Source of the DNA: Pseudomonas delhiensis
Lineage (GTDB): Bacteria > Pseudomonadota > Gammaproteobacteria > Pseudomonadales > Pseudomonadaceae
DNA length: 64,000 nucleotides
Assembly: GCF_900187975.1 (NCBI RefSeq)
Contig: NZ_FZPC01000006.1
Span: 1 to 64,000 of the forward strand
Direction: 5' to 3'
Numbering within the stretch: position 1 is the first letter of the stretch; the number at the start of each line of letters is the position of its first letter. This document shows positions 1 to 64,000 of this stretch, piece by piece. The notes beneath the pieces were generated by a model. That model made no database searches and had not been told where the DNA came from. It saw only the letters and a program-made list of their open reading frames with translations. A program made the translations under genes and the position numbers.

Positions 1-80
1 CCCGAACTCAGCAGTGAAACGACGCATCGCCGATGGTAGTGTGGGGTTTCCCCATGTGAGAGTAGGTCATCGTCAAGCAC
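1..80 (+). rRNA. rrf: 5S ribosomal RNA, 3' part
   Basis: The first 80 bases match the 3' two thirds of Pseudomonas 5S rRNA, including the conserved stretch around CCGAACTCAG and the closing helix strand near GTAGGTCATCGTCAAGC. The 5' end, and presumably 16S and 23S, lie outside the window. The exact 3' end is placed by similarity to known 5S genes and could be a few bases off. A terminator follows at once, so this is the end of an rRNA operon. Confidence 0.93.
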
Positions 81-87
81 CTATCCC

Positions 88-124
88 AAAACCCCCGATC
101 AGCCTGGCTGGTCGGGGGTTTTGC
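88..124 (+). terminator. rRNA operon terminator
   Basis: A strong hairpin (AAAACCCCCGA pairing with TCGGGGGTTTT, inner CAGCC/GGCTG) follows the 5S end by about 8 bases and finishes in a T-run. The flanking A-run would let it also work on the other strand. Confidence 0.9.
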
Positions 125-150
125 TTTGACGCGGGGAAAACCCTTCCCCT

Positions 151-199
151 GTAGGAGCGCGCCCTGCGCGCGAATCGCGGGCAGGGCCCGCTCCTACAG
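151..199. repeat. REP family A palindrome
   Basis: A 49-base near-palindrome that opens with GTAGGAGCGCGCCCTGC and closes with GCAGGGCCCGCTCCTAC. Full copies of the family also occur at 20577, 21249, 30529 and 33625. The arms differ at C/G positions, as in typical bacterial REP sequences. A half copy starts at 222. Confidence 0.85.
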
Positions 200-314
200 T
201 TACCCTGTGCGCCATGTACCCGTAGGAGCGGATCTCATCCGCGATCCGGCCGGCAGGTCGGCGGTTTTCCCAGCGCGCTATTACGGCGGCAGCTGTGTTT
301 CGGGTTGATACCGT

Positions 315-353
315 TCCCTCTCCCCAGCCCTCTCCCGCAAGCGGGAGAGGGGG
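315..353. repeat. Family D CT-rich palindrome
   Basis: The sequence CCCTCTCCCCAGCC is followed by CTCTCCCGCAAGCGGGAGAG, a hairpin with a CAAG-type tip. Related copies are at 20748, 30412, 59508 and 63185. All lie between genes. Confidence 0.75.
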
Positions 354-412
354 CCGTTCGGCGTTGCCGGGGCGTTCGGTGTCAGCCTGGAACATCGGTT
401 CGAATACGCAAT

Positions 413-447
413 CGTAGGGCGCATAACGCCCCAGGCGTTATCCGCCG
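413..447. repeat. Family C palindrome
   Basis: CGTAGGGCGCATAACGCC, a short tip, then GGCGTTATCCGCC. This is the same unit, inverted, as the right half of the composite repeats at 16323, 20650 and 59410. The rest of 125-532 holds only repeats and no gene I can support. Confidence 0.75.
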
Positions 448-532
448 TCGGCCCACACCAGTCCCTACGCCTGAAATATTTCGTAATAAGTATCGTCACA
501 TTTCTTCTTCGAGCCCGTCGGTTTTCATCTGG

Positions 533-552
533 CTGTCACATTGCTTTCATAG
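533..552 (+). promoter_or_regulatory. Pho box upstream of pstS
   Basis: CTGTCACATTGCTTTCATAG matches the PhoB box pattern of two 7-base CTGTCAT-like repeats spaced by four bases, with the weaker second repeat CTTTCAT. It lies about 70 bases before the pstS start. This fits PhoB activation under phosphate limitation. A weaker half-site, CGTCACA, lies near 494. Confidence 0.8.
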
Positions 553-619
553 AGTCTGCTCGCGCCCCAACGCGTGGCGCCGAATTCCAGCCAGTCGGCC
601 TTTCCCCAAGGAGCAAGGC

Positions 620-1591
620 ATGAAACTCAAGCGTTTGATGGCGGCGCTGACCTTCGCCGCCGCCGGCGTGGGCGCTGCCAGCGCTTTCGCGGCGATCGAC
701 CCGGCGCTGCCGGACTACCAGAAGACCAGCGGCGTCTCTGGCAACCTGTCCAGCGTGGGCTCGGATACCCTGGCCAACCTCATGACCCTCTGGGCCGAGG
801 AGTACAAGCGCCTGTACCCGAGCGTGAACGTGCAGATCCAGGCCGCTGGCTCCTCCACCGCCCCGCCGGCGCTCACCGAGGGCACCGCCAACCTCGGTCC
901 CATGAGCCGCAAGATGAAGGACGTCGAACTGCAGGCCTTCGAGCAGAAGTACGGCTACAAGCCCACCGCCGTGCCCGTCGCCGTCGATGCCCTGGCCGTC
1001 TTCGTGCACAAGGACAACCCCATCAAGGGCCTGACCATGCAGCAGGTCGACGCCATTTTCTCCGCCACCCGCCTGTGCGGCGCCAAGCAGGACGTGAAGA
1101 CCTGGAGCGACCTGGGCCTGGGCGGCGACTGGGCCAACAAGCCGGTACAGCTGTTCGGCCGCAACTCGGTGTCCGGCACCTACGGCTATTTCAAGGAAGA
1201 GGCCCTGTGCAAGGGCGACTTCAAGCCCAACGTCAACGAGCAGCCGGGCTCCGCCTCGGTGGTGCAATCCATCAGCCAGTCGCTCAACGGCATCGGCTAC
1301 TCCGGCATCGGCTACAAGACCGCCAGCGTGAAGACCGTGGCCCTGGCCAAGAAGCAGGGCGACCCCTACGTCGAGGACAACGAGCAGAACGCGCTGAACG
1401 GCACCTACCCGCTGGCCCGCTTCCTCTACGTCTACGTGAACAAGGCGCCGAACAAGCCGCTGGACCCGCTGGAGGCGCAGTTCCTGAAGATGGTGCTGTC
1501 CAGGAGCGGCCAGGAGGTCGTCGTCAAGGACGGCTACATCCCGCTGCCGGCCAAGGTCGCGGCGAAGGCGGTCAAGGAACTGGGACTCTAG
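620..1591 (+). CDS. pstS: Phosphate ABC transporter substrate-binding protein PstS
   Basis: This is the periplasmic phosphate-binding protein that delivers inorganic phosphate to PstCA. The 323-residue product starts at ATG 620 behind AAGGAG. It begins with a Sec signal peptide of about 24 residues ([12 protein letters not shown]..., cleavage near AFAA). The mature protein has the [28 protein letters not shown] and [14 protein letters not shown] segments that form the phosphate pocket. The length equals that of Pseudomonas PstS. It is first in pstSCAB-phoU and has its own Pho box. A longer upstream in-frame extension from 305 runs through repeats and is rejected. Confidence 0.96.
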
Positions 1592-1639
1592 GTAGCGCCG
1601 GCCCGCCAGCCGTCCCTGGGCTGAGCGGTAGGTGATCCG

Positions 1640-1667
1640 GCCCGTTGGCAGGCGACTGCCGACGGGC
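1640..1667 (+). terminator. Hairpin between pstS and pstC
   Basis: GCCCGT-GGCAG pairs with CTGCC-ACGGGC around a short loop. It is followed by a weak pyrimidine stretch rather than a clean T-run. It probably stabilises or attenuates the abundant pstS message ahead of the separately promoted pstC. Confidence 0.55.
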
Positions 1668-1684
1668 TTCGTCTCGTCATCTCA

Positions 1685-1702
1685 GTGTCATGTTTCTGTC
1701 AT
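1685..1702 (+). promoter_or_regulatory. Pho box upstream of pstC
   Basis: GTGTCAT, the spacer GTTT, and CTGTCAT form an almost perfect PhoB box, 25 bases before ATG 1727. The very short distance suggests a short leader. It also shows that the GTG at 1685 is not the pstC start. Confidence 0.88.
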
Positions 1703-1726
1703 AGACTGCCGCAAGCGTGTCGCCCC

Positions 1727-4009
1727 ATGAACGACCTGGCCACTTCAGCAATGAGCAACTCTTCCCCCGAGCGGATCGACTTCAATACCCCGACCCTGCG
1801 CCGCAAGCGCCGCATGCGCGCCCTCAAGGACCGCCTGACGCGCTGGTACGTGCTGGTCGGCGGGCTGTCGGTGCTGGTGGCCATCACCCTCATCTTCTTC
1901 TACCTGGCCTACGTGGTGCTGCCGCTGTTCCGCGGCGCCGAGCTGGATGCCCGCGCCCCCCTGGCCCCGGCCTGGCTGAAGGACGTGCAGGCGCCCCTGC
2001 TGCTGAGCATCGAGGAGCAGAACCGGGTCGCCATGCGCGTGGCCGCCGACGGCCAGGTGCTGTTCTTCGACCTGGACAGCGGCGCCGAACTCGGCCGCCA
2101 GGCGCTCAAGCTGCCGGCCGGCAGCCAGGTGGTGTCCATCGCCGAGGACCAGCCGGGGCACCCGATGGTGGCGCTCGGCCTGTCCAACGGCCAGGCCCTG
2201 GTGTTCCAGCACGGCTACCAGGTCACCTACCCGGACAACCGCAAGACCATCACCCCGCAGGTCGACTACCCCTACGGCGAGGCGCCCATCAGCCTCGACC
2301 CCCAGGGCCGTGCGCTGGAGCACGTGGCCCTGGCCTCCGACGACGACGGCCTGCTGCTGGCCGCCTCGACCGGCAGCCAGATGCTGCTGCTGAGCCTGAC
2401 CCGCCGGGAGAACATGCTCACCGGCGAGACCACCCTCGAGCGGGAGGCCGTGAACCTGCCGCAGATCGCCGACCCGGTGAAGGCGATCTACATCGACCCG
2501 CGCAAGCAGTGGCTGTACGTCATCAACGGCCGCGCCCAGGCCGACGTCTTCGACCTGCGCACCCGCCAGCTCAACGGCCGCTACAAGCTGCTCGACCATG
2601 CCAACCGCGAGGTCACCGCCAGCGCCCAGCTGCTGGGCGGCATCTCGCTGATGATCGGCAACTCCGACGGCGGCATCAGCCAGTGGTTCATGGCCCGCGA
2701 CACCGACGGCGAGCCGCGCCTGGCGCACGTGCGCGACTTCCAGCTGGGCAGCAAGCCGATCACCGCCATCGTCCCCGAGCAGCGCCGCAAGGGCTTCGTC
2801 GCCCTGGACAGCGCCGGCGAGCTCGGCGTGTTCCACAGCACCGCGCACCGCACTCTGCTGGAACAGCAGGTGGCGCCGGCCAGCGGCGTGCTGGCCCTGT
2901 CGCCGCGGGCCAACCGCCTGCTGCTGGAGCAGGGCGGCCAACTGCACGGTTTCGACCTGAGCAACCCGCATCCGGAGGTCTCCTGGAACGCGCTCTGGGG
3001 CAAGGTCTGGTACGAGAACTACGACAAGCCCCAGTACGTCTGGCAATCCACCGCCGCCACCACCGACTTCGAGCCCAAGCTGAGCCTCGCGCCGCTGACC
3101 TTCGGCACCCTCAAGGCGGCCTTCTACGCGATGATCCTGGCCGCCCCGCTGGCCATCGCCGCGGCCGTCTACACCGCCTACTTCATGGCCCCGGCCATGC
3201 GCCGCAAGGTCAAGCCGGTGATCGAGCTGATGGAAGCGCTGCCGACGGTGATCCTCGGCTTCTTCGCCGGCCTGTTCCTCGCACCCTACGTCGAAGGCCA
3301 CCTGCCGGGCATCTTCAGCCTGCTGCTGCTCACCCCGCTGGGCATCCTGCTTGCCGGCCTGCTCTGGAGCCGCCTGCCCGGACACATCCGCCTGGCGCTG
3401 CCGGACGGCTGGGAAGCGGCCATCCTGATCCCCGTGGTGCTCGGCGTCGGCGCCTTCGCCCTGTGGCTCAGCCCGCACCTGGAAACCGTCTTCTTCGGCG
3501 GCGACATGCGCCTGTGGATAAGCCACGAGCTGGGCATCACCTACGACCAGCGCAACGCCCTGATCGTCGGCCTGGCCATGGGCTTCGCGGTGATCCCGAA
3601 CATCTTCTCCATCGCCGAAGACGCCATCTTCAGCGTGCCCCGCAGCCTCACCGACGGCTCCCTGGCCCTGGGCGCCACGCCCTGGCAGACGCTCACCCGC
3701 GTGGTGATCCTGACCGCCAGCCCGGGCATCTTCTCGGCGCTGATGATCGGCATGGGCCGCGCGGTGGGCGAGACCATGATCGTGCTGATGGCCACCGGCA
3801 ACACCCCGGTGATGGACATGAACATCTTCCAGGGCATGCGCACCCTGGCGGCGAACGTGGCGGTGGAAATGCCCGAATCGGCGGTGGCCAGCACCCACTA
3901 CCGCGTGCTGTTCCTCTCGGCGCTGGTGCTGCTGACCTTCACCTTCGTGATGAACACCCTGGCCGAGCTGATCCGTCAGCGGCTGCGGAAGAAATACGCG
4001 TCGCTCTGA
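1727..4009 (+). CDS. pstC: Phosphate ABC transporter permease PstC, long form
   Basis: This is an inner-membrane subunit of the high-affinity phosphate importer. From ATG 1727 the product is about 760 residues, much longer than E. coli PstC (319). After a cytoplasmic tail and one membrane helix near residues 35-60 comes a periplasmic part of about 370 residues with repeated beta-propeller-like segments. The canonical permease follows. The binding-protein-dependent transport signature is seen in [18 protein letters not shown], and GRAVGETMIVLMATG lies near the end. The start could also be ATG 1751. Large PstC proteins are usual in Pseudomonas. pstA follows 25 bases later. Confidence 0.94.
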   Translation: MNDLATSAMSNSSPERIDFNTPTLRRKRRMRALKDRLTRWYVLVGGLSVLVAITLIFFYLAYVVLPLFRGAELDARAPLAPAWLKDVQAPLLLSIEEQNRVAMRVAADGQVLFFDLDSGAELGRQALKLPAGSQVVSIAEDQPGHPMVALGLSNGQALVFQHGYQVTYPDNRKTITPQVDYPYGEAPISLDPQGRALEHVALASDDDGLLLAASTGSQMLLLSLTRRENMLTGETTLEREAVNLPQIADPVKAIYIDPRKQWLYVINGRAQADVFDLRTRQLNGRYKLLDHANREVTASAQLLGGISLMIGNSDGGISQWFMARDTDGEPRLAHVRDFQLGSKPITAIVPEQRRKGFVALDSAGELGVFHSTAHRTLLEQQVAPASGVLALSPRANRLLLEQGGQLHGFDLSNPHPEVSWNALWGKVWYENYDKPQYVWQSTAATTDFEPKLSLAPLTFGTLKAAFYAMILAAPLAIAAAVYTAYFMAPAMRRKVKPVIELMEALPTVILGFFAGLFLAPYVEGHLPGIFSLLLLTPLGILLAGLLWSRLPGHIRLALPDGWEAAILIPVVLGVGAFALWLSPHLETVFFGGDMRLWISHELGITYDQRNALIVGLAMGFAVIPNIFSIAEDAIFSVPRSLTDGSLALGATPWQTLTRVVILTASPGIFSALMIGMGRAVGETMIVLMATGNTPVMDMNIFQGMRTLAANVAVEMPESAVASTHYRVLFLSALVLLTFTFVMNTLAELIRQRLRKKYASL

Positions 4010-4034
4010 CCGGCGTCTGAAGAGGCTCTTTTCG

Positions 4035-5711
4035 GTGAAACAGAAACAGGATTCGGTGAAAGCCTGGTTCGCCAGCGGTTCTCCCTGGGTGTGGATGAAC
4101 GCCGGCGCGGTTTCCATCGCGGTGATCATGACCCTCGGCCTGCTGGCCGTCATCGCCGTGCGCGGCCTCGGCCACTTCTGGCCGGCCGACGTGCTGGAGG
4201 CCCGCTACAGCGTGCCGGGGCAGGAAGCCAGGGTGCTGGTCGGCGAAGAAGTGCAGGTCGAGGAAGTGCCGCGCGAGCGCCTGCGCGGCGCCGGCCTGCC
4301 GGTGCCCGCCGAAGGCCCGGAGTTCATGACCCGCGAACTGCTCAAGCTGGGCAACCGCGACCTCTACGGCAGCGACTTCTCCTGGGTGATCGGCGACTGG
4401 CTCACCGAGCGGCGCTGGCCGCGGGAGCTGGTGGTCCTGGAGCGCCGCGAGTGGGGCAACTTCTACGGCTACCTGGTCAGCGTGAAGCAGGACGGCCAGG
4501 TGCTGGCCCGGGGCGCCGACGCCATGCCCGAGCTGCAGGCCCGCCTGCGGCGGGTGGAAGGGTTGTACGGCCAGCTCTACCAGCTGGAGAAGAAGGACAT
4601 CGGCGGCGTCAACCACGAACTGGAGCGCCTGCGCCTGAAGGAGCGCCGCCTGCAGTTGCACGATGGGCTGGACGCCGCCGCCCAGGCCGACCTGGCCGCC
4701 GCGCGCGCCGAACTGCAGGGGCGCTACCAGGAATACGAAGGGAAGCTGACGGCGCTGCGCCAGCAGTTCAACCGCGACAGCGTGGTGATGCGCGACGCCG
4801 GCGGCCGCGAGCTGGAGATCAGCCTCGGCAAGCTGGTCCACGCCTACCAGCCCAACGCCATGGGCCTGGGCGCCAAGCTGGCGTTCTACTTCAAGAAGCT
4901 CTGGGAGTTCCTCAGCGAGGACCCGCGCGAGGCCAACACCGAGGGCGGCATCTTCCCGGCGATCTTCGGCACCGTGATGATGACCCTGGTGATGGCGGTG
5001 ATCGTCACCCCGTTCGGCGTCATCGCCGCGGTCTACCTGCGCGAGTACGCGCGCCAGGGCCTGCTGACGCGGGTGATCCGCATCGCCGTGAACAACCTCG
5101 CCGGGGTGCCGGCCATCGTCTACGGCGTGTTCGGCCTGGGCTTCTTCGTCTACGTGCTGGGCGGCTCCATCGACCGGCTGTTCTTCCCCGAGGCCCTGCC
5201 GGCGCCGACCTTCGGCACCCCGGGGTTGTTCTGGGCCTCGCTGACCCTGGCGATCCTCGCCGTGCCGGTGGTGATCGTGGCCACCGAGGAAGGCCTGTCG
5301 CGCATCCCGCGGGCGATCCGCGAAGGCTCCCTGGCCCTGGGCGCGACCAAGGCCGAGACGCTGTGGAAGATCGTCCTGCCCATGGCCAGCCCGGCCATGA
5401 TGACCGGCCTGATCCTCGCCGTGGCCCGCGCCGCCGGCGAGGTGGCGCCGCTGATGCTGGTGGGCGTGGTCAAGCTGGCGCCGTCGCTGCCGGTGAACGG
5501 CAACTACCCCTACGTGCACCTGGACCAGAAGATCATGCACCTGGGCTTCCACATCTACGACGTCGGCTTCCAGAGCCCCAACGTCGAGGCCGCGCGGCCG
5601 CTGGTGTACGCCACCGCGCTGCTGCTGGTGCTGGTGATCGCCCTGCTGAACTTCTCCGCCATCGCCATCCGCAACCGCCTGCGCGAGAAGTACAAGGCGC
5701 TGGAAAACTGA
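4035..5711 (+). CDS. pstA: Phosphate ABC transporter permease PstA, long form
   Basis: This is the second membrane subunit of the phosphate importer. The 558-residue product starts at GTG 4035. An N-terminal helix near residues 18-40 is followed by a periplasmic insertion of about 250 residues. Part of that insertion (roughly 155-250) is rich in charged heptads ([34 protein letters not shown]) and looks like a coiled coil. The C-terminal 250 residues are the standard permease with [18 protein letters not shown] and [13 protein letters not shown]. coli PstA is 296 residues, so the insertion is family-specific. It lies between pstC and pstB. Confidence 0.94.
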
Positions 5712-5766
5712 TCCGCGGCCGCCGCCCGCGCAGGCGGCGGCCCGAGCCTCCAACGGGAGAGACGAG

Positions 5767-6603
5767 ATGCAACGAGAACCCCATCGCCATGGCATCGACC
5801 TCGCCGCCCTCGGCCGGCCGATCCGCGAGGGCCTGCGCCTGGACAAGGAAACCGTGGCCCTGGAAGTGCCCGGCCTGAACCTGTTCTACGGCCAGAAGCA
5901 GGCGCTGTTCGACATCGCCATGCAGATTCCCAAGCAGCGGGTGACCGCCTTCATCGGCCCGTCCGGCTGCGGCAAGTCGACCCTGCTGCGCTGCTTCAAC
6001 CGCATGAACGACCTGGTCGACGATTGCCGCGTGGAAGGCGAGATCCGCCTCGACGGCCACGACATCTTCGCCCGCGGCGTGGACGTGGCCGAGCTGCGCC
6101 GCCGCGTCGGCATGGTGTTCCAGAAGCCCAACCCCTTCCCCAAGACCATCTACGAGAACGTGGTCTACGGCTTGCGCATCCAGGGCGTGAACAAGAAGCG
6201 CACCCTCGACGAGGCCGTGGAATGGGCGCTCAAGGGTGCAGCCCTGTGGGAGGAAGTGAAGGACCGCCTGCACGAGTCGGCCCTGGGCCTGTCCGGCGGC
6301 CAGCAGCAGCGCCTGGTGATCGCCCGCACCATCGCGGTGGAGCCGGAAGTGCTGCTGCTCGACGAACCCTGCTCGGCGCTCGACCCGATCTCCACGCTGA
6401 AGATCGAGGAACTGATCTACGAACTGAAATCCAGGTTCACCATCGTGATAGTCACCCACAACATGCAGCAGGCCGCGCGGGTCTCCGACTACACGGCGTT
6501 CATGTACATGGGCAAGCTGATCGAGTTCGGCGACACCGACACGCTCTTCACCAACCCGGCGAAGAAGCAGACCGAGGACTACATCACCGGGCGCTACGGC
6601 TGA
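5767..6603 (+). CDS. pstB: Phosphate ABC transporter ATPase PstB
   Basis: This cytoplasmic ATPase energises PstCA. The 278-residue product carries Walker [10 protein letters not shown], signature LSGGQQQR, Walker [13 protein letters not shown] and the switch histidine in [15 protein letters not shown]. It starts at ATG 5767 behind GGGAGAGACG. Length and sequence are those of Pseudomonas PstB. It is cotranscribed with pstA and phoU. Confidence 0.97.
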
Positions 6604-6675
6604 GGGCCAGGCGGCGGTCGCAATAAATCTGCAACCTTCGGCGCGTAGCCTGCAGCTTTCGCGGAGCGAAACCAC

Positions 6676-7404
6676 ATGATCAACAAAGAAAGTCTCAGCC
6701 ATCACATCTCCCAGCAGTTCAACGCCGAGCTGGAGGACGTGCGCAGCCACCTGCTCGCCATGGGCGGGCTGGTGGAGAAACAGGTCAACGACGCGGTCAC
6801 CGCGCTGATCGACGCCGACTCGGGCCTGGCCCAGCAGGTGCGCGAAATCGACGACCAGATCAACCAGATGGAGCGCAACATCGACGAGGAATGCCTGCGC
6901 ATCCTCGCCCGCCGCCAGCCGGCGGCCTCCGACCTGCGCCTGATCATCAGCATCTCCAAGTCGGTGATCGACCTCGAGCGCATCGGCGACGAGGCCTCGA
7001 AGATCGCCCGCCGCGCCATCCAGCTGTGCGAGGAAGGCGAGTCGCCGCGCGGCTACGTCGAGGTGCGCCACATCGGCGGCCAGGTGCGCAAGATGGTGCA
7101 GGAGGCGCTGGACGCCTTCGCCCGCTTCGACGCCGACCTGGCGTTGTCGGTGGCGCAGTACGACAAGACCGTCGACCGCGAGTACAAGACCGCCCTGCGC
7201 GAGCTGGTGACCTACATGATGGAAGACCCGCGGGCCATCTCCCGCGTGCTCAACGTCATCTGGGCCCTGCGCTCGCTGGAGCGCATCGGCGACCACGCGC
7301 GCAACATCGCCGAACTGGTGATCTACCTGGTGCGCGGCACCGACGTCCGCCACATCGGCCTGACGCGCATGAAGGAAGAAGTGCAGGGTAAGTCCGATAG
7401 CTGA
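6676..7404 (+). CDS. phoU: Phosphate signalling protein PhoU
   Basis: PhoU links Pst transport to PhoR and keeps the Pho regulon off when phosphate is plentiful. The 242-residue all-alpha product has two PhoU repeats, each with the metal-binding E/D-R-I-G-D pattern (LERIGDEASKIA near residue 100, LERIGDHARNIAE near 203). It starts at ATG 6676 behind GGAGCG and ends the pst operon. Confidence 0.96.
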   Translation: MINKESLSHHISQQFNAELEDVRSHLLAMGGLVEKQVNDAVTALIDADSGLAQQVREIDDQINQMERNIDEECLRILARRQPAASDLRLIISISKSVIDLERIGDEASKIARRAIQLCEEGESPRGYVEVRHIGGQVRKMVQEALDAFARFDADLALSVAQYDKTVDREYKTALRELVTYMMEDPRAISRVLNVIWALRSLERIGDHARNIAELVIYLVRGTDVRHIGLTRMKEEVQGKSDS

Positions 7405-7494
7405 GTCGATTTTCGCGAAAAGCCCCATACGGATTCGCTTTTGCCGCCTGAGCCGAATGCTCTTCGTAGGATGGGGCGTACCCAGCAGGACCAT

Positions 7495-7576
7495 CGGCGG
7501 ATAACCGCGAACGGTTATTCGCCCTACGTCGAGGGTGGGTTGGGCGTAGGGCGAATAACGCTCCGCGTTATCCGCC
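7495..7576. repeat. Inverted pair of family C palindromes
   Basis: GGCGGATAACCG...CGGTTATTCGCCCTACG is followed, in the opposite orientation, by CGTAGGGCGAATAACGC...GCGTTATCCGCC. Each unit forms a hairpin, and the two together could fold into a larger one. They fill most of the 260-base gap between convergent phoU and the LysR gene. Confidence 0.8.
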
Positions 7577-7663
7577 GTTTGACCTTGATCCCATGCGCGC
7601 TTCGGGGGCGGCCTCGAAGCACCTGTTCCCGGCCAGTCCCAGTCCAGTCGAGACGCCGGCCCC

Positions 7664-8614
7664 TCAGAAATTCAACGTCAGCATCTCCGCCAACCGCCGC
7701 CCCTGCGGATCGCGGGCGCGGCTGTTGTGCTTCAGCGCCTGCTGCAGGCAGTGGATGAAGTGCCGCGAGGTCGCGTCCAGCCCCTGGTCGCGCAGGCGGA
7801 TGATGCTGATGTCCCCGTCCGGCAATGGCTCCTCCAGCGCCAGGGCCCGTGCGCCGCTGCGCAACGGTTCGCAGAGCAGCATCGGCTGCGGGGCGTAGCC
7901 GAGCAGGCCGGCATCCACGATCAGGCTGCTGAGCATGCCCGAGGAATGGGCGCAGACGATGCGCTCGCGGGCGATCTGCAGGCCGTGCTGGCCGAAGAGC
8001 TCGTAGGTGGTCTCGGCGTAGCGGTCGTCGGTGAAGTTCATCGTCCAGTCGTGGTCCAGCAGTTGCTTCAGCGAGCGCGCCGCGGCCAGCGGGTGGTCGC
8101 TGCGGGCCACCACCTGCATGCGGTAGTACGCCAGGGGCTGGTGCACGAATTCCGCGCCCTGGAGGATGCACGCCGGGCCCAGGACGAACTGCATGCGGCC
8201 CGTGCGCAGCAGCGGCAGGATCAGCGCCTGCAAGCCCTCGTACAGTTCCAGCTGGACATGCGGCATGTCCTTGCGGAAGGCCTGCAGGGCCTCGCCCAGC
8301 AGGGTCTGGCCGAACCAGGGGGTGACGCCGACGCAGAGCGACGCCGCGCCCTCGCCGCGCAGGCTGGCCAGCTCCTGGCGGGCGCTTTCCAGCTGGGTGG
8401 CGATCTGCCGGGCGCGGGGCAGCAGCACCTGCCCGGCGGTGGTCAGGCGGGCGCCGCCGGCGTGCCGCATCAGCAACGGCAGCCCCTGCTCCTCCTCCAG
8501 CTCGCGCAGGGCGCGGGTCACCGCGGCCTGGCTGAGGCCCAGGCCACGGGCCGCGGCGCGGATGCCGCCGCCGTCCGCCACCGCTACCAGGGCCTGCAAC
8601 TGATGCAGTTTCAT
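7664..8614 (-). CDS. LysR family transcriptional regulator
   Basis: This is a DNA-binding regulator of 316 residues. An N-terminal winged helix (MKLHQLQALVAVADGGGIRAAARGL..., residues 1-60) and a LysR substrate domain (about 92-300) are visible. The start is ATG at 8614 behind GGAGGGGGG; in-frame codons further upstream lack a site. It is divergent from the M20 amidohydrolase with about 150 bases between them, the usual layout for a LysR protein controlling its neighbour. The inducer is unknown; an acylated amino acid is a guess from context. Confidence 0.9.
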   Translation of the reverse strand: MKLHQLQALVAVADGGGIRAAARGLGLSQAAVTRALRELEEEQGLPLLMRHAGGARLTTAGQVLLPRARQIATQLESARQELASLRGEGAASLCVGVTPWFGQTLLGEALQAFRKDMPHVQLELYEGLQALILPLLRTGRMQFVLGPACILQGAEFVHQPLAYYRMQVVARSDHPLAAARSLKQLLDHDWTMNFTDDRYAETTYELFGQHGLQIARERIVCAHSSGMLSSLIVDAGLLGYAPQPMLLCEPLRSGARALALEEPLPDGDISIIRLRDQGLDATSRHFIHCLQQALKHNSRARDPQGRRLAEMLTLNF

Positions 8615-8768
8615 GGTGGGTCCCCCCTCCGAACACCGGAGATCGTCACGACAACATTTTTTTGGCTTATGCACAGCGGGCGCCAGCGCTAGGGTAATTC
8701 ACGCCTAGCGCACCGGCCGGTCCAGGCATCGATCCAGTCCAATCCCACAAGAAAACAGGAGCGAGCCG

Positions 8769-9944
8769 ATGAACGAAGCCTGCATCGCGCCGGGCATAGC
8801 CGCTATCGTCCCGGAAATGGTCGAACTGCGCCGGGCCATCCATGCCGAACCCGAACTGGGTTTCGAAGAGTACTCCACCCGCGAGCGGGTCATCGAGCGG
8901 CTGCGCGCCTGGGGCTACGAGGTGGCCGAGATGGCCGGCACCGCGGTGATCGGCACCCTGCGCAACGGCCCCGGCCCGGCGCTGGGCCTGCGCGCGGAGC
9001 TGGACGCGCTGCCCATCCAGGAACAGAGCGGGTTGCCCTGGAGCAGCCAGGTGCCCGGCAAGATGCACGCCTGCGGCCACGACGGGCACACCGCCATGCT
9101 CCTGGCCGCGGCCTGCGAGCTGGCCCGCGAGCGCAGCTGGCGCGGCACCCTGCACCTGTTCTTCCAGCCCGCCGAGGAAGGCCATGGCGGCTCCGGGGCC
9201 AAGCGCATGCTCGACGAGGGCGTGCTGCAGCGCTTCCCCTGCGACGCCCTGTTCGCCATGCACAACCTGCCCGGCCTGGCCGAGGGGCGCTTCATGGTCA
9301 TGCCGGGGCCGTGCATGGCTTCGGCCGACAGCCTGACGATCCTCATCCACGGCCGCGGCGGCCACGGCGCCATGCCCCAGCAGACGGTGGACCCGATCCT
9401 GGCCGGCGCGGCGCTGGTCACCGCCCTGCAGAGCCTGGTGTCGCGCAACGTGCCGCCGTCCGAGGCGGCGGTGCTCACCGTCGGCGCCTTCCTGGCCGGC
9501 GACGCCAGCAACGTGATCCCCGACAGCGCCGAGCTGCGCCTGAGCGTGCGCGCCCTGAGCCCGCAGGTGCGCGAACTGCTGCTGCGGCGCATCGGCGAGC
9601 TGGCGCGGCAGCAGGCGGGCAGCTTCGGCGCCCGCGCCGAAATCGAGGTCGAGGCGGACGGCTACCCGGTGCTGGTCAACGATGCCGAATGCGCGGAGCT
9701 GGTCCGCCAGCTGGTCCTCGACTGGCTCGGCGAGGACGGCCTGGTGCCCGACCCGCGGCCGATCCATGCCAGCGAGGACTTCGCCTTCTGGCTGGAGCAG
9801 GTGCCCGGCTGCTACCTGATGATCGGCAATGGCGACGGCGAGGGCGGCTGCGCGGTGCACAACCCCGGGTACGACTTCAACGACCGCATCCTGCCGCTGG
9901 GCGCGACCCTCTGGGTGCGCCTGGCGCAGCGCTTCCTGGCCTGA
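8769..9944 (+). CDS. M20 family metallo-amidohydrolase
   Basis: This is a 391-residue M20D peptidase-type enzyme of the hippurate hydrolase / N-acyl-amino-acid amidohydrolase group, which cleaves an amide to free an amino acid. The metal site is visible in HACGHDGHTAM (about residues 100-110), FQPAEEGHGG (132-140) and IHASEDFAFW near the C-terminus. The central dimerisation domain begins near GRGGHGAMPQ. No signal peptide is seen, so it should be cytoplasmic. It starts at ATG 8769 behind AGGAGCG and is followed after 28 bases by a transporter, suggesting uptake then hydrolysis. The substrate cannot be read from sequence. Confidence 0.9.
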   Translation: MNEACIAPGIAAIVPEMVELRRAIHAEPELGFEEYSTRERVIERLRAWGYEVAEMAGTAVIGTLRNGPGPALGLRAELDALPIQEQSGLPWSSQVPGKMHACGHDGHTAMLLAAACELARERSWRGTLHLFFQPAEEGHGGSGAKRMLDEGVLQRFPCDALFAMHNLPGLAEGRFMVMPGPCMASADSLTILIHGRGGHGAMPQQTVDPILAGAALVTALQSLVSRNVPPSEAAVLTVGAFLAGDASNVIPDSAELRLSVRALSPQVRELLLRRIGELARQQAGSFGARAEIEVEADGYPVLVNDAECAELVRQLVLDWLGEDGLVPDPRPIHASEDFAFWLEQVPGCYLMIGNGDGEGGCAVHNPGYDFNDRILPLGATLWVRLAQRFLA

Positions 9945-9972
9945 ACCCTCCAGCCGAGCAGGGAATACCGAC

Positions 9973-11286
9973 ATGACAACAAGAACGACTTCCTTCGCCG
10001 TGAGTGCCGAACCCTCCCGCGCCGGGCGCACCCGCGCCATCGCCGCGGTGTGCCTGGGCAACGCCCTGGAGTTCTACGACTTCCTCGTCTACAGCCTGCT
10101 CGCCACGCTGATGGCGCGGCTGTTCTTCCCCTTCGGGGAAAACCCGCTGACGTCCCTGCTGCTGTCCTTCGCGGTGTTCGGCACCGGCTTCGTCATGCGC
10201 CCGCTGGGCGGCCTGGTGATCGGCCTGTACGCCGACCGTGTCGGGCGCAAGGCGGCGATGCGCCTGACGCTGTGGCTGATGGCCCTGGGCGCGCTGCTGT
10301 TCACAGTGGCGCCGACCTACGCCCAGGCCGGGCTGTTCGGGCCGCTGGTGGTCATACTCGCGCGGCTACTGCAGGGCTTCGCCGTCGGCGGCCAGGTGGG
10401 GACCGCCACCACCATCCTCATGGAGTACGCCGGGGCCGGCTCGCGGGCTTTCTATTGCAGCTGGCAGGTGTTCAGCCAGAGCCTGGGCGTGCTCATGGGC
10501 GCACTGGTGGTGCTGGCGCTGAGCAACCTGCTCAGCGCCGAGGCCATGGACGCCTGGGGCTGGCGGGCGGTCTTCGCGGTGGGCATCCTGGCCATCCCGA
10601 TCAGCGAATACATCCGCCACCGCCTGGAGGAAACCCTGCCCGCCCAGGCGCAGGACGACCGCCAGCCGGCGCCGGCCAGCCAGGGCCTGGCGCTGCTGTG
10701 CCGGCACCCGCGCCAGCTGGTCACCGGCGTGCTGCTGGTGACCGGCGTCTCGGTGCCGGTCTACATCACCCAGTTCTACCTGGCCAACCACGCCATCGGC
10801 GTACTCGGCATGCCGCTGGGCGTCGCCACCTGGGCGGCGGTGGTGAGCTGCCTGCCGTCGCTGCTGCTGGCGCCCCATGCCGGGCGCCTGAGCGACCGCA
10901 TCGGCCGGCGCCGCTCGATCTTCTGGCCGCTGCCGATCCTGCTGCTGGCGATCTACCCGGCGTTCCTGCTGCTCAACCACTCCCCGAGCCTCGCCACGCT
11001 GCTGCTGATCGTGGGGCTGCTCAACATCCCGCTGACCTACTGCATGGTGGCTTCCCTGGCGATCCTGCCCGAGCTGTTCCCGGCGGCGATTCGCGCCACC
11101 GGGCTTTCGGTCACCTACTGCGTGGGCGTGGCGCTGTTCGGCGGCTTCGCGCAATTCTTCGCCGCCGGGCTGATCGGCCTGACCGGCAGCCCGAACGCGC
11201 CGGCCTGGTACATGGTCGGGGCCATCCTGCTGTGCCTGGCCGGGTTGCGCATGGCACCGGAAACCGCCGGGCGAACGCTGGATTGA
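9973..11286 (+). CDS. MFS transporter, metabolite:H+ symporter (MHS) type
   Basis: This 437-residue inner-membrane protein has about 12 hydrophobic segments. It has the MHS-family opening AVCLGNALEFYDFLVYSLL and the loop motif GLYADRVGRKAAM between helices 2 and 3. A second such motif, GRLSDRIGRRRSI, follows the middle. MHS members import carboxylates and betaines with protons. The gene lies 28 bases after the amidohydrolase and probably supplies its substrate or exports a product. It starts at ATG 9973. Confidence 0.88.
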   Translation: MTTRTTSFAVSAEPSRAGRTRAIAAVCLGNALEFYDFLVYSLLATLMARLFFPFGENPLTSLLLSFAVFGTGFVMRPLGGLVIGLYADRVGRKAAMRLTLWLMALGALLFTVAPTYAQAGLFGPLVVILARLLQGFAVGGQVGTATTILMEYAGAGSRAFYCSWQVFSQSLGVLMGALVVLALSNLLSAEAMDAWGWRAVFAVGILAIPISEYIRHRLEETLPAQAQDDRQPAPASQGLALLCRHPRQLVTGVLLVTGVSVPVYITQFYLANHAIGVLGMPLGVATWAAVVSCLPSLLLAPHAGRLSDRIGRRRSIFWPLPILLLAIYPAFLLLNHSPSLATLLLIVGLLNIPLTYCMVASLAILPELFPAAIRATGLSVTYCVGVALFGGFAQFFAAGLIGLTGSPNAPAWYMVGAILLCLAGLRMAPETAGRTLD

Positions 11287-11375
11287 GTGACGGACGTGTC
11301 CGACCGGTCACGCCGGCATGGCATCCTGCCAGCGCCCGAGGCTATCCTTCGCCTTGGCGTTCCAGGGAGTCGACG

Positions 11376-12266
11376 ATGAGCAAGGTCAGTGTTCTGGTGG
11401 TGGATGATGCACCCTTCATCCGCGACCTGGTGAAGAAGGGGTTGCGCGACCATTTTCCGGGGTTGCGCATCGAGGAGGCGGTGAACGGCCGCAAGGCCCA
11501 GCAGCACCTCGCCCGCCACGCGGTCGACCTGATCCTCTGCGACTGGGAGATGCCGGAGATGTCCGGCATCGAACTGCTCGGCTGGTGCCGCGCCCAGGCG
11601 CCGCTGAAGGACGTGCCCTTCATCATGGTGACCAGCCGCGGCGACAAGGAGAACGTGGTCCAGGCCATCCAGGCCGGGGTGTCGGACTACATCGGCAAGC
11701 CCTTCTCCAACGACCAGTTGGTGAGCAAGGTGCGCAAGGCCCTGAGCCGCAGCGGCAAGCTCGACACGCTGCTGGCCTCGGCGCCGCAGCGGAGCCTGGC
11801 CGGCGGCCCGCCGAACGACTCCCTCGCCGCCCTCACCGGCGGCAAGGCCGAGGTGGTGCGCACCACGGCCGCGCCGGCCGCAGCCCCGCCTCCGGTACGC
11901 CCGGCGCCTGCCGCCGCCCCGGCCGCCGCTGCGCGGGGCAAGGGCCAGGGCCAGTTGCGCCTGCCCAACGCCAGCCTGCCCTGCGTGATCCGCGGGCTCA
12001 GCCTCAAGGAGGCGCAACTGGTGGTGAAGCGCGGCCAGGTGCTGCCGCAGGTGCTGGAAACCGCGGTGCTGGACCTGGAGGAAGACAACGAGGTGGCGCG
12101 CCTGAACGGCTACCTGCACTCGGTGGCGGCGCTGGAGCCCAAGCCCGACAGCGAGTGGCTGCTGCTGTTGCTGCGCTTCGTCGACCAGGACCCGCAGAAG
12201 CTCGACTACCTGTCGCGGCTGATCGCCCGCGGCAGCACCCAGAAACACTACGTCCCCGGCGCCTGA
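11376..12266 (+). CDS. Response regulator with unassigned C-terminal domain
   Basis: The 296-residue product has a receiver domain at residues 1-125, with acidic pair D10/D11, phospho-acceptor D56 in LILCDWEMPEMSG and lysine K109 in YIGKPFSN. A Pro/Ala-rich linker (about 160-195) leads to a C-terminal region (about 200-290) without a recognised DNA-binding motif. The homologue lies next to phoU in P. aeruginosa. No histidine kinase is adjacent, so its partner is unknown. It starts at ATG 11376 behind AGGGAG. Confidence 0.85.
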   Translation: MSKVSVLVVDDAPFIRDLVKKGLRDHFPGLRIEEAVNGRKAQQHLARHAVDLILCDWEMPEMSGIELLGWCRAQAPLKDVPFIMVTSRGDKENVVQAIQAGVSDYIGKPFSNDQLVSKVRKALSRSGKLDTLLASAPQRSLAGGPPNDSLAALTGGKAEVVRTTAAPAAAPPPVRPAPAAAPAAAARGKGQGQLRLPNASLPCVIRGLSLKEAQLVVKRGQVLPQVLETAVLDLEEDNEVARLNGYLHSVAALEPKPDSEWLLLLLRFVDQDPQKLDYLSRLIARGSTQKHYVPGA

Positions 12267-12358
12267 GGCCTGCTTCACAGCCCGACGGCCGGCGGCTCGC
12301 CGCTGCCGGGCGCGGCTGCTAGTCTTGCTGGCGTCGAATACCTATAACCAGAGTCGAC

Positions 12359-13255
12359 ATGCTAGGGCGCCTTTTCTTCCTTTGTGGCCTATGGATGGCC
12401 ACGGGGCCGGCTGCGGCCGTGACCATCTACAAATACGTCGACGCCAATGGCGTGGTCACCTACACGGACAAGGCCGTGGCGGGTGCGCAGGTGTTCGTCT
12501 TCCGCGACCGCATGGTCGAGCACCTGGAGCAGCAGGTGAAGCTGCAGACGCTCAGGCACGACGGCTTCGAGACCCTGCAGGTGCGCAATGACCTCTACGC
12601 GCCGGTGGAGGTGGAGCTGAGCGTGAACGCCGCGCAGAACGCCGTGGGCGCGCCGGAGCGGCCGATCCGCTGGGTGCTGGCGCCGCGCAGCGCCATCCGC
12701 CTGGCCACCCTGAGCCCGCGCGATGCGTCGCGGCCGATGCAGTACAAGCCCAGGCTGCGCTACGCCCTGGGCGACCCGCGCCTGCAGCCGGTGCCCTACG
12801 ACTATCCGCTGCCCTGGCGCGGCGGGCCCTTCCGCCTGAGCCAGGGCGCCAACGGCAAGTACAGCCACTTCACCCCCAAGAGCCGCTACGCGCTGGACAT
12901 CGCCATGCCCGAGGGCACGCCCATCGTGGCCGCCCGCGGCGGTACCGTGGTGAAGGTGGAGAACGCCCAGAGCGGCCGTGGCAACAACCCCTCCGGCAAC
13001 TTCGTGCGCATCCTCCACGACGACGGCACCATGGGCGTCTACCTGCACCTGATGCGCGGCTCGGTGCTGGTCAGCGAGGGCCAGCGCGTCGGCGTCGGCA
13101 CGCCCCTGGCGCGCTCGGGCAACACCGGCAACAGCAGCGGCCCGCACCTGCACTTCGTGGTGCAGCGCAACGTCGGCCTGGCGCTGGAATCCATCCCCTA
13201 CGACTTCGCCCAGCCGGTGGGCACCCTGCCGAACTTCGCGGTGGTCAAGGAGTAG
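12359..13255 (+). CDS. M23 family peptidase with DUF4124 N-terminus
   Basis: This is a 298-residue exported peptidoglycan hydrolase-type protein. A signal peptide of about 20 residues (MLGRLFFLCGLWMATGPAAA) is followed by a DUF4124 segment (VTIYKYVDANGVVTYTD). The LytM/M23 domain at about 165-285 shows the zinc ligands in SRYALDIAMPEG (H-x-x-x-D region with HFTPKS before it) and GPHLHFVV. The end overlaps the convergent GntR gene by 11 bases. The first metal ligand needs checking: the motif reads YALDIAMP rather than the common HxGxD. Confidence 0.85.
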   Translation: MLGRLFFLCGLWMATGPAAAVTIYKYVDANGVVTYTDKAVAGAQVFVFRDRMVEHLEQQVKLQTLRHDGFETLQVRNDLYAPVEVELSVNAAQNAVGAPERPIRWVLAPRSAIRLATLSPRDASRPMQYKPRLRYALGDPRLQPVPYDYPLPWRGGPFRLSQGANGKYSHFTPKSRYALDIAMPEGTPIVAARGGTVVKVENAQSGRGNNPSGNFVRILHDDGTMGVYLHLMRGSVLVSEGQRVGVGTPLARSGNTGNSSGPHLHFVVQRNVGLALESIPYDFAQPVGTLPNFAVVKE

Positions 13256-13946
13256 CCAGCTTGCCGGCGAAGGCCGCGCGCAGGTCGGTGGTCGGCGGCG
13301 GGGCGAAGCGCAGGCGCTCGCCCATGCCGCGCAGGTAACTCTCCAGGCAGGCGCAGGCGCGCTGCGCGTCACCTTCGCCGAGGGCTTCGAGCATTTCCCC
13401 CTGTTGCCGGCAGCTGTCCAGGGTGTGAGCCTGGCCGCGGCCGAGGGCGATGCTCACCGCCAGGCGTTCCAGCAGCGGGCCCAGCAGGTCGGGCAGCAGG
13501 GGGTTGGCGGACAGCTGCGCCAGGCGCAGGTGCAGGCGCTGGGCCAGGTCCTGCGCGCCCAGCGCGTCGCCTGCCGCCAGGCACCGGCGCTGGGCGGCGA
13601 GCAGGTCGCGCAGTTCCGCCAGGCGCTCGCCGTCCAGGTTACCGGCCAGGCGCCGGAGCATGTCGCTTTCCAGCAGCAGGCGGGTTTCCAGCAGTTGCCG
13701 CAGGTGCTGCGGGTCGGGACGGGCGACGCTGGCGATGCGCCGTGGCGCCAGTTCCACCGCGCCTTCCCGGGCCAGGCGCTGCAGGGCGCGACGCACGCTG
13801 CTGGGGCCGGCATGGAAGATCCGCCCGAGGGTTTCCTGGCTGAGCGGCGCGGCGGGGCGCAGGCGCCGCGAGAGGATGGCCGCGTGCAGGTCCTCGTAGA
13901 TCCGCTGGGCCTGGCCCCGGCGGCGCGGGCCCGTTTCGCCGTTCAT
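13245..13946 (-). CDS. GntR family regulator (FCD type), second of a coupled pair
   Basis: This 233-residue transcription factor has a GntR winged helix at residues 10-80 (LSQETLGRIF...SVRRALQRLAREG) and an all-helical FCD ligand domain behind it. Its ATG (13946) overlaps the TGA of the preceding GntR gene in an ATGA junction, so the two are translationally coupled. Its 3' end overlaps the convergent M23 gene by 11 bases. The ligand is unknown; the symporter gene upstream suggests a carboxylate. Confidence 0.87.
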   Translation of the reverse strand: MNGETGPRRRGQAQRIYEDLHAAILSRRLRPAAPLSQETLGRIFHAGPSSVRRALQRLAREGAVELAPRRIASVARPDPQHLRQLLETRLLLESDMLRRLAGNLDGERLAELRDLLAAQRRCLAAGDALGAQDLAQRLHLRLAQLSANPLLPDLLGPLLERLAVSIALGRGQAHTLDSCRQQGEMLEALGEGDAQRACACLESYLRGMGERLRFAPPPTTDLRAAFAGKLATP

Positions 13947-14644
13947 CGCCCGGTCCCCGCTTCCGGCACGCGCAGCACCAGGTTCAGGCGCAGGCCTTCG
14001 TTGAGGATGTGCTGGCGCATGGCCTGGCTGGCGCCTTCGCTGTCGTGCTGGCGGATGGCGCGGACGATGGCCTCGTGTTCGGCCAGCAGTTCCTCGGCGT
14101 GGGCGGCGTTGCGCTGGATGAGGTGGTCGCTCTGCTCCAGGGCGCCGCCGATCTGCTGCGAGACGCTGAGGAAGATCGGGTTGGAGGTCAGCGCCACCAG
14201 CTTGCGGTGGAAGGCGTTGTAGGCCTCGACCAGGGCGGCGGTGCGGCCGTCCTCCACCGCTTCGCGCATGTCCAGCAGCAGCAGGCGCAGGCGGCCGAGG
14301 GAATCGCTGTCGATGCTCTGCGCCACCAGCCCGGCGATGAAGGGCTCCAGGGCGTAGCGCAGTTGCAGCACGTCCTCCAGGGTGGCGGTGGCCGGGGCGC
14401 GGATCTCGCGCAGGGCGCCTTCCTCGCGTTCCAGCACCATCACCCCCTTGCCGGGCAGCGAACGGACCACGCCGAGGGTCTCCAGCACGGTGATGGCTTC
14501 GCGCAGGCTCGGCCGGCTGATTTCCAGCTGCTCGGCCAGTTCGCGCTGGCCCGGCAGCATCTGGCCGGCCGCCCAGCGCCCCTGTTCGATGGTGTCTAGC
14601 AGTTTCTGAACCACTGAATTGACCAGCTTGGATGAGGAAAACAT
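13943..14644 (-). CDS. FadR/GntR family regulator
   Basis: The 233-residue product has a GntR winged helix (about 8-75, LPGQRELAEQLEISRPSLREAITVLETLG) and an FCD domain carrying likely metal-binding His and Asp residues. It starts at ATG 14644 behind CAGGAG. It lies 90 bases downstream of the dicarboxylate symporter on the same strand and is coupled to the next regulator. FCD proteins of this type bind TGGTN2-3ACCA palindromes, and such sites lie upstream of the symporter at 16115-16136 and 16293-16307. It is therefore probably the local repressor or activator. Confidence 0.88.
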   Translation of the reverse strand: MFSSSKLVNSVVQKLLDTIEQGRWAAGQMLPGQRELAEQLEISRPSLREAITVLETLGVVRSLPGKGVMVLEREEGALREIRAPATATLEDVLQLRYALEPFIAGLVAQSIDSDSLGRLRLLLLDMREAVEDGRTAALVEAYNAFHRKLVALTSNPIFLSVSQQIGGALEQSDHLIQRNAAHAEELLAEHEAIVRAIRQHDSEGASQAMRQHILNEGLRLNLVLRVPEAGTGR

Positions 14645-14734
14645 GGTGACTCCTGAGGCAGTAAGTAGGAGGGGCCCATCCGGCCCCACCATTGCGCGCC
14701 GCACCCATGGATGCGGTACGCGTGGCGGCTATGG

Positions 14735-16048
14735 TCAGCCGCGCAGTTCGCCCTTGCTCGAGGCGGGCGTCACATTCTGGGTGGCGCCGGGTTCGCCAGT
14801 CAGTACCGCCCGGGTGCGTTGCAGGTCGATGTCGTTTTCCCAGCGGGCGATGACCACGGTGGCGACGCAGTTGCCGATCAGGTTGGTCAGCGCCCGGCCG
14901 ATGCCCATGAACCAGTCCACCGAGAGCACCAGCACCAGGCCGGCGGCGGGGATGGCCGGCACCGCGGCGAGGGTGGCGGCGAGGATCACCAGGGCCGAGC
15001 CGGGGATGCCGTGGGCGCCCTTGGAGGTTACCAGCGACACCAGCAGGATGGTCAGCAGGTCGCTGATGGCCAGCGGCGTGCCGGTGGCGTGGGCGATGAA
15101 CACCACCGCCAGGGTCAGGTAGATGGAGAAGCCGTCGAGGTTGAAGGAGTAGCCGGTGGGGATCACCAGGCCCACGGTGGAGCTGCGGATGCCCATGTTC
15201 TCCAGCTTGCGCATCACCTGCGGCAGCACGGCATCGGAAGAGGCGGTGCCGAGGACGATCAGCAGTTCCTCGCGGAAGTAGCGCAGGAACGGCCGCAGGC
15301 GCACGCCGCTCAGGCGCAGCACGGTGCCCAGCACCAGGCACACGAAGAGGATGCAGGTGAGGTAGAACACCAGCACCAGGGCGCCCAGGTGGCTCAGCGA
15401 CTCCAGGCCGTAGCGGCTGGTGGTGAAGGCCACCGCGCCGAACACGCCCAGCGGCGCCAGGCGCACGATCATGCCCATGATGCGGAAGACCACGTGGCTG
15501 AACTCGTTGATCAGCCGCGCCACGCCGCTGGCCTGTTCGCCCACCAGGTTCAGGGCGCTGCCGAACAGCACGGCGAACACCAGTACCTGGAGGATGTCGT
15601 TGTTGGCGAAGGCGCTGAACACCGAGGTGGGGATCAGGCCCATGATGAAGTCCACCGGCCCGTGGATGTCCTTGGTGTGCGCGGTGTAGGTCGCGGCATC
15701 GCCGGCGGAGAGGCCGCTCAGGTCGATGTTGGCGCCGCTGCCCAGGCCGCTGCCGTAGGCCACCAGCAGGCCGAGGAGGAGGGCGAGGGTGGTGAGGATC
15801 TCGAAATAGACCACCGATTTCAGGCCAATGCGCCCGACCTTCTTCAGGTCGCCCGCGCCGGAGATGCCGTTGACCACCACGCAGAACACGATGAGCGCGA
15901 TGAGCATCTTGATCAGCTTGATGAAGCCGTCGCCCAGCGGCTTGAGCTGGGCCGAGAAGTCCGGAAGGCCGACACCGAACAGCACGCCGAGGGCCAGGCC
16001 GAGCACCACTTGCAGGAAGATCGAGCGGGAACAGCGGTGGATGAGCAT
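14735..16048 (-). CDS. Dicarboxylate/amino acid:cation symporter (DctA-like)
   Basis: This 437-residue membrane protein of the DAACS family has the opening SIFLQVVLGLALGVLFG. It also has GTASSDAVLPQVM, the hairpin-loop serine-rich motif equivalent, GYSFNLDGFSIYLTLAVVFIA, and SKGAHGIPGSALVILAATL. Such proteins import C4-dicarboxylates or acidic amino acids with protons or sodium. It starts at ATG 16048 behind GGAGA. It is first of a probable operon with two GntR regulators. The substrate is not certain, so dctA is not assigned. Confidence 0.87.
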   Translation of the reverse strand: MLIHRCSRSIFLQVVLGLALGVLFGVGLPDFSAQLKPLGDGFIKLIKMLIALIVFCVVVNGISGAGDLKKVGRIGLKSVVYFEILTTLALLLGLLVAYGSGLGSGANIDLSGLSAGDAATYTAHTKDIHGPVDFIMGLIPTSVFSAFANNDILQVLVFAVLFGSALNLVGEQASGVARLINEFSHVVFRIMGMIVRLAPLGVFGAVAFTTSRYGLESLSHLGALVLVFYLTCILFVCLVLGTVLRLSGVRLRPFLRYFREELLIVLGTASSDAVLPQVMRKLENMGIRSSTVGLVIPTGYSFNLDGFSIYLTLAVVFIAHATGTPLAISDLLTILLVSLVTSKGAHGIPGSALVILAATLAAVPAIPAAGLVLVLSVDWFMGIGRALTNLIGNCVATVVIARWENDIDLQRTRAVLTGEPGATQNVTPASSKGELRG

Positions 16049-16114
16049 TGGGGGTCTCCGTTGTCTGCGCCCGTCCGCATCGCAAGAAGTGGTTGAGGCG
16101 CGCAGTTATTGTTC

Positions 16115-16136
16115 TGGTATTACCGGTCAGACCAGT
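16115..16136. promoter_or_regulatory. Putative FadR/GntR operator 1, overlapping half sites
   Basis: TGGTATTACC overlaps ACCGGTCAGACCAGT, both of the TGGTNnACCA type recognised by FCD-type GntR proteins. They lie 67-88 bases upstream of the symporter start. The second site is nearly the inverse of the one at 16293. Confidence 0.6.
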
Positions 16137-16292
16137 TCAGGGTATGCCCATGGGCCGCCGTCGGCAAGTGCGGCGTGGGGGATGGTGCGACGAATGGTTC
16201 CGGGGAAGGGGGAATTAGAGAGGATTTAGGCTCTAGATCGATGGTCTTGCGGGGGCGGAATTCTGTTCGGGGGAAGTCGGCAGGGTGATTCA

Positions 16293-16307
16293 ACTGGTCA
16301 GACCGGT
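16293..16307. promoter_or_regulatory. Putative FadR/GntR operator 2
   Basis: ACTGGTCAGACCGGT is a near-palindrome matching the inverse of the site at 16122-16136 in 14 of 15 positions. The 170-base spacing would allow looping by a dimer of dimers. This site is 245 bases upstream of the symporter. Confidence 0.55.
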
Positions 16308-16322
16308 ATGGGCGGCGAGTCC

Positions 16323-16379
16323 AATCGCGGACTTTGTCCGCGATTGGCGGATAACGCCGTAGGCGTTATGCGCCCTACG
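16323..16379. repeat. Composite REP (A half + C unit)
   Basis: A hairpin around CGGACTTTGTCCG is joined to GGCGGATAACGCC...GGCGTTATGCGCCCTACG. The same two-part arrangement recurs at 20650 and 59410. Confidence 0.75.
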
Positions 16380-16406
16380 AAAACACCGCCATGGCACCAT
16401 GCCCTG

Positions 16407-16463
16407 GCTTGCAGCTTGCAGCTTGCAGCTTGCAGCTTGCAGCTTGCAGCTTGCAGCTTGCAG
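16407..16463. repeat. Heptanucleotide array (GCTTGCA)8
   Basis: Eight perfect tandem copies of GCTTGCA (TGCAAGC on the other strand) start 5 bases past the stop codon of the minus-strand CBS protein gene. Degenerate copies follow crc in the same position (47429-47472). Perfect short arrays of this sort may vary in copy number. Confidence 0.9.
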
Positions 16464-16468
16464 CCGCC

Positions 16469-17809
16469 TCAATCCAACTTGACCACCTTGGCCAAGACGA
16501 TCTTCGGTCCCTTCATCTTCTTCACGATGATGCGCAGGCCGTCGGCTTCCAGCACTTCTTCCTCTTCCGGCACGCGCTTGAGGGTCTCGTAGACCAGGCC
16601 GGCGAGGGTGTCCGCCTCGATGTGGTCGAGGTCGATGCCCAGCAGGCGCTCCACCTTGAACAGCGGGGTGTCGCCGCGCACCAGCAGCTTGCCCGGCTGG
16701 TAGGCGAGGATGCCGCGCTCGGTCTTGCGGTGCTCGTCCTGGATGTCGCCGACCAGCACTTCCAGCACGTCTTCCATGGTCAGGTAGCCGATCACCTTGT
16801 GATCGGCCTCCTCCACCAGGGCGAAGTGCGCGCCGCCCTGGCGGAACTGTTCCAGCAGGCGCGACAGCGGCATGTGCTTGGTCACCAGCTCCAGCGGGTG
16901 GGCCAGCTCGTCGAGGTCGATGGAGTCCGGCTGGCTGTCGGTGGTCGCCAGTTCCAGCAGCAGGTCCTTGATGTGCAGCAGGCCGGTGAATTCGCCCTTC
17001 TCGGTATCGAACACCGGGTAGCGGCTGTACTTGTGCCGGCGGATGGTCGCCAGCACGTCGGCCAGCGGCGCATGGCGCTCCAGGTACACCAGGTCCTCGC
17101 GGGAGTTGGCCCAGTCCACCACTTCCAGCTCGCCCAGCTCCACCGCCGAGGCCAGCACGCGCATGCCCTGGTCGCTGGGGTCCTGGCCGCGGCTGGAGTG
17201 CAGGATCAGCTTGAGCTCCTCGCGGCTGTAGTGGTGCTCGTGGTGCGGGCCCGGCTCGCCCTGGCCGGCGATCTTGAGGATGGTGTTGGCGCTGGCGTTG
17301 AGCAGCCAGATGGCCGGATACATCAGCCAGTAGAACAGGTACAGCGGCACCGCGGTCCACAGCGACAGCAGCTCCGGCTTGCGGATCGCCCAGCTCTTGG
17401 GGGCCAGCTCGCCGACCACGATGTGCAGGTAGGAGATGATGAAGAAGGCGCTGAAGAAGGACACGCCGCGGATGACTTCCTCGGAATGCACGCCCACCGC
17501 GGCCAGCAGCGGCTCCAGCAGCTCGGCGAAGGCCGGCTCGCCGACCCAGCCCAGGCCCAGGGAGGCCAGGGTGATGCCCAGCTGGCAGGCGGAGAGGTAG
17601 GCGTCGAGCTGGTTGTGCACCTTGCGCAGGATGCTGCCGCGCCAGCCGTGCTGCTTGGCGATGGTCTCCACGCGGGTGGCGCGCAGCTTGACCATGGCGA
17701 ACTCGGCGGCGACGAAGAAGCCGTTGAGCAGGACGAGGAGAAGGGCGAAGAGTACGAGGCCGAAATCGGCGAAATAGGTCAGCAATTCGCTACTGGGGGA
17801 AGGGTCCAT
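16469..17809 (-). CDS. Hemolysin-family CNNM/CorC transporter (CBS domain protein)
   Basis: This is a 446-residue inner-membrane protein. A DUF21 (CNNM) membrane domain covers about residues 1-190 (LLLVLLNGFFVAAEFAMVKLRATR). A pair of CBS domains covers about 210-335 (FDTEKGEFTGLLHIKDLL, GYLTMEDVLEVLVGDIQDE). A CorC_HlyC domain forms the last 90 residues. The family is linked to magnesium or cobalt homeostasis. It lies 70 bases downstream of phoR on the same strand. Confidence 0.9.
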   Translation of the reverse strand: MDPSPSSELLTYFADFGLVLFALLLVLLNGFFVAAEFAMVKLRATRVETIAKQHGWRGSILRKVHNQLDAYLSACQLGITLASLGLGWVGEPAFAELLEPLLAAVGVHSEEVIRGVSFFSAFFIISYLHIVVGELAPKSWAIRKPELLSLWTAVPLYLFYWLMYPAIWLLNASANTILKIAGQGEPGPHHEHHYSREELKLILHSSRGQDPSDQGMRVLASAVELGELEVVDWANSREDLVYLERHAPLADVLATIRRHKYSRYPVFDTEKGEFTGLLHIKDLLLELATTDSQPDSIDLDELAHPLELVTKHMPLSRLLEQFRQGGAHFALVEEADHKVIGYLTMEDVLEVLVGDIQDEHRKTERGILAYQPGKLLVRGDTPLFKVERLLGIDLDHIEADTLAGLVYETLKRVPEEEEVLEADGLRIIVKKMKGPKIVLAKVVKLD

Positions 17810-17879
17810 GGTTCTGTTGGCTGATGAATGAGCGGGTAAGCATGGCGGCAGCGTGCGGCCGTGGCAAGACGACGTTGGT

Positions 17880-19175
17880 TCAGGCGACCTGCTGCCGGGG
17901 GAAGTGGCAGACGAAGCTGCTGCCCTTGCCCGGCACGCTGCTGATGTCCAGGGTGGCGCGGTGGCGGATCAGCACGTGCTTGACGATGGCCAGGCCCAGG
18001 CCGGTGCCGCCGGTACTGGCGTTGCGGCTGGAGTCCACGCGGTAGAAGCGCTCGGTCAGGCGCGGCAGGTGCTTGGGGTCGATGCCGATGCCGCTGTCCT
18101 GCACCGCCAGGTGCGCGCCCTGCTCGTCGCCCCACCAGCGGATGCGGATCTCGCCGCCCTCGGGGGTGTACTTCACCGCGTTGAACACCAGGTTGGAGAA
18201 GGCGCTGCGCAGCTCCGCCTCGCTGCCCTTGAGCCTCACCTTCGGGTCGGTTTCCAGGCTGATGCGGTGCCCGCGGGCGCCGGACAGCGCCTGGGCGTCG
18301 TTGCGGATGGCCAGCAGCATCAGGTCCACCGCCACCGGCTTGTTGTCCGCCGGGTAGTCGGTGGCCTCCAGCTTGGCCAGCAGCAGCAGGTCGTTGAGCA
18401 GGGCCTGCATGCGCGCGGCCTGCTGCTGCATCTGCTGCAGGGCGCGGGCCCAGCGCGGGTTGATGTCGCCGGCGTTGTCCAGCAGCGTCTCCAGGTAGCC
18501 GGCGATCACCGTCAGCGGCGTGCGCAGCTCGTGGGAGACGTTGGCGACGAAGTCCTTGCGCATCTGCTCCAGGCGCTGCACGCGGGTGACGTCGCGGACC
18601 AGCATCAGGTGCTCGCCGTTGCCGTAGAGGGTGATCTGGAACTGCAGCAGCAGCTTGTCGTCCACCGGCGAGGGCATGTCCAGCGGCTCCTGGTAGTCGC
18701 CGCGGGCGAAGTATTCCTTGAAGCGCGGGTTGCGGACCAGGTTGGTCACCGCCTGGCCGCCGTCCTGAGGGCTCTTCAGGCCGAGCAGGCGTTCGGCGGC
18801 GAGGTTCCACCATTCCAGGTTGCCGTCGGCGTCGAGCATGACCACCGCATCGCGCAGCGCCGCGGTGGACTCCTGCATGCGGTCGATCACCGCCTGCAGG
18901 CGCCCGCGGGCGCGCTGGTTGCGCCGCTGCAGGTGGTAGATGCTGTCGAACACCTCGCCCCACAGGCCGTAGCCGTCGGGCGGCGGTTCGTCCTCGCGGT
19001 GGTTCTTCAGCCATTTGTGCAGGCGCAGCACCTGCCAGAGGGTCCAGCCGAGGTAGATGCCCAGGCAGCCTGCCAGGGCCCAGGCGTATTGCCCGCTCAC
19101 CGCGCCTATCAGCGCGGCGGCGACTATCAACAGCAGCAGATGGCGGATCAGGGCGCCACGCCAGTCTTGGTTCAC
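17880..19175 (-). CDS. phoR: Phosphate regulon sensor kinase PhoR
   Basis: This 431-residue membrane histidine kinase phosphorylates PhoB under phosphate limitation. Two helices lie near residues 10-50, a PAS domain near 95-200 and HisKA with H215 in FVANVSHELRTPLTVIAGY. The HATPase domain has N-box AFSNLVFNAVKYTPEGG and GTGLGLAIVKHV. It lies 40 bases behind phoB on the same strand. PhoU and Pst, its control partners, are encoded about 10 kb away. Confidence 0.96.
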   Translation of the reverse strand: MNQDWRGALIRHLLLLIVAAALIGAVSGQYAWALAGCLGIYLGWTLWQVLRLHKWLKNHREDEPPPDGYGLWGEVFDSIYHLQRRNQRARGRLQAVIDRMQESTAALRDAVVMLDADGNLEWWNLAAERLLGLKSPQDGGQAVTNLVRNPRFKEYFARGDYQEPLDMPSPVDDKLLLQFQITLYGNGEHLMLVRDVTRVQRLEQMRKDFVANVSHELRTPLTVIAGYLETLLDNAGDINPRWARALQQMQQQAARMQALLNDLLLLAKLEATDYPADNKPVAVDLMLLAIRNDAQALSGARGHRISLETDPKVRLKGSEAELRSAFSNLVFNAVKYTPEGGEIRIRWWGDEQGAHLAVQDSGIGIDPKHLPRLTERFYRVDSSRNASTGGTGLGLAIVKHVLIRHRATLDISSVPGKGSSFVCHFPRQQVA

Positions 19176-19215
19176 CAGGTCCTTTCCTTGTGAATATCAG
19201 GCGCGGGGCGCGCGG

Positions 19216-19905
<690 letters not shown>

Positions 19906-19953
19906 GGTCTCGCCTCGGGAATTCTGTACTGCGCCGCATTAGATAACGGAATT

Positions 19954-19971
19954 ATTACAGCGATGTGACGC
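19954..19971 (-). promoter_or_regulatory. Pho box upstream of phoB
   Basis: Read on the minus strand, GCGTCAC, ATCG, CTGTAAT forms a PhoB box with one strong (6 of 7) and one weaker (4 of 7) half. It implies autoregulation of phoBR. Confidence 0.7.
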
Positions 19972-20150
19972 GGGCATGTTAGCCGAGGCACATGCCGGCG
20001 GGTGGCGGGGCGCTCTACTATGCTGATGTGACCGCCCCCACCGGGCGGCCCCACGCGCGTTCCCGGGGCCGTTGTGACGGCCTGCCCGACCTGCCGCCGT
20101 TTCCGGCCGCGCCTGTCTTGCGAGTCCGACCTCAGAAGAGGAGATTCACG

Positions 20151-20516
20151 ATGAATTGCAAACACCTGGCGCTGGCCCTGTGCCTGGCGCTGCCGGCCGT
20201 GGCGGCGCAGGCGGCGGAACCGGCGACCACCAAGAACGGCATGCTGGTCGATGCCAAGGGCATGACGCTGTACACCTTCGACAAGGACAGTGGCGGCAAG
20301 TCGGTGTGCAACGACAAGTGCGCGCAGAACTGGCCGCCCCTGGCCGCCGAGACCGGCGCCATGGCCAGCGGCGACTGGAGCGTGATCACCCGCGACGACG
20401 GCACCCAGCAGTGGGCCTACAAGGGCAAGCCGCTGTACACCTTCGTCCAGGACAAGGCCGCCGGCGAGGCGAAGGGCGACGGCAAGATGAACGCCTGGCA
20501 CATCGCCAAGCCGTGA
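20151..20516 (+). CDS. Small secreted COG4315-type protein
   Basis: This 121-residue exported protein has a signal peptide of about 21 residues (MNCKHLALALCLALPAVAAQA). Two copies of the 'secreted repeat' of predicted lipoproteins follow (GMTLYTFDKDSGGKSVC...CAQNWPPL and GKPLYTFVQDKAAGE). Two cysteines, in KSVCNDKCAQNW, are conserved in the family. The function is unknown. It starts at ATG 20151 behind AGAGGAG. It stands alone, divergent from phoB, and is followed by the repeat region. Confidence 0.85.
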   Translation: MNCKHLALALCLALPAVAAQAAEPATTKNGMLVDAKGMTLYTFDKDSGGKSVCNDKCAQNWPPLAAETGAMASGDWSVITRDDGTQQWAYKGKPLYTFVQDKAAGEAKGDGKMNAWHIAKP

Positions 20517-20576
20517 TGCGGCGGGGGATACCCCTGTAGGAGCAACTGTCTTACAGTCCGCGCCGGGGTGCTCTTT

Positions 20577-20625
20577 GTAGGAGCGGGCCCTGCCCGCGAT
20601 TTCGCGCGCAGGGCGCGCTCCTACA
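20577..20625. repeat. REP family A palindrome
   Basis: GTAGGAGCGGGCCCTGCCC...GCGCAGGGCGCGCTCCTAC, an imperfect 49-base palindrome in the arm-inverted orientation of the copy at 151. Confidence 0.85.
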
Positions 20626-20649
20626 GGGGAATGGCATGACTCGGGCTGC

Positions 20650-20707
20650 GTAGGAGGACTCTGTCCGCGATTTGGCGGATAACGCCGTAGGCGTTATGCG
20701 CCCTACG
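20650..20707. repeat. Composite REP (A half + C unit)
   Basis: CGTAGGAGGACTCTGTCCGC is joined to GGCGGATAACGCCGTAGG and CGTTATGCGCCCTACG. Its ends are the inverted bases CGTAGG and CCTACG. Confidence 0.78.
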
Positions 20708-20747
20708 GGGAACCCGGGAGCTTCGTGATTTCGCCTCACGCCGAACG

Positions 20748-20787
20748 GTCCCCTCTCCCGCTTGCGGGGGAGGGTTAGGGAGGGGGA
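20748..20787. repeat. Family D CT-rich palindrome, inverted
   Basis: CCCCTCTCCCGCTTGCGGGG with a trailing AGGGTTAGGGAGGGGG. It belongs to the same family as the copy at 315, in the opposite orientation. Confidence 0.65.
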
Positions 20788-20799
20788 ACGGAGTCAGGG

Positions 20800-21178
20800 T
20801 TCGCGAGCAAGCTCGCTCCTACGAAAAGCAAAAGCGCTTTTGCTCTGGCGTTTGGGACTTCCAGAGAAACCACCGAGCACACCGGAACGCCCCTTCAGAA
20901 GGCCGAGCGAAACCGGCGCTCAGGAGGTCATGCGACATGGATGTCGCGAGAGCCCCGATCAGCACAGGGACGTGCTGTCGGGGCGGGCCTCCGTGGTGGG
21001 GGAATTCGTGAGGGTAGCCCGGCTCCATCGGGCCCGTATGTCGGGGCAAGCCTTTTCGGTTACTTTTGTGGCGACTGACAAAAGTGACTCGCCCGAGGGG
21101 GCGAAACAAGAGACATCCGAGCACTCGGAGCGGCGCGCTACACCCAAACCCGACATCTCTGGGCTCCCGCGTTCGCGG
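20800..21178 (+). repeat. Long structured repeat, copy 1
   Basis: This 379-base unit shares about nine tenths of its bases with 63314-63688. It opens with a family B palindrome (TTCGCGAGCAAGCTCGC). Hairpins follow at 20827-20844, 20952-20984 and 21060-21087, with a CGCCC/GGGCG hairpin just after. Several stems keep pairing while their sequence differs from copy 2. Open frames cross it but are probably not genes. It fills most of the gap between the small secreted protein and ubiA. Confidence 0.85.
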
Positions 21179-21248
21179 TTATCCGCCGTTTCCAATGACA
21201 AAAATCGCGGACGGAGTCCGCTCCTACGGGCGCCAGGGAAGCACGATC

Positions 21249-21296
21249 GTAGGAGCGGGCCCTGCCCGCGATTCGCGCGCAGGGCGCGCTCCTACA
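21249..21296. repeat. REP family A palindrome
   Basis: GTAGGAGCGGGCCCTGCCC...CGCAGGGCGCGCTCCTAC, ending 26 bases before the ubiA stop codon. It could act as a 3' stabiliser of the ubiCA message. Confidence 0.85.
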
Positions 21297-21321
21297 GGGA
21301 GCCGTGCCTTGCCCGCCCGGC

Positions 21322-22212
21322 TCAGCGCAGTGCGTAGTCCACCACGGTACCGACGAAGATCGCCAGGCCCGCCCAGTGGTTGTGCAGGAAGGCCTTGAAG
21401 CAGGCCTGCGGATCGCGGTCGCGGGTGGAGTGGAATTCCCAGGCGAAGCAGCCGGCGGCCACCACCAGGCCGGCGTAGAACCACGGGCCCATGTGCAGCT
21501 TGCCGGCGGCCAGCACCAGCAGCAGGAGCATCAGGCCCTGCAGCGTCAGGTTGATCACCCGGTCGGCGTCGCCGAAGAGGATGGCGGTGGATTTCACCCC
21601 GATCTTCAGGTCGTCCTCGCGGTCGGTCATGGCGTAGTAGGTGTCGTAGGCCACCGTCCACAGCACGTTGGCGAAGAACAGCAGCCAGGCCGCGGCCGGC
21701 AGCGTGCCGCTGGCGGCGGTGAAGGCCATGGGGATGCCCCAGGAGAAGGCCGCGCCCAGCACCACCTGCGGGTAGTAGGTGTAGCGCTTCATGAAGGGGT
21801 AGAGCGCGGCGATGGCGGCGCCGCCGAAGGACAGCCAGATGGTCTGCTCGTTGGTGCACAGCACCAGCACGAAGCTGGAGGCCAGCAGGCTGAAGAAGGC
21901 GATCCAGGCCTCGCTCGTGGTGATCTTCCCGGTGGCCAGCGGGCGCGCCTTGGTGCGCGCCACGTGGCCGTCGAAGTCGCGGTCGGCGAAGTCGTTGATC
22001 ACGCAGCCGGCGGCACGCATCAGCACGGTGCCGAGGACGAAGATCACCAGGTTCTTCAGGCTGGGCAGGCCGCCGCTGGCCATCCACAGCGCCCACAGCG
22101 TCGGCCACAGCAGCAGGTAGATGCCGATGGGCTTGTCCATGCGCGTCAGCTGGATGAAGTCCCAGGCGCGGGGGTGCAGGCGGGCGAGGGGTTTGATCAG
22201 GGCGGCGAACAT
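21322..22212 (-). CDS. ubiA: 4-hydroxybenzoate octaprenyltransferase UbiA
   Basis: This 296-residue polytopic membrane prenyltransferase attaches the polyprenyl chain to 4-hydroxybenzoate in ubiquinone synthesis. The two Asp-rich prenyl-diphosphate motifs are present: [20 protein letters not shown] near residue 75 and [16 protein letters not shown] near 195. It starts at ATG 22212 and follows ubiC by 27 bases on the same strand. Confidence 0.95.
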
Positions 22213-22239
22213 GGCGGGCTCCGACGGACGATCGGAGGA

Positions 22240-22791
22240 TTATACGGCCTCGACTCCGGCAGCGCGCCACAGGCGCGGCAGGAACACCTCGGCCACCAGC
22301 ACGCCCAGGCGGTCGCGGCGGAAGCACGAGCGGCGGCCCCAGAGCAGCACGCGGCGCACTTCCAGGGGCAGGAAGGGCGCGGGGTACAGGCACACCTCGA
22401 TGACGTCGCGGCGGAAGGCGCTGTCGCTGAACAGCAACTCGCCGAGCGAGCGCCTGCCCAACTGCGCCAGGTCGAAGCCCGAGGCCTCCAGGGCCGAGCG
22501 GGCCGCCACGCTGCGGGCGAAGACCCACGGCTGGCCGTGGCCGCGCAGGTAGACCTCGCGTACCCAGCCCTGGCTGTGGCTGGGCACGCCCAGGGCGGTG
22601 CACTCGTCGTTGCGCAGCACCTGCCAGCCTTCCAGCAGCGGCTCGACGCTGAAGGCGCCTTCGGCGAGGGCGGTGAGGCGGCGGGTCAGGGAGCCCTGGT
22701 CGAACAGCCAGTCGTGCACGGCGGGTTCGACGTTCGCCGGCAACTGGTCTTCGTTGAGCCAGTTCGGCAGAGGTACGGAAAGGTCGGACAC
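22240..22791 (-). CDS. ubiC: Chorismate pyruvate-lyase UbiC
   Basis: The 183-residue cytoplasmic enzyme makes 4-hydroxybenzoate from chorismate, the first committed step of ubiquinone synthesis. Family residues appear in REVYLRGHGQPWVFARSV and GRRSLGELLF. It starts at ATG 22791 and is cotranscribed with ubiA. Confidence 0.92.
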   Translation of the reverse strand: MSDLSVPLPNWLNEDQLPANVEPAVHDWLFDQGSLTRRLTALAEGAFSVEPLLEGWQVLRNDECTALGVPSHSQGWVREVYLRGHGQPWVFARSVAARSALEASGFDLAQLGRRSLGELLFSDSAFRRDVIEVCLYPAPFLPLEVRRVLLWGRRSCFRRDRLGVLVAEVFLPRLWRAAGVEAV

Positions 22792-22873
22792 GGGAATTCA
22801 ACGCTGACGTAGGACCGCCGCAGGGTACCACGGATCGATGATCGTTAGCCTGCGACCTATCGCCCCCCTCGCC

Positions 22874-23647
22874 TCATTCCCAGCCCTGCAGGCGCATGGT
22901 GGCGCGGACCAGGCGCTGCTCCTCCTGCTCGATCTCGCGCAGGTTGTCGCGGATGCCGTGGATATGTTCGCGGGCGGCGCGCTGGGCCTGGTCCGGCAGG
23001 CGCTCGACGATGGCGTTGTACAGGCGCGTGTGCTGGCGGTCGATCTGCCGCTTCTGCAGCGGCCGGTGGTAGAGGTTGTTCACCGAGGCGAACACGGTGC
23101 TGAGCATCAGCTCGCTGAGCGACTGCAGGGTGTGCACCAGCACCGGGTTGTGCGAGGCCTCGCTGATCGCCCGGTGGAAGGCGTGGTCGCGGCGGGCGTG
23201 TTCGCGCGGGTCCGGCGGCGGCGTCTCGCTCTGGGCCAGGAGCATCTCCTCGTAGCGGCGCTTGAGCAGGATCAGGTCGGCATCGGTGGCGCGCAGCGCG
23301 GCCAGGCGCGCCGACTCGCCCTCCAGCAGGGCGCGCACCTCCAGCAGGTCGTAGAGGGTCCGTGGCTGCGAGGCGAACAGGTGCATCAGCGGCGTGGCGT
23401 CGTTGGCCCGGCTGAGGTCGGCGACGAAGGAGCCGCGGCCCTGCTCGGTATCGATGATGCCGCGCCCGCGCAGGATGCGCAGGCCCTCGCGCAGCGCCGA
23501 GCGCGAGCAGCCGAGCTTGTCCACCAGGCGCCGCTCCGAGGGCAGGGCCTGGCCGACCTTGAGCACGCCGTCGACGATCAGCCGCTCGATGCGCTCGGCC
23601 ACCTGGTCGGCGACCCGCGCGCGGGCGCCGCTGCTTTGGCTTTCCAT
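22874..23647 (-). CDS. glcC: Glycolate operon regulator GlcC
   Basis: This 257-residue FadR/GntR regulator has a winged helix at residues 10-78 (LPSERRLVDKLGCSRSALREGLRILRGRGII) and an FCD domain at about 95-225. It starts at ATG 23647 behind GGAGGACG. It is divergent from glcD, as in E. coli. A palindromic operator covers its leader and another lies upstream of glcD. GlcC is expected to activate glc genes in response to glycolate and to control itself. Confidence 0.92.
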   Translation of the reverse strand: MESQSSGARARVADQVAERIERLIVDGVLKVGQALPSERRLVDKLGCSRSALREGLRILRGRGIIDTEQGRGSFVADLSRANDATPLMHLFASQPRTLYDLLEVRALLEGESARLAALRATDADLILLKRRYEEMLLAQSETPPPDPREHARRDHAFHRAISEASHNPVLVHTLQSLSELMLSTVFASVNNLYHRPLQKRQIDRQHTRLYNAIVERLPDQAQRAAREHIHGIRDNLREIEQEEQRLVRATMRLQGWE

Positions 23648-23656
23648 TCGTCCTCC

Positions 23657-23673
23657 AACTGGTCCTACCAGTT
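23657..23673. promoter_or_regulatory. GlcC operator, glcC-proximal
   Basis: AACTGGTCCTACCAGTT is a palindrome with 7-base arms of the TGGTNnnACCA class. It ends 9 bases before the glcC start, so GlcC bound here should block its own leader or promoter. Confidence 0.75.
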
Positions 23674-23756
23674 CGAATGCATGGCGCCACTCTAGACCAC
23701 CCGATGCGCTTTGATAAGGCCGCTGAACGGCCTCCTGGCCGAAAGTCGAGTGTCTA

Positions 23757-23773
23757 AACTGGTAGGACCAGTG
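23757..23773. promoter_or_regulatory. GlcC operator, glcD side
   Basis: AACTGGTAGGACCAGTG repeats the glcC-proximal palindrome with a different centre, exactly 100 bases away. It lies 128 bases before glcD, suiting activation. Confidence 0.75.
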
Positions 23774-23900
23774 CTGCGGCAACTGGACGCAGGCTCGTCC
23801 GGCGGTCCAGTCTGCGCCGACCTGAGACCCGTCAGTCCAGCAGCCGCCTCGGTTCGCCGGGGCGGCGCCACCCATAAGAAAAACCACCGTGTGAGACCCG

Positions 23901-25400
23901 ATGAACATCCTCTACGATGAGCGCCTCGACGGCGCACTGCCGAAGGTGGACAAGGCCGCGCTGCTCGCCGAGATGCGCGCCGCGCTGCCGGACCTGGAGA
24001 TCCTCCACGAGGCCGAGGACCTGCGCCCCTATGAGTGCGACGGCCTCTCCGCCTACCGCAGCACGCCGATGCTGGTGGTGCTGCCCGAACACGTCGAGCA
24101 GGTGCAGACCCTGCTGCGCCTGTGCCACCGCATGCAGGTGCCGGTGGTCGCCCGCGGCGCCGGCACCGGGCTGTCCGGCGGCGCGCTGCCGCTGGAGCAG
24201 GGCGTGCTGCTGGTGATGGCGCGCTTCAAGCGCATCCTCGAGGTCAACCCCGAAGGCCGCTATGCCCGGGTGCAGCCCGGCGTGCGCAACCTGGCCATCT
24301 CCCTGGCCGCCGCGCCCCACGGCCTGTACTACGCGCCGGACCCGTCCTCGCAGATCGCCTGCTCCATCGGCGGCAACGTCGCCGAGAACGCCGGCGGCGT
24401 GCACTGCCTGAAGTACGGCCTGACGGTGCACAACCTGCTCAAGGTGGACATCATCACCGTCGACGGCGAACGCCTGACCCTGGGCTCCGACGCCCTCGAC
24501 AGCCCGGGCTTCGACCTGCTGGCGCTGTTCACCGGCTCCGAGGGCATGCTCGGCGTGGTGGTCGAGGTGACCGTCAAGCTGCTGCCCAAGCCGCAGGTGG
24601 CCAAGGTGCTGATGGCCAGCTTCGACGACGTCGAGAAGGCCGGCCGCGCGGTGGGCGACATCATCGCCGAAGGCATCATCCCCGGCGGCCTGGAGATGAT
24701 GGACAACCTGTCGATCCGCGCCGCCGAGGACTTCATCCACGCCGGCTACCCGGTGGACGCCGCGGCCATCCTGCTGTGCGAGCTGGACGGCGTGGAATCC
24801 GACGTCCACGAGGACTGCGAGCTGGTCGACGCGGTGCTGCGCAAGGCCGGCGCCACCGACGTGCGCCTGGCCCGCGACGAGGACGAGCGCGCCAGGTTCT
24901 GGGCCGGGCGCAAGAACGCCTTCCCGGCGGTGGGCCGGATTTCCCCGGACTACTACTGCATGGACGGCACCATCCCGCGCCGCGAGCTGCCGCGCGTGCT
25001 CAACGGCATCGCCGAACTGTCCGAGGAGCACGGCCTGCGCGTGGCCAACGTGTTCCACGCCGGCGACGGCAACATGCACCCGCTGATCCTCTTCGATGCC
25101 AACGTCCCCGGCGAACTGGAACGCGCCGAGGCCCTGGGCGGGAAGATCCTCGAACTCTGCGTGGCGGTGGGCGGCAGCATCACCGGCGAGCACGGCGTGG
25201 GCCGCGAGAAGATCAACCAGATGTGCGCCCAGTTCAACGCCGAGGAGCTGACCCTGTTCCACGCGGTGAAGGCCGCGTTCGACCCCCAGGGCCTGCTCAA
25301 CCCCGGCAAGAACATCCCGACTCTGCACCGCTGCGCCGAGTTCGGCGCCATGCACATCCACCACGGCCAACTGCCGTTCCCGGAACTGGAGCGCTTCTGA
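23901..25400 (+). CDS. glcD: Glycolate oxidase FAD-binding subunit GlcD
   Basis: The 499-residue FAD subunit oxidises glycolate to glyoxylate. The FAD_binding_4 domain covers about 50-190 (VVARGAGTGLSGGALPLEQG and CSIGGNVAENAGG). The FAD-oxidase C domain follows, with the metal-binding HAGDGNMHPLI and GGSITGEHGVGREK. It starts at ATG 23901. Its stop overlaps the glcE start (TGATG), so the two are coupled. Confidence 0.96.
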   Translation: MNILYDERLDGALPKVDKAALLAEMRAALPDLEILHEAEDLRPYECDGLSAYRSTPMLVVLPEHVEQVQTLLRLCHRMQVPVVARGAGTGLSGGALPLEQGVLLVMARFKRILEVNPEGRYARVQPGVRNLAISLAAAPHGLYYAPDPSSQIACSIGGNVAENAGGVHCLKYGLTVHNLLKVDIITVDGERLTLGSDALDSPGFDLLALFTGSEGMLGVVVEVTVKLLPKPQVAKVLMASFDDVEKAGRAVGDIIAEGIIPGGLEMMDNLSIRAAEDFIHAGYPVDAAAILLCELDGVESDVHEDCELVDAVLRKAGATDVRLARDEDERARFWAGRKNAFPAVGRISPDYYCMDGTIPRRELPRVLNGIAELSEEHGLRVANVFHAGDGNMHPLILFDANVPGELERAEALGGKILELCVAVGGSITGEHGVGREKINQMCAQFNAEELTLFHAVKAAFDPQGLLNPGKNIPTLHRCAEFGAMHIHHGQLPFPELERF

Positions 25401-26479
25401 TGCAGCAACAGCACTTCGACCCCCAGGCCGGCCACGACCGCAGCGCCGAGCTGCTCGAACAGGTGCGCCAGGCCCTGGCGGAAAAGACCGCCCTGGCCAT
25501 CCGCGGCGGCTCCAGCAAGCGCTTCCTCGGCCGCCAGGTGGAGGCCCGCCCGTTGGACGTCGCCGGGCACACCGGGATCGTCTCCTACGACCCCACCGAG
25601 CTGGTGATCACCGCCCGCGCCGGCACCCCGCTGCGCGAGCTGAACGCCGCGCTGGACAGCGCCGGGCAGATGCTCGCCTGCGAAGCGCCCTGTTTCACCG
25701 AAAACGCCACGGTCGGCGGCATGCTCGCCGCCGGGCTGTCCGGCCCGCGCCGGCCCTGGGCCGGCGCGGTGCGCGATTTCGTCCTGGGCACCCGGCTGAT
25801 CAGCGGCCTGGGCACCCACCTGCGCTTCGGCGGCGAGGTGATGAAGAACGTCGCCGGCTACGACCTGTCGCGCCTGCTGGCCGGCAGCTTCGGTTGCCTG
25901 GGGGTGATCACCGAGGCCTCGTTCAAGGTCCTGCCCAAGCCGCGCTGCCGCATCAGCCTGCGCCAGGAAATCCCCCTGGAGCGCGCCCTGCTGCGCCTCG
26001 GCGAATGGGGCCAGCAGCCGCTGCCGCTGAGTGCCGCGGCCCACGACGGCAAGCACCTGTACCTGCGCTTCGAAGGCAACGAAGGCTCGGTGCGCGCCGC
26101 CTGCGACCGCATCGGCGGCGAGCCCCTGGACGACGCCTGGTGGGACGACCTGCGCGAACAGCGCCTGGACTTCTTCCGCGACCCGCGGCCGCTCTGGCGC
26201 CTGTCGCTGCCGGCGCTCAGCGCGCCGCTGGCGCTGCCCGGCGAGCAACTGCTGGACTGGGGCGGCGCGCAGCGCTGGCTGAAGTCCGAGGCTTCCGCCA
26301 CGCAAATCCGCGAGGCCGTGAGCGCCGTCGGTGGCCATGCCAGCTGCTTCACCCCAGGCCATGTCGACGACCCGCTGCACCCGCTGCCGGCGCCCCTGCT
26401 CAAGCTGCACCGCTCGCTGAAGCGCCAGCTCGACCCGCAGGGCATCTTCAACCCCGGGCGCATGTACGCCGACTTCTGA
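25400..26479 (+). CDS. glcE: Glycolate oxidase subunit GlcE
   Basis: The 359-residue second flavin-type subunit has a shortened FAD_binding_4 domain (AIRGGSSKRFLGRQ, TENATVGGMLAAGLSGPRRPW, GEVMKNVAGYDLSRL). It lacks the metal motif of GlcD. It starts at ATG 25400 inside the glcD stop. GlcDEF together form the membrane-associated glycolate dehydrogenase. Confidence 0.95.
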   Translation: MQQQHFDPQAGHDRSAELLEQVRQALAEKTALAIRGGSSKRFLGRQVEARPLDVAGHTGIVSYDPTELVITARAGTPLRELNAALDSAGQMLACEAPCFTENATVGGMLAAGLSGPRRPWAGAVRDFVLGTRLISGLGTHLRFGGEVMKNVAGYDLSRLLAGSFGCLGVITEASFKVLPKPRCRISLRQEIPLERALLRLGEWGQQPLPLSAAAHDGKHLYLRFEGNEGSVRAACDRIGGEPLDDAWWDDLREQRLDFFRDPRPLWRLSLPALSAPLALPGEQLLDWGGAQRWLKSEASATQIREAVSAVGGHASCFTPGHVDDPLHPLPAPLLKLHRSLKRQLDPQGIFNPGRMYADF

Positions 26480-26492
26480 CGCGGATAGACCT

Positions 26493-27719
26493 ATGCAGAC
26501 CAACCTGAGCGAAGCGGCCAAACGCCTGGCCCACGCCGAGGAAGCCGAACGCATCCTGCGCAGCTGCGTGCACTGCGGCTTCTGCAACGCCACCTGCCCG
26601 ACCTACCAGGAGCTGGGCGACGAACTGGACGGCCCGCGCGGGCGCATCTACCTGATCAAGCAGTTCCTCGAACAGGACGAGGTCAGCGAGAAAACCCAGG
26701 AACACCTGGACCGCTGCCTGACCTGCCGCAACTGCGAAACCACCTGCCCCTCGGGCGTGGAGTACCACAAGCTGCTGGACATCGGCCGCGCCGCCATCGA
26801 AGTACGCGTGCCACGGCCGCTGGGCGAGCGCCTGCTGCGCGGCGGCCTGCGCGCCATCGTGCCGCGCCCGGCGCTGTTCAAGGCGCTGGTGAACACCGGC
26901 GAGGCGCTGCGGCCGATCCTTCCCGTGGCCCTGCGCAGCCACCTGCCGCGGGCCATCGCCCCGGCCGGCGTGCGCCCGGCGGAGCGTCACAAGCGCCGTG
27001 TGCTGATGCTCGAAGGCTGCGTGCAGCCGGCGCTGTCGCCGAACACCAACGCGGCCACCGCGCGGGTGCTGGACCGCCTCGGCATCAGCATCGCCACGGC
27101 GGCCCAGGCCGGCTGCTGCGGCGCCGTGGACTACCACCTCAACGCCCAGGACACCGGCCTGGACCGCGCCCGGCGCAACATCGACGCCTGGTGGCCGGCC
27201 ATCGAGAACGGCGCCGAGGCCATCGTGCAGACCGCCAGCGGCTGCGGCGCCTTCGTCAAGGAATACGCCTACCTGCTGCGCGACGACCCGCAGTACGCCG
27301 CCAAGGCCAAGCGCGTCAGCGAACTGGCCAGGGACCTGGTCGAGGTGATCCGCGCCGAACCCCTGGAAAACCTCGGCCTGCACTGCGACCAGACCCTGGC
27401 CTTCCACTGCCCCTGCACCCTGCAGCACGCCCAGAAGCTCGGCGGCGCCGTCGAGGCGGTGCTCAAGCGCCTGGGTTTCAACCTCACCGCGGTGCCCGAC
27501 AGCCACCTCTGCTGCGGCTCGGCCGGCACCTATTCACTGACCCAGCCGAAGCTCTCGCACCAGTTGCGCGACAACAAGCTGGATGCCCTGGAAAGCGGTC
27601 GGCCCGACCTGATCGCTACCGCCAACATCGGCTGCCAGACCCACCTCGACGGCGCCGGACGCACCCCCGTCCGGCACTGGATCGAGCTGGTCGACCACGC
27701 CCTCACCACCGGAAGCTGA
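26493..27719 (+). CDS. glcF: Glycolate oxidase iron-sulfur subunit GlcF
   Basis: This 408-residue protein passes electrons from GlcDE to the quinone pool. Two 4Fe-4S motifs are visible: CVHCGFCNATCPTY (residues 25-40) and CLTCRNCETTCPSG (75-90). They are followed by two CCG domains with CQTHLD, CCGAVDYH and LCCGSAG. It starts at ATG 26493, 13 bases after glcE. Confidence 0.96.
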   Translation: MQTNLSEAAKRLAHAEEAERILRSCVHCGFCNATCPTYQELGDELDGPRGRIYLIKQFLEQDEVSEKTQEHLDRCLTCRNCETTCPSGVEYHKLLDIGRAAIEVRVPRPLGERLLRGGLRAIVPRPALFKALVNTGEALRPILPVALRSHLPRAIAPAGVRPAERHKRRVLMLEGCVQPALSPNTNAATARVLDRLGISIATAAQAGCCGAVDYHLNAQDTGLDRARRNIDAWWPAIENGAEAIVQTASGCGAFVKEYAYLLRDDPQYAAKAKRVSELARDLVEVIRAEPLENLGLHCDQTLAFHCPCTLQHAQKLGGAVEAVLKRLGFNLTAVPDSHLCCGSAGTYSLTQPKLSHQLRDNKLDALESGRPDLIATANIGCQTHLDGAGRTPVRHWIELVDHALTTGS

Positions 27720-27723
27720 CGCC

Positions 27724-28125
27724 ATGCAAAGCAAAGCCGTACTGACCCAGGGCGAAGTCGCCCGCATCCTCGCCGCCGCCCGCGCCGAAGCCCAGGCCAA
27801 CCAATGGGCGGTGGCCATCGTCGTGGTCGACGACGGCGGCCACCCGCTGGCCCTGGAACGCCTCGACGGGTGCGCGCCGGTCGGTGCCTACATCGCTACC
27901 GAGAAAGCCCGCAGCGCCGCCCTCGGCCGCCGCGAAACGCGCCTGTACGAGGAAATGATCAACAACGGCCGCACCGCCTTCCTTTCCGCTCCGGTGCTGC
28001 AGGGCACCCTAGAAGGCGGCGTGCCGGTGATCCACGAGGGCCAGGTGGTCGGCGCGGTCGGCGTGTCCGGCGTGCAGGCCGCGCAGGATGCCCAGGTGGC
28101 CAAGGCCGGCGTGGCTGCGCTCTGA
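27724..28125 (+). CDS. glcG: GlcG/HbpS family heme-binding protein
   Basis: This 133-residue single-domain protein of the GlcG/HbpS/PduO-C family has a typical glycine-rich end ([19 protein letters not shown]). The role in glycolate use is not established; heme or cofactor binding is inferred from the family. It lies 4 bases after glcF. Confidence 0.9.
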
Positions 28126-28154
28126 GCACTCGACGAACACAGGAGAACCTTGCG

Positions 28155-30332
28155 ATGACCCAACGAATCACCCGCCAGCGCCTGCAGGTCGCCGACGTGC
28201 TGCAACGCTTCATCGAGGACGAGGCCCTGCCGGGCACCGGCGTGCAGGCCGAAGCGTTCTGGCAGGGCTTCGACGCCCTGGTCCACGAGCTGGCGCCGAA
28301 GAACCGCGCGCTGCTCGCCGAGCGCGACCGCCTGCAGGCCGAGCTGGACAACTGGCACCGCGCCCACCCCGGCCCGATCCAGGACATGCCGGCCTACCGC
28401 GCCTTCCTCGAGTCCATCGGCTACCTGCTGCCGACGCCCGCGTCCGTGCAGGCCAGCACCGCCAACGTCGATACCGAGATCACCCAGCAATCCGGCCCGC
28501 AGCTGGTGGTGCCGGTGATGAACGCGCGCTATGCGCTGAACGCCGCCAACGCCCGCTGGGGCTCGCTGTACGACGCGCTCTACGGCACCGACGCGATCAG
28601 TGAGGACGACGGCGCCGAGAAGGGCAAGGGCTACAACCCGCGTCGCGGCGAGAAGGTCATCGCCTTCGCCCGCGCCTTCCTTGACCAGGCCGCGCCGCTG
28701 GCCCAGGGCAGCCACGCCGACGCCACCGCCTACCGCATCGAGCAGGGCCAGCTGCGCGTGACCCTGGAGGACGGCAGCGTCGCCGGTCTGGCCCAGCCGC
28801 AGAAATTCGTCGGCTACCAGGGCGAGCCGCTGGCGCCCAAGGCCGTGCTGCTGAAGAACAACGGCCTGCACTTCGAAATCCAGATCGACTCCACCAGCCC
28901 CATCGGCCAGACCGACGCCGCCGGCGTGAAGGACGTGCTGGTCGAGGCCGCGCTGAGCACCATCCTCGACTGCGAGGACTCGGTCGCCGCGGTGGACGCC
29001 GAGGACAAGACCCTGGTCTACCGCAACCTGCTCGGCCTGATGAAGGGCGACCTCAGCGAAGCGGTGGAGAAAGGCGGGCAGAGCTTCGTCCGGCGCATGA
29101 GCGCCGACCGCCAGTACACCGCCGCCGATGGTTCCAGCCTTACCCTGCACGGCCGCTCGCTGCTGTTCATCCGCAACGTCGGCCACCTGATGACCACCCC
29201 GGCGATCCTCGACGAAAGCGGCGCGGAAATCCCCGAGGGCATCATGGATGCGGTGCTCACCGGGCTGGTGGCGATCCACGACCTGCAGCGCAAGGGCAAC
29301 TCGCGCACCGGCAGCGTCTACATCGTCAAGCCGAAGATGCACGGCCCGGCCGAAGTCGCCTTCGCCGACGAACTGTTCGGCCGCGTCGAGGACGTCCTCG
29401 GCCTGCCGCGAAACACCCTGAAGATGGGCATCATGGACGAGGAGCGGCGCACCAGCGTCAACCTCCAGGCCTGCATCGGCGCGGCCAGCGCGCGGGTGGT
29501 GTTCATCAACACCGGCTTCCTCGACCGCACCGGCGACGAGATGCACAGCGCCATGGAAGCCGGCCCGATGCTGCGCAAGGGCGACATGAAGGGCACCAAA
29601 TGGATCGCCGCCTACGAGCGCAACAACGTGCTGGTCGGCCTGGCCTGCGGCCTGCGCGGCCGCGCGCAGATCGGCAAGGGCATGTGGGCCATGCCGGACC
29701 TGATGGCGGCCATGCTCGAACAGAAGATCGGCCACCCGAAATCCGGCGCCACCACCGCCTGGGTACCGTCGCCCACCGCCGCCACCCTGCACGCGCTGCA
29801 CTACCACCAGGTGGACGTGCAGGCGGTACAGGGCGAGCTGCAGAAGGTCGACCTGGCCAGCGTGCGCGACGAGCTGCTGAACGACCTGCTGAGCGTCCCG
29901 GTGGCCGCGTCCGCCGACTGGAGCGCCGAGGCCCGCCAGGAGGAGCTGGACAACAACTGCCAGGGCATCCTCGGCTACGTGGTGCGCTGGGTCGAGCAGG
30001 GCGTGGGCTGCTCCAAGGTGCCGGACATCCACGACGTGGGGCTGATGGAAGACCGTGCCACCCTGCGCATCTCCAGCCAGCACATCGCCAACTGGCTGCA
30101 CCACGGCGTGGTGCCCGAGGCCCAGGTGCGCGAGACCCTGGAGCGCATGGCCAGGGTGGTGGACGCGCAGAACGCCGGCGACCCGGCCTACCGCCCGATG
30201 GCCGCGGACTACCAGGGTTCGGCGGCCTTCCAGGCGGCCAGCGACCTGGTCTTCAAGGGCCGCGAGCAGCCCAGCGGCTACACCGAGCCGCTGCTGCATG
30301 CCTGGCGTTTGCGGTACAAGGCGCAGCACTGA
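28155..30332 (+). CDS. glcB: Malate synthase G
   Basis: This 725-residue cytoplasmic enzyme condenses glyoxylate with acetyl-CoA to malate. Active-site features are visible: [31 protein letters not shown] with the catalytic Arg region, [11 protein letters not shown], and [15 protein letters not shown]. It starts at ATG 28155 behind AGGAGAACC, 29 bases after glcG. Its place in the operon lets the cell take glycolate to malate with one transcript. In PAO1 I recall glcB being elsewhere. Confidence 0.96.
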
Positions 30333-30348
30333 AGCTGCCCTTGTAGGT

Positions 30349-30576
30349 GTAGGAGCGAGCTTGCTCGCGAACGGAGTTTTGCCGGCGGGGATCGGTGCGC
30401 GTCCTGAAGAGCCCCTCTCCCCAGCCCTCTCCCTTCAGGGAGAGGGCTGGGGAGTCACAGCAGAACACCGAAGCCTCGGGTGAGCCTCGTTCGCGAGCAA
30501 GCCCTACCCCGCCACCGCTGTCCCACCTGTAGGAGCGCGCCCTGCGCGCGATTCGCGGGCAGGGCCCGCTCCTACA
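30349..30576. repeat. Repeat cluster: families B, D, B and A
   Basis: The 465-base gap after glcB holds GTAGGAGCGAGCTTGCTCGC (30349-30372) and a 17-base-stem family D hairpin at 30415-30453 (CTCCCCAGCCCTCTCCC against its complement). It also holds an inverted family B copy (30489-30508) and a full family A palindrome (30529-30576). The family D hairpin could help end the glc transcript although it lacks a T-run. No gene is seen in 30333-30797. Confidence 0.8.
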
Positions 30577-30797
30577 ATGGGGCGAGATGGGAGACGCGAA
30601 TTTCGATCCAGTCACTCCCGCGAACGACGGAGCCCAAAAGACAGTTGCTCCTACGAAAAGCCAACCCCCCACCCACGCACCACCCATCTTTGGTTGGCCC
30701 TGAATGAGCGCCCAACCGCCCGGCGGCGTCTTGGCGCACGCCGGGAATTGCGTTAGCGTGCGGCCGCAACCGTGGTAACCCGCCCGAGGGGTAGACA

Positions 30798-30965
30798 ATG
30801 AAAAAGTGGCAATGCGTAGTCTGCGGACTCATCTACGACGAATCCCAAGGCTGGCCGGAAGAGGGCATCGCAGCGGGCACCCGCTGGGAAGACGTGCCCG
30901 AGGACTGGCTGTGCCCGGACTGCGGCGTCGGCAAGCTGGACTTCGAGATGATCGAGATCGGCTGA
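30798..30965 (+). CDS. rubA: Rubredoxin 1
   Basis: This 55-residue electron carrier binds one iron through CVVCG (C6, C9) and CPDCG (C39, C42). It passes electrons from rubredoxin reductase to alkane hydroxylase-type or other oxidative-stress partners. It starts at ATG 30798; the site is weak (GAGGGGTAGACA). It precedes a second rubredoxin and the reductase on the same strand. Confidence 0.95.
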
Positions 30966-31139
30966 GCCGTCCCGGCATCCCTGCGAGCGGCGGCCAGTGG
31001 CCGCCGTTTTCGTCTCCGGCCCCGTGCTTGAGCGCTTCGCGCGGTTGGCCGCGCTGCCGCCGGGCGGCGGCGACCCTGCCCTTGGCGGGGGGCGGAAAAG
31101 TGCGCTAGGTTGCCCTGGCAACCCGCAGGAGGTTCGACG

Positions 31140-31307
31140 ATGCGCAAGTGGCAATGCGTGGTCTGTGGCTTCATCTACGACGAGGCCCTTGGCCTGCCCG
31201 AGGAGGGCATCGCCCCCGGCACCCGCTGGGAAGACATTCCCGCCGACTGGGTCTGCCCCGACTGCGGCGTGGGCAAGATCGACTTCGAGATGATCGAAAT
31301 CGCCTGA
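31140..31307 (+). CDS. rubA: Rubredoxin 2
   Basis: This 55-residue paralogue of the preceding gene has the same CVVCG and CPDCG iron ligands and differs at roughly ten positions. ATG 31140 follows a strong CAGGAGG. It is 174 bases behind the first copy and 72 bases before the reductase. The pair looks like a tandem duplication kept in Pseudomonas (rubA1-rubA2). Confidence 0.95.
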
Positions 31308-31379
31308 CAGGCCCCGCGAAACCCTGAATTCCACCGAGCCGGCCAGGGCCGCTCGGTCCCGTTCGATGTGGAGAATCCA

Positions 31380-32534
31380 ATGAGCGAGAACGCACCGCTG
31401 GTGATCATCGGCACCGGCCTGGCCGGCTACAACCTGGCGCGCGAATGGCGCAAGCTGGACGCGGAAACCCCGCTGCTGCTGGTCACCGCCGACGACGGCC
31501 GCTCCTACTCCAAGCCGATGCTCTCCACCGGTTTCTCCAAGAACAAGGACGCCGACGGCCTGGCCATGGCCGAGCCGGGCGCCATGGCCGAGCAGCTGAA
31601 GGCGCGTATCCTCACCCACACCCGCGTCACCGGCATCGACCCGGGGCACAAGCGCATCTGGATCGGCGAGGAGCAGGTCGAGTACCGCGACCTGGTGCTG
31701 GCCTGGGGCGCCGAGACCATCCGCGTGCCGGTGCAGGGCGATGCCTTGGACGCCATCTTCCCGATCAATGACCTGGAGGACTACGCGCGCTTCCGCGCCG
31801 CGGCCGCCGGCAAGCGCCGCGTGCTGCTGCTGGGCGCCGGCCTGATCGGCTGCGAGTTCGCCAACGACCTGTCCGCCGGCGGCTACCGGATCGACGTGGT
31901 CGCGCCCTGCGAGCAGGTCATGCCCGGCCTGCTGCATCCCGCCGCCGCGGCGGCCGTGCAGGCCGGCCTGGAAGGCCTGGGCGTGCGCTTCCACCTGGGC
32001 CCGGTGCTCAACCGCCTGGAGCGCGCCGGCGAAGCCCTGGAGGCGCACCTGTCGGACGGCCAGGTGATCCCCTGCGACCTGGTGGTCTCGGCCGTCGGCC
32101 TGCGCCCGCGCATCGACCTGGCCGCCGAGGCGGGCCTGGAGGTCAACCGCGGCGTGGTGGTGAACCGCGAGCTGCGCACCTCCCACGCCAACATCTACGC
32201 CCTGGGCGACTGCGCCGAGGTCGACGGCCTCAACCTGCTCTACGTGATGCCGCTGATGAACTGCGCCCGCGCCCTGGCCCAGACCCTGGCGGGCAAGCCG
32301 ACGGCGGTGGCCTACGGCCCCATGCCGGTCACCGTGAAGACCCCGGTGTGCCCGCTGGTGGTCTCGCCGCCGCCGCGCGGCAGCGATGGCCAGTGGCTCG
32401 TGGAAGGCTCTGGCGCGGACCTCAAGGTGCTGTGCCGGGATACCGCCGGTCGCTTGCTCGGTTACGCCCTGACCGGCGCGGCAGTCGGTGAAAAACTCTC
32501 GCTGAACAAGGAGTTGCCGGCACTTCTGGCTTGA
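31380..32534 (+). CDS. Rubredoxin-NAD(+) reductase
   Basis: This 384-residue FAD protein reduces rubredoxin with NADH. It has the FAD-binding motif [17 protein letters not shown] at the N-terminus, the NADH motif [16 protein letters not shown] near residue 145 and [13 protein letters not shown] near 270. The start at ATG 31380 sits behind GGAGAATCCA; an upstream GTG is less likely. It follows the two rubredoxins in one probable operon. Confidence 0.93.
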
Positions 32535-32731
32535 AAGTCCTCGGTTATGGCGTTTCCGTCATGGGAATGTATCCGCAAATTGTCTGACGATACTGGCGTA
32601 CCCGCTTGCGGCGTGCCATCCTCCCCCCGTCTGCCGCAGCCTAGAGCCTGTAGGGCCTGGGCCGCGGTGCCTTAGGCGCTGTTGGGAAGACAGCACGGAC
32701 ACAAAAACAACAAACCGTCAAAGAGGCATCT

Positions 32732-33004
32732 ATGCGTAAACCAGAACTCGCCGCCGCGATCGCCGAAAAGGCCGACCTCACCAAAGAACAAGCCAACAAG
32801 GTGCTGAACGCGCTGCTGGATGAGATCACCGGCGCGCTGAACCGCAAAGACAGCGTCACCCTCGTTGGTTTCGGCACCTTCATCCAGCGCCACCGTGGCG
32901 CCCGCACCGGCAAGAACCCGCAGACCGGCCAGCCGGTGAAGATCAAGGCCAGCAATACCGTCGCCTTCAAGCCGGGCAAGGCCCTGAAGGACGCTGTCAA
33001 CTAA
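32732..33004 (+). CDS. hupA: HU family DNA-binding protein
   Basis: The 90-residue histone-like protein has the HU core KADLTKEQANKVLNALLDE and DNA-binding arm signature GFGTFIQRHRGARTGKNPQTG. It bends DNA nonspecifically as a dimer. It starts at ATG 32732 behind AAAGAGGC. It could be HU-alpha or HU-beta; the symbol follows general use. It is monocistronic, with a GC hairpin behind it. Confidence 0.9.
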   Translation: MRKPELAAAIAEKADLTKEQANKVLNALLDEITGALNRKDSVTLVGFGTFIQRHRGARTGKNPQTGQPVKIKASNTVAFKPGKALKDAVN

Positions 33005-33014
33005 GGCTGTTCCC

Positions 33015-33042
33015 AGCCCCGGAGCCCATGCGGCTCCGGGCT
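33015..33042 (+). terminator. Hairpin after the HU gene
   Basis: AGCCCCGGAGCC pairs with GGCTCCGGGCT with one bulge, 11 bases after the stop. No T-run follows, so it may protect the message rather than terminate it. Confidence 0.5.
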
Positions 33043-33141
33043 ACCAAACGGTTACATTTCCCTTCGAAAGTACGGATGTAGTCCTTTCTCGATCCCGCTA
33101 CAATGCGCAGCCATCTGTCTCGAACGCGTCGAGGTCTGTGC

Positions 33142-33546
33142 ATGAAATTCCGTCTTCTGTTGTGGTTCCTCGGCCGTATGATGGCCAGGTCCTCGCGCGA
33201 CAACCCGGCCTTCCGCAAGCAGCTCGAAGGCAAGGACCTGGTGTTCCAGCTGCACAGCCTGGACGGCAAGGTCGCCCGCCACTACCTCGTCCACGACCAA
33301 CGCGTCAGCGCCCGCCGCGGCGTGCACCCGCAGCCGGCCTTCGCCATCGGCTTCCGCGACAGCGCCTACGGCTTCGCCACCCTCACCTCGAAGAACCCGC
33401 AGCTGGCCTTCATGCAGGGCATCCAGAACAAGGACATCCAGATCCAGGGCAACCCGGCGCTGGTGATCTGGTTCCAGGGCCTGGTGAAGTACCTCAAGCC
33501 GAAGAAGAAGGCCGCGGCCAAGGCGGTGGAGAAGGAAGCGGCCTGA
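33142..33546 (+). CDS. SCP2-like domain protein of unknown function
   Basis: This 134-residue basic protein begins MKFRLLLWFLGRMMARSS and carries GVHPQPAFAIGFRDSAYGFATL and MQGIQNKDIQIQGNPALVIWF. The latter resembles the sterol-carrier (SCP2) fold. The tail is lysine/alanine-rich (KPKKKAAAKAV). Its function is unknown. ATG 33142 is chosen over an upstream in-frame start because the family begins there. It is conserved between HU and the HDOD gene. Confidence 0.7.
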   Translation: MKFRLLLWFLGRMMARSSRDNPAFRKQLEGKDLVFQLHSLDGKVARHYLVHDQRVSARRGVHPQPAFAIGFRDSAYGFATLTSKNPQLAFMQGIQNKDIQIQGNPALVIWFQGLVKYLKPKKKAAAKAVEKEAA

Positions 33547-33624
33547 GGCCATGCCCCTGTAGCCGGACATATCGGCGCGGATCGCGGATGAGATCCTACG
33601 CTGCGCCACCCACACCGCTCCCAT

Positions 33625-33673
33625 GTAGGAGCGCGCCCTGCGCGCGAAATCGCGGGCAGGGCCCGCTCCTACA
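33625..33673. repeat. REP family A palindrome
   Basis: GTAGGAGCGCGCCCTGCGCG...GCGGGCAGGGCCCGCTCCTAC, 78 bases past the SCP2-like gene. Confidence 0.85.
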
Positions 33674-33703
33674 GGTCTGTCCGCAATGGCCAATGGCGGA
33701 CAC

Positions 33704-33739
33704 GAAAAAGCCGCTTCCCCGAAAGGAGGCGGCTTTTTT
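33704..33739. terminator. Bidirectional terminator
   Basis: AAAAAGCCGC-TCC pairs with GGA-GCGGCTTTTTT. It has an A-run on one side and a T-run on the other, and lies between convergent genes. It should stop transcription from both directions. Confidence 0.88.
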
Positions 33740-33755
33740 CATTTCCGCAGCCAGA

Positions 33756-35156
33756 TCAGTGCGGGCTGTTCATCTGCGAGGCCAGCTCGCGCAGCACGGC
33801 TTCGGCGTCCAGTACCTTGCGCACCGCGTCCTCGGCCCTTTCCCGGGGGATGTCCAGGCGGTCGAGCAGGGCCTGCGGCACGCCCTGCTGCGGGCCGCTG
33901 CCGATGCCGTTCTGGCGCAGCAGGCGGGTGGCCAGGCACACCAGGTTGGCGTAGGCGGCGTTGGGGCCGGCGTAGTCCGGGTCGTGCTGGAAGCGCAGGG
34001 CGGTGTAGATCTCTTCCGGCATGTCCCAGGCGCGCATCAGCCAGGCGCCGATCTGCTCGCGGGTGATGCCCAGCAGGTGCTGCTCCACCAGGTCGTGGGG
34101 CACGTGGGGGTTGACCTCCAGGTGGCGGCAGATCAGCGAGAAGTGCGGCGGGAAGATGTGCGCCAGGACCAGGTAGCCGATGCTGTGCAGCAGCCCGCCG
34201 AGGTAGGTCAGGCCGGCTTCCGGGCGTTCGGCGCGGGGCACGGCGCGGGTCAGGCCCTCGATCACCGCGGCGGTGTAGATCGCCTGCTGCCAGTAGGGCG
34301 TGGAGTGCTGCGGCTGGTCCTTGGGCAGGCTCAGGGTCTTGCCCAGGGCCAGGCCGAGGGCCAGGTTGATCACCAGGTCGAAGCCCAGCACGCGGACGAT
34401 GGCGTCTTCCACCGAGCGGATCCTGCCCGGCGCGGCGTAGTAGGGCGAGGCGGCCCAGCTGACCACCTGGGCGGCCAGCGCCGGGTCGGTCTCGACCACG
34501 CCGGTGATGTCGTCCACGGTGGCGTTGGGGTCCACCCGCAGCTTGATGATCTTCTGCGCGGTCTTGGGCAGCGGCGGGATCTCGATGGTCTCCTCCAGGC
34601 GCTGCTGGATGCGCCGCGCGGTGAAGGCCTGCACCGCCTGGGTGATCTCGGCGCGGTCGTCGTTGGGGCGGTCGAGGTTCGGCCGGATCTGCTCCAGGGG
34701 CACGCCGAAGCGCGCCGCGCTGGCCTTCTCCAGCAGCTGGCGGAAGTCGCCGGTGGCGATCTCCAGCAGGGTGCCGGGGTTGCCGGACTCGATCAGCAGC
34801 TGCGGCTCCTGCAGCAGGCGCTCGTCGTACAGGCAGGGCGAGCTGGTCAGCGGCGGCAGCGCCGGCAGGCGGCTGAGCTGGTGCTTGCCGAGCATGCGTT
34901 CCAGGCGCTCGGGCTTGATCGCCAGCAGCTTGCGCCCGGTCAGTTCGGTGAGGCGGTTGAGGTCCAGCAACTGGTTCTGCGGGAAGAGCACCAGCAGGGT
35001 GCCCACCGAGTCTTCCAGCAGGCTCGCCTGCACGCGGCGCGCGCTCGGCAGTGGGTCGCTGTCGGGCAGCTCGCGGCAGGGCACGCCGAGGCGGCCGAGC
35101 AACTGGAGGATGACCGAGGGGGCGGGGAGGGCTTCGGCGAGTGCGGCTTCGCTCAT
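33756..35156 (-). CDS. YbaK-like + HDOD domain protein
   Basis: The 466-residue product joins an N-terminal aminoacyl-tRNA deacylase/YbaK-like region (about 10-160, with FPQNQLLDLNRLTELTGRKL) to an HDOD domain (about 215-410). The HDOD domain has IPPLPKTAQKIIKLRVDPNATVDDI and YLGGLLHSIGYLVLAHIFPP. HDOD proteins act in signalling rather than as phosphohydrolases. The partner is unknown. It starts at ATG 35156. Confidence 0.85.
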   Translation of the reverse strand: MSEAALAEALPAPSVILQLLGRLGVPCRELPDSDPLPSARRVQASLLEDSVGTLLVLFPQNQLLDLNRLTELTGRKLLAIKPERLERMLGKHQLSRLPALPPLTSSPCLYDERLLQEPQLLIESGNPGTLLEIATGDFRQLLEKASAARFGVPLEQIRPNLDRPNDDRAEITQAVQAFTARRIQQRLEETIEIPPLPKTAQKIIKLRVDPNATVDDITGVVETDPALAAQVVSWAASPYYAAPGRIRSVEDAIVRVLGFDLVINLALGLALGKTLSLPKDQPQHSTPYWQQAIYTAAVIEGLTRAVPRAERPEAGLTYLGGLLHSIGYLVLAHIFPPHFSLICRHLEVNPHVPHDLVEQHLLGITREQIGAWLMRAWDMPEEIYTALRFQHDPDYAGPNAAYANLVCLATRLLRQNGIGSGPQQGVPQALLDRLDIPRERAEDAVRKVLDAEAVLRELASQMNSPH

Positions 35157-35249
35157 GGGCTTTGTGATCCGGTTAGCAACTGCTGCCGGGAGTATACCCA
35201 GCGGCTGTTCGTGACTGGCCAGTCATCCGACCGGTGAAATTGAAGCGGG

Positions 35250-37325
35250 TCACACTTGGCCGTATTGCTGGCCGTGTCGGAGCCAGCGCTCCAGCAGCGG
35301 GCCGACGTGCTGCGGCCAGCGCGCCAGCAGGGCCTGGGCGGCGTCGCGCACCGCCGGCAGCAGGTCGGCGTCGCGCATCAGGTCCGCGACCTTGAACTGT
35401 AGCAGACCGGTCTGCCGCGTCCCGAGCATCTCGCCGGGGCCGCGCAGCTCCAGGTCGCGCTCGGCGATGACGAAGCCGTCGCAGGTCTCGCGCATGATCG
35501 CCAGGCGCTCGCGGCCGATCTGCGACAGCGGCGGGTGGTAGAGCAGCACGCAGTGGCTCGCCGCGCTGCCCCGGCCGACGCGCCCGCGCAGCTGGTGCAG
35601 CTGGGCCAGGCCGAGGCGCTCGGGGTTCTCGATGATCATCAGGCTGGCGTTGGGCACGTCCACGCCGACCTCGATCACCGTGGTCGCCACCAGCAGCTGC
35701 AGCAGGCCTTCCTTGAAGGCTTCCATCACCGTGGCCTTCTCCGCCGGCTTCATGCGCCCGTGGATCAGGCCCACGCGCAGCTCGCCGAGGGCCGAGGCGA
35801 GCTCCTCGTAGGTGGTCTCGGCGGCCTGGCAGGTGAGTTCCTCGGATTCCTCGATCAGCGTGCACACCCAGTAGGCCTGGCGGCCTTCGCGGCAGGCGGC
35901 GCGGACGCGCTCGATCACCTCGATGCGGCGGCTGTCGGCGACCAGCACGGTGTTCACCGGGGTGCGCCCGGGCGGCAGCTCGTCGAGGATCGAGGTGTCC
36001 AGGTCGGCGTAGGCGCTCATCGCCAGGGTCCGCGGGATGGGCGTGGCGGTCATGATCAGCTGGTGCGGGCAGAGCCGGCCGTCGACGCCCTTCTGGCGCA
36101 GGGCCAGGCGCTGCTGCACGCCGAAGCGGTGCTGCTCGTCGATGATCACCAGGGCCAGGCGCCTGAACTTCACCTCGTCCTGGAACAGCGCGTGGGTGCC
36201 GACCACCATGGGCACGCCGGCGGCGATCTGCTCCAGCGCGGCGGCGCGCGCCTTGCCCTTGAGCTTGCCGGCCAGCCAGGCGACCTCGATGCCCAGCGGC
36301 TGCATCCACTTGCTGAAGTTGAGGTAGTGCTGCTCGGCGAGGATTTCCGTGGGCGCCATCAGCGCCACCTGGTAGCCGGCCTCCAGGGCCTGCAGCGCGG
36401 CCAGGGCGGCGACCACCGTCTTGCCGGCGCCGACATCGCCCTGCACCAGGCGCAGCATGGGTTCGGGCTGCGCCAGGTCGTAGGCGATCTCGGCGCCCAC
36501 GCGCTGCTGCGCGCCGGTGGGGGCGAAGCCTAGGTTGGCCAGGAAGCGCTGCGGCAGTTTCTTCGCCGGCGGCAGTTCGGGCGCGTGCTGGGCGCGCAGG
36601 CTCTCGCGCAGGCGCTGCAGCGACAGCTGGTGCGTCAGCAGTTCCTCGAAGGCCAGGCGGTGCTGGGCCCAGTGGCGGCCCTCGGCCAGTTCTTCCAGGT
36701 TGGCGTCCGGCGGCGGCCGGTGCAGGTAGCGGATGGCCTCGTCGAGGGGCGCCAGGCGGTAGTCGCGGGCCAGCTCCTCGGGCAGCCAGTCGGGCAGGCT
36801 GTTCGGCCCCAGGCGCGCCAGGGCCTGCTGGCTGAGGGTGCGCAGGCGCTGCTGGGTGAGGCCCTCGGTGGTCGGGTAGATGGGCGTCAGGGTCTGTTCC
36901 ACCGGGGCCGGCGTGGCGTCGTTCAGCGCGCGGTACTCGGGGTGGTAGATCTCCAGGCCCGAGGCGCCGGGGCGGGCCTCGCCGTAGCAGCGCAGGTGGG
37001 TGCCGCGCTTGAGGCCCTCCTTCTGCGCCTGGCTGAAGTGGTAGAAGCGCAGGCTCAGGGTGCCGCTGCCGTCCTGCAGGCGCACCAGCAGGCTGCGGCG
37101 CTTGCCCATGACCACGTCGGCGCCGGAGACCACGCCCTCGACCACCGCGTCCTGGCCCGGGCGCAGCGCGCCTATGGGGGTGACGCGGGTGCGGTCCTGG
37201 TAGCGCAGCGGCAGGTGGAAGAGGATGTCCTGGAGGTTCTCCAGGCCCACCCGCGCCAGCTTTTCCTCCAGCGCGGCGCCGACGCCCTTGAGCGCCGTGA
37301 CCGGGACGTTGGCCAGCTCGGTCAT
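35250..37325 (-). CDS. recG: ATP-dependent DNA helicase RecG
   Basis: This 691-residue helicase reverses stalled forks and processes Holliday junctions. The wedge domain (RYQDRTRVTPIGALRPGQDA) is followed by Walker A GDVGAGKTVVAALAAL, DEQH box VIIDEQHRFGVQQRLAL, TATPIPRTLAM, and the C-terminal motif LHQLRGRVGRGSAAS. The start at ATG 37325 overlaps the oxyR stop by 4 bases, matching Pseudomonas RecG length. Confidence 0.97.
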   Translation of the reverse strand: MTELANVPVTALKGVGAALEEKLARVGLENLQDILFHLPLRYQDRTRVTPIGALRPGQDAVVEGVVSGADVVMGKRRSLLVRLQDGSGTLSLRFYHFSQAQKEGLKRGTHLRCYGEARPGASGLEIYHPEYRALNDATPAPVEQTLTPIYPTTEGLTQQRLRTLSQQALARLGPNSLPDWLPEELARDYRLAPLDEAIRYLHRPPPDANLEELAEGRHWAQHRLAFEELLTHQLSLQRLRESLRAQHAPELPPAKKLPQRFLANLGFAPTGAQQRVGAEIAYDLAQPEPMLRLVQGDVGAGKTVVAALAALQALEAGYQVALMAPTEILAEQHYLNFSKWMQPLGIEVAWLAGKLKGKARAAALEQIAAGVPMVVGTHALFQDEVKFRRLALVIIDEQHRFGVQQRLALRQKGVDGRLCPHQLIMTATPIPRTLAMSAYADLDTSILDELPPGRTPVNTVLVADSRRIEVIERVRAACREGRQAYWVCTLIEESEELTCQAAETTYEELASALGELRVGLIHGRMKPAEKATVMEAFKEGLLQLLVATTVIEVGVDVPNASLMIIENPERLGLAQLHQLRGRVGRGSAASHCVLLYHPPLSQIGRERLAIMRETCDGFVIAERDLELRGPGEMLGTRQTGLLQFKVADLMRDADLLPAVRDAAQALLARWPQHVGPLLERWLRHGQQYGQV

Positions 37326-38254
37326 GCCGGTTGGGCGTCGCCCTTGGCGGTCGGCCGGGCCACCGAGCACAGGCGGATGGAGTCGGCCAGCACCTCGATG
37401 GCGCGCGGCCGCGGGAAGCTGGCGCGCCAGGCGATGGCCACGGTGCGCAGCGGCGCCGGCGCGGTGAACGGGCGGATCTCGATCACCCCGGGGGCGTAGT
37501 GGTGGCTGTCCACCGCCGAGAACGGCAGCACCGACACGCCCAGGCCGGAGGCGACCATGTGGCGGATGGTCTCCAGCGAGCTGGATTCCACGGTGGTGTG
37601 GCGGTTCTCCTCGCCCTTGCGGGTGGTCGGGCAGGCTTCCAGCACCTGGTCGCGGAAGCAGTGGCCCTCGCCGAGCAGCAGCAGGCTCTTGTCGTTGAGC
37701 ATCTCGGCGTCGATGGTCTGCCGGGCGGTCCAGGGGTGGTCGGCCGGCATCAGCACGTAGAAGGGCTCGTCGAACAGTGGCAGGGTGAGGACGTCGGCCT
37801 CCTGGAACGGCAGGGCGATGATGATCGCGTCCAGCTCGCCGGTGCGCAGCTTGTCGCGCAGGATGTGGGTGAAGTTCTCCTCGATGTACAGCGGCATCTG
37901 CGGCGCCACCCGGTGCAGCTGCGGGATCAGGTGCGGGAACAGGTAGGGGCCGATGGTGTAGATGGCGCCGACCTTCAGCGGCGAGGTCAGCTGGTTCTTG
38001 CCGGCCTGGGCCAGTTCGCGGATGCCCTGGGCCTGCTCCAGCACCTTCTGCGCCTGGGCGACGATGCCTTCGCCCACCGGGGTGAGGCGCACCGCGCTCT
38101 TGCTGCGCTCGAAGATCAGCACGCCGAGTTCGTCCTCGAGCTTCTTCACGCCGACCGACAGGGTCGGCTGGCTGACGTGGCAGCGCTCGGCGGCGCGGCC
38201 GAAATGCTGCTCCTGGGCGAGCGTGACGATGTAGCGCAGTTCGGTGAGGGTCAT
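37322..38254 (-). CDS. oxyR: Hydrogen peroxide-responsive regulator OxyR
   Basis: This 310-residue LysR-type regulator has the winged helix at 1-60. The redox pair C199 and C208 sits in GEGHCFRDQVLEAC, exactly the positions known for OxyR. The start at ATG 38254 gives the usual length. An ATGA overlap couples it to recG, the same arrangement as in P. aeruginosa. A perfect 9-base inverted repeat lies about 40 bases upstream. Confidence 0.97.
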   Translation of the reverse strand: MTLTELRYIVTLAQEQHFGRAAERCHVSQPTLSVGVKKLEDELGVLIFERSKSAVRLTPVGEGIVAQAQKVLEQAQGIRELAQAGKNQLTSPLKVGAIYTIGPYLFPHLIPQLHRVAPQMPLYIEENFTHILRDKLRTGELDAIIIALPFQEADVLTLPLFDEPFYVLMPADHPWTARQTIDAEMLNDKSLLLLGEGHCFRDQVLEACPTTRKGEENRHTTVESSSLETIRHMVASGLGVSVLPFSAVDSHHYAPGVIEIRPFTAPAPLRTVAIAWRASFPRPRAIEVLADSIRLCSVARPTAKGDAQPA

Positions 38255-38292
38255 GGCGACTAATCCGTTGAGTTGGGCCAAGCATAGCGGCT

Positions 38293-38315
38293 GCGCGGTT
38301 GCGAACCAACCGCGC
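38293..38315. promoter_or_regulatory. Perfect inverted repeat between oxyR and the epimerase gene
   Basis: GCGCGGTTG, CGAAC, CAACCGCGC lies in the 94-base gap of two divergent genes. It may be an operator or part of the bidirectional promoter. It does not resemble the spaced ATAG-type OxyR site. Confidence 0.45.
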
Positions 38316-38348
38316 TAAACTCCGGGGCCCTGTCTTTAGGAGGCGAAG

Positions 38349-39206
38349 ATGCCTGCGAATGTTCTGATCGCCGGTTGCGGCGACGTCGGCAGCCGCCTCG
38401 GCCGCCAGTTGGCCGCCGATGGCTGGCGCGTGTACGGGCTGCGCCGCAACGCCGCCGCGCTGCCCGCGGGCATCCTGCCGGTGCCGGGCGACCTGGGCGG
38501 CGTCGACTGCCCGCCGGCCTGGCCCGAGGGCGAACTGGACTACCTGGTGTACGCCGCCGCCGCGACCCAGCATGACGAGGCCGGCTACCGCGCCGCCTAC
38601 GTCGAGGGCCTGCGCCACTGCCTGGGCTGGCTGCGCCAGCGCGGGCAGCGGCCGAAACGGCTGCTGTTCGTCTCCAGCAGCGGCGTCTATGCCCAGCAGG
38701 GCGGCGAATGGATCGACGAGACCTCGCCGGCCGAGGCGCAGCAGTATTCCGGGCGGGTCATGCTCGACGCCGAGCGCGTGGCGCTGGACAGCGACATCCC
38801 CGCCAGCGTGGTGCGCCTGACCGGCATCTATGGCCCCGGCCGCGAGTGGCTGCTCAGGCAGGTGCGCGAAGGCTACCGGGTGGCCGTCGAGCCGCCGCTG
38901 TACGCCAACCGCATCCACGCCGAGGACGCCGCCGGGCTGCTGGCCTGCCTGCTGCGCGCCGATGCCGCGGGCAAGCCCCTGGAAGACTGCTACATCGGTG
39001 TGGACGATGCGCCCGCGCCGCTGGCCGAGGTGGTGGACTACCTGCGCGGGCTCATGGGCGTCGCGCAGTGGGCGGACGAGCAGAGCGTGCGCCGCACCGG
39101 CAGCAAGCGCTGCAGCAATGCCCGCGCCAGGGCGCTGGGCTGGGTGCCGCGCTACCCGAGCTACCGCGAGGGCTACGCCGCCATCCTCGCCGGGCGCGAG
39201 GACTGA
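38349..39206 (+). CDS. NAD(P)-dependent epimerase/dehydratase family protein (YeeZ-like)
   Basis: The 285-residue product has an N-terminal Rossmann motif (VLIAGCGDVGSRLGRQL) and the SDR region LLFVSSSGVYAQQGGEWIDE. The substrate is unknown; the family is annotated SDR/YeeZ. It starts at ATG 38349 behind AGGAGGCG and is followed at once by the AraC-type gene. Confidence 0.88.
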   Translation: MPANVLIAGCGDVGSRLGRQLAADGWRVYGLRRNAAALPAGILPVPGDLGGVDCPPAWPEGELDYLVYAAAATQHDEAGYRAAYVEGLRHCLGWLRQRGQRPKRLLFVSSSGVYAQQGGEWIDETSPAEAQQYSGRVMLDAERVALDSDIPASVVRLTGIYGPGREWLLRQVREGYRVAVEPPLYANRIHAEDAAGLLACLLRADAAGKPLEDCYIGVDDAPAPLAEVVDYLRGLMGVAQWADEQSVRRTGSKRCSNARARALGWVPRYPSYREGYAAILAGRED

Positions 39207-39207
39207 A

Positions 39208-40008
39208 GTGGACGCCAACCGGCTGCTGGCGCGCCCCTGGCTGCCCGGGGTGGAGCTGTTCCACGCGGACTTCTCCGGCCAGCCGTTCGGCCGCCACAGC
39301 CACGACGCCTTCGCCATCGGCGCCATCCTCCAGGGCGCCGGCGGCTACCAGTGCCGCGGCGCGCGCCACGTGCTGCCGGCCGGCACCCTGTCGCTGATGA
39401 ACCCGGAGGAGCCGCACACCGGCAATGCCGAGAGCGAGCGCCTGGTCTACCGCATGCTCTACATCGAGGAATCGCGGCTGCTGCCGCTGCTGGGGCGCAA
39501 GCAGCTGCCGCGCGGCTTCCAGGAACTGAACCCGGGCGACGACGGCCGCGTCGCCGCCTCCCTGGCGCGGGTGGCCGGGGAATTCGAGCGCAACGACGCA
39601 CTGGGCCTGGAGAGCGAGCTGCTGGCATTGCTGGAGCTGGTCTTCGTGCGCCACGGCGGCATGCGCCCGGCGGCACCGGCGAGCCGCGACGGCGGCGTTA
39701 CCGCGCGGCTGCGCGACTACCTGGAAGGCCACTACCGCGAGGCGGTGAGCCTGGAGCAGCTGGCCGCCCTGGTGCAGCGCCATCCGCGCCACCTGATCGA
39801 GAGCTTCCGCCGCGCCTACGGCGTGCCGCCGCACACCTACCTGCTGCAGCGCCGGGTGCGCGAGGCCAAGCGCCTGCTGGTGGAGGGCGCCACGCCCATC
39901 GAGGCGGCGCTGGAGCTGGGCTTCTGCGACCAGGCGCATTTCTCCACTACCTTCCGCCGCTTCACCGGGGTCACCCCGGGGCGTTTCCGCAGCGCCACGC
40001 GCACCTGA
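39208..40008 (+). CDS. AraC family transcriptional regulator
   Basis: This 266-residue regulator has a cupin-like AraC_binding domain (HSHDAFAIGAILQGAGGY) in the first 150 residues. Two helix-turn-helix motifs lie in the last 100 (SLEQLAALVQRHPRHLIESF and GFCDQAHFSTTFRRFTGVTPG). The start is GTG 39208, behind GAGG, one base after the epimerase stop. No ATG in frame would keep the sensor domain. It probably controls the LysE-type exporter that follows. Confidence 0.88.
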   Translation: MDANRLLARPWLPGVELFHADFSGQPFGRHSHDAFAIGAILQGAGGYQCRGARHVLPAGTLSLMNPEEPHTGNAESERLVYRMLYIEESRLLPLLGRKQLPRGFQELNPGDDGRVAASLARVAGEFERNDALGLESELLALLELVFVRHGGMRPAAPASRDGGVTARLRDYLEGHYREAVSLEQLAALVQRHPRHLIESFRRAYGVPPHTYLLQRRVREAKRLLVEGATPIEAALELGFCDQAHFSTTFRRFTGVTPGRFRSATRT

Positions 40009-40075
40009 GTTTCCTACAAGACCGCCGCCGCGACGCCTGGCCAGACTGGCCTCCCGCCACTTCCGGGAGAACGCC

Positions 40076-40699
40076 ATGTTCGCCGCCTTCGCGCTGGTCG
40101 CTAGCACCCACTTCGCCGCCCTGCTGTCGCCGGGGCCGGACTTCTTCCTGCTGATCCGCGCCGCCCTGCTGCGCGGCCGCCGCCACGCCGACGGCTGCGC
40201 CAGCGGCATCGCCCTGGCCAACCTGGCGAGCATGGGGCTGGTGCTGCTGGTCCTCGGCCAGTTGCCCGACCTGGCGAACCATGGCCTGCGGGCGGTGCAG
40301 CTGCTGGGCGGGGCCTACTTCGTCTGGCTGGGCGCCCAGGCCGTGCTGGTCCGGCGCGAACTGGAGATGCCGGGGGAATCCGCAGGGCAAGGCACCGGAG
40401 GCTTCTTCCGTGGCCTGCGCGAGGGCTTCCTGGCCAGCAGCCTGAACCCCAAGCTGCCGATCTTCTATACCGGGCTGTTCGGCGTGCTCGGGCCTTTCCA
40501 CCTGCCAGCCTGGGCGCTCGGGGCGTGCGTGCTGTGGATGGGCGCGGTGGTGCTGCTCTGGGACCTGGCGTTGGTGCGCCTGCTCGACCGGCGGCGCTGG
40601 CGCGGCTGGCTGCAGCGCCGGGTGCGCACGCTGGACCGCGCCTGTGGCGCCCTGCTGCTGGCGCTGGGCGGCTGGTTGCTGTGGCTGGGCGTGCGCTGA
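40076..40699 (+). CDS. LysE/RhtB family amino acid exporter
   Basis: This 207-residue inner-membrane protein has about six hydrophobic segments. The family motif appears in LLSPGPDFFLLIRAALLRGRRHADGC (SPGPDFF), and GLREGFLASSLNPKLPIFY follows. Members export amino acids. It starts at ATG 40076 behind GGGAGAAC, 67 bases after the AraC gene on the same strand. Confidence 0.9.
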   Translation: MFAAFALVASTHFAALLSPGPDFFLLIRAALLRGRRHADGCASGIALANLASMGLVLLVLGQLPDLANHGLRAVQLLGGAYFVWLGAQAVLVRRELEMPGESAGQGTGGFFRGLREGFLASSLNPKLPIFYTGLFGVLGPFHLPAWALGACVLWMGAVVLLWDLALVRLLDRRRWRGWLQRRVRTLDRACGALLLALGGWLLWLGVR

Positions 40700-40727
40700 A
40701 GGCGCCGCGCGGGGCGGCGCCGTGGGT

Positions 40728-41459
40728 TCAGTCGCGCTCCAGCAGCCAGACGCGCTTGCCCGGGGCGTATTCGGGCATCTCGTCGGCCTGGGCGCGGTTC
40801 ACCGCTTCGAAGAGTTCCAGCTTGTCGTCCTCGCGCTGGAACAGGTACTCGCGGCCCTGGCGGCCCTGCTGCAGCCAGATGCTGTCGCTGTCGCCGCTCA
40901 TGGCGGCGCAGTCGCCGGCCAGGCACAGGGCGTAGCGGTCGGCGCCGGGCATGCCCTCGACGCGGCCGTCGGCCTGGAAGGTCACCTTGGCGCCTTGGCC
41001 TTGGCCCTCCTGGATCACCCAGGTGCCCTTGAGGAAGCTGCCGTACAGGGCGCGCTGGAAGCTGGCGCCGATGGGCGCCGGGCCCTGCTGTTCGGGGCGG
41101 GCGAAGCGCTGTTCCGGCCAGTTCTCGCTGCCCACCTGCACCAGTTGCTTGCCGTCCACCGCCAGCGCTTCCTGCTTGCTGCCGTAGAAGGCCACCTGCC
41201 AGCGCTTCTTGTCCGCCGGGTCCTGGCTCAACTGGCCTTCGCCCTGTTCGAAGCCGTTGCTGTAGGTGGCTTGCTGGTTCCTGGTGTCGAGCCGCCATTC
41301 CAGGTTGGGGCCGTAGGCCAGCAGCGCCTCGCGCAGCTTGCCGCTCTTGCTGGCGGCGTCGATGGCGGCCTGGTTGATCCAGGTGCCGGACGGATCGGGG
41401 GTGCCGGCGCAGCCGGTCAGCAGGCCAAGCAGGGCGCTCAGGACGAGGGCGCGACGCAT
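40728..41459 (-). CDS. Conserved lipoprotein of unknown function
   Basis: The 243-residue product has a lipobox signal peptide (MRRALVLSALLGLLTGC, lipidated C17), so it should be membrane-anchored. The rest is hydrophilic with SGTWINQAAIDAA and GSFLKGTWVIQEGQ segments that look like lipocalin-type repeats; this is weak. It lies downstream of ridA on the same strand, past a terminator. Function not recognised. Confidence 0.8.
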   Translation of the reverse strand: MRRALVLSALLGLLTGCAGTPDPSGTWINQAAIDAASKSGKLREALLAYGPNLEWRLDTRNQQATYSNGFEQGEGQLSQDPADKKRWQVAFYGSKQEALAVDGKQLVQVGSENWPEQRFARPEQQGPAPIGASFQRALYGSFLKGTWVIQEGQGQGAKVTFQADGRVEGMPGADRYALCLAGDCAAMSGDSDSIWLQQGRQGREYLFQREDDKLELFEAVNRAQADEMPEYAPGKRVWLLERD

Positions 41460-41484
41460 GCGGGTGCTCCTTGCGGACGTACGG

Positions 41485-41518
41485 GGAAAAACGAACGGGG
41501 CCGCGAGGGCCCCGTTCG
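41485..41518 (-). terminator. Terminator after ridA
   Basis: CGAACGGGGCC pairs with GGCCCCGTTCG around a 5-base loop, then TTTTT on the minus strand. It closes the gmk-rpoZ-spoT-ridA direction of transcription. Confidence 0.88.
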
Positions 41519-41529
41519 GGAGGAGGGAA

Positions 41530-41910
41530 TTACTCCAGGACGACGATGGCGTCCATCTCGACCTGGGCGCCCTTGGGCAGGGCGGCCACGCCGATGGCGG
41601 CGCGCGCCGGGTAGGGCTGGGTGAAGTAGCGGCCCATGATCTCGTTGACCTTGGCGAAGTGCGACAGGTCGGTGAGGAAGATGTTCAGCTTGGCCACGTC
41701 GTGCAGGTAGCCGCCGGAGGCCTCGATCACCGCCTTGAGGTTCTCGAACACCTGCACGGTCTGCTCCTCGAAGCCCTCGACCAGTTCCATGGTCTGCGGG
41801 TTCAGCGGGATCTGGCCGGAGACGTAGACGGTGTTGCCGGCCTTGATCGCCTGGGAGTAGGTGCCGATGGCCGCGGGGGCCTTGTCGGTGTGGATAACGG
41901 TCTTGGTCAT
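41530..41910 (-). CDS. ridA: RidA family enamine/imine deaminase
   Basis: This 126-residue YjgF/RidA protein removes reactive enamines made by PLP enzymes. The family signature is seen in [29 protein letters not shown], with its conserved Arg. It starts 24 bases after the spoT stop, in the same operon. The site is AAGGAGTCGAC before ATG 41910. Confidence 0.94.
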
Positions 41911-41934
41911 GTCGACTCCTTGCGAGGGGTGGGA

Positions 41935-44046
41935 TCAGCTGCGCACGCGGGTGATCCGGACCACCCCCTTGAGCGCGCGCAGCTTCTTGATGACGCGGGC
42001 CAGGTGCACGCGGTCGTGCACGCTGACCACCAACTGGACCACGCTGACGCGACCGTCGCGCTCGTCCATGCTGATCTTCTCGATGTTTCCGTCGGCGGCG
42101 TTGACGCTGGTCGCAAGCAGGGCGATCAGGCCGCGCTGGTGTTCCAGTTCGACGCGCAGCTCGACGTTGAACTCGCCGGTGACATCCTTGGCCCAGCTGA
42201 GCTGGATGCATTTTTCCGGGTTGTTGCGGATTTCGCTGATGTTCCTGCAGCTTTCCAGGTGCACCACCATGCCCTTGCCGGCCGACAGGTGGCCGACGAT
42301 GGGGTCGCCGGGGATCGGCGTGCAGCACTTGGCGTAGCTCAGCACCAGGCCCTCGGTGCCGCGGATCGCCAGCGGCCCCTCGGCGTTGGTGGCGGCGGCG
42401 TCGCCTTCGCTGGAGAGCAGGCGGCGGGCGACCACGTAGGCCATGCGGTTGCCCAGGCCGATCTCTTCGAGCAGGTCCTCGAAGACCTCCATGCGGTACT
42501 CGTTGAGCACGCCCTGGATGCGTTCGGCGGGGATTTTCTCCAGGTGGCTGTCGAAGCCGGCGAGGGTCTTGTTCAGCAGGCGCTCGCCGAGGCTGATGGA
42601 CTCGGAGCGGCGCTGCTGCTTGAGCGCATGGCGGATGTGCGTGCGCGCCTTGCCGGTGACCACGAAGTTGAGCCAGGCCGGGTTCGGCCGGGTGCCCGGC
42701 GCGGTGACGATCTCCACCGTCTGGCCGCTCTGCAGCGGTTCGGACAGCGGCGCCAGGCGGCGGTTGATGCGGCAGGCGATGCAGCTGTTGCCCACGTCTG
42801 TGTGCACCGCGTAGGCGAAGTCCACGGCCGTGGAGCCCTTGGGCAGCTCCATGATGCGGCCCTTGGGCGTGAAGATGTAGACCTCGTCCGGGAACAGGTC
42901 GATCTTCACGTTCTCGATGAATTCCAGCGAGTTGCCGGCGCGCTGCTGCAGTTCGAGGATGCCCTTGACCCACTGGCGGGCGCGGGCGTGGGTGCCTTTC
43001 TGCACCTCGTCCTCGTTGGACTTGTACAGCCAGTGCGCGGCGATGCCGTGGTTGGCCATCTCTTCCATCTCGCGGGTGCGGATCTGGATCTCGATGGGCA
43101 CGCCGTGCATGCCGAACAGGGTGGTGTGCAGCGACTGGTAGCCGTTGGCCTTGGGAATCGCGATGTAGTCCTTGAAGCGGCCGGGGAACGGCTTGTACAG
43201 GTTGTGCACGGCGCCGAGCACGCGGTAGCAGGTGTCGACCTTGTCGACGATGATGCGGAAGGCGTAGACGTCCATGATCTCGTTGAACGCCTTGCGCTTG
43301 CCGCGCATCTTCTTGTAGATGCTGAACAGGTGCTTCTCGCGGCCCAGCACCTGGCCTTCCATGCCTTCGCGGGCGAGGCAGTTGACCAGCGATTCCTGGA
43401 TCTTGCCGACGATCTCGCGGCGGTTGCCGCGGGCCTTCTTGACCGCCTGGCGGATGCGCTCGGAGCGCATCGGGTGCATGGCCTTGAAGCCCAGGTCCTC
43501 GAATTCCACGCGCATGCTGTGCATGCCCAGGCGGTTGGCGATGGGCGCGTAGATTTCCAGGGTTTCCTTGGCGATGCGCCGGCGCTTCTCGCCGGACAGC
43601 ACTTCCAGGGTGCGCATGTTGTGCAGGCGGTCGGCCAGCTTGACCAGGATCACGCGGATGTCGCGGGCCATGGCCATGGCCATCTTCTGGAAGTTCTCGG
43701 CCTGGGCCTCGGCCTTGGACTCGAAGTTCATCTGGGTCAGCTTGCTGACCCCGTCCACCAGTTCCGAGACGGTCTCGCCGAACTGCGCGGTGAGCGCTTC
43801 CTTGGCGATGCCGGTGTCCTCGATCACGTCGTGCAGCATGGCCGCCATCAGGCTCTGATGGTCCATGTGCATGTCGGCGAGGATGTTGGCGACGGCGAGC
43901 GGATGGGTGACGTAGGCCTCGCCGCTGCGGCGGCGCTGCCCGTCATGGGCCTGCTCGGCGTAGTAGTACGCACGGCGGACCAGGTTGACCTGGTCCGGGC
44001 CGAGGTAGCTCGAGAGCCGGTCGGCGAAGGCGTCTATGCTCGGCAA
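41935..44046 (-). CDS. spoT: Bifunctional (p)ppGpp synthase/hydrolase SpoT
   Basis: This 703-residue enzyme makes and breaks (p)ppGpp. The HD hydrolase domain covers about 45-145 (MAAMLHDVIEDTG, ILVKLADRLHNMRTL). The synthase domain covers about 235-345 (AFRIIVDKVDTCYRVLG), TGS near 385-445 (FTPKGRIMELPKGSTAVDFAY) and ACT at the C-terminus. The hydrolase HD motif is intact, as expected for SpoT rather than RelA. It lies between rpoZ and ridA. Confidence 0.97.
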   Translation of the reverse strand: MPSIDAFADRLSSYLGPDQVNLVRRAYYYAEQAHDGQRRRSGEAYVTHPLAVANILADMHMDHQSLMAAMLHDVIEDTGIAKEALTAQFGETVSELVDGVSKLTQMNFESKAEAQAENFQKMAMAMARDIRVILVKLADRLHNMRTLEVLSGEKRRRIAKETLEIYAPIANRLGMHSMRVEFEDLGFKAMHPMRSERIRQAVKKARGNRREIVGKIQESLVNCLAREGMEGQVLGREKHLFSIYKKMRGKRKAFNEIMDVYAFRIIVDKVDTCYRVLGAVHNLYKPFPGRFKDYIAIPKANGYQSLHTTLFGMHGVPIEIQIRTREMEEMANHGIAAHWLYKSNEDEVQKGTHARARQWVKGILELQQRAGNSLEFIENVKIDLFPDEVYIFTPKGRIMELPKGSTAVDFAYAVHTDVGNSCIACRINRRLAPLSEPLQSGQTVEIVTAPGTRPNPAWLNFVVTGKARTHIRHALKQQRRSESISLGERLLNKTLAGFDSHLEKIPAERIQGVLNEYRMEVFEDLLEEIGLGNRMAYVVARRLLSSEGDAAATNAEGPLAIRGTEGLVLSYAKCCTPIPGDPIVGHLSAGKGMVVHLESCRNISEIRNNPEKCIQLSWAKDVTGEFNVELRVELEHQRGLIALLATSVNAADGNIEKISMDERDGRVSVVQLVVSVHDRVHLARVIKKLRALKGVVRITRVRS

Positions 44047-44100
44047 GGCATCACCCCCTGCCGAGTGGACGGCGCCTGTGGTCGTCGGCCGGTCATCGAA

Positions 44101-44367
44101 TTACAGGGCCTCGTTGTTGGCCTCGTCCTCGAAGGCGGCGAACAGCGGTTCTTCTTCAACCACGTCCTCCTGCTGAACGACTTCAGCATCGACCAGGCCG
44201 GAAGCGATCTCGCGCAGGGCGACCACGGTGGGCTTGTCGTTTTCCCAGGCTACCTTCGGCTCCTTGCCGCCGGTGGCCAGCTGGCGCGCGCGCTTGGTGG
44301 CGAGCATGACCAGCTCGAAACGGTTATCGACGTTGTCCAGGCAGTCTTCGACGGTGACGCGGGCCAT
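44101..44367 (-). CDS. rpoZ: RNA polymerase omega subunit
   Basis: The 88-residue subunit stabilises beta' and helps ppGpp sensing. The family core [29 protein letters not shown] is at the N-terminus. It lies between gmk and spoT, the classical arrangement. Confidence 0.97.
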
Positions 44368-44456
44368 GGTGTTCCTCGTTGCGGAAAATGGAGCCCGGGT
44401 TTCCGGGCGGACTGAATAGTCTAAAAAATCGCCAATCTTTATGGAAGGGCCGTTTG

Positions 44457-45092
<636 letters not shown>

Positions 45093-45118
45093 CTATGGGT
45101 GGAAAGCGAGCGTGCGGC

Positions 45119-45982
45119 TCACTCGATATTCTGGACCTGCTCGCGCATCTGTTCGATGAGCACCTTGAGGTTCACCGCGGCCTGGGTCGAGCGCGGGTCG
45201 AAGGCCTTGGAGCCGAGGGTGTTGGCCTCGCGGTTGAGCTCCTGCATGAGGAAGTCCAGGCGGCGGCCGGCGGCGCCGCCGGCCTTGAGCACGCGGCGCA
45301 CCTCGGCGACGTGGGTGCTCAGGCGGTCGAGCTCCTCGGCGACGTCGCTCTTCTGCGCCAGCAGGACCATTTCCTGCTCCAGGCGCTGCGGGTCGGCCTC
45401 CAGCTTCAGTTCGGCGAAGCGGTCGAGGATCTTCTGGCGCTGGTTGCCGAGCATCTGCGGCACCAGTTCGCGCAGGTTGGCCACTTCTTCCTGCATGGCG
45501 CCCAGGCGCTCGTCGATGATCCGCGCGAGCTCGGCGCCTTCGCGGGCGCGGCCGGCCCTGAGTTCGTCCAGGGCCTGGTTGAAGGCGGCCATGGCCTCGG
45601 CGTTGAGCGCCTGCGGGTCGGCGGCGTCGCCCACCAGCACGCCCGGCCAGGCCAGCACGGCCAGCGGGTCGATCGGCGCCGGCTGCTTGATCAGCGCGGC
45701 CACGCCCTCGGCGGCGCCCACCAGTTGTGCGGCGCGCCCGCGGTCGACCTGCAGCGGCTTGCCGGCGGTGTCTTCGTTGAAGCGCAGGGTGCACTCCACC
45801 TTGCCGCGCGACAGGCCCTGGCGCAGCGCCTCGCGCACCGGGCCCTCGAGGTCGCGGAAGCTTTCCGGCAGGCGCAGGTTCGGCTCCAGGTAGCGGTGGT
45901 TCACCGAGCGCAGTTCCCAGCTGAGGGTCCCATTGGTCGCGGCCCGTTCGACGCGGGCGAAGGCGGTCATGCTGTGAACCAT
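45119..45982 (-). CDS. yicC: YicC family endoribonuclease
   Basis: The 287-residue product opens [12 protein letters not shown] and has the YicC_N domain ([20 protein letters not shown]) and C-terminal DUF1732 ([22 protein letters not shown]). E. coli YicC is an RNase acting on small RNAs; the role here follows from the family. It is divergent from rph across an unusual nested repeat. Confidence 0.93.
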
Positions 45983-46012
45983 GGGGCTACCTCGTAGTGA
46001 TTCGGCTGAGAG

Positions 46013-46144
46013 CCTGGTTACGACCTGCTGCGCGTCGGCATGACTGCGTTGAAAGCAGGCGAGTGATGCTCATTTAGCGGACTAAACTGCGCTCCCTCGC
46101 CTGCTTTCGCCTTGTCCTGCTCTAGCTCGCGAGATCGTAACAGG
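46013..46144. repeat. Nested inverted-repeat element between yicC and rph
   Basis: Outer arms CCTGGTTACGA and TCGTAACAGG enclose a perfect 13-base inverted repeat, GAAAGCAGGCGAG (46051-46063) against its complement (46096-46108). A TTTAG/CTAAA hairpin sits at the tip. It occupies most of the 304-base gap between divergent genes. I recall similar sequences scattered in Pseudomonas genomes but no function. Confidence 0.8.
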
Positions 46145-46286
46145 CCCTGAAGCGATGAAATGTCATCGTGAACCGGCAATTGTACCCCAGCGCGGCGGGC
46201 CATCGCACGCCGGCGGTGGTTGCCGGCGGGCGCGGGCCTCTATAATGGCCGCCAGTATCCGTTCGAATCTCGCATAGGAAGTCTCG

Positions 46287-47006
46287 ATGAACCGTCCCAG
46301 TGGCCGCGCCGCCGACCAGTTGCGCCCGATCCGCATCACCCGCCACTACACCAAGCATGCCGAAGGGTCGGTGCTGGTGGAGTTCGGCGACACCAAGGTG
46401 ATCTGCACCGTCAGCGCCGAGGCCGGCGTGCCGCGATTCCTCAAGGGCCAGGGGCAGGGCTGGCTGACCGCCGAGTACGGGATGCTGCCGCGCTCCACCG
46501 GCGAGCGCAACGCGCGCGAGGCCAGCCGCGGCAAGCAGGGCGGCCGCACCCTGGAGATCCAGCGCCTGATCGGCCGCTCGCTGCGCGCCGCGCTGGACCT
46601 GACCAAGCTGGGCGAGAACACCCTGTACATCGACTGCGACGTGATCCAGGCCGACGGCGGTACCCGCACTGCGTCCATCACCGGCGCCACCGTGGCGCTG
46701 ATCGACGCCCTGGCGGTGCTGAAGAAGCGCGGCTCGCTCAAGGGCAACCCGCTCAAGCAGATGGTCGCCGCGGTGTCCGTGGGCATCTACCAGGGCGTGC
46801 CGGTGCTGGACCTGGACTACCTGGAGGACTCCGCCGCCGAGACCGACCTGAACGTGGTGATGACCGACGCCGGCGGCTTCATCGAGGTGCAGGGCACCGC
46901 CGAGGGCGAGCCGTTCCGCCCGGCCGAGCTGAACGCCATGCTGGAACTGGCGCAGCAGGGCATGCAGGAGCTGTTCGAGCTGCAGCGCGCTGCGCTGGCC
47001 GACTGA
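46287..47006 (+). CDS. rph: Ribonuclease PH
   Basis: This 239-residue phosphorolytic exoribonuclease trims tRNA 3' ends. The family sequence [38 protein letters not shown] and [11 protein letters not shown] are visible. It starts at ATG 46287 behind AGGAAGTC. Confidence 0.97.
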
Positions 47007-47022
47007 CACGGGAGGGGCGGGG

Positions 47023-47385
47023 ATGAACGACGAACTGCAGGTACGGCCGAGCCAGGAAGCACGGCAGTGGGCGATGTTCTGCCACTTCTCCGCCTTCCTC
47101 GGCCTGGTCTTCCCCTTCGGCAACCTGCTGGGCCCGCTGATCGTCTGGCAGATCAAGCGCGAGTCCGATCCCTTCGTCGACAGCCAGGGCAAGGAAGCGC
47201 TGAACTTCCAGATCACCGTCAGCCTGGCGATGCTGGTGAGCTTCTTCCTCTGCCTGCTGGTGATCGGCTTCCTGCTGCTGGCGCTGGTCTGCGCCGGCGC
47301 CCTGGTGCTGACGGTGATAGCGGGGGTCAAGGCCAACGAGGGCCGCGACTACCGCTATCCGTTCACCTGGAGGCCGCTGAAATAG
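47023..47385 (+). CDS. DUF4870 membrane protein
   Basis: The 120-residue product has three hydrophobic segments. The DUF4870 pattern is seen: WAMFCHFSAFLGLVFPFGNLLGPLIVW, then ESDPFVDSQGKEALNFQI and a C-terminal glycine-rich helix. The function is unknown. It starts at ATG 47023, 17 bases after rph, so it is probably cotranscribed. Confidence 0.88.
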   Translation: MNDELQVRPSQEARQWAMFCHFSAFLGLVFPFGNLLGPLIVWQIKRESDPFVDSQGKEALNFQITVSLAMLVSFFLCLLVIGFLLLALVCAGALVLTVIAGVKANEGRDYRYPFTWRPLK

Positions 47386-47428
47386 GAAAGACAGCTACGA
47401 GCGGCAAGCGCCAGGCTGCAAGGGGAAT

Positions 47429-47472
47429 CCGCTTGCAGCTTACGGCTTGTGGCTTGCAACTGGCGGCTTGCC
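47429..47472. repeat. Degenerate heptanucleotide repeat after crc
   Basis: Imperfect copies of GCTTGCA (CTTGCAG, CTTACGG, CTTGTGG, CTTGCAA, CTTGCCG) lie within 4 bases of the crc stop on its 3' side. This is the same context as the perfect array at 16407. Confidence 0.7.
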
Positions 47473-47475
47473 GCC

Positions 47476-48255
47476 TCAGATGCTCAACGTCCAGTCGTAG
47501 TCGATGATCAGCGGCGCATGGCGCGAGAAGCGCGGCTGCCGCGGCAGCTTGGCGCTGCGCACGAAGCGGCGCAGACCCGGGGTGAGGATCTGGTAGTCGA
47601 AGCGCCAGCCCAGGTTCAGCATCTCGGCCTGCTCGCTGTCCGGCCACCAGCTGTACTGGTCGCCTTCGCGGTTCACTTCGCGCAGGGCATCGACGTAGCC
47701 CATGTTGCCGAACACCTCGTCCATCCAGCCGCGCTCGGGCGCGAGGAAGCCGGGCATCTGCTGGCATTCGCGCCAGTTCTTCACGTCCAGCTTGTTGTGG
47801 GCCAGGTACAGCGACCCACAATAGATGTACTCGCGGCGCTTGCGGCGCTGCTTGTTCAGGTAGGCGGCGAAGTCTTCCATGAACTTGAACTTCTGGTTCA
47901 GGTTCTCGTCACCCTCCTGCCCGCTCGGCAGCAGGATGCTGGCAATACTCACCTTATCGAAATCGGCTTGCAGGTAGCGCCCGTAACGATCGGCCATCTC
48001 GAAACCCAGCCCGCTTATGACGGCCTTGGGTTGCAGACGACTATAGATTGCGACGCCACCCTGGCTGGGCACTTCGGCGTCGCAGGCGTACAGGAAGTAG
48101 CCGTCCAGCTGGTAAGACGGGTCATCCAGATCGAAAGCGGAGGCGCGGGTATCCTGCAAGCAGATCACGTCGGCATTCTGGGCTTGCAGCCAGCTGAGCA
48201 ATCCCCGCTCGGCTGCAGCCTGAATACCATTCACGTTCACACTGATGATCCGCAT
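47476..48255 (-). CDS. crc: Catabolite repression control protein Crc
   Basis: This 259-residue protein has the exonuclease/endonuclease/phosphatase fold. In Pseudomonas it works with Hfq to repress translation of catabolic genes. The opening MRIISVNVNGIQAAAERGLL and end SRHAPLIIDYDWTLSI are characteristic. It is divergent from pyrE, as in other pseudomonads. Confidence 0.97.
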   Translation of the reverse strand: MRIISVNVNGIQAAAERGLLSWLQAQNADVICLQDTRASAFDLDDPSYQLDGYFLYACDAEVPSQGGVAIYSRLQPKAVISGLGFEMADRYGRYLQADFDKVSIASILLPSGQEGDENLNQKFKFMEDFAAYLNKQRRKRREYIYCGSLYLAHNKLDVKNWRECQQMPGFLAPERGWMDEVFGNMGYVDALREVNREGDQYSWWPDSEQAEMLNLGWRFDYQILTPGLRRFVRSAKLPRQPRFSRHAPLIIDYDWTLSI

Positions 48256-48336
48256 AAATGGCCCCCAAAATCACGTGTGTGTATGATACCCGAGCTCAAA
48301 CGGTTTAGCTAAATTCATACCGGCCGGTTCTCTCCC

Positions 48337-48978
48337 ATGCAGGCATATCAACGCGATTTCATTCGTTTCGCCATCGAGCGCGGTGTACTGCGCTTCGGTG
48401 AATTCACCCTCAAGTCCGGGCGCACCAGCCCCTATTTCTTCAATGCCGGCCTGTTCAACAGTGGCCTGGCATTGGCCAGGCTGGGGCGCTTCTACGCCGC
48501 CGCGGTGGTCGACAGCGGCATCGATTTCGACGTCCTGTTCGGCCCGGCCTATAAAGGAATCCCGCTGGCTGCCGCTACAGCGGTGGCCCTGGCCGAACAG
48601 CACGGCCGCGACCTGCCCTGGTGTTTCAACCGCAAGGAAGCCAAGGACCACGGCGAAGGCGGCACCCTGGTGGGCGCGCCGCTGGCCGGCCGGGTGCTGA
48701 TCGTCGACGACGTGATCACCGCCGGTACCGCGATCCGCGAGGTCATGCAGATCATCGAGGCCCAGGGCGCCAGGGCGGTCGGCACGCTGATCGCGCTGAA
48801 CCGCCAGGAGCGCGGCCAGGGCGAGCTGTCGGCGATCCAGGAAGTGGAGCGCGACTTCGGCATGCCGGTGATCAGCATCGTGTCGCTGGAGCAGGTGCTG
48901 GAATACCTGGCCGGCGACGCCGAGCTCAAGCGTCACCTGCCGGCGGTCGAGGCCTATCGCGCGCAGTACGGAATCTAA
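48337..48978 (+). CDS. pyrE: Orotate phosphoribosyltransferase
   Basis: This 213-residue pyrimidine enzyme makes OMP from orotate and PRPP. The PRPP-binding motif [16 protein letters not shown] and the [15 protein letters not shown] loop ([18 protein letters not shown]) are intact. It starts at ATG 48337. Confidence 0.97.
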
Positions 48979-48996
48979 CCAAACAGGGTGTCCGGC

Positions 48997-49635
48997 ATGG
49001 CCAAGCAGGGTGCTTTTCGCCGTGGTGCATTGATGGGGTTGCTGGCCGTCGGGCTGGCCGGGCCGGCGCTGGCGGCGAATGCCGCCGGCAATCCCGCGTC
49101 CGGCGGCGCCGTCGAGATGTACCGCTACGTCAACGACAAGGGCGTGACCGTCATCGACCGCCTGGGCGTGCCGTCGCAGTACATCGGCAAGGGCTACGAG
49201 GTGCTCAACGAGCAGGGCCGGGTGGTCCGCGTGGTGCCGCCGGCGCCGACCGCGGAGGAAATCCAGCAGCGCAAGGCCGCTGCCGCCCAGGCCAGTTCGG
49301 ATGCCCAGCTGCTGCGCCTGTACACCAGCGTCGAGGACGTCGACCGCGCCCGCGAGCGCAAGCTGGCCGAGCTGGATGGCCTGAGCAGCGTGGCCCGGGG
49401 CAACCTGCAGTCGGTGAAGACGCAGCAGGGCAACCTGCAGGCCCAGGCCGCCGACGCCGAGCGCGCCGGACGCCAGGTGCCGCAGCAACTGGTCGAGCAA
49501 CTGGGCAACCTGAAGGACGAGGAGCAGCGCCTGCTGCGCGACATCGCCCACTACCAGCAGCTGCGCGCCCAGGCCAAGGCCACCTTCGATGCCGACCGCG
49601 CGCGCCTGGCGCAGTTGCTCGGCGCCTCCCGCTAG
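48997..49635 (+). CDS. DUF4124 domain-containing exported protein
   Basis: This 212-residue protein has a signal peptide (FRRGALMGLLAVGLAGPALA), then DUF4124 (VEMYRYVNDKGVTVIDRLG) and a charged helical region (ERKLAELDGLSSVARGN...) likely to be coiled coil. The function is unknown. The GTG at 48988 is an alternative start. It lies 18 bases after pyrE. Confidence 0.83.
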   Translation: MAKQGAFRRGALMGLLAVGLAGPALAANAAGNPASGGAVEMYRYVNDKGVTVIDRLGVPSQYIGKGYEVLNEQGRVVRVVPPAPTAEEIQQRKAAAAQASSDAQLLRLYTSVEDVDRARERKLAELDGLSSVARGNLQSVKTQQGNLQAQAADAERAGRQVPQQLVEQLGNLKDEEQRLLRDIAHYQQLRAQAKATFDADRARLAQLLGASR

Positions 49636-49639
49636 CCCG

Positions 49640-50083
49640 TCAGCTGGCGGGCAATCGCTCGAAAGCCGCGATGCGCTCGCGCAGCCAGTCCGGCAGGGGC
49701 TGGCTCTGCCGCTGGTCGTTGGCGTAGGCGTAGATCAGCTCGCCGAGGGTCAGCGGCTGTTCCTCGCACCAGATCGCCACCTGGAAGGTCAGGCTGCTGC
49801 GCCCCAGGCGCGCGACGCGCACGCCCATGTCCAGCCAGTCGTCGTAGCGCGCCGGGGCGAAGTACTCCAGGCTGCTCTTCACCGCGAACAGGTCGCCGCC
49901 GCCGCGCAGCAGGTCGGCCGGGTAGCGGATCTCCAGGTTGCGGTAGTACTCGGTGGTCGCCACGTCGGCATAGGTCAGGTAGTTGCCGTTGAAGACGATG
50001 CCTTGCGGGTCGACCTCCGACCAGCGCACGCGCAGGCCGTGGAAGAAGCGGAATTCGTGGCGTTCGGGGAAGACTGAAGGCAT
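49640..50083 (-). CDS. Acyl-CoA thioesterase (4HBT family)
   Basis: The 147-residue hotdog-fold protein carries VRWSEVDPQGIVFNGNYLTYAD, the 4HBT active-site region with Asp. The start at ATG 50083 sits behind GGAGG; an upstream in-frame ATG would add 11 residues without a site. The substrate is unknown. It is convergent with the DUF4124 gene, with 4 bases between them. Confidence 0.88.
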   Translation of the reverse strand: MPSVFPERHEFRFFHGLRVRWSEVDPQGIVFNGNYLTYADVATTEYYRNLEIRYPADLLRGGGDLFAVKSSLEYFAPARYDDWLDMGVRVARLGRSSLTFQVAIWCEEQPLTLGELIYAYANDQRQSQPLPDWLRERIAAFERLPAS

Positions 50084-50140
50084 TGCGGCCTCCGGCAGGA
50101 AGAGGGGAACCGCCACGGCGGGCGCCGTGGCGGGCAGTGC

Positions 50141-53681
<3,541 letters not shown>

Positions 53682-53718
53682 GCAACATCTCCTCGGCGAA
53701 TCGTCCTGGAGGATTGTG

Positions 53719-54174
53719 TCAGTGGCTGCCGGAGTGCCCGAAACCACCGGCGCCACGCTGGCTCTCGTCGAAGCTGTCGACCAGCTCGAAATGCGCCTGC
53801 ACCACCGGCACCAGCACCAGCTGGGCGATGCGCTCGCCAATGGCGATGGTGAAGGGGGTGTTGCCGCGGTTCCAGCAGGAGACCATCAGCTCGCCCTGGT
53901 AGTCCGAGTCGATCAGCCCGACCAGGTTGCCCAGCACCACGCCGTGCTTGTGACCCAGGCCCGAGCGCGGCAGCACCAGCGCGGCCAGGCCGGGGTCGGC
54001 GATGTAGATGGACAGGCCGGTGGGGATCAGCAGCGTCTGGCCCGGTTCGAGGACGGTGTCCTCCTTGAGCATGGCGCGCAGGTCCAGGCCGGCGGAGCCG
54101 GGGGTGGCGTACTGCGGCAGGGGGAATTCGGCGCCCAGGCGCGGGTCGAGGATCTTGGCTTGCAGGGAATGCAT
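53719..54174 (-). CDS. dut: dUTP diphosphatase
   Basis: This 151-residue trimeric dUTPase shows all five motifs: [45 protein letters not shown] and [10 protein letters not shown]. It lies 7 bases after coaBC on the same strand. Confidence 0.97.
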
Positions 54175-54181
54175 CGGGTTC

Positions 54182-55390
54182 TCAGTGCTGGTTCAGGCGG
54201 TCGGCGATGAAGGCGATCAGCTGGCGGGCGATCTTGCCCTTGCTGGTCTGGGCGAAGGCAGTTTCGTGCAATTCGCGGTCGATCACGGTGATCGCGTTCT
54301 CTTCGCTGTTGAATCCGATCGAGGGATTGGCCACGTCGTTGGCCACGATCAGGTCGAGGTTCTTGTCCTTGAGCTTGCGCGAGGCGTACTCCAGCAGGTT
54401 CTCGGTCTCCGCGGCGAAGCCCACGCTGAACGGCCGGTCGGCGCGCTGGGCGAGGGTGGCGAGGATGTCCGGGTTGCGCACCAGCTGCAGCAGCAGGCCG
54501 TCGCCCTTGGTCGGGTCCTTCTTCAGTTTCTGCGCGGCCACCACCTCGGGGCGGTAGTCGGCCACCGCGGCGGCGGCGATCAGCAGGTCCGCCGGCATCG
54601 CGGCCTCGCAGGCGGCGAGCATGTCGCGGGCGCTGACCACGTCGACTCGGCTCACCCGGTCGGGCGTGGGCAGGTGCACCGGGCCGGTCACCAGGGTCAC
54701 CCGCGCGCCGGCTTCGGCGGCGGCCTCGGCGAGGGCGAAGCCCATCTTCCCGGAGCTGTGGTTGGTGATGTAGCGCACCGGGTCGATGTTTTCCTGGGTC
54801 GGGCCGGCGGTGATCAGCACGTGCCGGCCGGTCAGCGAGAGGAACTGGAAGCAGTCGGCGGCGCGCTGGGCCAGCTCCTCGGCCTCGAGCATGCGCCCCG
54901 GGCCGACGTCGCCGCAGGCCTGGCTGCCGGCGGCCGGGCCGAAGAAGCGCAGGCCGCGGCCGCGCAGCAGCTCGGCGTTGGCCTGGGTGGCCGGGTCGCG
55001 CCACATGGCCTGGTTCATCGCCGGGGCCAGGGCGACCTGGGCGTCGGTGGCCAGCACCAGGGTGGTAAGCAGGTCGTTGGCCACGCCCTGGGCCAGGCGC
55101 GCCATGACGTCCGCGGTGGCCGGGGCGATCAGCACCAGGTCGGCCCAGCGGGCCAGCTCGATGTGGCCCATGGCCGCTTCGGCGGCGGGGTCGAGCAGGT
55201 CCAGGTGCACCGGGTGGCCGGACAGCGCCTGGAGCGTCAGCGGGGTGATGAATTCACGGCCGCCCTGGGTCATCACCACGCGGACTTCCGCGCCCTGGTC
55301 GCGCAGGCGGCGGACCAGTTCGGCACTCTTGTAGGCCGCAATACCGCCGCCCACGCCGAGAACGATGCGTTTTCGATAGAGCCGCTGCAT
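54182..55390 (-). CDS. coaBC: Bifunctional CoaBC (PPC synthetase/decarboxylase)
   Basis: This 402-residue enzyme makes 4'-phosphopantetheine for coenzyme A. The N-terminal flavodoxin-like CoaC domain ([27 protein letters not shown]) is followed by CoaB ([28 protein letters not shown] near [12 protein letters not shown]). It starts at ATG 55390 and is divergent from radC, the usual arrangement. Confidence 0.97.
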
Positions 55391-55530
55391 AGGCCCGCCT
55401 TATCTTCGGAATTGGATGACGCGCGTCTGGGCCGGAGACGCCTCCCCAGGCCTCCGGTCGCGCGAAAGGGACGGGCTAAGATAGCACAGCGCCCGCCCCG
55501 GCACAGCGGGCGGCTCGACAGGGAGGCTGC

Positions 55531-56205
55531 ATGAGCATTCGTCACTGGCCCGCCGCGGAGCGCCCGCGGGAAAAACTCCTGGAACAGGGCGCCGGCAGCC
55601 TCAGCGATGCGGAGCTGCTGGCGATCTTCCTGCGCACGGGCGTGGCGGGCTGCAGCGCGGTGGACCTGGCCCGGCGCCTGCTGAAGGAGTTCGGCAGCCT
55701 GCGCGCGCTGCTGGAGGCCGACCAGGCCAGCTTCAGCAGCCACCTGGGCCTGGGCCGGGCGAAGTACGCGCAACTGCAGGCGGTGCTGGAAATGGCCCGC
55801 CGCCACCTGGCCGAGCAGCTACGCCGCGACTCCGCCCTGGAGAGCCCGCAGGCGGTGCGCGACTTCCTCAAGGCGCGGCTGCGCCACGAGGCCCACGAGG
55901 TGTTCGCCTGCCTGTTCCTCGACGGCCGGCACCGCGCCCTGGCCTTCGAGGTGCTGTTCCATGGCTCCATCGACAGCGCCAGCGTATACCCGCGCCAGGT
56001 GGTCAAGCGCGCCCTGGCGCACAACGCCGCGGCGCTCATCCTCACCCACAACCATCCGTCGGGCATCGCCGAGCCGAGCCAGGCCGACCGCGTGCTGACG
56101 CGGCGCCTGAAGGACGCCCTGGCGCTGGTGGACGTGCGCGTGCTCGACCACTTCATCGTCGGCGACGGCGAGCCGCTGTCGATGGCGGAGATGGGCTGGG
56201 TGTGA
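55531..56205 (+). CDS. radC: RadC family JAB domain protein
   Basis: This 224-residue protein has N-terminal helix-hairpin-helix regions and a JAMM metal site ([19 protein letters not shown] and ILTHNHPSG). The gene was named for a DNA repair phenotype now doubted. It starts at ATG 55531 behind AGGGAGG. Confidence 0.95.
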
Positions 56206-56208
56206 GGC

Positions 56209-56760
56209 TCAGGCCAGGCGCCGGCGCACGCTTTGCAACAGGCGCCGGCGGATCAGCCCGCTGACCGGGCGGATGGCCAGCCAGTAGGGCGTGAACAGCA
56301 GGCGGCTGTGCAGGTCAGGGCAATGCACGCGGGTCTCGGTGTGCAGCCAGGTGTCGCCGGCGCCTGCCGCTTCGCAGTGGAAATACAGCAGCAGGCGGGC
56401 GCAGCCGGCTTCGGCGAAGTGGCGGAAGGCCTCGGCGTCGGGGCAGGGGCGCAGGCCGAAGTCTGCGCGCCAGAAGCGTCCGACCAGGCCCAGGGCCAGA
56501 GCTTCGTCGCCGTCCCGTCCCAGCCGGCTGAACTCGTGCAGGCCGAAACGCGGGCGCTGCGCCAGGGCGTTACCAAGGCCCAGGCGCAACGCCAGGCGTG
56601 CCGGCGCCTCGCGCAACCGCAGAAAGCGCTGCACCAATGGATCTTCCTCGTCGCCCAGCGTGGCGACGGCATCCAGCAGCGCGCCGGGTGGCGCGGCTAT
56701 GCGCAGGTGGTGACGTTCGCTGAACTGGTAGGACGGCAGCAAGCGGTCGGCCAGATTCAT
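56209..56760 (-). CDS. SRPBCC-like hypothetical protein
   Basis: This 183-residue cytoplasmic protein looks like a START/SRPBCC-type fold by length and by its N-terminal segment (FSERHHLRIAAPPGALLDAV). The C-terminus is basic (RRRLLQSVRRRLA). The ligand is unknown. It lies 3 bases from the convergent radC stop and starts at ATG 56760. Confidence 0.7.
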   Translation of the reverse strand: MNLADRLLPSYQFSERHHLRIAAPPGALLDAVATLGDEEDPLVQRFLRLREAPARLALRLGLGNALAQRPRFGLHEFSRLGRDGDEALALGLVGRFWRADFGLRPCPDAEAFRHFAEAGCARLLLYFHCEAAGAGDTWLHTETRVHCPDLHSRLLFTPYWLAIRPVSGLIRRRLLQSVRRRLA

Positions 56761-56927
56761 TCAGGGACCGTTCCCGTTTCGTCGCGAGCCGCGTTGCCGC
56801 GCACCCCGAAGGGGCGGGCCTTTTTTGTGCGTTGCCGCGTGACTCGTCGTTCATTTGCAATGACCAAACCGCTCTCCTCGCGCCTTGCCCCGCGTAAAAA
56901 TGGCTCTGCCGGAAATGGGCGCAGCCT

Positions 56928-58499
56928 CTAGAGGCTCACGCGGGAGAAGTCCTGGCGGCCGAAGGGGTTCACGGCGTAGCCCTTGACCTCCTTGCGCAGC
57001 AGCACCGAGGCCGTGGGGTGCGCCAGCGGCAGCCACAGGGCCTGGTCGTGGATCAGCCGCTGGGCGTCGTGGTAGAGCGCGCTGCGCTTGTCCTGCTCGC
57101 TGAGCGCCTTGCCCTGGCTGATCAGGCTGTCCAGCTTCGGGTCGCAGAAGCGCGCGAAGTTCAGCCCGGACTTCACGCTGGCGCAGGAGAATTGCGGGGT
57201 GAGGAAGTTGTCCGGGTCGCCGTTGTCGCCGGCCCAGCCCATGAACAGCAGGTCGTGCTCGCCGGCCTTGGCGCGGCGGATCAGCTCGCCCCATTCGATC
57301 ACCCGCACCTCGGCCTTGACGCCGATCTTCGCCAGGTCGGCCTGCAGCAGCTGTGCGCCCAGGCTCGGGTTGGGGTTGAGCAGGCTGCCGCTGGGGCGCG
57401 TCCAGAGGGTGGTCTTGAAGCCGTCCTTGAGCCCGGCCTTCTCCAGCAGCGCCCGGGCCCGGGCCGGGTCGTAGGGGTAGCCGGGGATGTCCTTGGCGTA
57501 GCTCCAGGTGTTCGGCGGGTAGACGCCCTCGGCGGCGCTGGCGCTGCCCTCGAACACCGACTTCAGGTAGGTCTGGCGGTCGAAGGCGAGGTTGATCGCC
57601 TGGCGCACCTCGGGCTTGTCCAGCGGCGGGTGCTGGCTGTTCAGGGCGACGAAGGCGGTCATGAACGCCGGCGTCTGCTCGACGCGCAGGGCCGGGTCCT
57701 TGGCCGCGGCCTCGACGTCCAGCGGCTTGGGCGACAGGGCGATCTGGCATTCGCCGCGCTTCAGGCGCTGCAGGCGCACGTTGGCGTCGGGGGTGATGGC
57801 GAACAGCAGGTTGTCCACCGCCGGCTTGCCGGCGAAGTAGTCCGGGTTGGCGGTGTAGCGGATCTGCGCGTCCTTCTGGAAGCGCTTGAACACGAAGGGG
57901 CCGCTGCCGATGGGCTGGGCGTTGAGCTTCTCCGGGGTGCCGGCCTTCATCAGCTGGTCGGCGTACTCGGCGGAATAGATGGAGGCGAAGCCCATGCTGA
58001 GCATGGGCAGGAAGGTGGCGTCGGGGTGGCTGAGGGTGAAGCGCACCTGGTGTTCGTCGACCTTCTCCAGGCCTTTTATCAGGGCCGGCAGCTGCAGCGA
58101 CTGGGCGTGGGGGAAGCCGCTCTGCGCCACCTTGTGCCAGGGGTTGGCGGGGTCGAGCATGCGCTGGAAGCTGAACAGCACGTCGTCGGCGCCCAGTTCG
58201 CGGCCGGGGCTGAAGTAGTCGGTGTGGTGGAACTTCACCCCGGCGCGCAGCCTGAAGTCGTAGGTCAGGCCGTCGGCGGAGACCGTCCAGCTCTCGGCCA
58301 GGCTCGGCACCACCTTGCCCTGCGCCGCGTCGAACTCCACCAGGCGGTTCATCAGCACGTCGGCCGAGGCGTTGGTGGTGGTCAGGGCGTTGAACTGCAC
58401 GACGTCGAAACCATCGGGGCTGGCCTCGGTGCAGACGCTGAGGGTGCTGGCGCCGGCCAGGGCGGGGGCGAGCAGCAGGGCGAGGGGAAACAGACGCAT
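56928..58499 (-). CDS. Peptide ABC transporter substrate-binding protein (DppA-like)
   Basis: This 523-residue periplasmic SBP_bac_5 protein has a signal peptide (MRLFPLALLLAPALAGA). Family sequence FSFQRMLDPANPW and VHF-type motifs follow, with two cysteines (CTEASPDGFD and CASVKSGLNFARFCD). It resembles DppA and should bind di- or oligopeptides. No permease gene is adjacent, so it uses another locus. Confidence 0.91.
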   Translation of the reverse strand: MRLFPLALLLAPALAGASTLSVCTEASPDGFDVVQFNALTTTNASADVLMNRLVEFDAAQGKVVPSLAESWTVSADGLTYDFRLRAGVKFHHTDYFSPGRELGADDVLFSFQRMLDPANPWHKVAQSGFPHAQSLQLPALIKGLEKVDEHQVRFTLSHPDATFLPMLSMGFASIYSAEYADQLMKAGTPEKLNAQPIGSGPFVFKRFQKDAQIRYTANPDYFAGKPAVDNLLFAITPDANVRLQRLKRGECQIALSPKPLDVEAAAKDPALRVEQTPAFMTAFVALNSQHPPLDKPEVRQAINLAFDRQTYLKSVFEGSASAAEGVYPPNTWSYAKDIPGYPYDPARARALLEKAGLKDGFKTTLWTRPSGSLLNPNPSLGAQLLQADLAKIGVKAEVRVIEWGELIRRAKAGEHDLLFMGWAGDNGDPDNFLTPQFSCASVKSGLNFARFCDPKLDSLISQGKALSEQDKRSALYHDAQRLIHDQALWLPLAHPTASVLLRKEVKGYAVNPFGRQDFSRVSL

Positions 58500-58691
58500 G
58501 ACGGACTCCGGAGATGGTGGGAAAATGCCCGTCCCGTGGGCTGGGCGCAGTCATGCAAGGCCGTTGTCGGCCTTGAACCGGCTACCCTAGACCAAGCCGC
58601 GGCGGCCGACAACGGTGAAAGGCGACGAACGGCAACGGCGGCGGGCCGCGGCCGCGCGGCGCCGGCATGTGGACAAGCTGCCTGCACCCTT

Positions 58692-58721
58692 GCGGCTCTA
58701 AGTGCCTTTCTGATATAAAGC
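58692..58721 (+). promoter_or_regulatory. Likely promoter of rpmBG
   Basis: TTGCGG, 18 bases, TATAAA. The -10 is a good sigma-70 match and the -35 is fair. It would give a leader of about 135 bases before rpmB. The rest of 58500-58866 is the divergent upstream region of the DppA-like gene. Confidence 0.6.
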
Positions 58722-58866
58722 TGCGCTCTTTTCTGGGGCCCTGCCCCGTCGACTCGGAATCGAGCGGCGGACGGCCAGGTAAGACCCGGGTGGAAAACCG
58801 AGTATCAACGAGTTCAAGCAGCCAACCCATGCCGGGTTTGGCATGTGGTTTACAGAGGGCTGAGCC

Positions 58867-59103
58867 ATGTCGAGAGTTTGCCAAGTGACCGGTAAGGGTC
58901 CGGTTACCGGGAACAACATTTCCCACGCACACAACAAAACCCGCCGCCGTTTCCTGCCGAACCTGCAGCACCACCGTTTCTGGGTCGAGTCCGAGAAGCG
59001 CTTCGTACGCCTGCGCGTTTCCGCCAAGGGCATGCGCATCATCGACAAGCGTGGCATCGAGGCCGTCCTGAACGACCTGCGCGCCCGCGGCGAAAAATTC
59101 TAA
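58867..59103 (+). CDS. rpmB: 50S ribosomal protein L28
   Basis: The 78-residue ribosomal protein opens [20 protein letters not shown] and has the typical RRRFLPNLQ and [16 protein letters not shown] segments. It starts at ATG 58867 and is followed 12 bases later by rpmG. Confidence 0.97.
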
Positions 59104-59115
59104 GGAGCTGCAATC

Positions 59116-59271
59116 ATGCGTGAACTGATCCGTCTGGTGTCCAGCGCCGGTACCGGCCACTTCTACACCACCGACAAGAACAAGCGCACCAAGCCTGAGA
59201 AGATCGAGATCAAGAAGTTCGATCCGGTCGTTCGCAAGCACGTGATCTACAAGGAAGCCAAGATCAAGTAA
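59116..59271 (+). CDS. rpmG: 50S ribosomal protein L33
   Basis: This 51-residue ribosomal protein reads [20 protein letters not shown], then [19 protein letters not shown]. It lacks the zinc-binding cysteine pairs of the other L33 type, so it is the C-minus form. It starts at ATG 59116 behind AAGGAG. Confidence 0.97.
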
Positions 59272-59290
59272 TTGATCCGGCCCTTGCGAA

Positions 59291-59316
59291 GAAACCCGCC
59301 ACCTGGCGGGTTTTTT
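59291..59316 (+). terminator. rpmBG terminator
   Basis: AACCCGCCA and TGGCGGGTTTTTT form a compact hairpin with T-run, 20 bases after rpmG. Confidence 0.92.
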
Positions 59317-59409
59317 CATGCCTGCGCGTTGGGGTCGTTCGTGCCACCGGGGTGTCCGGCGCGGCCGGTGAATCCAATCGCGCTCCTACGCCTGTGCTTC
59401 CCTGTAACC

Positions 59410-59469
59410 GTAGGAGCGGACTCTGTCCGCGATTCGGCGGATAACGCCATAGGCGTTATGCGCCCTACG
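59410..59469. repeat. Composite REP (A half + C unit)
   Basis: GTAGGAGCGGACTCTGTCCG is joined to GGCGGATAACGCC, AT, AGGCGTTATGCGCCCTACG. This is the third composite copy in the window. A broken family D copy with the inserted bases GGGCGCATAGCC follows at 59508-59560. There is no gene in 59317-59639. Confidence 0.78.
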
Positions 59470-59594
59470 ATGAAATATCCGCGCGCACCGACAAACCACT
59501 CAGGACAGTCCCCTCTTCCTTCGGGTCGGGGCGCATAGCCGAGGGTTGGGGAGAGGGTGCTCTTCCCCCCAATACATACGCCCCCGGCAAAAAC

Positions 59595-59626
59595 AAAAAC
59601 GCCGCTTTAGAGAAAGCGGCGTTTTT
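59595..59626. terminator. Bidirectional terminator before the cupin gene's end
   Basis: AAAAACGCCGCTTT pairs with AAAGCGGCGTTTTT around AGAG. It lies 13 bases past the cupin stop codon and can end transcription from either side. Confidence 0.88.
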
Positions 59627-59639
59627 CGTCGAACGGCTA

Positions 59640-60002
59640 TCAGGCCTTCTGTTCGAAGATCACATAGACCTTGCGGCAGGGCTCCAGCACCTCCCAGGTG
59701 CCCTTGAAGCCGGCCGGGATGACGAAGCGGTCGCCGGTGCGCACGGTCTTGGCGCCGCCGTCGGCGTCGCGGATCACCGACACGCCCTGGAGGATCTCGC
59801 AGTACTCGTGCTCGGTGTAGCTGACGGTCCAGTGGCCGACCGCGCCTTCCCAGATGCCGACGTTGAACTGGCCGCAGGGGCTGCCGTAGTGGTTGCGCAC
59901 GCTTTGCTCGGGATCGCCCTTGAGGACCTTCTCCGGCGCCGGGCGGTAGTGCTCGGCGGCGGTGCCGGCCTGGGCGAAGTCGACGATCTGCTCGATGTTC
60001 AT
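59640..60002 (-). CDS. Cupin domain protein (DUF861 type)
   Basis: This 120-residue single cupin has the metal-site region YTEHEYCEILQGVSVI and RTGDRFVIPAGFKGTWEV. The group includes EutQ and ureidoglycine-type enzymes; no substrate can be assigned. It starts at ATG 60002 behind GAGAGTC and is divergent from the aldehyde dehydrogenase, so a common inducer is possible. Confidence 0.87.
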   Translation of the reverse strand: MNIEQIVDFAQAGTAAEHYRPAPEKVLKGDPEQSVRNHYGSPCGQFNVGIWEGAVGHWTVSYTEHEYCEILQGVSVIRDADGGAKTVRTGDRFVIPAGFKGTWEVLEPCRKVYVIFEQKA

Positions 60003-60271
60003 GCTGACTCTCGTTTTATTGTGGGTTGTGCGAGTGCTTCGCCCCTGCGGGTGGGCCCGGACGGAGGCGGAATCGACCGAGTCTATGTTTAATAAAACGA
60101 ACGTGACAAGGCGTTTTGGCCCTAAAATGTCAAAAATATTGAAAATTCGCCCATCCCGGTTTAGGGTGGCGGACAGCGTGGCCCTCGCGCCGCCTTGCAG
60201 AATTTCTGACAGCGCGCCCTTCCCCCGGGCGCCGGGACTTCATAAGTAATTCAATAAGAGGACAAGTTGTC

Positions 60272-61765
60272 ATGAGTACCCTCACTCGCGCCGACTGGGA
60301 AGCTCGCGCCCAGAACCTGAAGATCGAAGGCCGCGCCTTCGTCGATGGCCAGTACGTCGACGCCGTCGATGGCGCCACCTTCGATTGCATCAGCCCGGTG
60401 GATGGCCGCTTCCTGGCCAAGGTCGCCAGCTGCGACGCCGCCGACGCCGAGCGCGCCGTGCAGGTTGCCCGTGCCGCCTTCGAGTCCGGCGTGTGGTCGC
60501 GCCAGGCCCCGGCCAAGCGCAAGAAGGTCATGATCCGCTTCGCCGAGCTGATGATGCAGCACGCCGAGGAGCTGGCCCTGCTGGAAACCCTGGACATGGG
60601 CAAGCCGATCAGCGACGCGCTGAACATCGACGTCGCCAGCGCCGCCAACAGCATCCGCTGGAACGCCGAGGCCATCGACAAGGTCTACGACGAAGTCGCC
60701 TCCACCCCGCACGACCAGCTGGGCCTGGTCACCCGCGAAGCCGTGGGCGTGGTCGCCGCCATCGTGCCGTGGAACTTCCCCCTGCTGATGTCCTGCTGGA
60801 AGCTCGGCCCGGCCCTGGCCACCGGCAACTCGGTGATCCTCAAGCCGTCCGAGAAGTCGCCGCTGACCGCCATCCGCGTCGCCCAGCTGGCCATCGAGGC
60901 CGGCATCCCGAAAGGCGTGCTGAACATCCTGCCGGGCTTCGGCCACACCGTGGGCAAGGCCCTGGCCCTGCACATGGACGTCGACACCCTGGTGTTCACC
61001 GGTTCGACCAAGATCGCCAAGCAGCTGATGGTCTATGCCGGCGAGTCCAACATGAAGCGCGTGTGGCTGGAAGCCGGCGGCAAGAGCCCGAACATCGTCT
61101 TCGCCGACGCGCCCGACCTTGCGGCCGCCGCCGAATCCGCCGCCAGCGCCATTGCCTTCAACCAGGGCGAAGTCTGCACCGCCGGTTCCCGCCTGCTGGT
61201 GGAGAAATCCATCAAGGCCGAGTTCCTGCCGCTGGTGGTCGAGGCGCTGAAGGCCTGGAAGCCGGGCAACCCGCTGGACCCGGAAACCAACGTCGGCGCG
61301 CTGGTCGACACCACCCAGATGAACAACGTGCTGAGCTACATCCAGGCCGGCCACGACGACGGCGCCAAGCTGGTGGCCGGCGGCAAGCGCACCCTGGAAG
61401 AGACCGGCGGCACCTACGTCGAGCCGACCATCTTCGACGGCGTGACCAACGCCATGCGCATCGCCCGCGAGGAAATCTTCGGCCCGGTGCTGTCGGTGAT
61501 CGAGTTCGAGGACGCCGAGGAAGCCGTGCGCATCGCCAACGACACCCCGTACGGCCTGGCCGCCGCGGTGTGGACCGGCAACCTGTCCAAGGCCCACCTG
61601 ATCGGCAAGGCCCTGCGCGCCGGCAGCGTGTGGATCAACCAGTACGACGGCGGCGACATGACCGCGCCCTTCGGCGGCTTCAAGCAGTCGGGCAACGGCC
61701 GTGACAAGTCGCTGCACGCCTTCGACAAGTACACCGAGCTGAAGGCCACCTGGATCAAACTGTAA
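60272..61765 (+). CDS. kauB: Aldehyde dehydrogenase, KauB/PuuC type
   Basis: This 497-residue NAD(P)-dependent enzyme resembles Pseudomonas KauB (4-guanidinobutyraldehyde / gamma-aminobutyraldehyde dehydrogenase of arginine and polyamine breakdown). The NAD region (VPWNFPLL, FTGSTKIAKQL), catalytic glutamate in LEAGGKSPN and cysteine in NQGEVCTAGSR are intact. It starts at ATG 60272 behind AAGAGGAC. The aminotransferase that I recall next to kauB in PAO1 is absent here, and the substrate is by homology. Confidence 0.88.
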   Translation: MSTLTRADWEARAQNLKIEGRAFVDGQYVDAVDGATFDCISPVDGRFLAKVASCDAADAERAVQVARAAFESGVWSRQAPAKRKKVMIRFAELMMQHAEELALLETLDMGKPISDALNIDVASAANSIRWNAEAIDKVYDEVASTPHDQLGLVTREAVGVVAAIVPWNFPLLMSCWKLGPALATGNSVILKPSEKSPLTAIRVAQLAIEAGIPKGVLNILPGFGHTVGKALALHMDVDTLVFTGSTKIAKQLMVYAGESNMKRVWLEAGGKSPNIVFADAPDLAAAAESAASAIAFNQGEVCTAGSRLLVEKSIKAEFLPLVVEALKAWKPGNPLDPETNVGALVDTTQMNNVLSYIQAGHDDGAKLVAGGKRTLEETGGTYVEPTIFDGVTNAMRIAREEIFGPVLSVIEFEDAEEAVRIANDTPYGLAAAVWTGNLSKAHLIGKALRAGSVWINQYDGGDMTAPFGGFKQSGNGRDKSLHAFDKYTELKATWIKL

Positions 61766-61836
61766 GACGATCCTGGCCTGAAAGCAGGTCGGCCCCGTGC
61801 GTTCGCCGGGGCCGGCTCTGACAAAGAGCCATACCC

Positions 61837-61872
61837 GCGGCCGGGTTTCCCCATGGGGAGCCCGGCCGCTTT
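61837..61872 (+). terminator. Terminator after kauB
   Basis: GCGGCCGGG and CCCGGCCGC with an inner TCCCC/GGGGA arm form a long GC hairpin ending in TTTGC. A weaker copy-like hairpin, GGCCCCG...CGGGGCC, precedes it near 61790. Confidence 0.7.
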
Positions 61873-61935
61873 GCATTGCGCACCGGGCTCGGCATCTGGC
61901 CCGGAGTGCGCTCCGGATGGAACGGGAGAACGACA

Positions 61936-63105
61936 ATGCGTTGGGGTGCCTATTCCGCTGTCTGCCTGTCGGTCATCAGCATCGGCCTGGCCCTGGGCCT
62001 GACCATGCCGCTGGTGTCCCTGCGCCTGGAGGGCTGGGGCTACGGCAGTTTCGCCATCGGCGTGATGGCCGCCACACCGGCCGCCGGCGTGCTGCTCGGC
62101 GCGCTGATCTCCGGGCGCCTGGCCGCGCGCCTGGGCACGCCGCGGCTGATGCGCTGGTGCCTGCTCAGCGGGGCCTTTTCCGTCGGCCTGCTGGCGCTGC
62201 TGCAGAGCTACCCGGTGTGGCTGCTGTTGCGCCTGCTGATCGGCGTGCAACTGACCGTGGTGTTCATCCTCGGCGAAAGCTGGATCAACCAGTTGGCCGT
62301 GGAGAAGTGGCGCGGCCGCCTGGTGGCCCTGTACGGCACCGGCTATGCGCTGAGCCAGCTGTCCGGGCCGGTGCTGCTGACCTTCATCGGCACCGCCGAC
62401 GACCGTGGCTTCTGGCTCGGCGTCGGCCTGCTGGTGTTCGGCTCGTCGCTGTTGATAGGCCGCAGCGGCGCGCCCCGGGTCGATCCGCACAGCGCCTCGG
62501 GGCGCGGGCTGTTCGCCTTCTGCGCCAAGCTGCCGGCCGTCGCCTGGGCGGTGGTGCTGTTCGCCGGCTTCGAGGCGATGATCCTCACCCTGCTGCCGGT
62601 CTACGGCGTGCGCCAGGGCTTCACCCAGGCGGTGGCGCTGACCATGGTCACGGTGGTGGTGGTCGGCGATGCGCTGCTGCAGCTGCCCATCGGCTGGCTG
62701 GCCGACCGCGTGTCGCGCCAGGCGCTGTTCAAGGGCTGCGGCATCGTCCTGCTGCTGAGCAGCCTGGGCATCCCGCTGCTGCTGCACGGGCCGGCGATCT
62801 GGCCGGTGCTGGTGCTGTTCGGCGCGAGCGCCGGCGGGCTGTTCACCCTGTCGCTGATCCTCATCGGCGAGCGCTACCGCGATGACGCGTTGGTCCGCGC
62901 CAACGCGCACATCGCCCAGCTGTGGGGCATCGGCTGCCTGATCGGGCCGCTGACCACCGGCGCGGTCAGCCAGTGGGTGAGCGGCCATGCGCTGCCGCTG
63001 ATGATGGCCCTGGGCGCCTTCGGCTTCGTCGTGCTGGTGTGGCGCAAGGGCCTGCCGCCGGTGGAGCTGCAGGGCGATGAGCTGCCCGAGGTGAGTGGGC
63101 GCTGA
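61936..63105 (+). CDS. MFS transporter, YcaD-like
   Basis: This 389-residue inner-membrane protein has about 12 hydrophobic segments and an opening CLSVISIGLALGLTMPLVSLRLE. A loop motif, ISGRLAARLGTPRLM, follows helix 2, and GWLADRVSRQALF follows the middle. It belongs to the YcaD/YfkF-like MFS group with unknown substrate. The start at ATG 61936 sits behind GGGAGAACG. Confidence 0.88.
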   Translation: MRWGAYSAVCLSVISIGLALGLTMPLVSLRLEGWGYGSFAIGVMAATPAAGVLLGALISGRLAARLGTPRLMRWCLLSGAFSVGLLALLQSYPVWLLLRLLIGVQLTVVFILGESWINQLAVEKWRGRLVALYGTGYALSQLSGPVLLTFIGTADDRGFWLGVGLLVFGSSLLIGRSGAPRVDPHSASGRGLFAFCAKLPAVAWAVVLFAGFEAMILTLLPVYGVRQGFTQAVALTMVTVVVVGDALLQLPIGWLADRVSRQALFKGCGIVLLLSSLGIPLLLHGPAIWPVLVLFGASAGGLFTLSLILIGERYRDDALVRANAHIAQLWGIGCLIGPLTTGAVSQWVSGHALPLMMALGAFGFVVLVWRKGLPPVELQGDELPEVSGR

Positions 63106-63186
63106 GGCCAGAGCTCATTTGAGGGGCGCTTGGTACTTGCTCGTGAACAGCGTTTGCCGGTGGCTGCGGTGCTGGGTTCAAGAGCG

Positions 63187-63230
63187 CCCTCTCCCCAACC
63201 CTCTCCCTGAAGGGAGAGGGGGCTGTCCTG
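63187..63230. repeat. Family D CT-rich palindrome
   Basis: CCCTCTCCCCAACCCTCTCC, TGAA, GGGAGAGGG. This is the stem-loop closing the MFS gene region; it has no T-run. Confidence 0.7.
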
Positions 63231-63275
63231 AGCGAAGGGAGAATCCTGAGTCATCCTGAAACGCCTAACCACCCC

Positions 63276-63696
63276 CCGTCATTTCCGCGAACGCGGGAGT
63301 CCAATAACGGCGGTTCGCGAGCAAGCTCGCTCCTACGAAGAGCCGTGCCGCTCTTGCTTTTGGACTTCCAGAGAAACAACCGAGCGCACCGGAACGCCCC
63401 TTCAGAAGGCCGAGCGAAACCGGCGCTCAGGAGGTCATGCGACATGGATGTCGCGAGAGCCCCGCGCGGGCTACAGGGACGTACCCTCGGGGCGGGCCTC
63501 CGTGGCGGGGGAATTCGCGAGGGTAGCCCGGCTTCATCGGGCCCGTATGTCGGGGCAAGCCTTTTTGGTTCCTTTTGTGGCGTTTGACAAAAGGGACTCG
63601 CCCGAGGGGGCGAAACAAGAAACATCAACGCACTCGGAGCGGCGCGTTACACTCAAGCCCGACATCCTTGGGTTTCCGCGTTCGCGGAAATGACGG
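63276..63696. mobile_element. Candidate MITE-like element with 21-base terminal inverted repeats
   Basis: CCGTCATTTCCGCGAACGCG plus G at 63276-63296 is matched exactly in inverse at 63676-63696. The 421-base interval encloses copy 2 of the long structured repeat. It codes for no transposase. Copy 1 of the repeat lacks these outer arms, so they may be a separate palindrome pair rather than true element ends. Confidence 0.5.
63314..63688 (+). repeat. Long structured repeat, copy 2
   Basis: This 375-base match to 20800-21178 lies in the same orientation. Hairpins sit at 63338-63355, 63459-63493 and 63569-63596. It differs from copy 1 in stem bases that keep pairing and by a 2-base length change in one hairpin. 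It fills most of the gap between the MFS gene and the phospholipase D-type gene. Confidence 0.85.
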
Positions 63697-63742
63697 AGTG
63701 GAGGTCGGAGCACAGGACCAAGGTTCGCGAGCAAGCTCGCTC

Positions 63743-64000
63743 CTACAGCATCCTCTCCAGCCCGATGGCCCCGGCGATCCAGGCGTTGAAGCGGCGCCAC
63801 AGGCTGCCCGGCTCGTGGTGCAGCACCCGTGGGTGGCCGTCGATCTCGTCGACCCAGGTCAGCCGCGGGCGGCTGCCGCTGCGGTCGATGCGCACCTGGT
63901 AGCTGACGCTGGGCGACATCCCGGCCAGCGCCAGCTTGCGCGTCTGCTCCGCCAGTGCCGGGCTGTCGACGATGACGCCGACCTCGGTGTTCCAGATGAT
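63743..64000 (-). CDS. Phospholipase D-type family protein, C-terminal part
   Basis: The last 85 codons of a minus-strand gene run off the window edge. The segment NTEVGVIVDSPALAEQTR resembles the end of PLD-type (cardiolipin synthase-like, YmdC) proteins after their second HKD motif. The final residues LWRRFNAWIAGAIGLERML fit too. Its TAG stop is formed by the CTCCTACA end of a family B palindrome (63724-63748). The HKD motifs are outside the window. Confidence 0.65.
   Translation of the reverse strand: MIWNTEVGVIVDSPALAEQTRKLALAGMSPSVSYQVRIDRSGSRPRLTWVDEIDGHPRVLHHEPGSLWRRFNAWIAGAIGLERML

What the first reader, a model, noticed from the sequence alone, without database searches (positions are those of the whole stretch)
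20800..21178. Two-copy intergenic element of about 375 bases with conserved RNA-like structure
The segment at 20800-21178 recurs at 63314-63688 in the same orientation with roughly 90% identity by eye. Both copies sit in intergenic gaps packed with REP palindromes, both open with TTCGCGAGCAAGCTCGC, and both contain the same ordered set of hairpins. It is much longer than REP or BIME units and encodes no transposase. I know of no named family for it. It may be a structured noncoding RNA, a non-autonomous mobile element, or a chromosome-organisation signal.
Basis: seen in the sequence. Interest (0 to 1): 0.85.

Follow-up and report, generated by a model that had tools for sequence, protein, structure and literature searches.

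The report
Mobile DNA repeat carrying RsmA decoys
A roughly 300-base DNA repeat found at about 40 places in this Pseudomonas genome, and absent from most relatives at the two matching sites tested, is predicted to fold into a conserved shape with two hairpins that look like docking sites for the global regulator RsmA, so it likely scatters regulator-binding decoy RNAs around the chromosome.

Summary
The repeat is real, but it is not a two-copy element. The window's genome holds at least 39 copies, and 26 of 56 genomes searched, the window's own included, carry it or relatives. A ~220-nt core is covariation-supported and contains two hairpins with GGA loops 28-29 nt apart on one strand, matching the CsrA/RsmA recognition sequence. 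The core is a diverged relative of Rfam TwoAYGGAY (RF01731): window copy 38.4 bits, cut-off 43; 8 of 20 relative loci pass. TwoAYGGAY was already predicted to bind CsrA (PMC4333381). What appears new is that here it is a chromosomal, intragenomically mobile repeat: absent at the two window sites from 20 of 20 and 19 of 20 relatives, often in head-to-head pairs (36 of 44 neighbour pairs), an insertion-sequence target (11 copies), and in one P. putida-type genome oriented almost without exception relative to replication. Best reading: a non-autonomous mobile repeat whose RNA likely sequesters RsmA. Expression and RsmA binding of the window copies are untested. In vivo Rsm binding of 'long palindromic' ISPpu8 sites in KT2440 (PMC7937890) is a strong but unproven link.

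The parts
20859..21144 (+). Copy 1, element proper (TTCCAGAGAAAC ... CGGAGCGGCGCGCTACAC)
   Evidence: Shared block in the 25 fetched own copies not cut by the IS, whose flanks differ; 13 own copies matched end to end at 91-100%
63366..63660 (+). Copy 2, element proper
20925..20990 (+). Match to Rfam RF01731 TwoAYGGAY core (38.4 bits, E 1.5e-4; below the gathering score 43)
20932..20947 (+). Hairpin 1 GCGACA-UGGA-UGUCGC; GGA at 20939-20941 in the loop
   Evidence: (one pair A-U/G-C at E<0.05)
20952..20984 (+). Hairpin 2 GCCCCG..CACAGGGACGUG..CGGGGC; GGA at 20968-20970 in the loop
   Evidence: (one stem pair at E<0.05)
20923..20992 (+). Stem GGAGGTC/GGCCTCC enclosing both GGA hairpins
   Evidence: Sequence. 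No pair of this stem reaches E<0.05; one pair of the stem outside it does
20889..21047 (+). Outer closing stem GCCCC/GGGGC of the core
   Evidence: RNAalifold consensus; nearly invariant, so no covariation evidence
21017..21033 (+). Hairpin GCCCGGCTCCATCGGGC
   Evidence: Covarying pairs (two at E<0.05, two more at E 0.1-0.4)
21059..21088 (+). 3' hairpin GTTACTTTTGT/ACAAAAGTGAC
   Evidence: One pair at E<0.05; the same stem swaps pairs between copies of G110
21089..21104 (+). Terminal hairpin TCGCCC-GAGG-GGGCGA
   Evidence: Consensus structure; no significant covariation
21048..21049 (.). Position at which 11 sister copies elsewhere in the genome are interrupted by one insertion sequence (none in the window)
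20800..20823 (-). REP (GTAGGAGCGAGCTTGCTCGCGAA type) at the 5' flank of copy 1; this REP type flanks a RAYT-type gene of the genome
63439..63454 (+). Hairpin 1 of copy 2, GGA at 63446-63448
   Evidence: Sequence
63459..63493 (+). Hairpin 2 of copy 2 (GGGCTACAGGGACGTACCC, with a bulge), GGA at 63477-63479
   Evidence: Sequence; the single-sequence minimum-energy fold of copy 2 does not show this hairpin
63673..63694 (-). REP (GTCATTTCCGCGAACGCGGAAA) closing the 3' side of copy 2; this REP type in this orientation follows 16 of 25 own copies

Best explanation
It is a dispersed chromosomal repeat with lineage-specific, hence likely mobile, copies and no transposase of its own, whose conserved core is predicted to be a structured RNA that likely binds RsmA/CsrA dimers through two GGA-loop hairpins and so would act as a scattered decoy for that regulator. 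Shown by the calls: at least 39 copies in the genome, insertion sites not shared with most relatives at the two sites tested, a core with covarying stems, and GGA in both hairpin loops on one strand, mostly at 28-29 nt spacing. Inferred: transcription by read-through from flanking genes (in the own genome and its congeners most copies that could be called sit between convergent genes), binding of one RsmA dimer per copy, and titration of RsmA as the net effect. The route of spread is also inferred. In G674 the near-strict polarity to replication and the REPs inside the composite point to a single-strand (HUH/RAYT-like) transposition on replicating DNA; for the window's subfamily the mobilising enzyme is unknown.
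For: Copies: 40 matches of 140-400 bp in the own genome; 26 of 56 genomes, G000 included. Mobility: at the ubiA site 0 of 20 relatives have the element, at the MFS-gene site 1 of 20 (junctions). Structure: in 110 non-redundant cores, 6 of 68 helix pairs exceed a tree-based null at E<0.05 over all column pairs, against 1 non-helix pair; compensatory swaps between paralogues of one genome. RsmA motif: of 146 cores 109 have two, 16 three and 21 one GGA-loop hairpin with stem of 4 or more; CANGGANG 1.92 per core on this strand, 0.24 on the other; a stricter RsmE-type motif (recalled) 0.96 against 0.009 in shuffles. CsrA/RsmA consensus RUACARGGAUGU in hairpin loops: passage of PMC7937890. Relative of RF01731, for which CsrA binding was predicted in PMC4333381 (passage). 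G-U over A-C at pairs predicted from both strands 206:118, favouring this strand. Convergent neighbours in 14 of 23 own copies and 55 of 87 further loci that could be called, against 41 of 213 neighbouring gene pairs in background samples. In KT2440 all three Rsm proteins pull down RNAs from ISPpu8 flanks and a 'long palindromic' putative ISPpu8 site (PMC7937890 passages); P. putida-type genomes carry this element as long palindromes.
Against: No expression data for any copy. The window copy is below the RF01731 gathering score, 0 of 20 own loci reach it, and G000 as a whole gives no RF01731 match. Both strands fold significantly well, so folding energy alone does not pick RNA over DNA; copy 2 folds differently on its own. 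CsrA was found in all 28 genomes tested, with or without the element, so co-occurrence is uninformative. G003 has elements but no PF01797 transposase match, and paired inverted REPs around one copy are rare in the own genome (2 of 25), which weakens the RAYT route. Convergent placement is lower in the named loci (26 of 64 called). Identity of the KT2440 sites with this element was not shown: KT2440 was not recognised among the genomes searched. No orientation bias in G117, G008, G003; in G525 pairs are both head-to-head and tail-to-tail.
Confidence: 0.5

Rival explanations
1. A purely DNA-level mobile element (MITE- or REPIN-like): the hairpins are single-stranded DNA features recognised by a transposase, and the GGA loops are part of that recognition, with no RNA function.
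For: Lineage-specific sites; a REP in fixed orientation on the 3' side in 16 of 25, 18 of 20 and 18 of 19 copies of G000, G110 and G117; head-to-head pairs and, in G674, a ~900-bp composite with inverted terminal sequence; near-strict replication polarity in G674, as expected for lagging-strand ssDNA transposition (passages of PMC6006769).
Against: Both loops keep the CsrA consensus through stem turnover and indels; G-U exceeds A-C on one strand; the mobilising enzyme was not found.
Confidence: 0.3
2. A chromosome-organisation signal, read in one direction along each replichore.
For: In G674, of 36 pairs among the 76 listed arms the better-scoring arm points the expected way in 34; by score class (48.6 bits or more) it is '-' at 19 of 19 sites up to 3.09 Mb and '+' at 15 of 15 from 3.38 Mb. 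The strand of GGGNAGGG switches between 3.02 and 3.15 Mb. G110 is biased, first half 3+/9-, second half 8+/0-. In G525 15 of 15 listed arms of two score classes are polar, but the classes were chosen after the fact.
Against: No bias in G117 (p 0.39), G008 (0.29), G003 (0.59). The two window sites are not conserved between close species. 4 of 25 congeners (own genome included) show no copy, and RF01731 matches run from 0 to 78 in ten P. putida-type genomes. In G525 six listed arms were left out of the count and in two pairs the left-out arm scores higher.
Confidence: 0.07
3. A bidirectional 3'-end element (terminator or mRNA stabiliser) placed between convergent genes, as argued for REPs.
For: Convergent bias; strong predicted folding on both strands.
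Against: Does not explain GGA loops at fixed spacing, the multi-branched conserved core, or head-to-head pairing; no T-run directly follows the terminal hairpin of the core (sequence; no terminator scan was run).
Confidence: 0.1
4. A remnant or carrier of protein-coding sequence.
For: Long chance ORFs cross the copies on both strands.
Against: No frame is open in more than 49 of 146 cores and core length mod 3 is 67/43/36.
Confidence: 0.01

Closest known systems
TwoAYGGAY RNA (Rfam RF01731; Weinberg 2010, PMC2864571, passages seen)
   Same: Two neighbouring hairpins with (C)AYGGAY(G) loops joined in one stem; relatives of the window element in other genomes pass the gathering score.
   Different: Window copy 1 is below the cut-off and loop 2 is AGGGAC; here the domain is part of a ~290-nt (window) to ~900-bp (G674) repeat, in tens of copies in several genomes, with an extra 3' hairpin domain. 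Rfam types it as cis-regulatory; the passages seen do not describe it as a dispersed repeat.
CsrB/CsrC/RsmX/RsmY/RsmZ decoy sRNAs
   Same: Several GGA-loop hairpins matching the CsrA/RsmA motif.
   Different: From general knowledge those are single-locus, Gac-controlled genes with many GGAs; here two GGAs per copy and many copies; no promoter was looked for.
P. fluorescens intergenic repeats R200 (320 bp, 47 copies in SBW25) and R26 (352 bp, 20 in Pf0-1) (Silby 2009, PMC2718517, passages seen)
   Same: Length range, copy number, intergenic; the paper reports a tail-to-tail gene bias for most of its repeat families.
   Different: Consensus is only in a supplement that could not be read; identity untested. 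The table seen gives no structure for these two.
REPIN/BIME with RAYT (Bertels & Rainey 2011, PMC3116915, passages seen)
   Same: Intergenic, REP-associated, inverted pairs; REP types at the flanks match REPs around RAYT-type genes of G000 and G110.
   Different: Core is a conserved ~220-nt structured sequence, not a short spacer; inverted REP doublets around one copy are the exception in G000; G003 lacks a PF01797 match.
'Long palindromic' ISPpu8 insertion sites bound by RsmA/RsmE/RsmI in P. putida KT2440 (PMC7937890, passages seen)
   Same: Intergenic palindrome, IS target, Rsm-bound RNA.
   Different: Sequence not available here; ISPpu8 is IS4 family (PMC3056050, passages seen), while the transposase genes found here are IS481-like and IS5.

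Membership tests
TwoAYGGAY RNA (RF01731) | Score at or above the gathering threshold (43 bits) | tested here: not met
   Window copy 1 38.4 bits; 0 of 20 own loci, copy 2 among them. Met by 8 of 20 relative loci.
TwoAYGGAY RNA (RF01731) | Two terminal loops of AYGGAY | tested here: not met
   Loop 1 AUGGAU meets it; loop 2 is AGGGAC in both window copies. GGA is kept in both.
CsrA/RsmA-binding RNA | A(N)GGA in a hairpin loop, at least two sites per RNA | tested here: met
   125 of 146 cores have two or more GGA-loop hairpins with stem of 4 or more; of the other 21 most keep GGA in a bulged hairpin 2 (copy 2 of the window is one of these), and one (L103) has lost it.
CsrA/RsmA-binding RNA | Transcribed and bound by the protein | not testable with these tools
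   No RNA data; KT2440 pulldown is an unproven link.
Gac-controlled Rsm decoy sRNA | Own GacA-dependent promoter | not tested
   No promoter search was made.
REPIN | Two REPs in inverted orientation bounding the unit | tested here: not met
   2 of 25 own copies (L002, L012) have REP A in + to the left and - to the right within 220 bp; partly met in G110 (left REP E+ in 7 of 20).
REPIN | Cognate RAYT in the genome | tested here: inconclusive
   G000 has two PF01797 genes, one flanked by REP B; G003 has none yet carries elements.
MITE | Terminal inverted repeats | tested here: inconclusive
   None seen by eye at the ends of the window element (no search was run); inverted ends TGTATGCGCATTCATT/AATGAATGCGCATACA in the G674 composite.
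MITE | Target-site duplication | not tested
   The intergenic gap at site 1 differs as a whole from that of G010, so no clean empty site could be read.
Silby R200 / R26 | Match to the published consensus | not testable with these tools

The most novel reading that the evidence does not exclude
Pseudomonas chromosomes are seeded by a mobile repeat that multiplies binding sites for the global regulator RsmA: a transposable decoy array, laid down in near-strict polarity to replication in at least one lineage and reused as a landing pad by unrelated insertion sequences, so that the Rsm network's set-point in a strain depends on how many copies it carries.
Probability: 0.3. Interest if true: 0.88.

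Novelty: new variant of a known kind. Interest (0 to 1): 0.65.

Why it matters
The Gac/Rsm system controls secondary metabolism, biofilm and biocontrol traits in Pseudomonas. If tens of dispersed copies per genome carry paired RsmA sites, models that count only RsmX/Y/Z as decoys miss a strain-variable reservoir, and a mobile element would be tuning a global post-transcriptional regulator. It also would give the unexplained TwoAYGGAY RNA, and perhaps some of the unnamed P. fluorescens repeat families, a shared identity, and the replication-polar copies of G674 are a ready system for testing how non-autonomous elements spread on replicating DNA.

Tried and rejected
Protein-coding origin: rejected, no conserved frame. 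Plasmid or phage cargo: no match to the window core in 72,556 plasmid or 50,697 phage records (blastn, E 1e-5); 10 stretches in the viral contigs match the short core pattern, several within 300 bases of an end of the stretch held (not examined further). The six plasmid hits of the G674 composite query all lie at its positions 894-1051, under genes annotated as dehydrogenase or oxidoreductase, so are taken as a flanking gene. An autonomous version with a gene between head-to-head arms: only two head-to-head pairs wider than 700 bp in 116 named loci, no recurrent gene sought. REPIN packaging as a general rule: not met. CsrA co-occurrence as a test: uninformative. Linking KT2440's ISPpu8 sites: a P. 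putida REP pattern was run over 398 and then 365 genomes of the genus; the second draw held largely the same genomes, and none with KT2440's size and a high REP count appeared. Identifying the own-genome IS by plasmid search: only a 45-bp match in two Cupriavidus plasmids, not informative; its end resembles the end of the IS481-like copy in L401. Orientation bias in G008 and G003, congeners of the window genome: not seen; the own genome is in 81 contigs and could not be tested. The first alignment of own copies left minus-strand loci unturned and was not used for boundaries; one search was. A first count of G525 as 'strictly polar' was dropped on re-checking. Literature searches for a dispersed RsmA-binding repeat, this repeat family or its polarity: (open-licence PMC papers only); no listing names such a repeat, apart from the ISPpu8 passages found in one of the papers.

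Full report
OBSERVATION. The two window segments exist as described and match at 88% over 374 bases. They are two of at least 39 copies in this genome: a search with copy 1 gave 50 matches, of which 40 are 140-400 bp and 10 are REP fragments of 23-34 bp; only 40 of 465 first-look candidates were scored. The window copies lie between convergent genes: a secreted-protein ORF and ubiA (copy 1), an MFS-type transporter ORF and an ORF at 63743 (copy 2); these gene names are my reading.

DISTRIBUTION. With the core as query, 26 of 56 genomes match, G000 included; 4 of 25 congeners (G000 included) show none. The window core is absent from 72,556 plasmid and 50,697 phage records at blastn sensitivity. 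Contig lengths shared between and searches indicate that G010 is P. citronellolis LMG 18378; its ubiA is 98% identical to the window's, so the window comes from a close relative (inference).

MOBILITY. At the ubiA site none of 20 relatives carries the element, G010 included; at the MFS-gene site only G010 of 20 does. The gap at site 1 differs as a whole from G010's, so a clean empty site with target duplication could not be read. Copies at these two sites are thus lineage-specific. Convergent neighbours were called in 14 of 23 own copies (2 of 25 undetermined) and 55 of 87 further loci (32 of 119 undetermined; L032-L151, 12 of them from the own genome), against 41 of 213 neighbouring gene pairs in twenty 20-kb samples of G674 and G525 and 8 of 45 in the window (a simple GC3-based gene caller). 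In the 116 named loci convergent pairs were 26 of 64 called (52 undetermined).

STRUCTURE. Of 176 nhmmer hits 150 were kept for their model range, giving 146 distinct cores (mean identity 75%), which fold to a common structure by RNAalifold. After removing rows 97% identical or more and rows with more than 25 gaps, 110 rows and 68 pairs were tested against 40 simulations that reshuffle substitutions along a FastTree tree while keeping column rates. Six helix pairs reach E<0.05 over all column pairs: one each in hairpin 1, the stem of hairpin 2, the stem outside the two hairpins and the 3' hairpin, and two in the GCCCGG hairpin; one non-helix pair (columns 2 and 6) also does. The test is my own script in the manner of R-scape, not R-scape. 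Copies within one genome (G110) exchange whole base pairs in hairpin 2 and the 3' hairpin. The structure was derived from the same alignment, so counts of paired cells are not independent evidence. Single-sequence folding is significant on both strands for copy 1 and modest for copy 2, whose minimum-energy fold does not form hairpin 2.

THE GGA HAIRPINS. Of 146 cores, 109 have exactly two GGA-loop hairpins with stem of 4 or more in the scanned region, 16 have three, 21 have one. At least 16 of those 21, window copy 2 included, carry GGGCUACAGGGACGUACCC, where a bulge breaks my stem rule but GGA stays in the loop; L103 has lost the second GGA. Spacing is 28-29 nt in 104 of the 125 cores with two or more. 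CANGGANG occurs 1.92 times per core on this strand and 0.24 on the other. The stricter motif [AU]CANGGANG[AU], a form of the RsmE consensus that I recall rather than read, occurs 0.96 times per core against 0.009 in shuffled cores. The CsrA/RsmA consensus RUACARGGAUGU in hairpin loops was read in a passage of PMC7937890. At 60 pairs predicted from both strands G-U exceeds A-C 206 to 118, favouring this strand as the folding RNA.

RELATION TO TwoAYGGAY. Rfam gives no gathering-level hit for the window copies or for 20 own loci, and G000 as a whole has no RF01731 match. At relaxed threshold RF01731 matches 20925-20990 at 38.4 bits (cut-off 43). Of 20 relative loci, 8 pass the cut-off, and 13 match at E of 0.01 or less. 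RF01731 matches 63 of 119 genomes of the family, 43 over the cut-off, and 17 of 274 of the class, 13 over the cut-off; 0 of 14 control genomes match. A P. putida REP pattern is present in 20 of 398 genomes of one genus; ten of those 20, which I call P. putida-type, gave 78, 51, 40, 16, 13, 7, 7, 6, 1 and 0 RF01731 matches, 8 of 10 over the cut-off. Weinberg 2010 lists TwoAYGGAY as a probable RNA from human gut, gamma-Proteobacteria and Clostridiales (passage). Gardner & Eldai (authors recalled) predicted it to bind CsrA, unvalidated (passage). None of the passages seen describes it as a dispersed repeat; supplements were not readable. Because the window copies miss the cut-off and one loop rule, I call them a diverged relative, not a member.

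PAIRING AND POLARITY. In 116 named loci, neighbouring elements within 700 bp are head-to-head 36 times, tandem 7, tail-to-tail once; spacers recur between loci, and head-to-head partners are 62-93% identical. Some loci come from the same strain, so these counts are not independent. In 120 further loci (L031-L151, 13 of them own-genome) the counts are 19 head-to-head and 3 tail-to-tail. In G674, 36 of 36 neighbouring pairs among the 76 listed of 78 arms are head-to-head, forming a composite of about 900 bp with REPs in the middle and inverted ends (four loci). Against uniformity, pairs in G802, G479, G564 and G581 read as '+ then -', and G525 has both kinds. Polarity in G674: arms of 48.6 bits or more are '-' at 19 of 19 sites up to 3.086 Mb and '+' at 15 of 15 sites from 3.382 Mb; the 34 arms of 47.4 bits are the mirror image; 8 listed lower-scoring arms are outside these classes. 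Judged by the better-scoring arm of each pair, 34 of 36 pairs agree; the two exceptions are pairs with a weakened arm. GGGNAGGG (KOPS motif, recalled) switches strand between 3.02 and 3.15 Mb; GC skew agrees in 11 of 13 samples (0.9 and 5.9 Mb disagree). By exact genome halves the strong class is 0+/17- and 15+/2-. G110 is biased (p 0.001), but G117, G008 and G003 are not (matches listed in capped outputs). HUH transposases of the IS200/IS605 group act on the lagging-strand template (passages of PMC6006769), so ssDNA transposition is the simplest reading of the G674 polarity; no enzyme was tied to the element. RAYT-type (PF01797) genes exist in 5 of 6 genomes searched, but not in G003, which carries elements; G674 was not searched for them.

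INSERTION-SEQUENCE TARGET. Eleven own copies end at contig breaks with one IS end at the same element position (ten with 91 matching bases, one with 48). In G674 a gene best matching the IS481 family model (203 bits, below its cut-off of 224) lies at the equivalent position of one arm, with a similar IS end, and an IS5-family gene (297 bits, cut-off 110) interrupts another arm. In KT2440, RNAs next to ISPpu8 copies and a 'long palindromic' putative ISPpu8 site are enriched with RsmA, RsmE and RsmI (passages of PMC7937890). If that palindrome is this element, RsmA binding in vivo is already on record, but I could not obtain the KT2440 sequence.

VERDICT. A real, widespread family that combines a TwoAYGGAY-like RNA with intragenomic mobility. 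The most likely function is RsmA/CsrA capture by its transcript; expression and binding for the window copies are inferred, not shown. A DNA-only mobile element is the main rival. Papers cited were seen as passages only.

Noticed in passing
G000 contigs C12, C24, C27, C28, C29, C38, C48, C62, C63, C66, C73 (ends); L370: One insertion sequence, IS481-like by its end, interrupts 11 copies of the element at the same base, splitting the assembly there; a matching right end is on C72.
   Followed up: partly
L401 1666-2844; L409 388-1239: An IS481-like ORF (392 aa, below the model cut-off) and an IS5-family ORF (283 aa) inside arms of the G674 composite.
   Followed up: partly
PMC7937890, table of common Rsm targets: All three Rsm proteins of P. 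putida KT2440 bind RNAs next to ISPpu8 copies and a long palindromic putative ISPpu8 site; possibly this element.
   Followed up: partly
L008 1980-2178 (-): RgsA sRNA gene (RF00628) lies just downstream of one element copy in the own genome.
   Followed up: no
L034 2292-2515: C4 antisense RNA and (below its cut-off) its target motif near a tail-to-tail pair of elements in G008.
   Followed up: no
window 1-78: 3' part of a 5S rRNA gene at the window start.
   Followed up: no
G000:C38:75481-75792 (L361), G000:C29:8225-8446 (L364): Two RAYT-type (PF01797) genes in the own genome; the first is flanked by GTAGGAGCGAGC-type REPs, the type found at the 5' flank of both window copies.
   Followed up: partly
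L405 1117-1208: Selenocysteine tRNA gene beside an element copy in a P. putida-type genome (G531).
   Followed up: no
G006, G013, G016, G021: Four congeners with no match to the window core: possible natural controls for any phenotype of the repeat.
   Followed up: no
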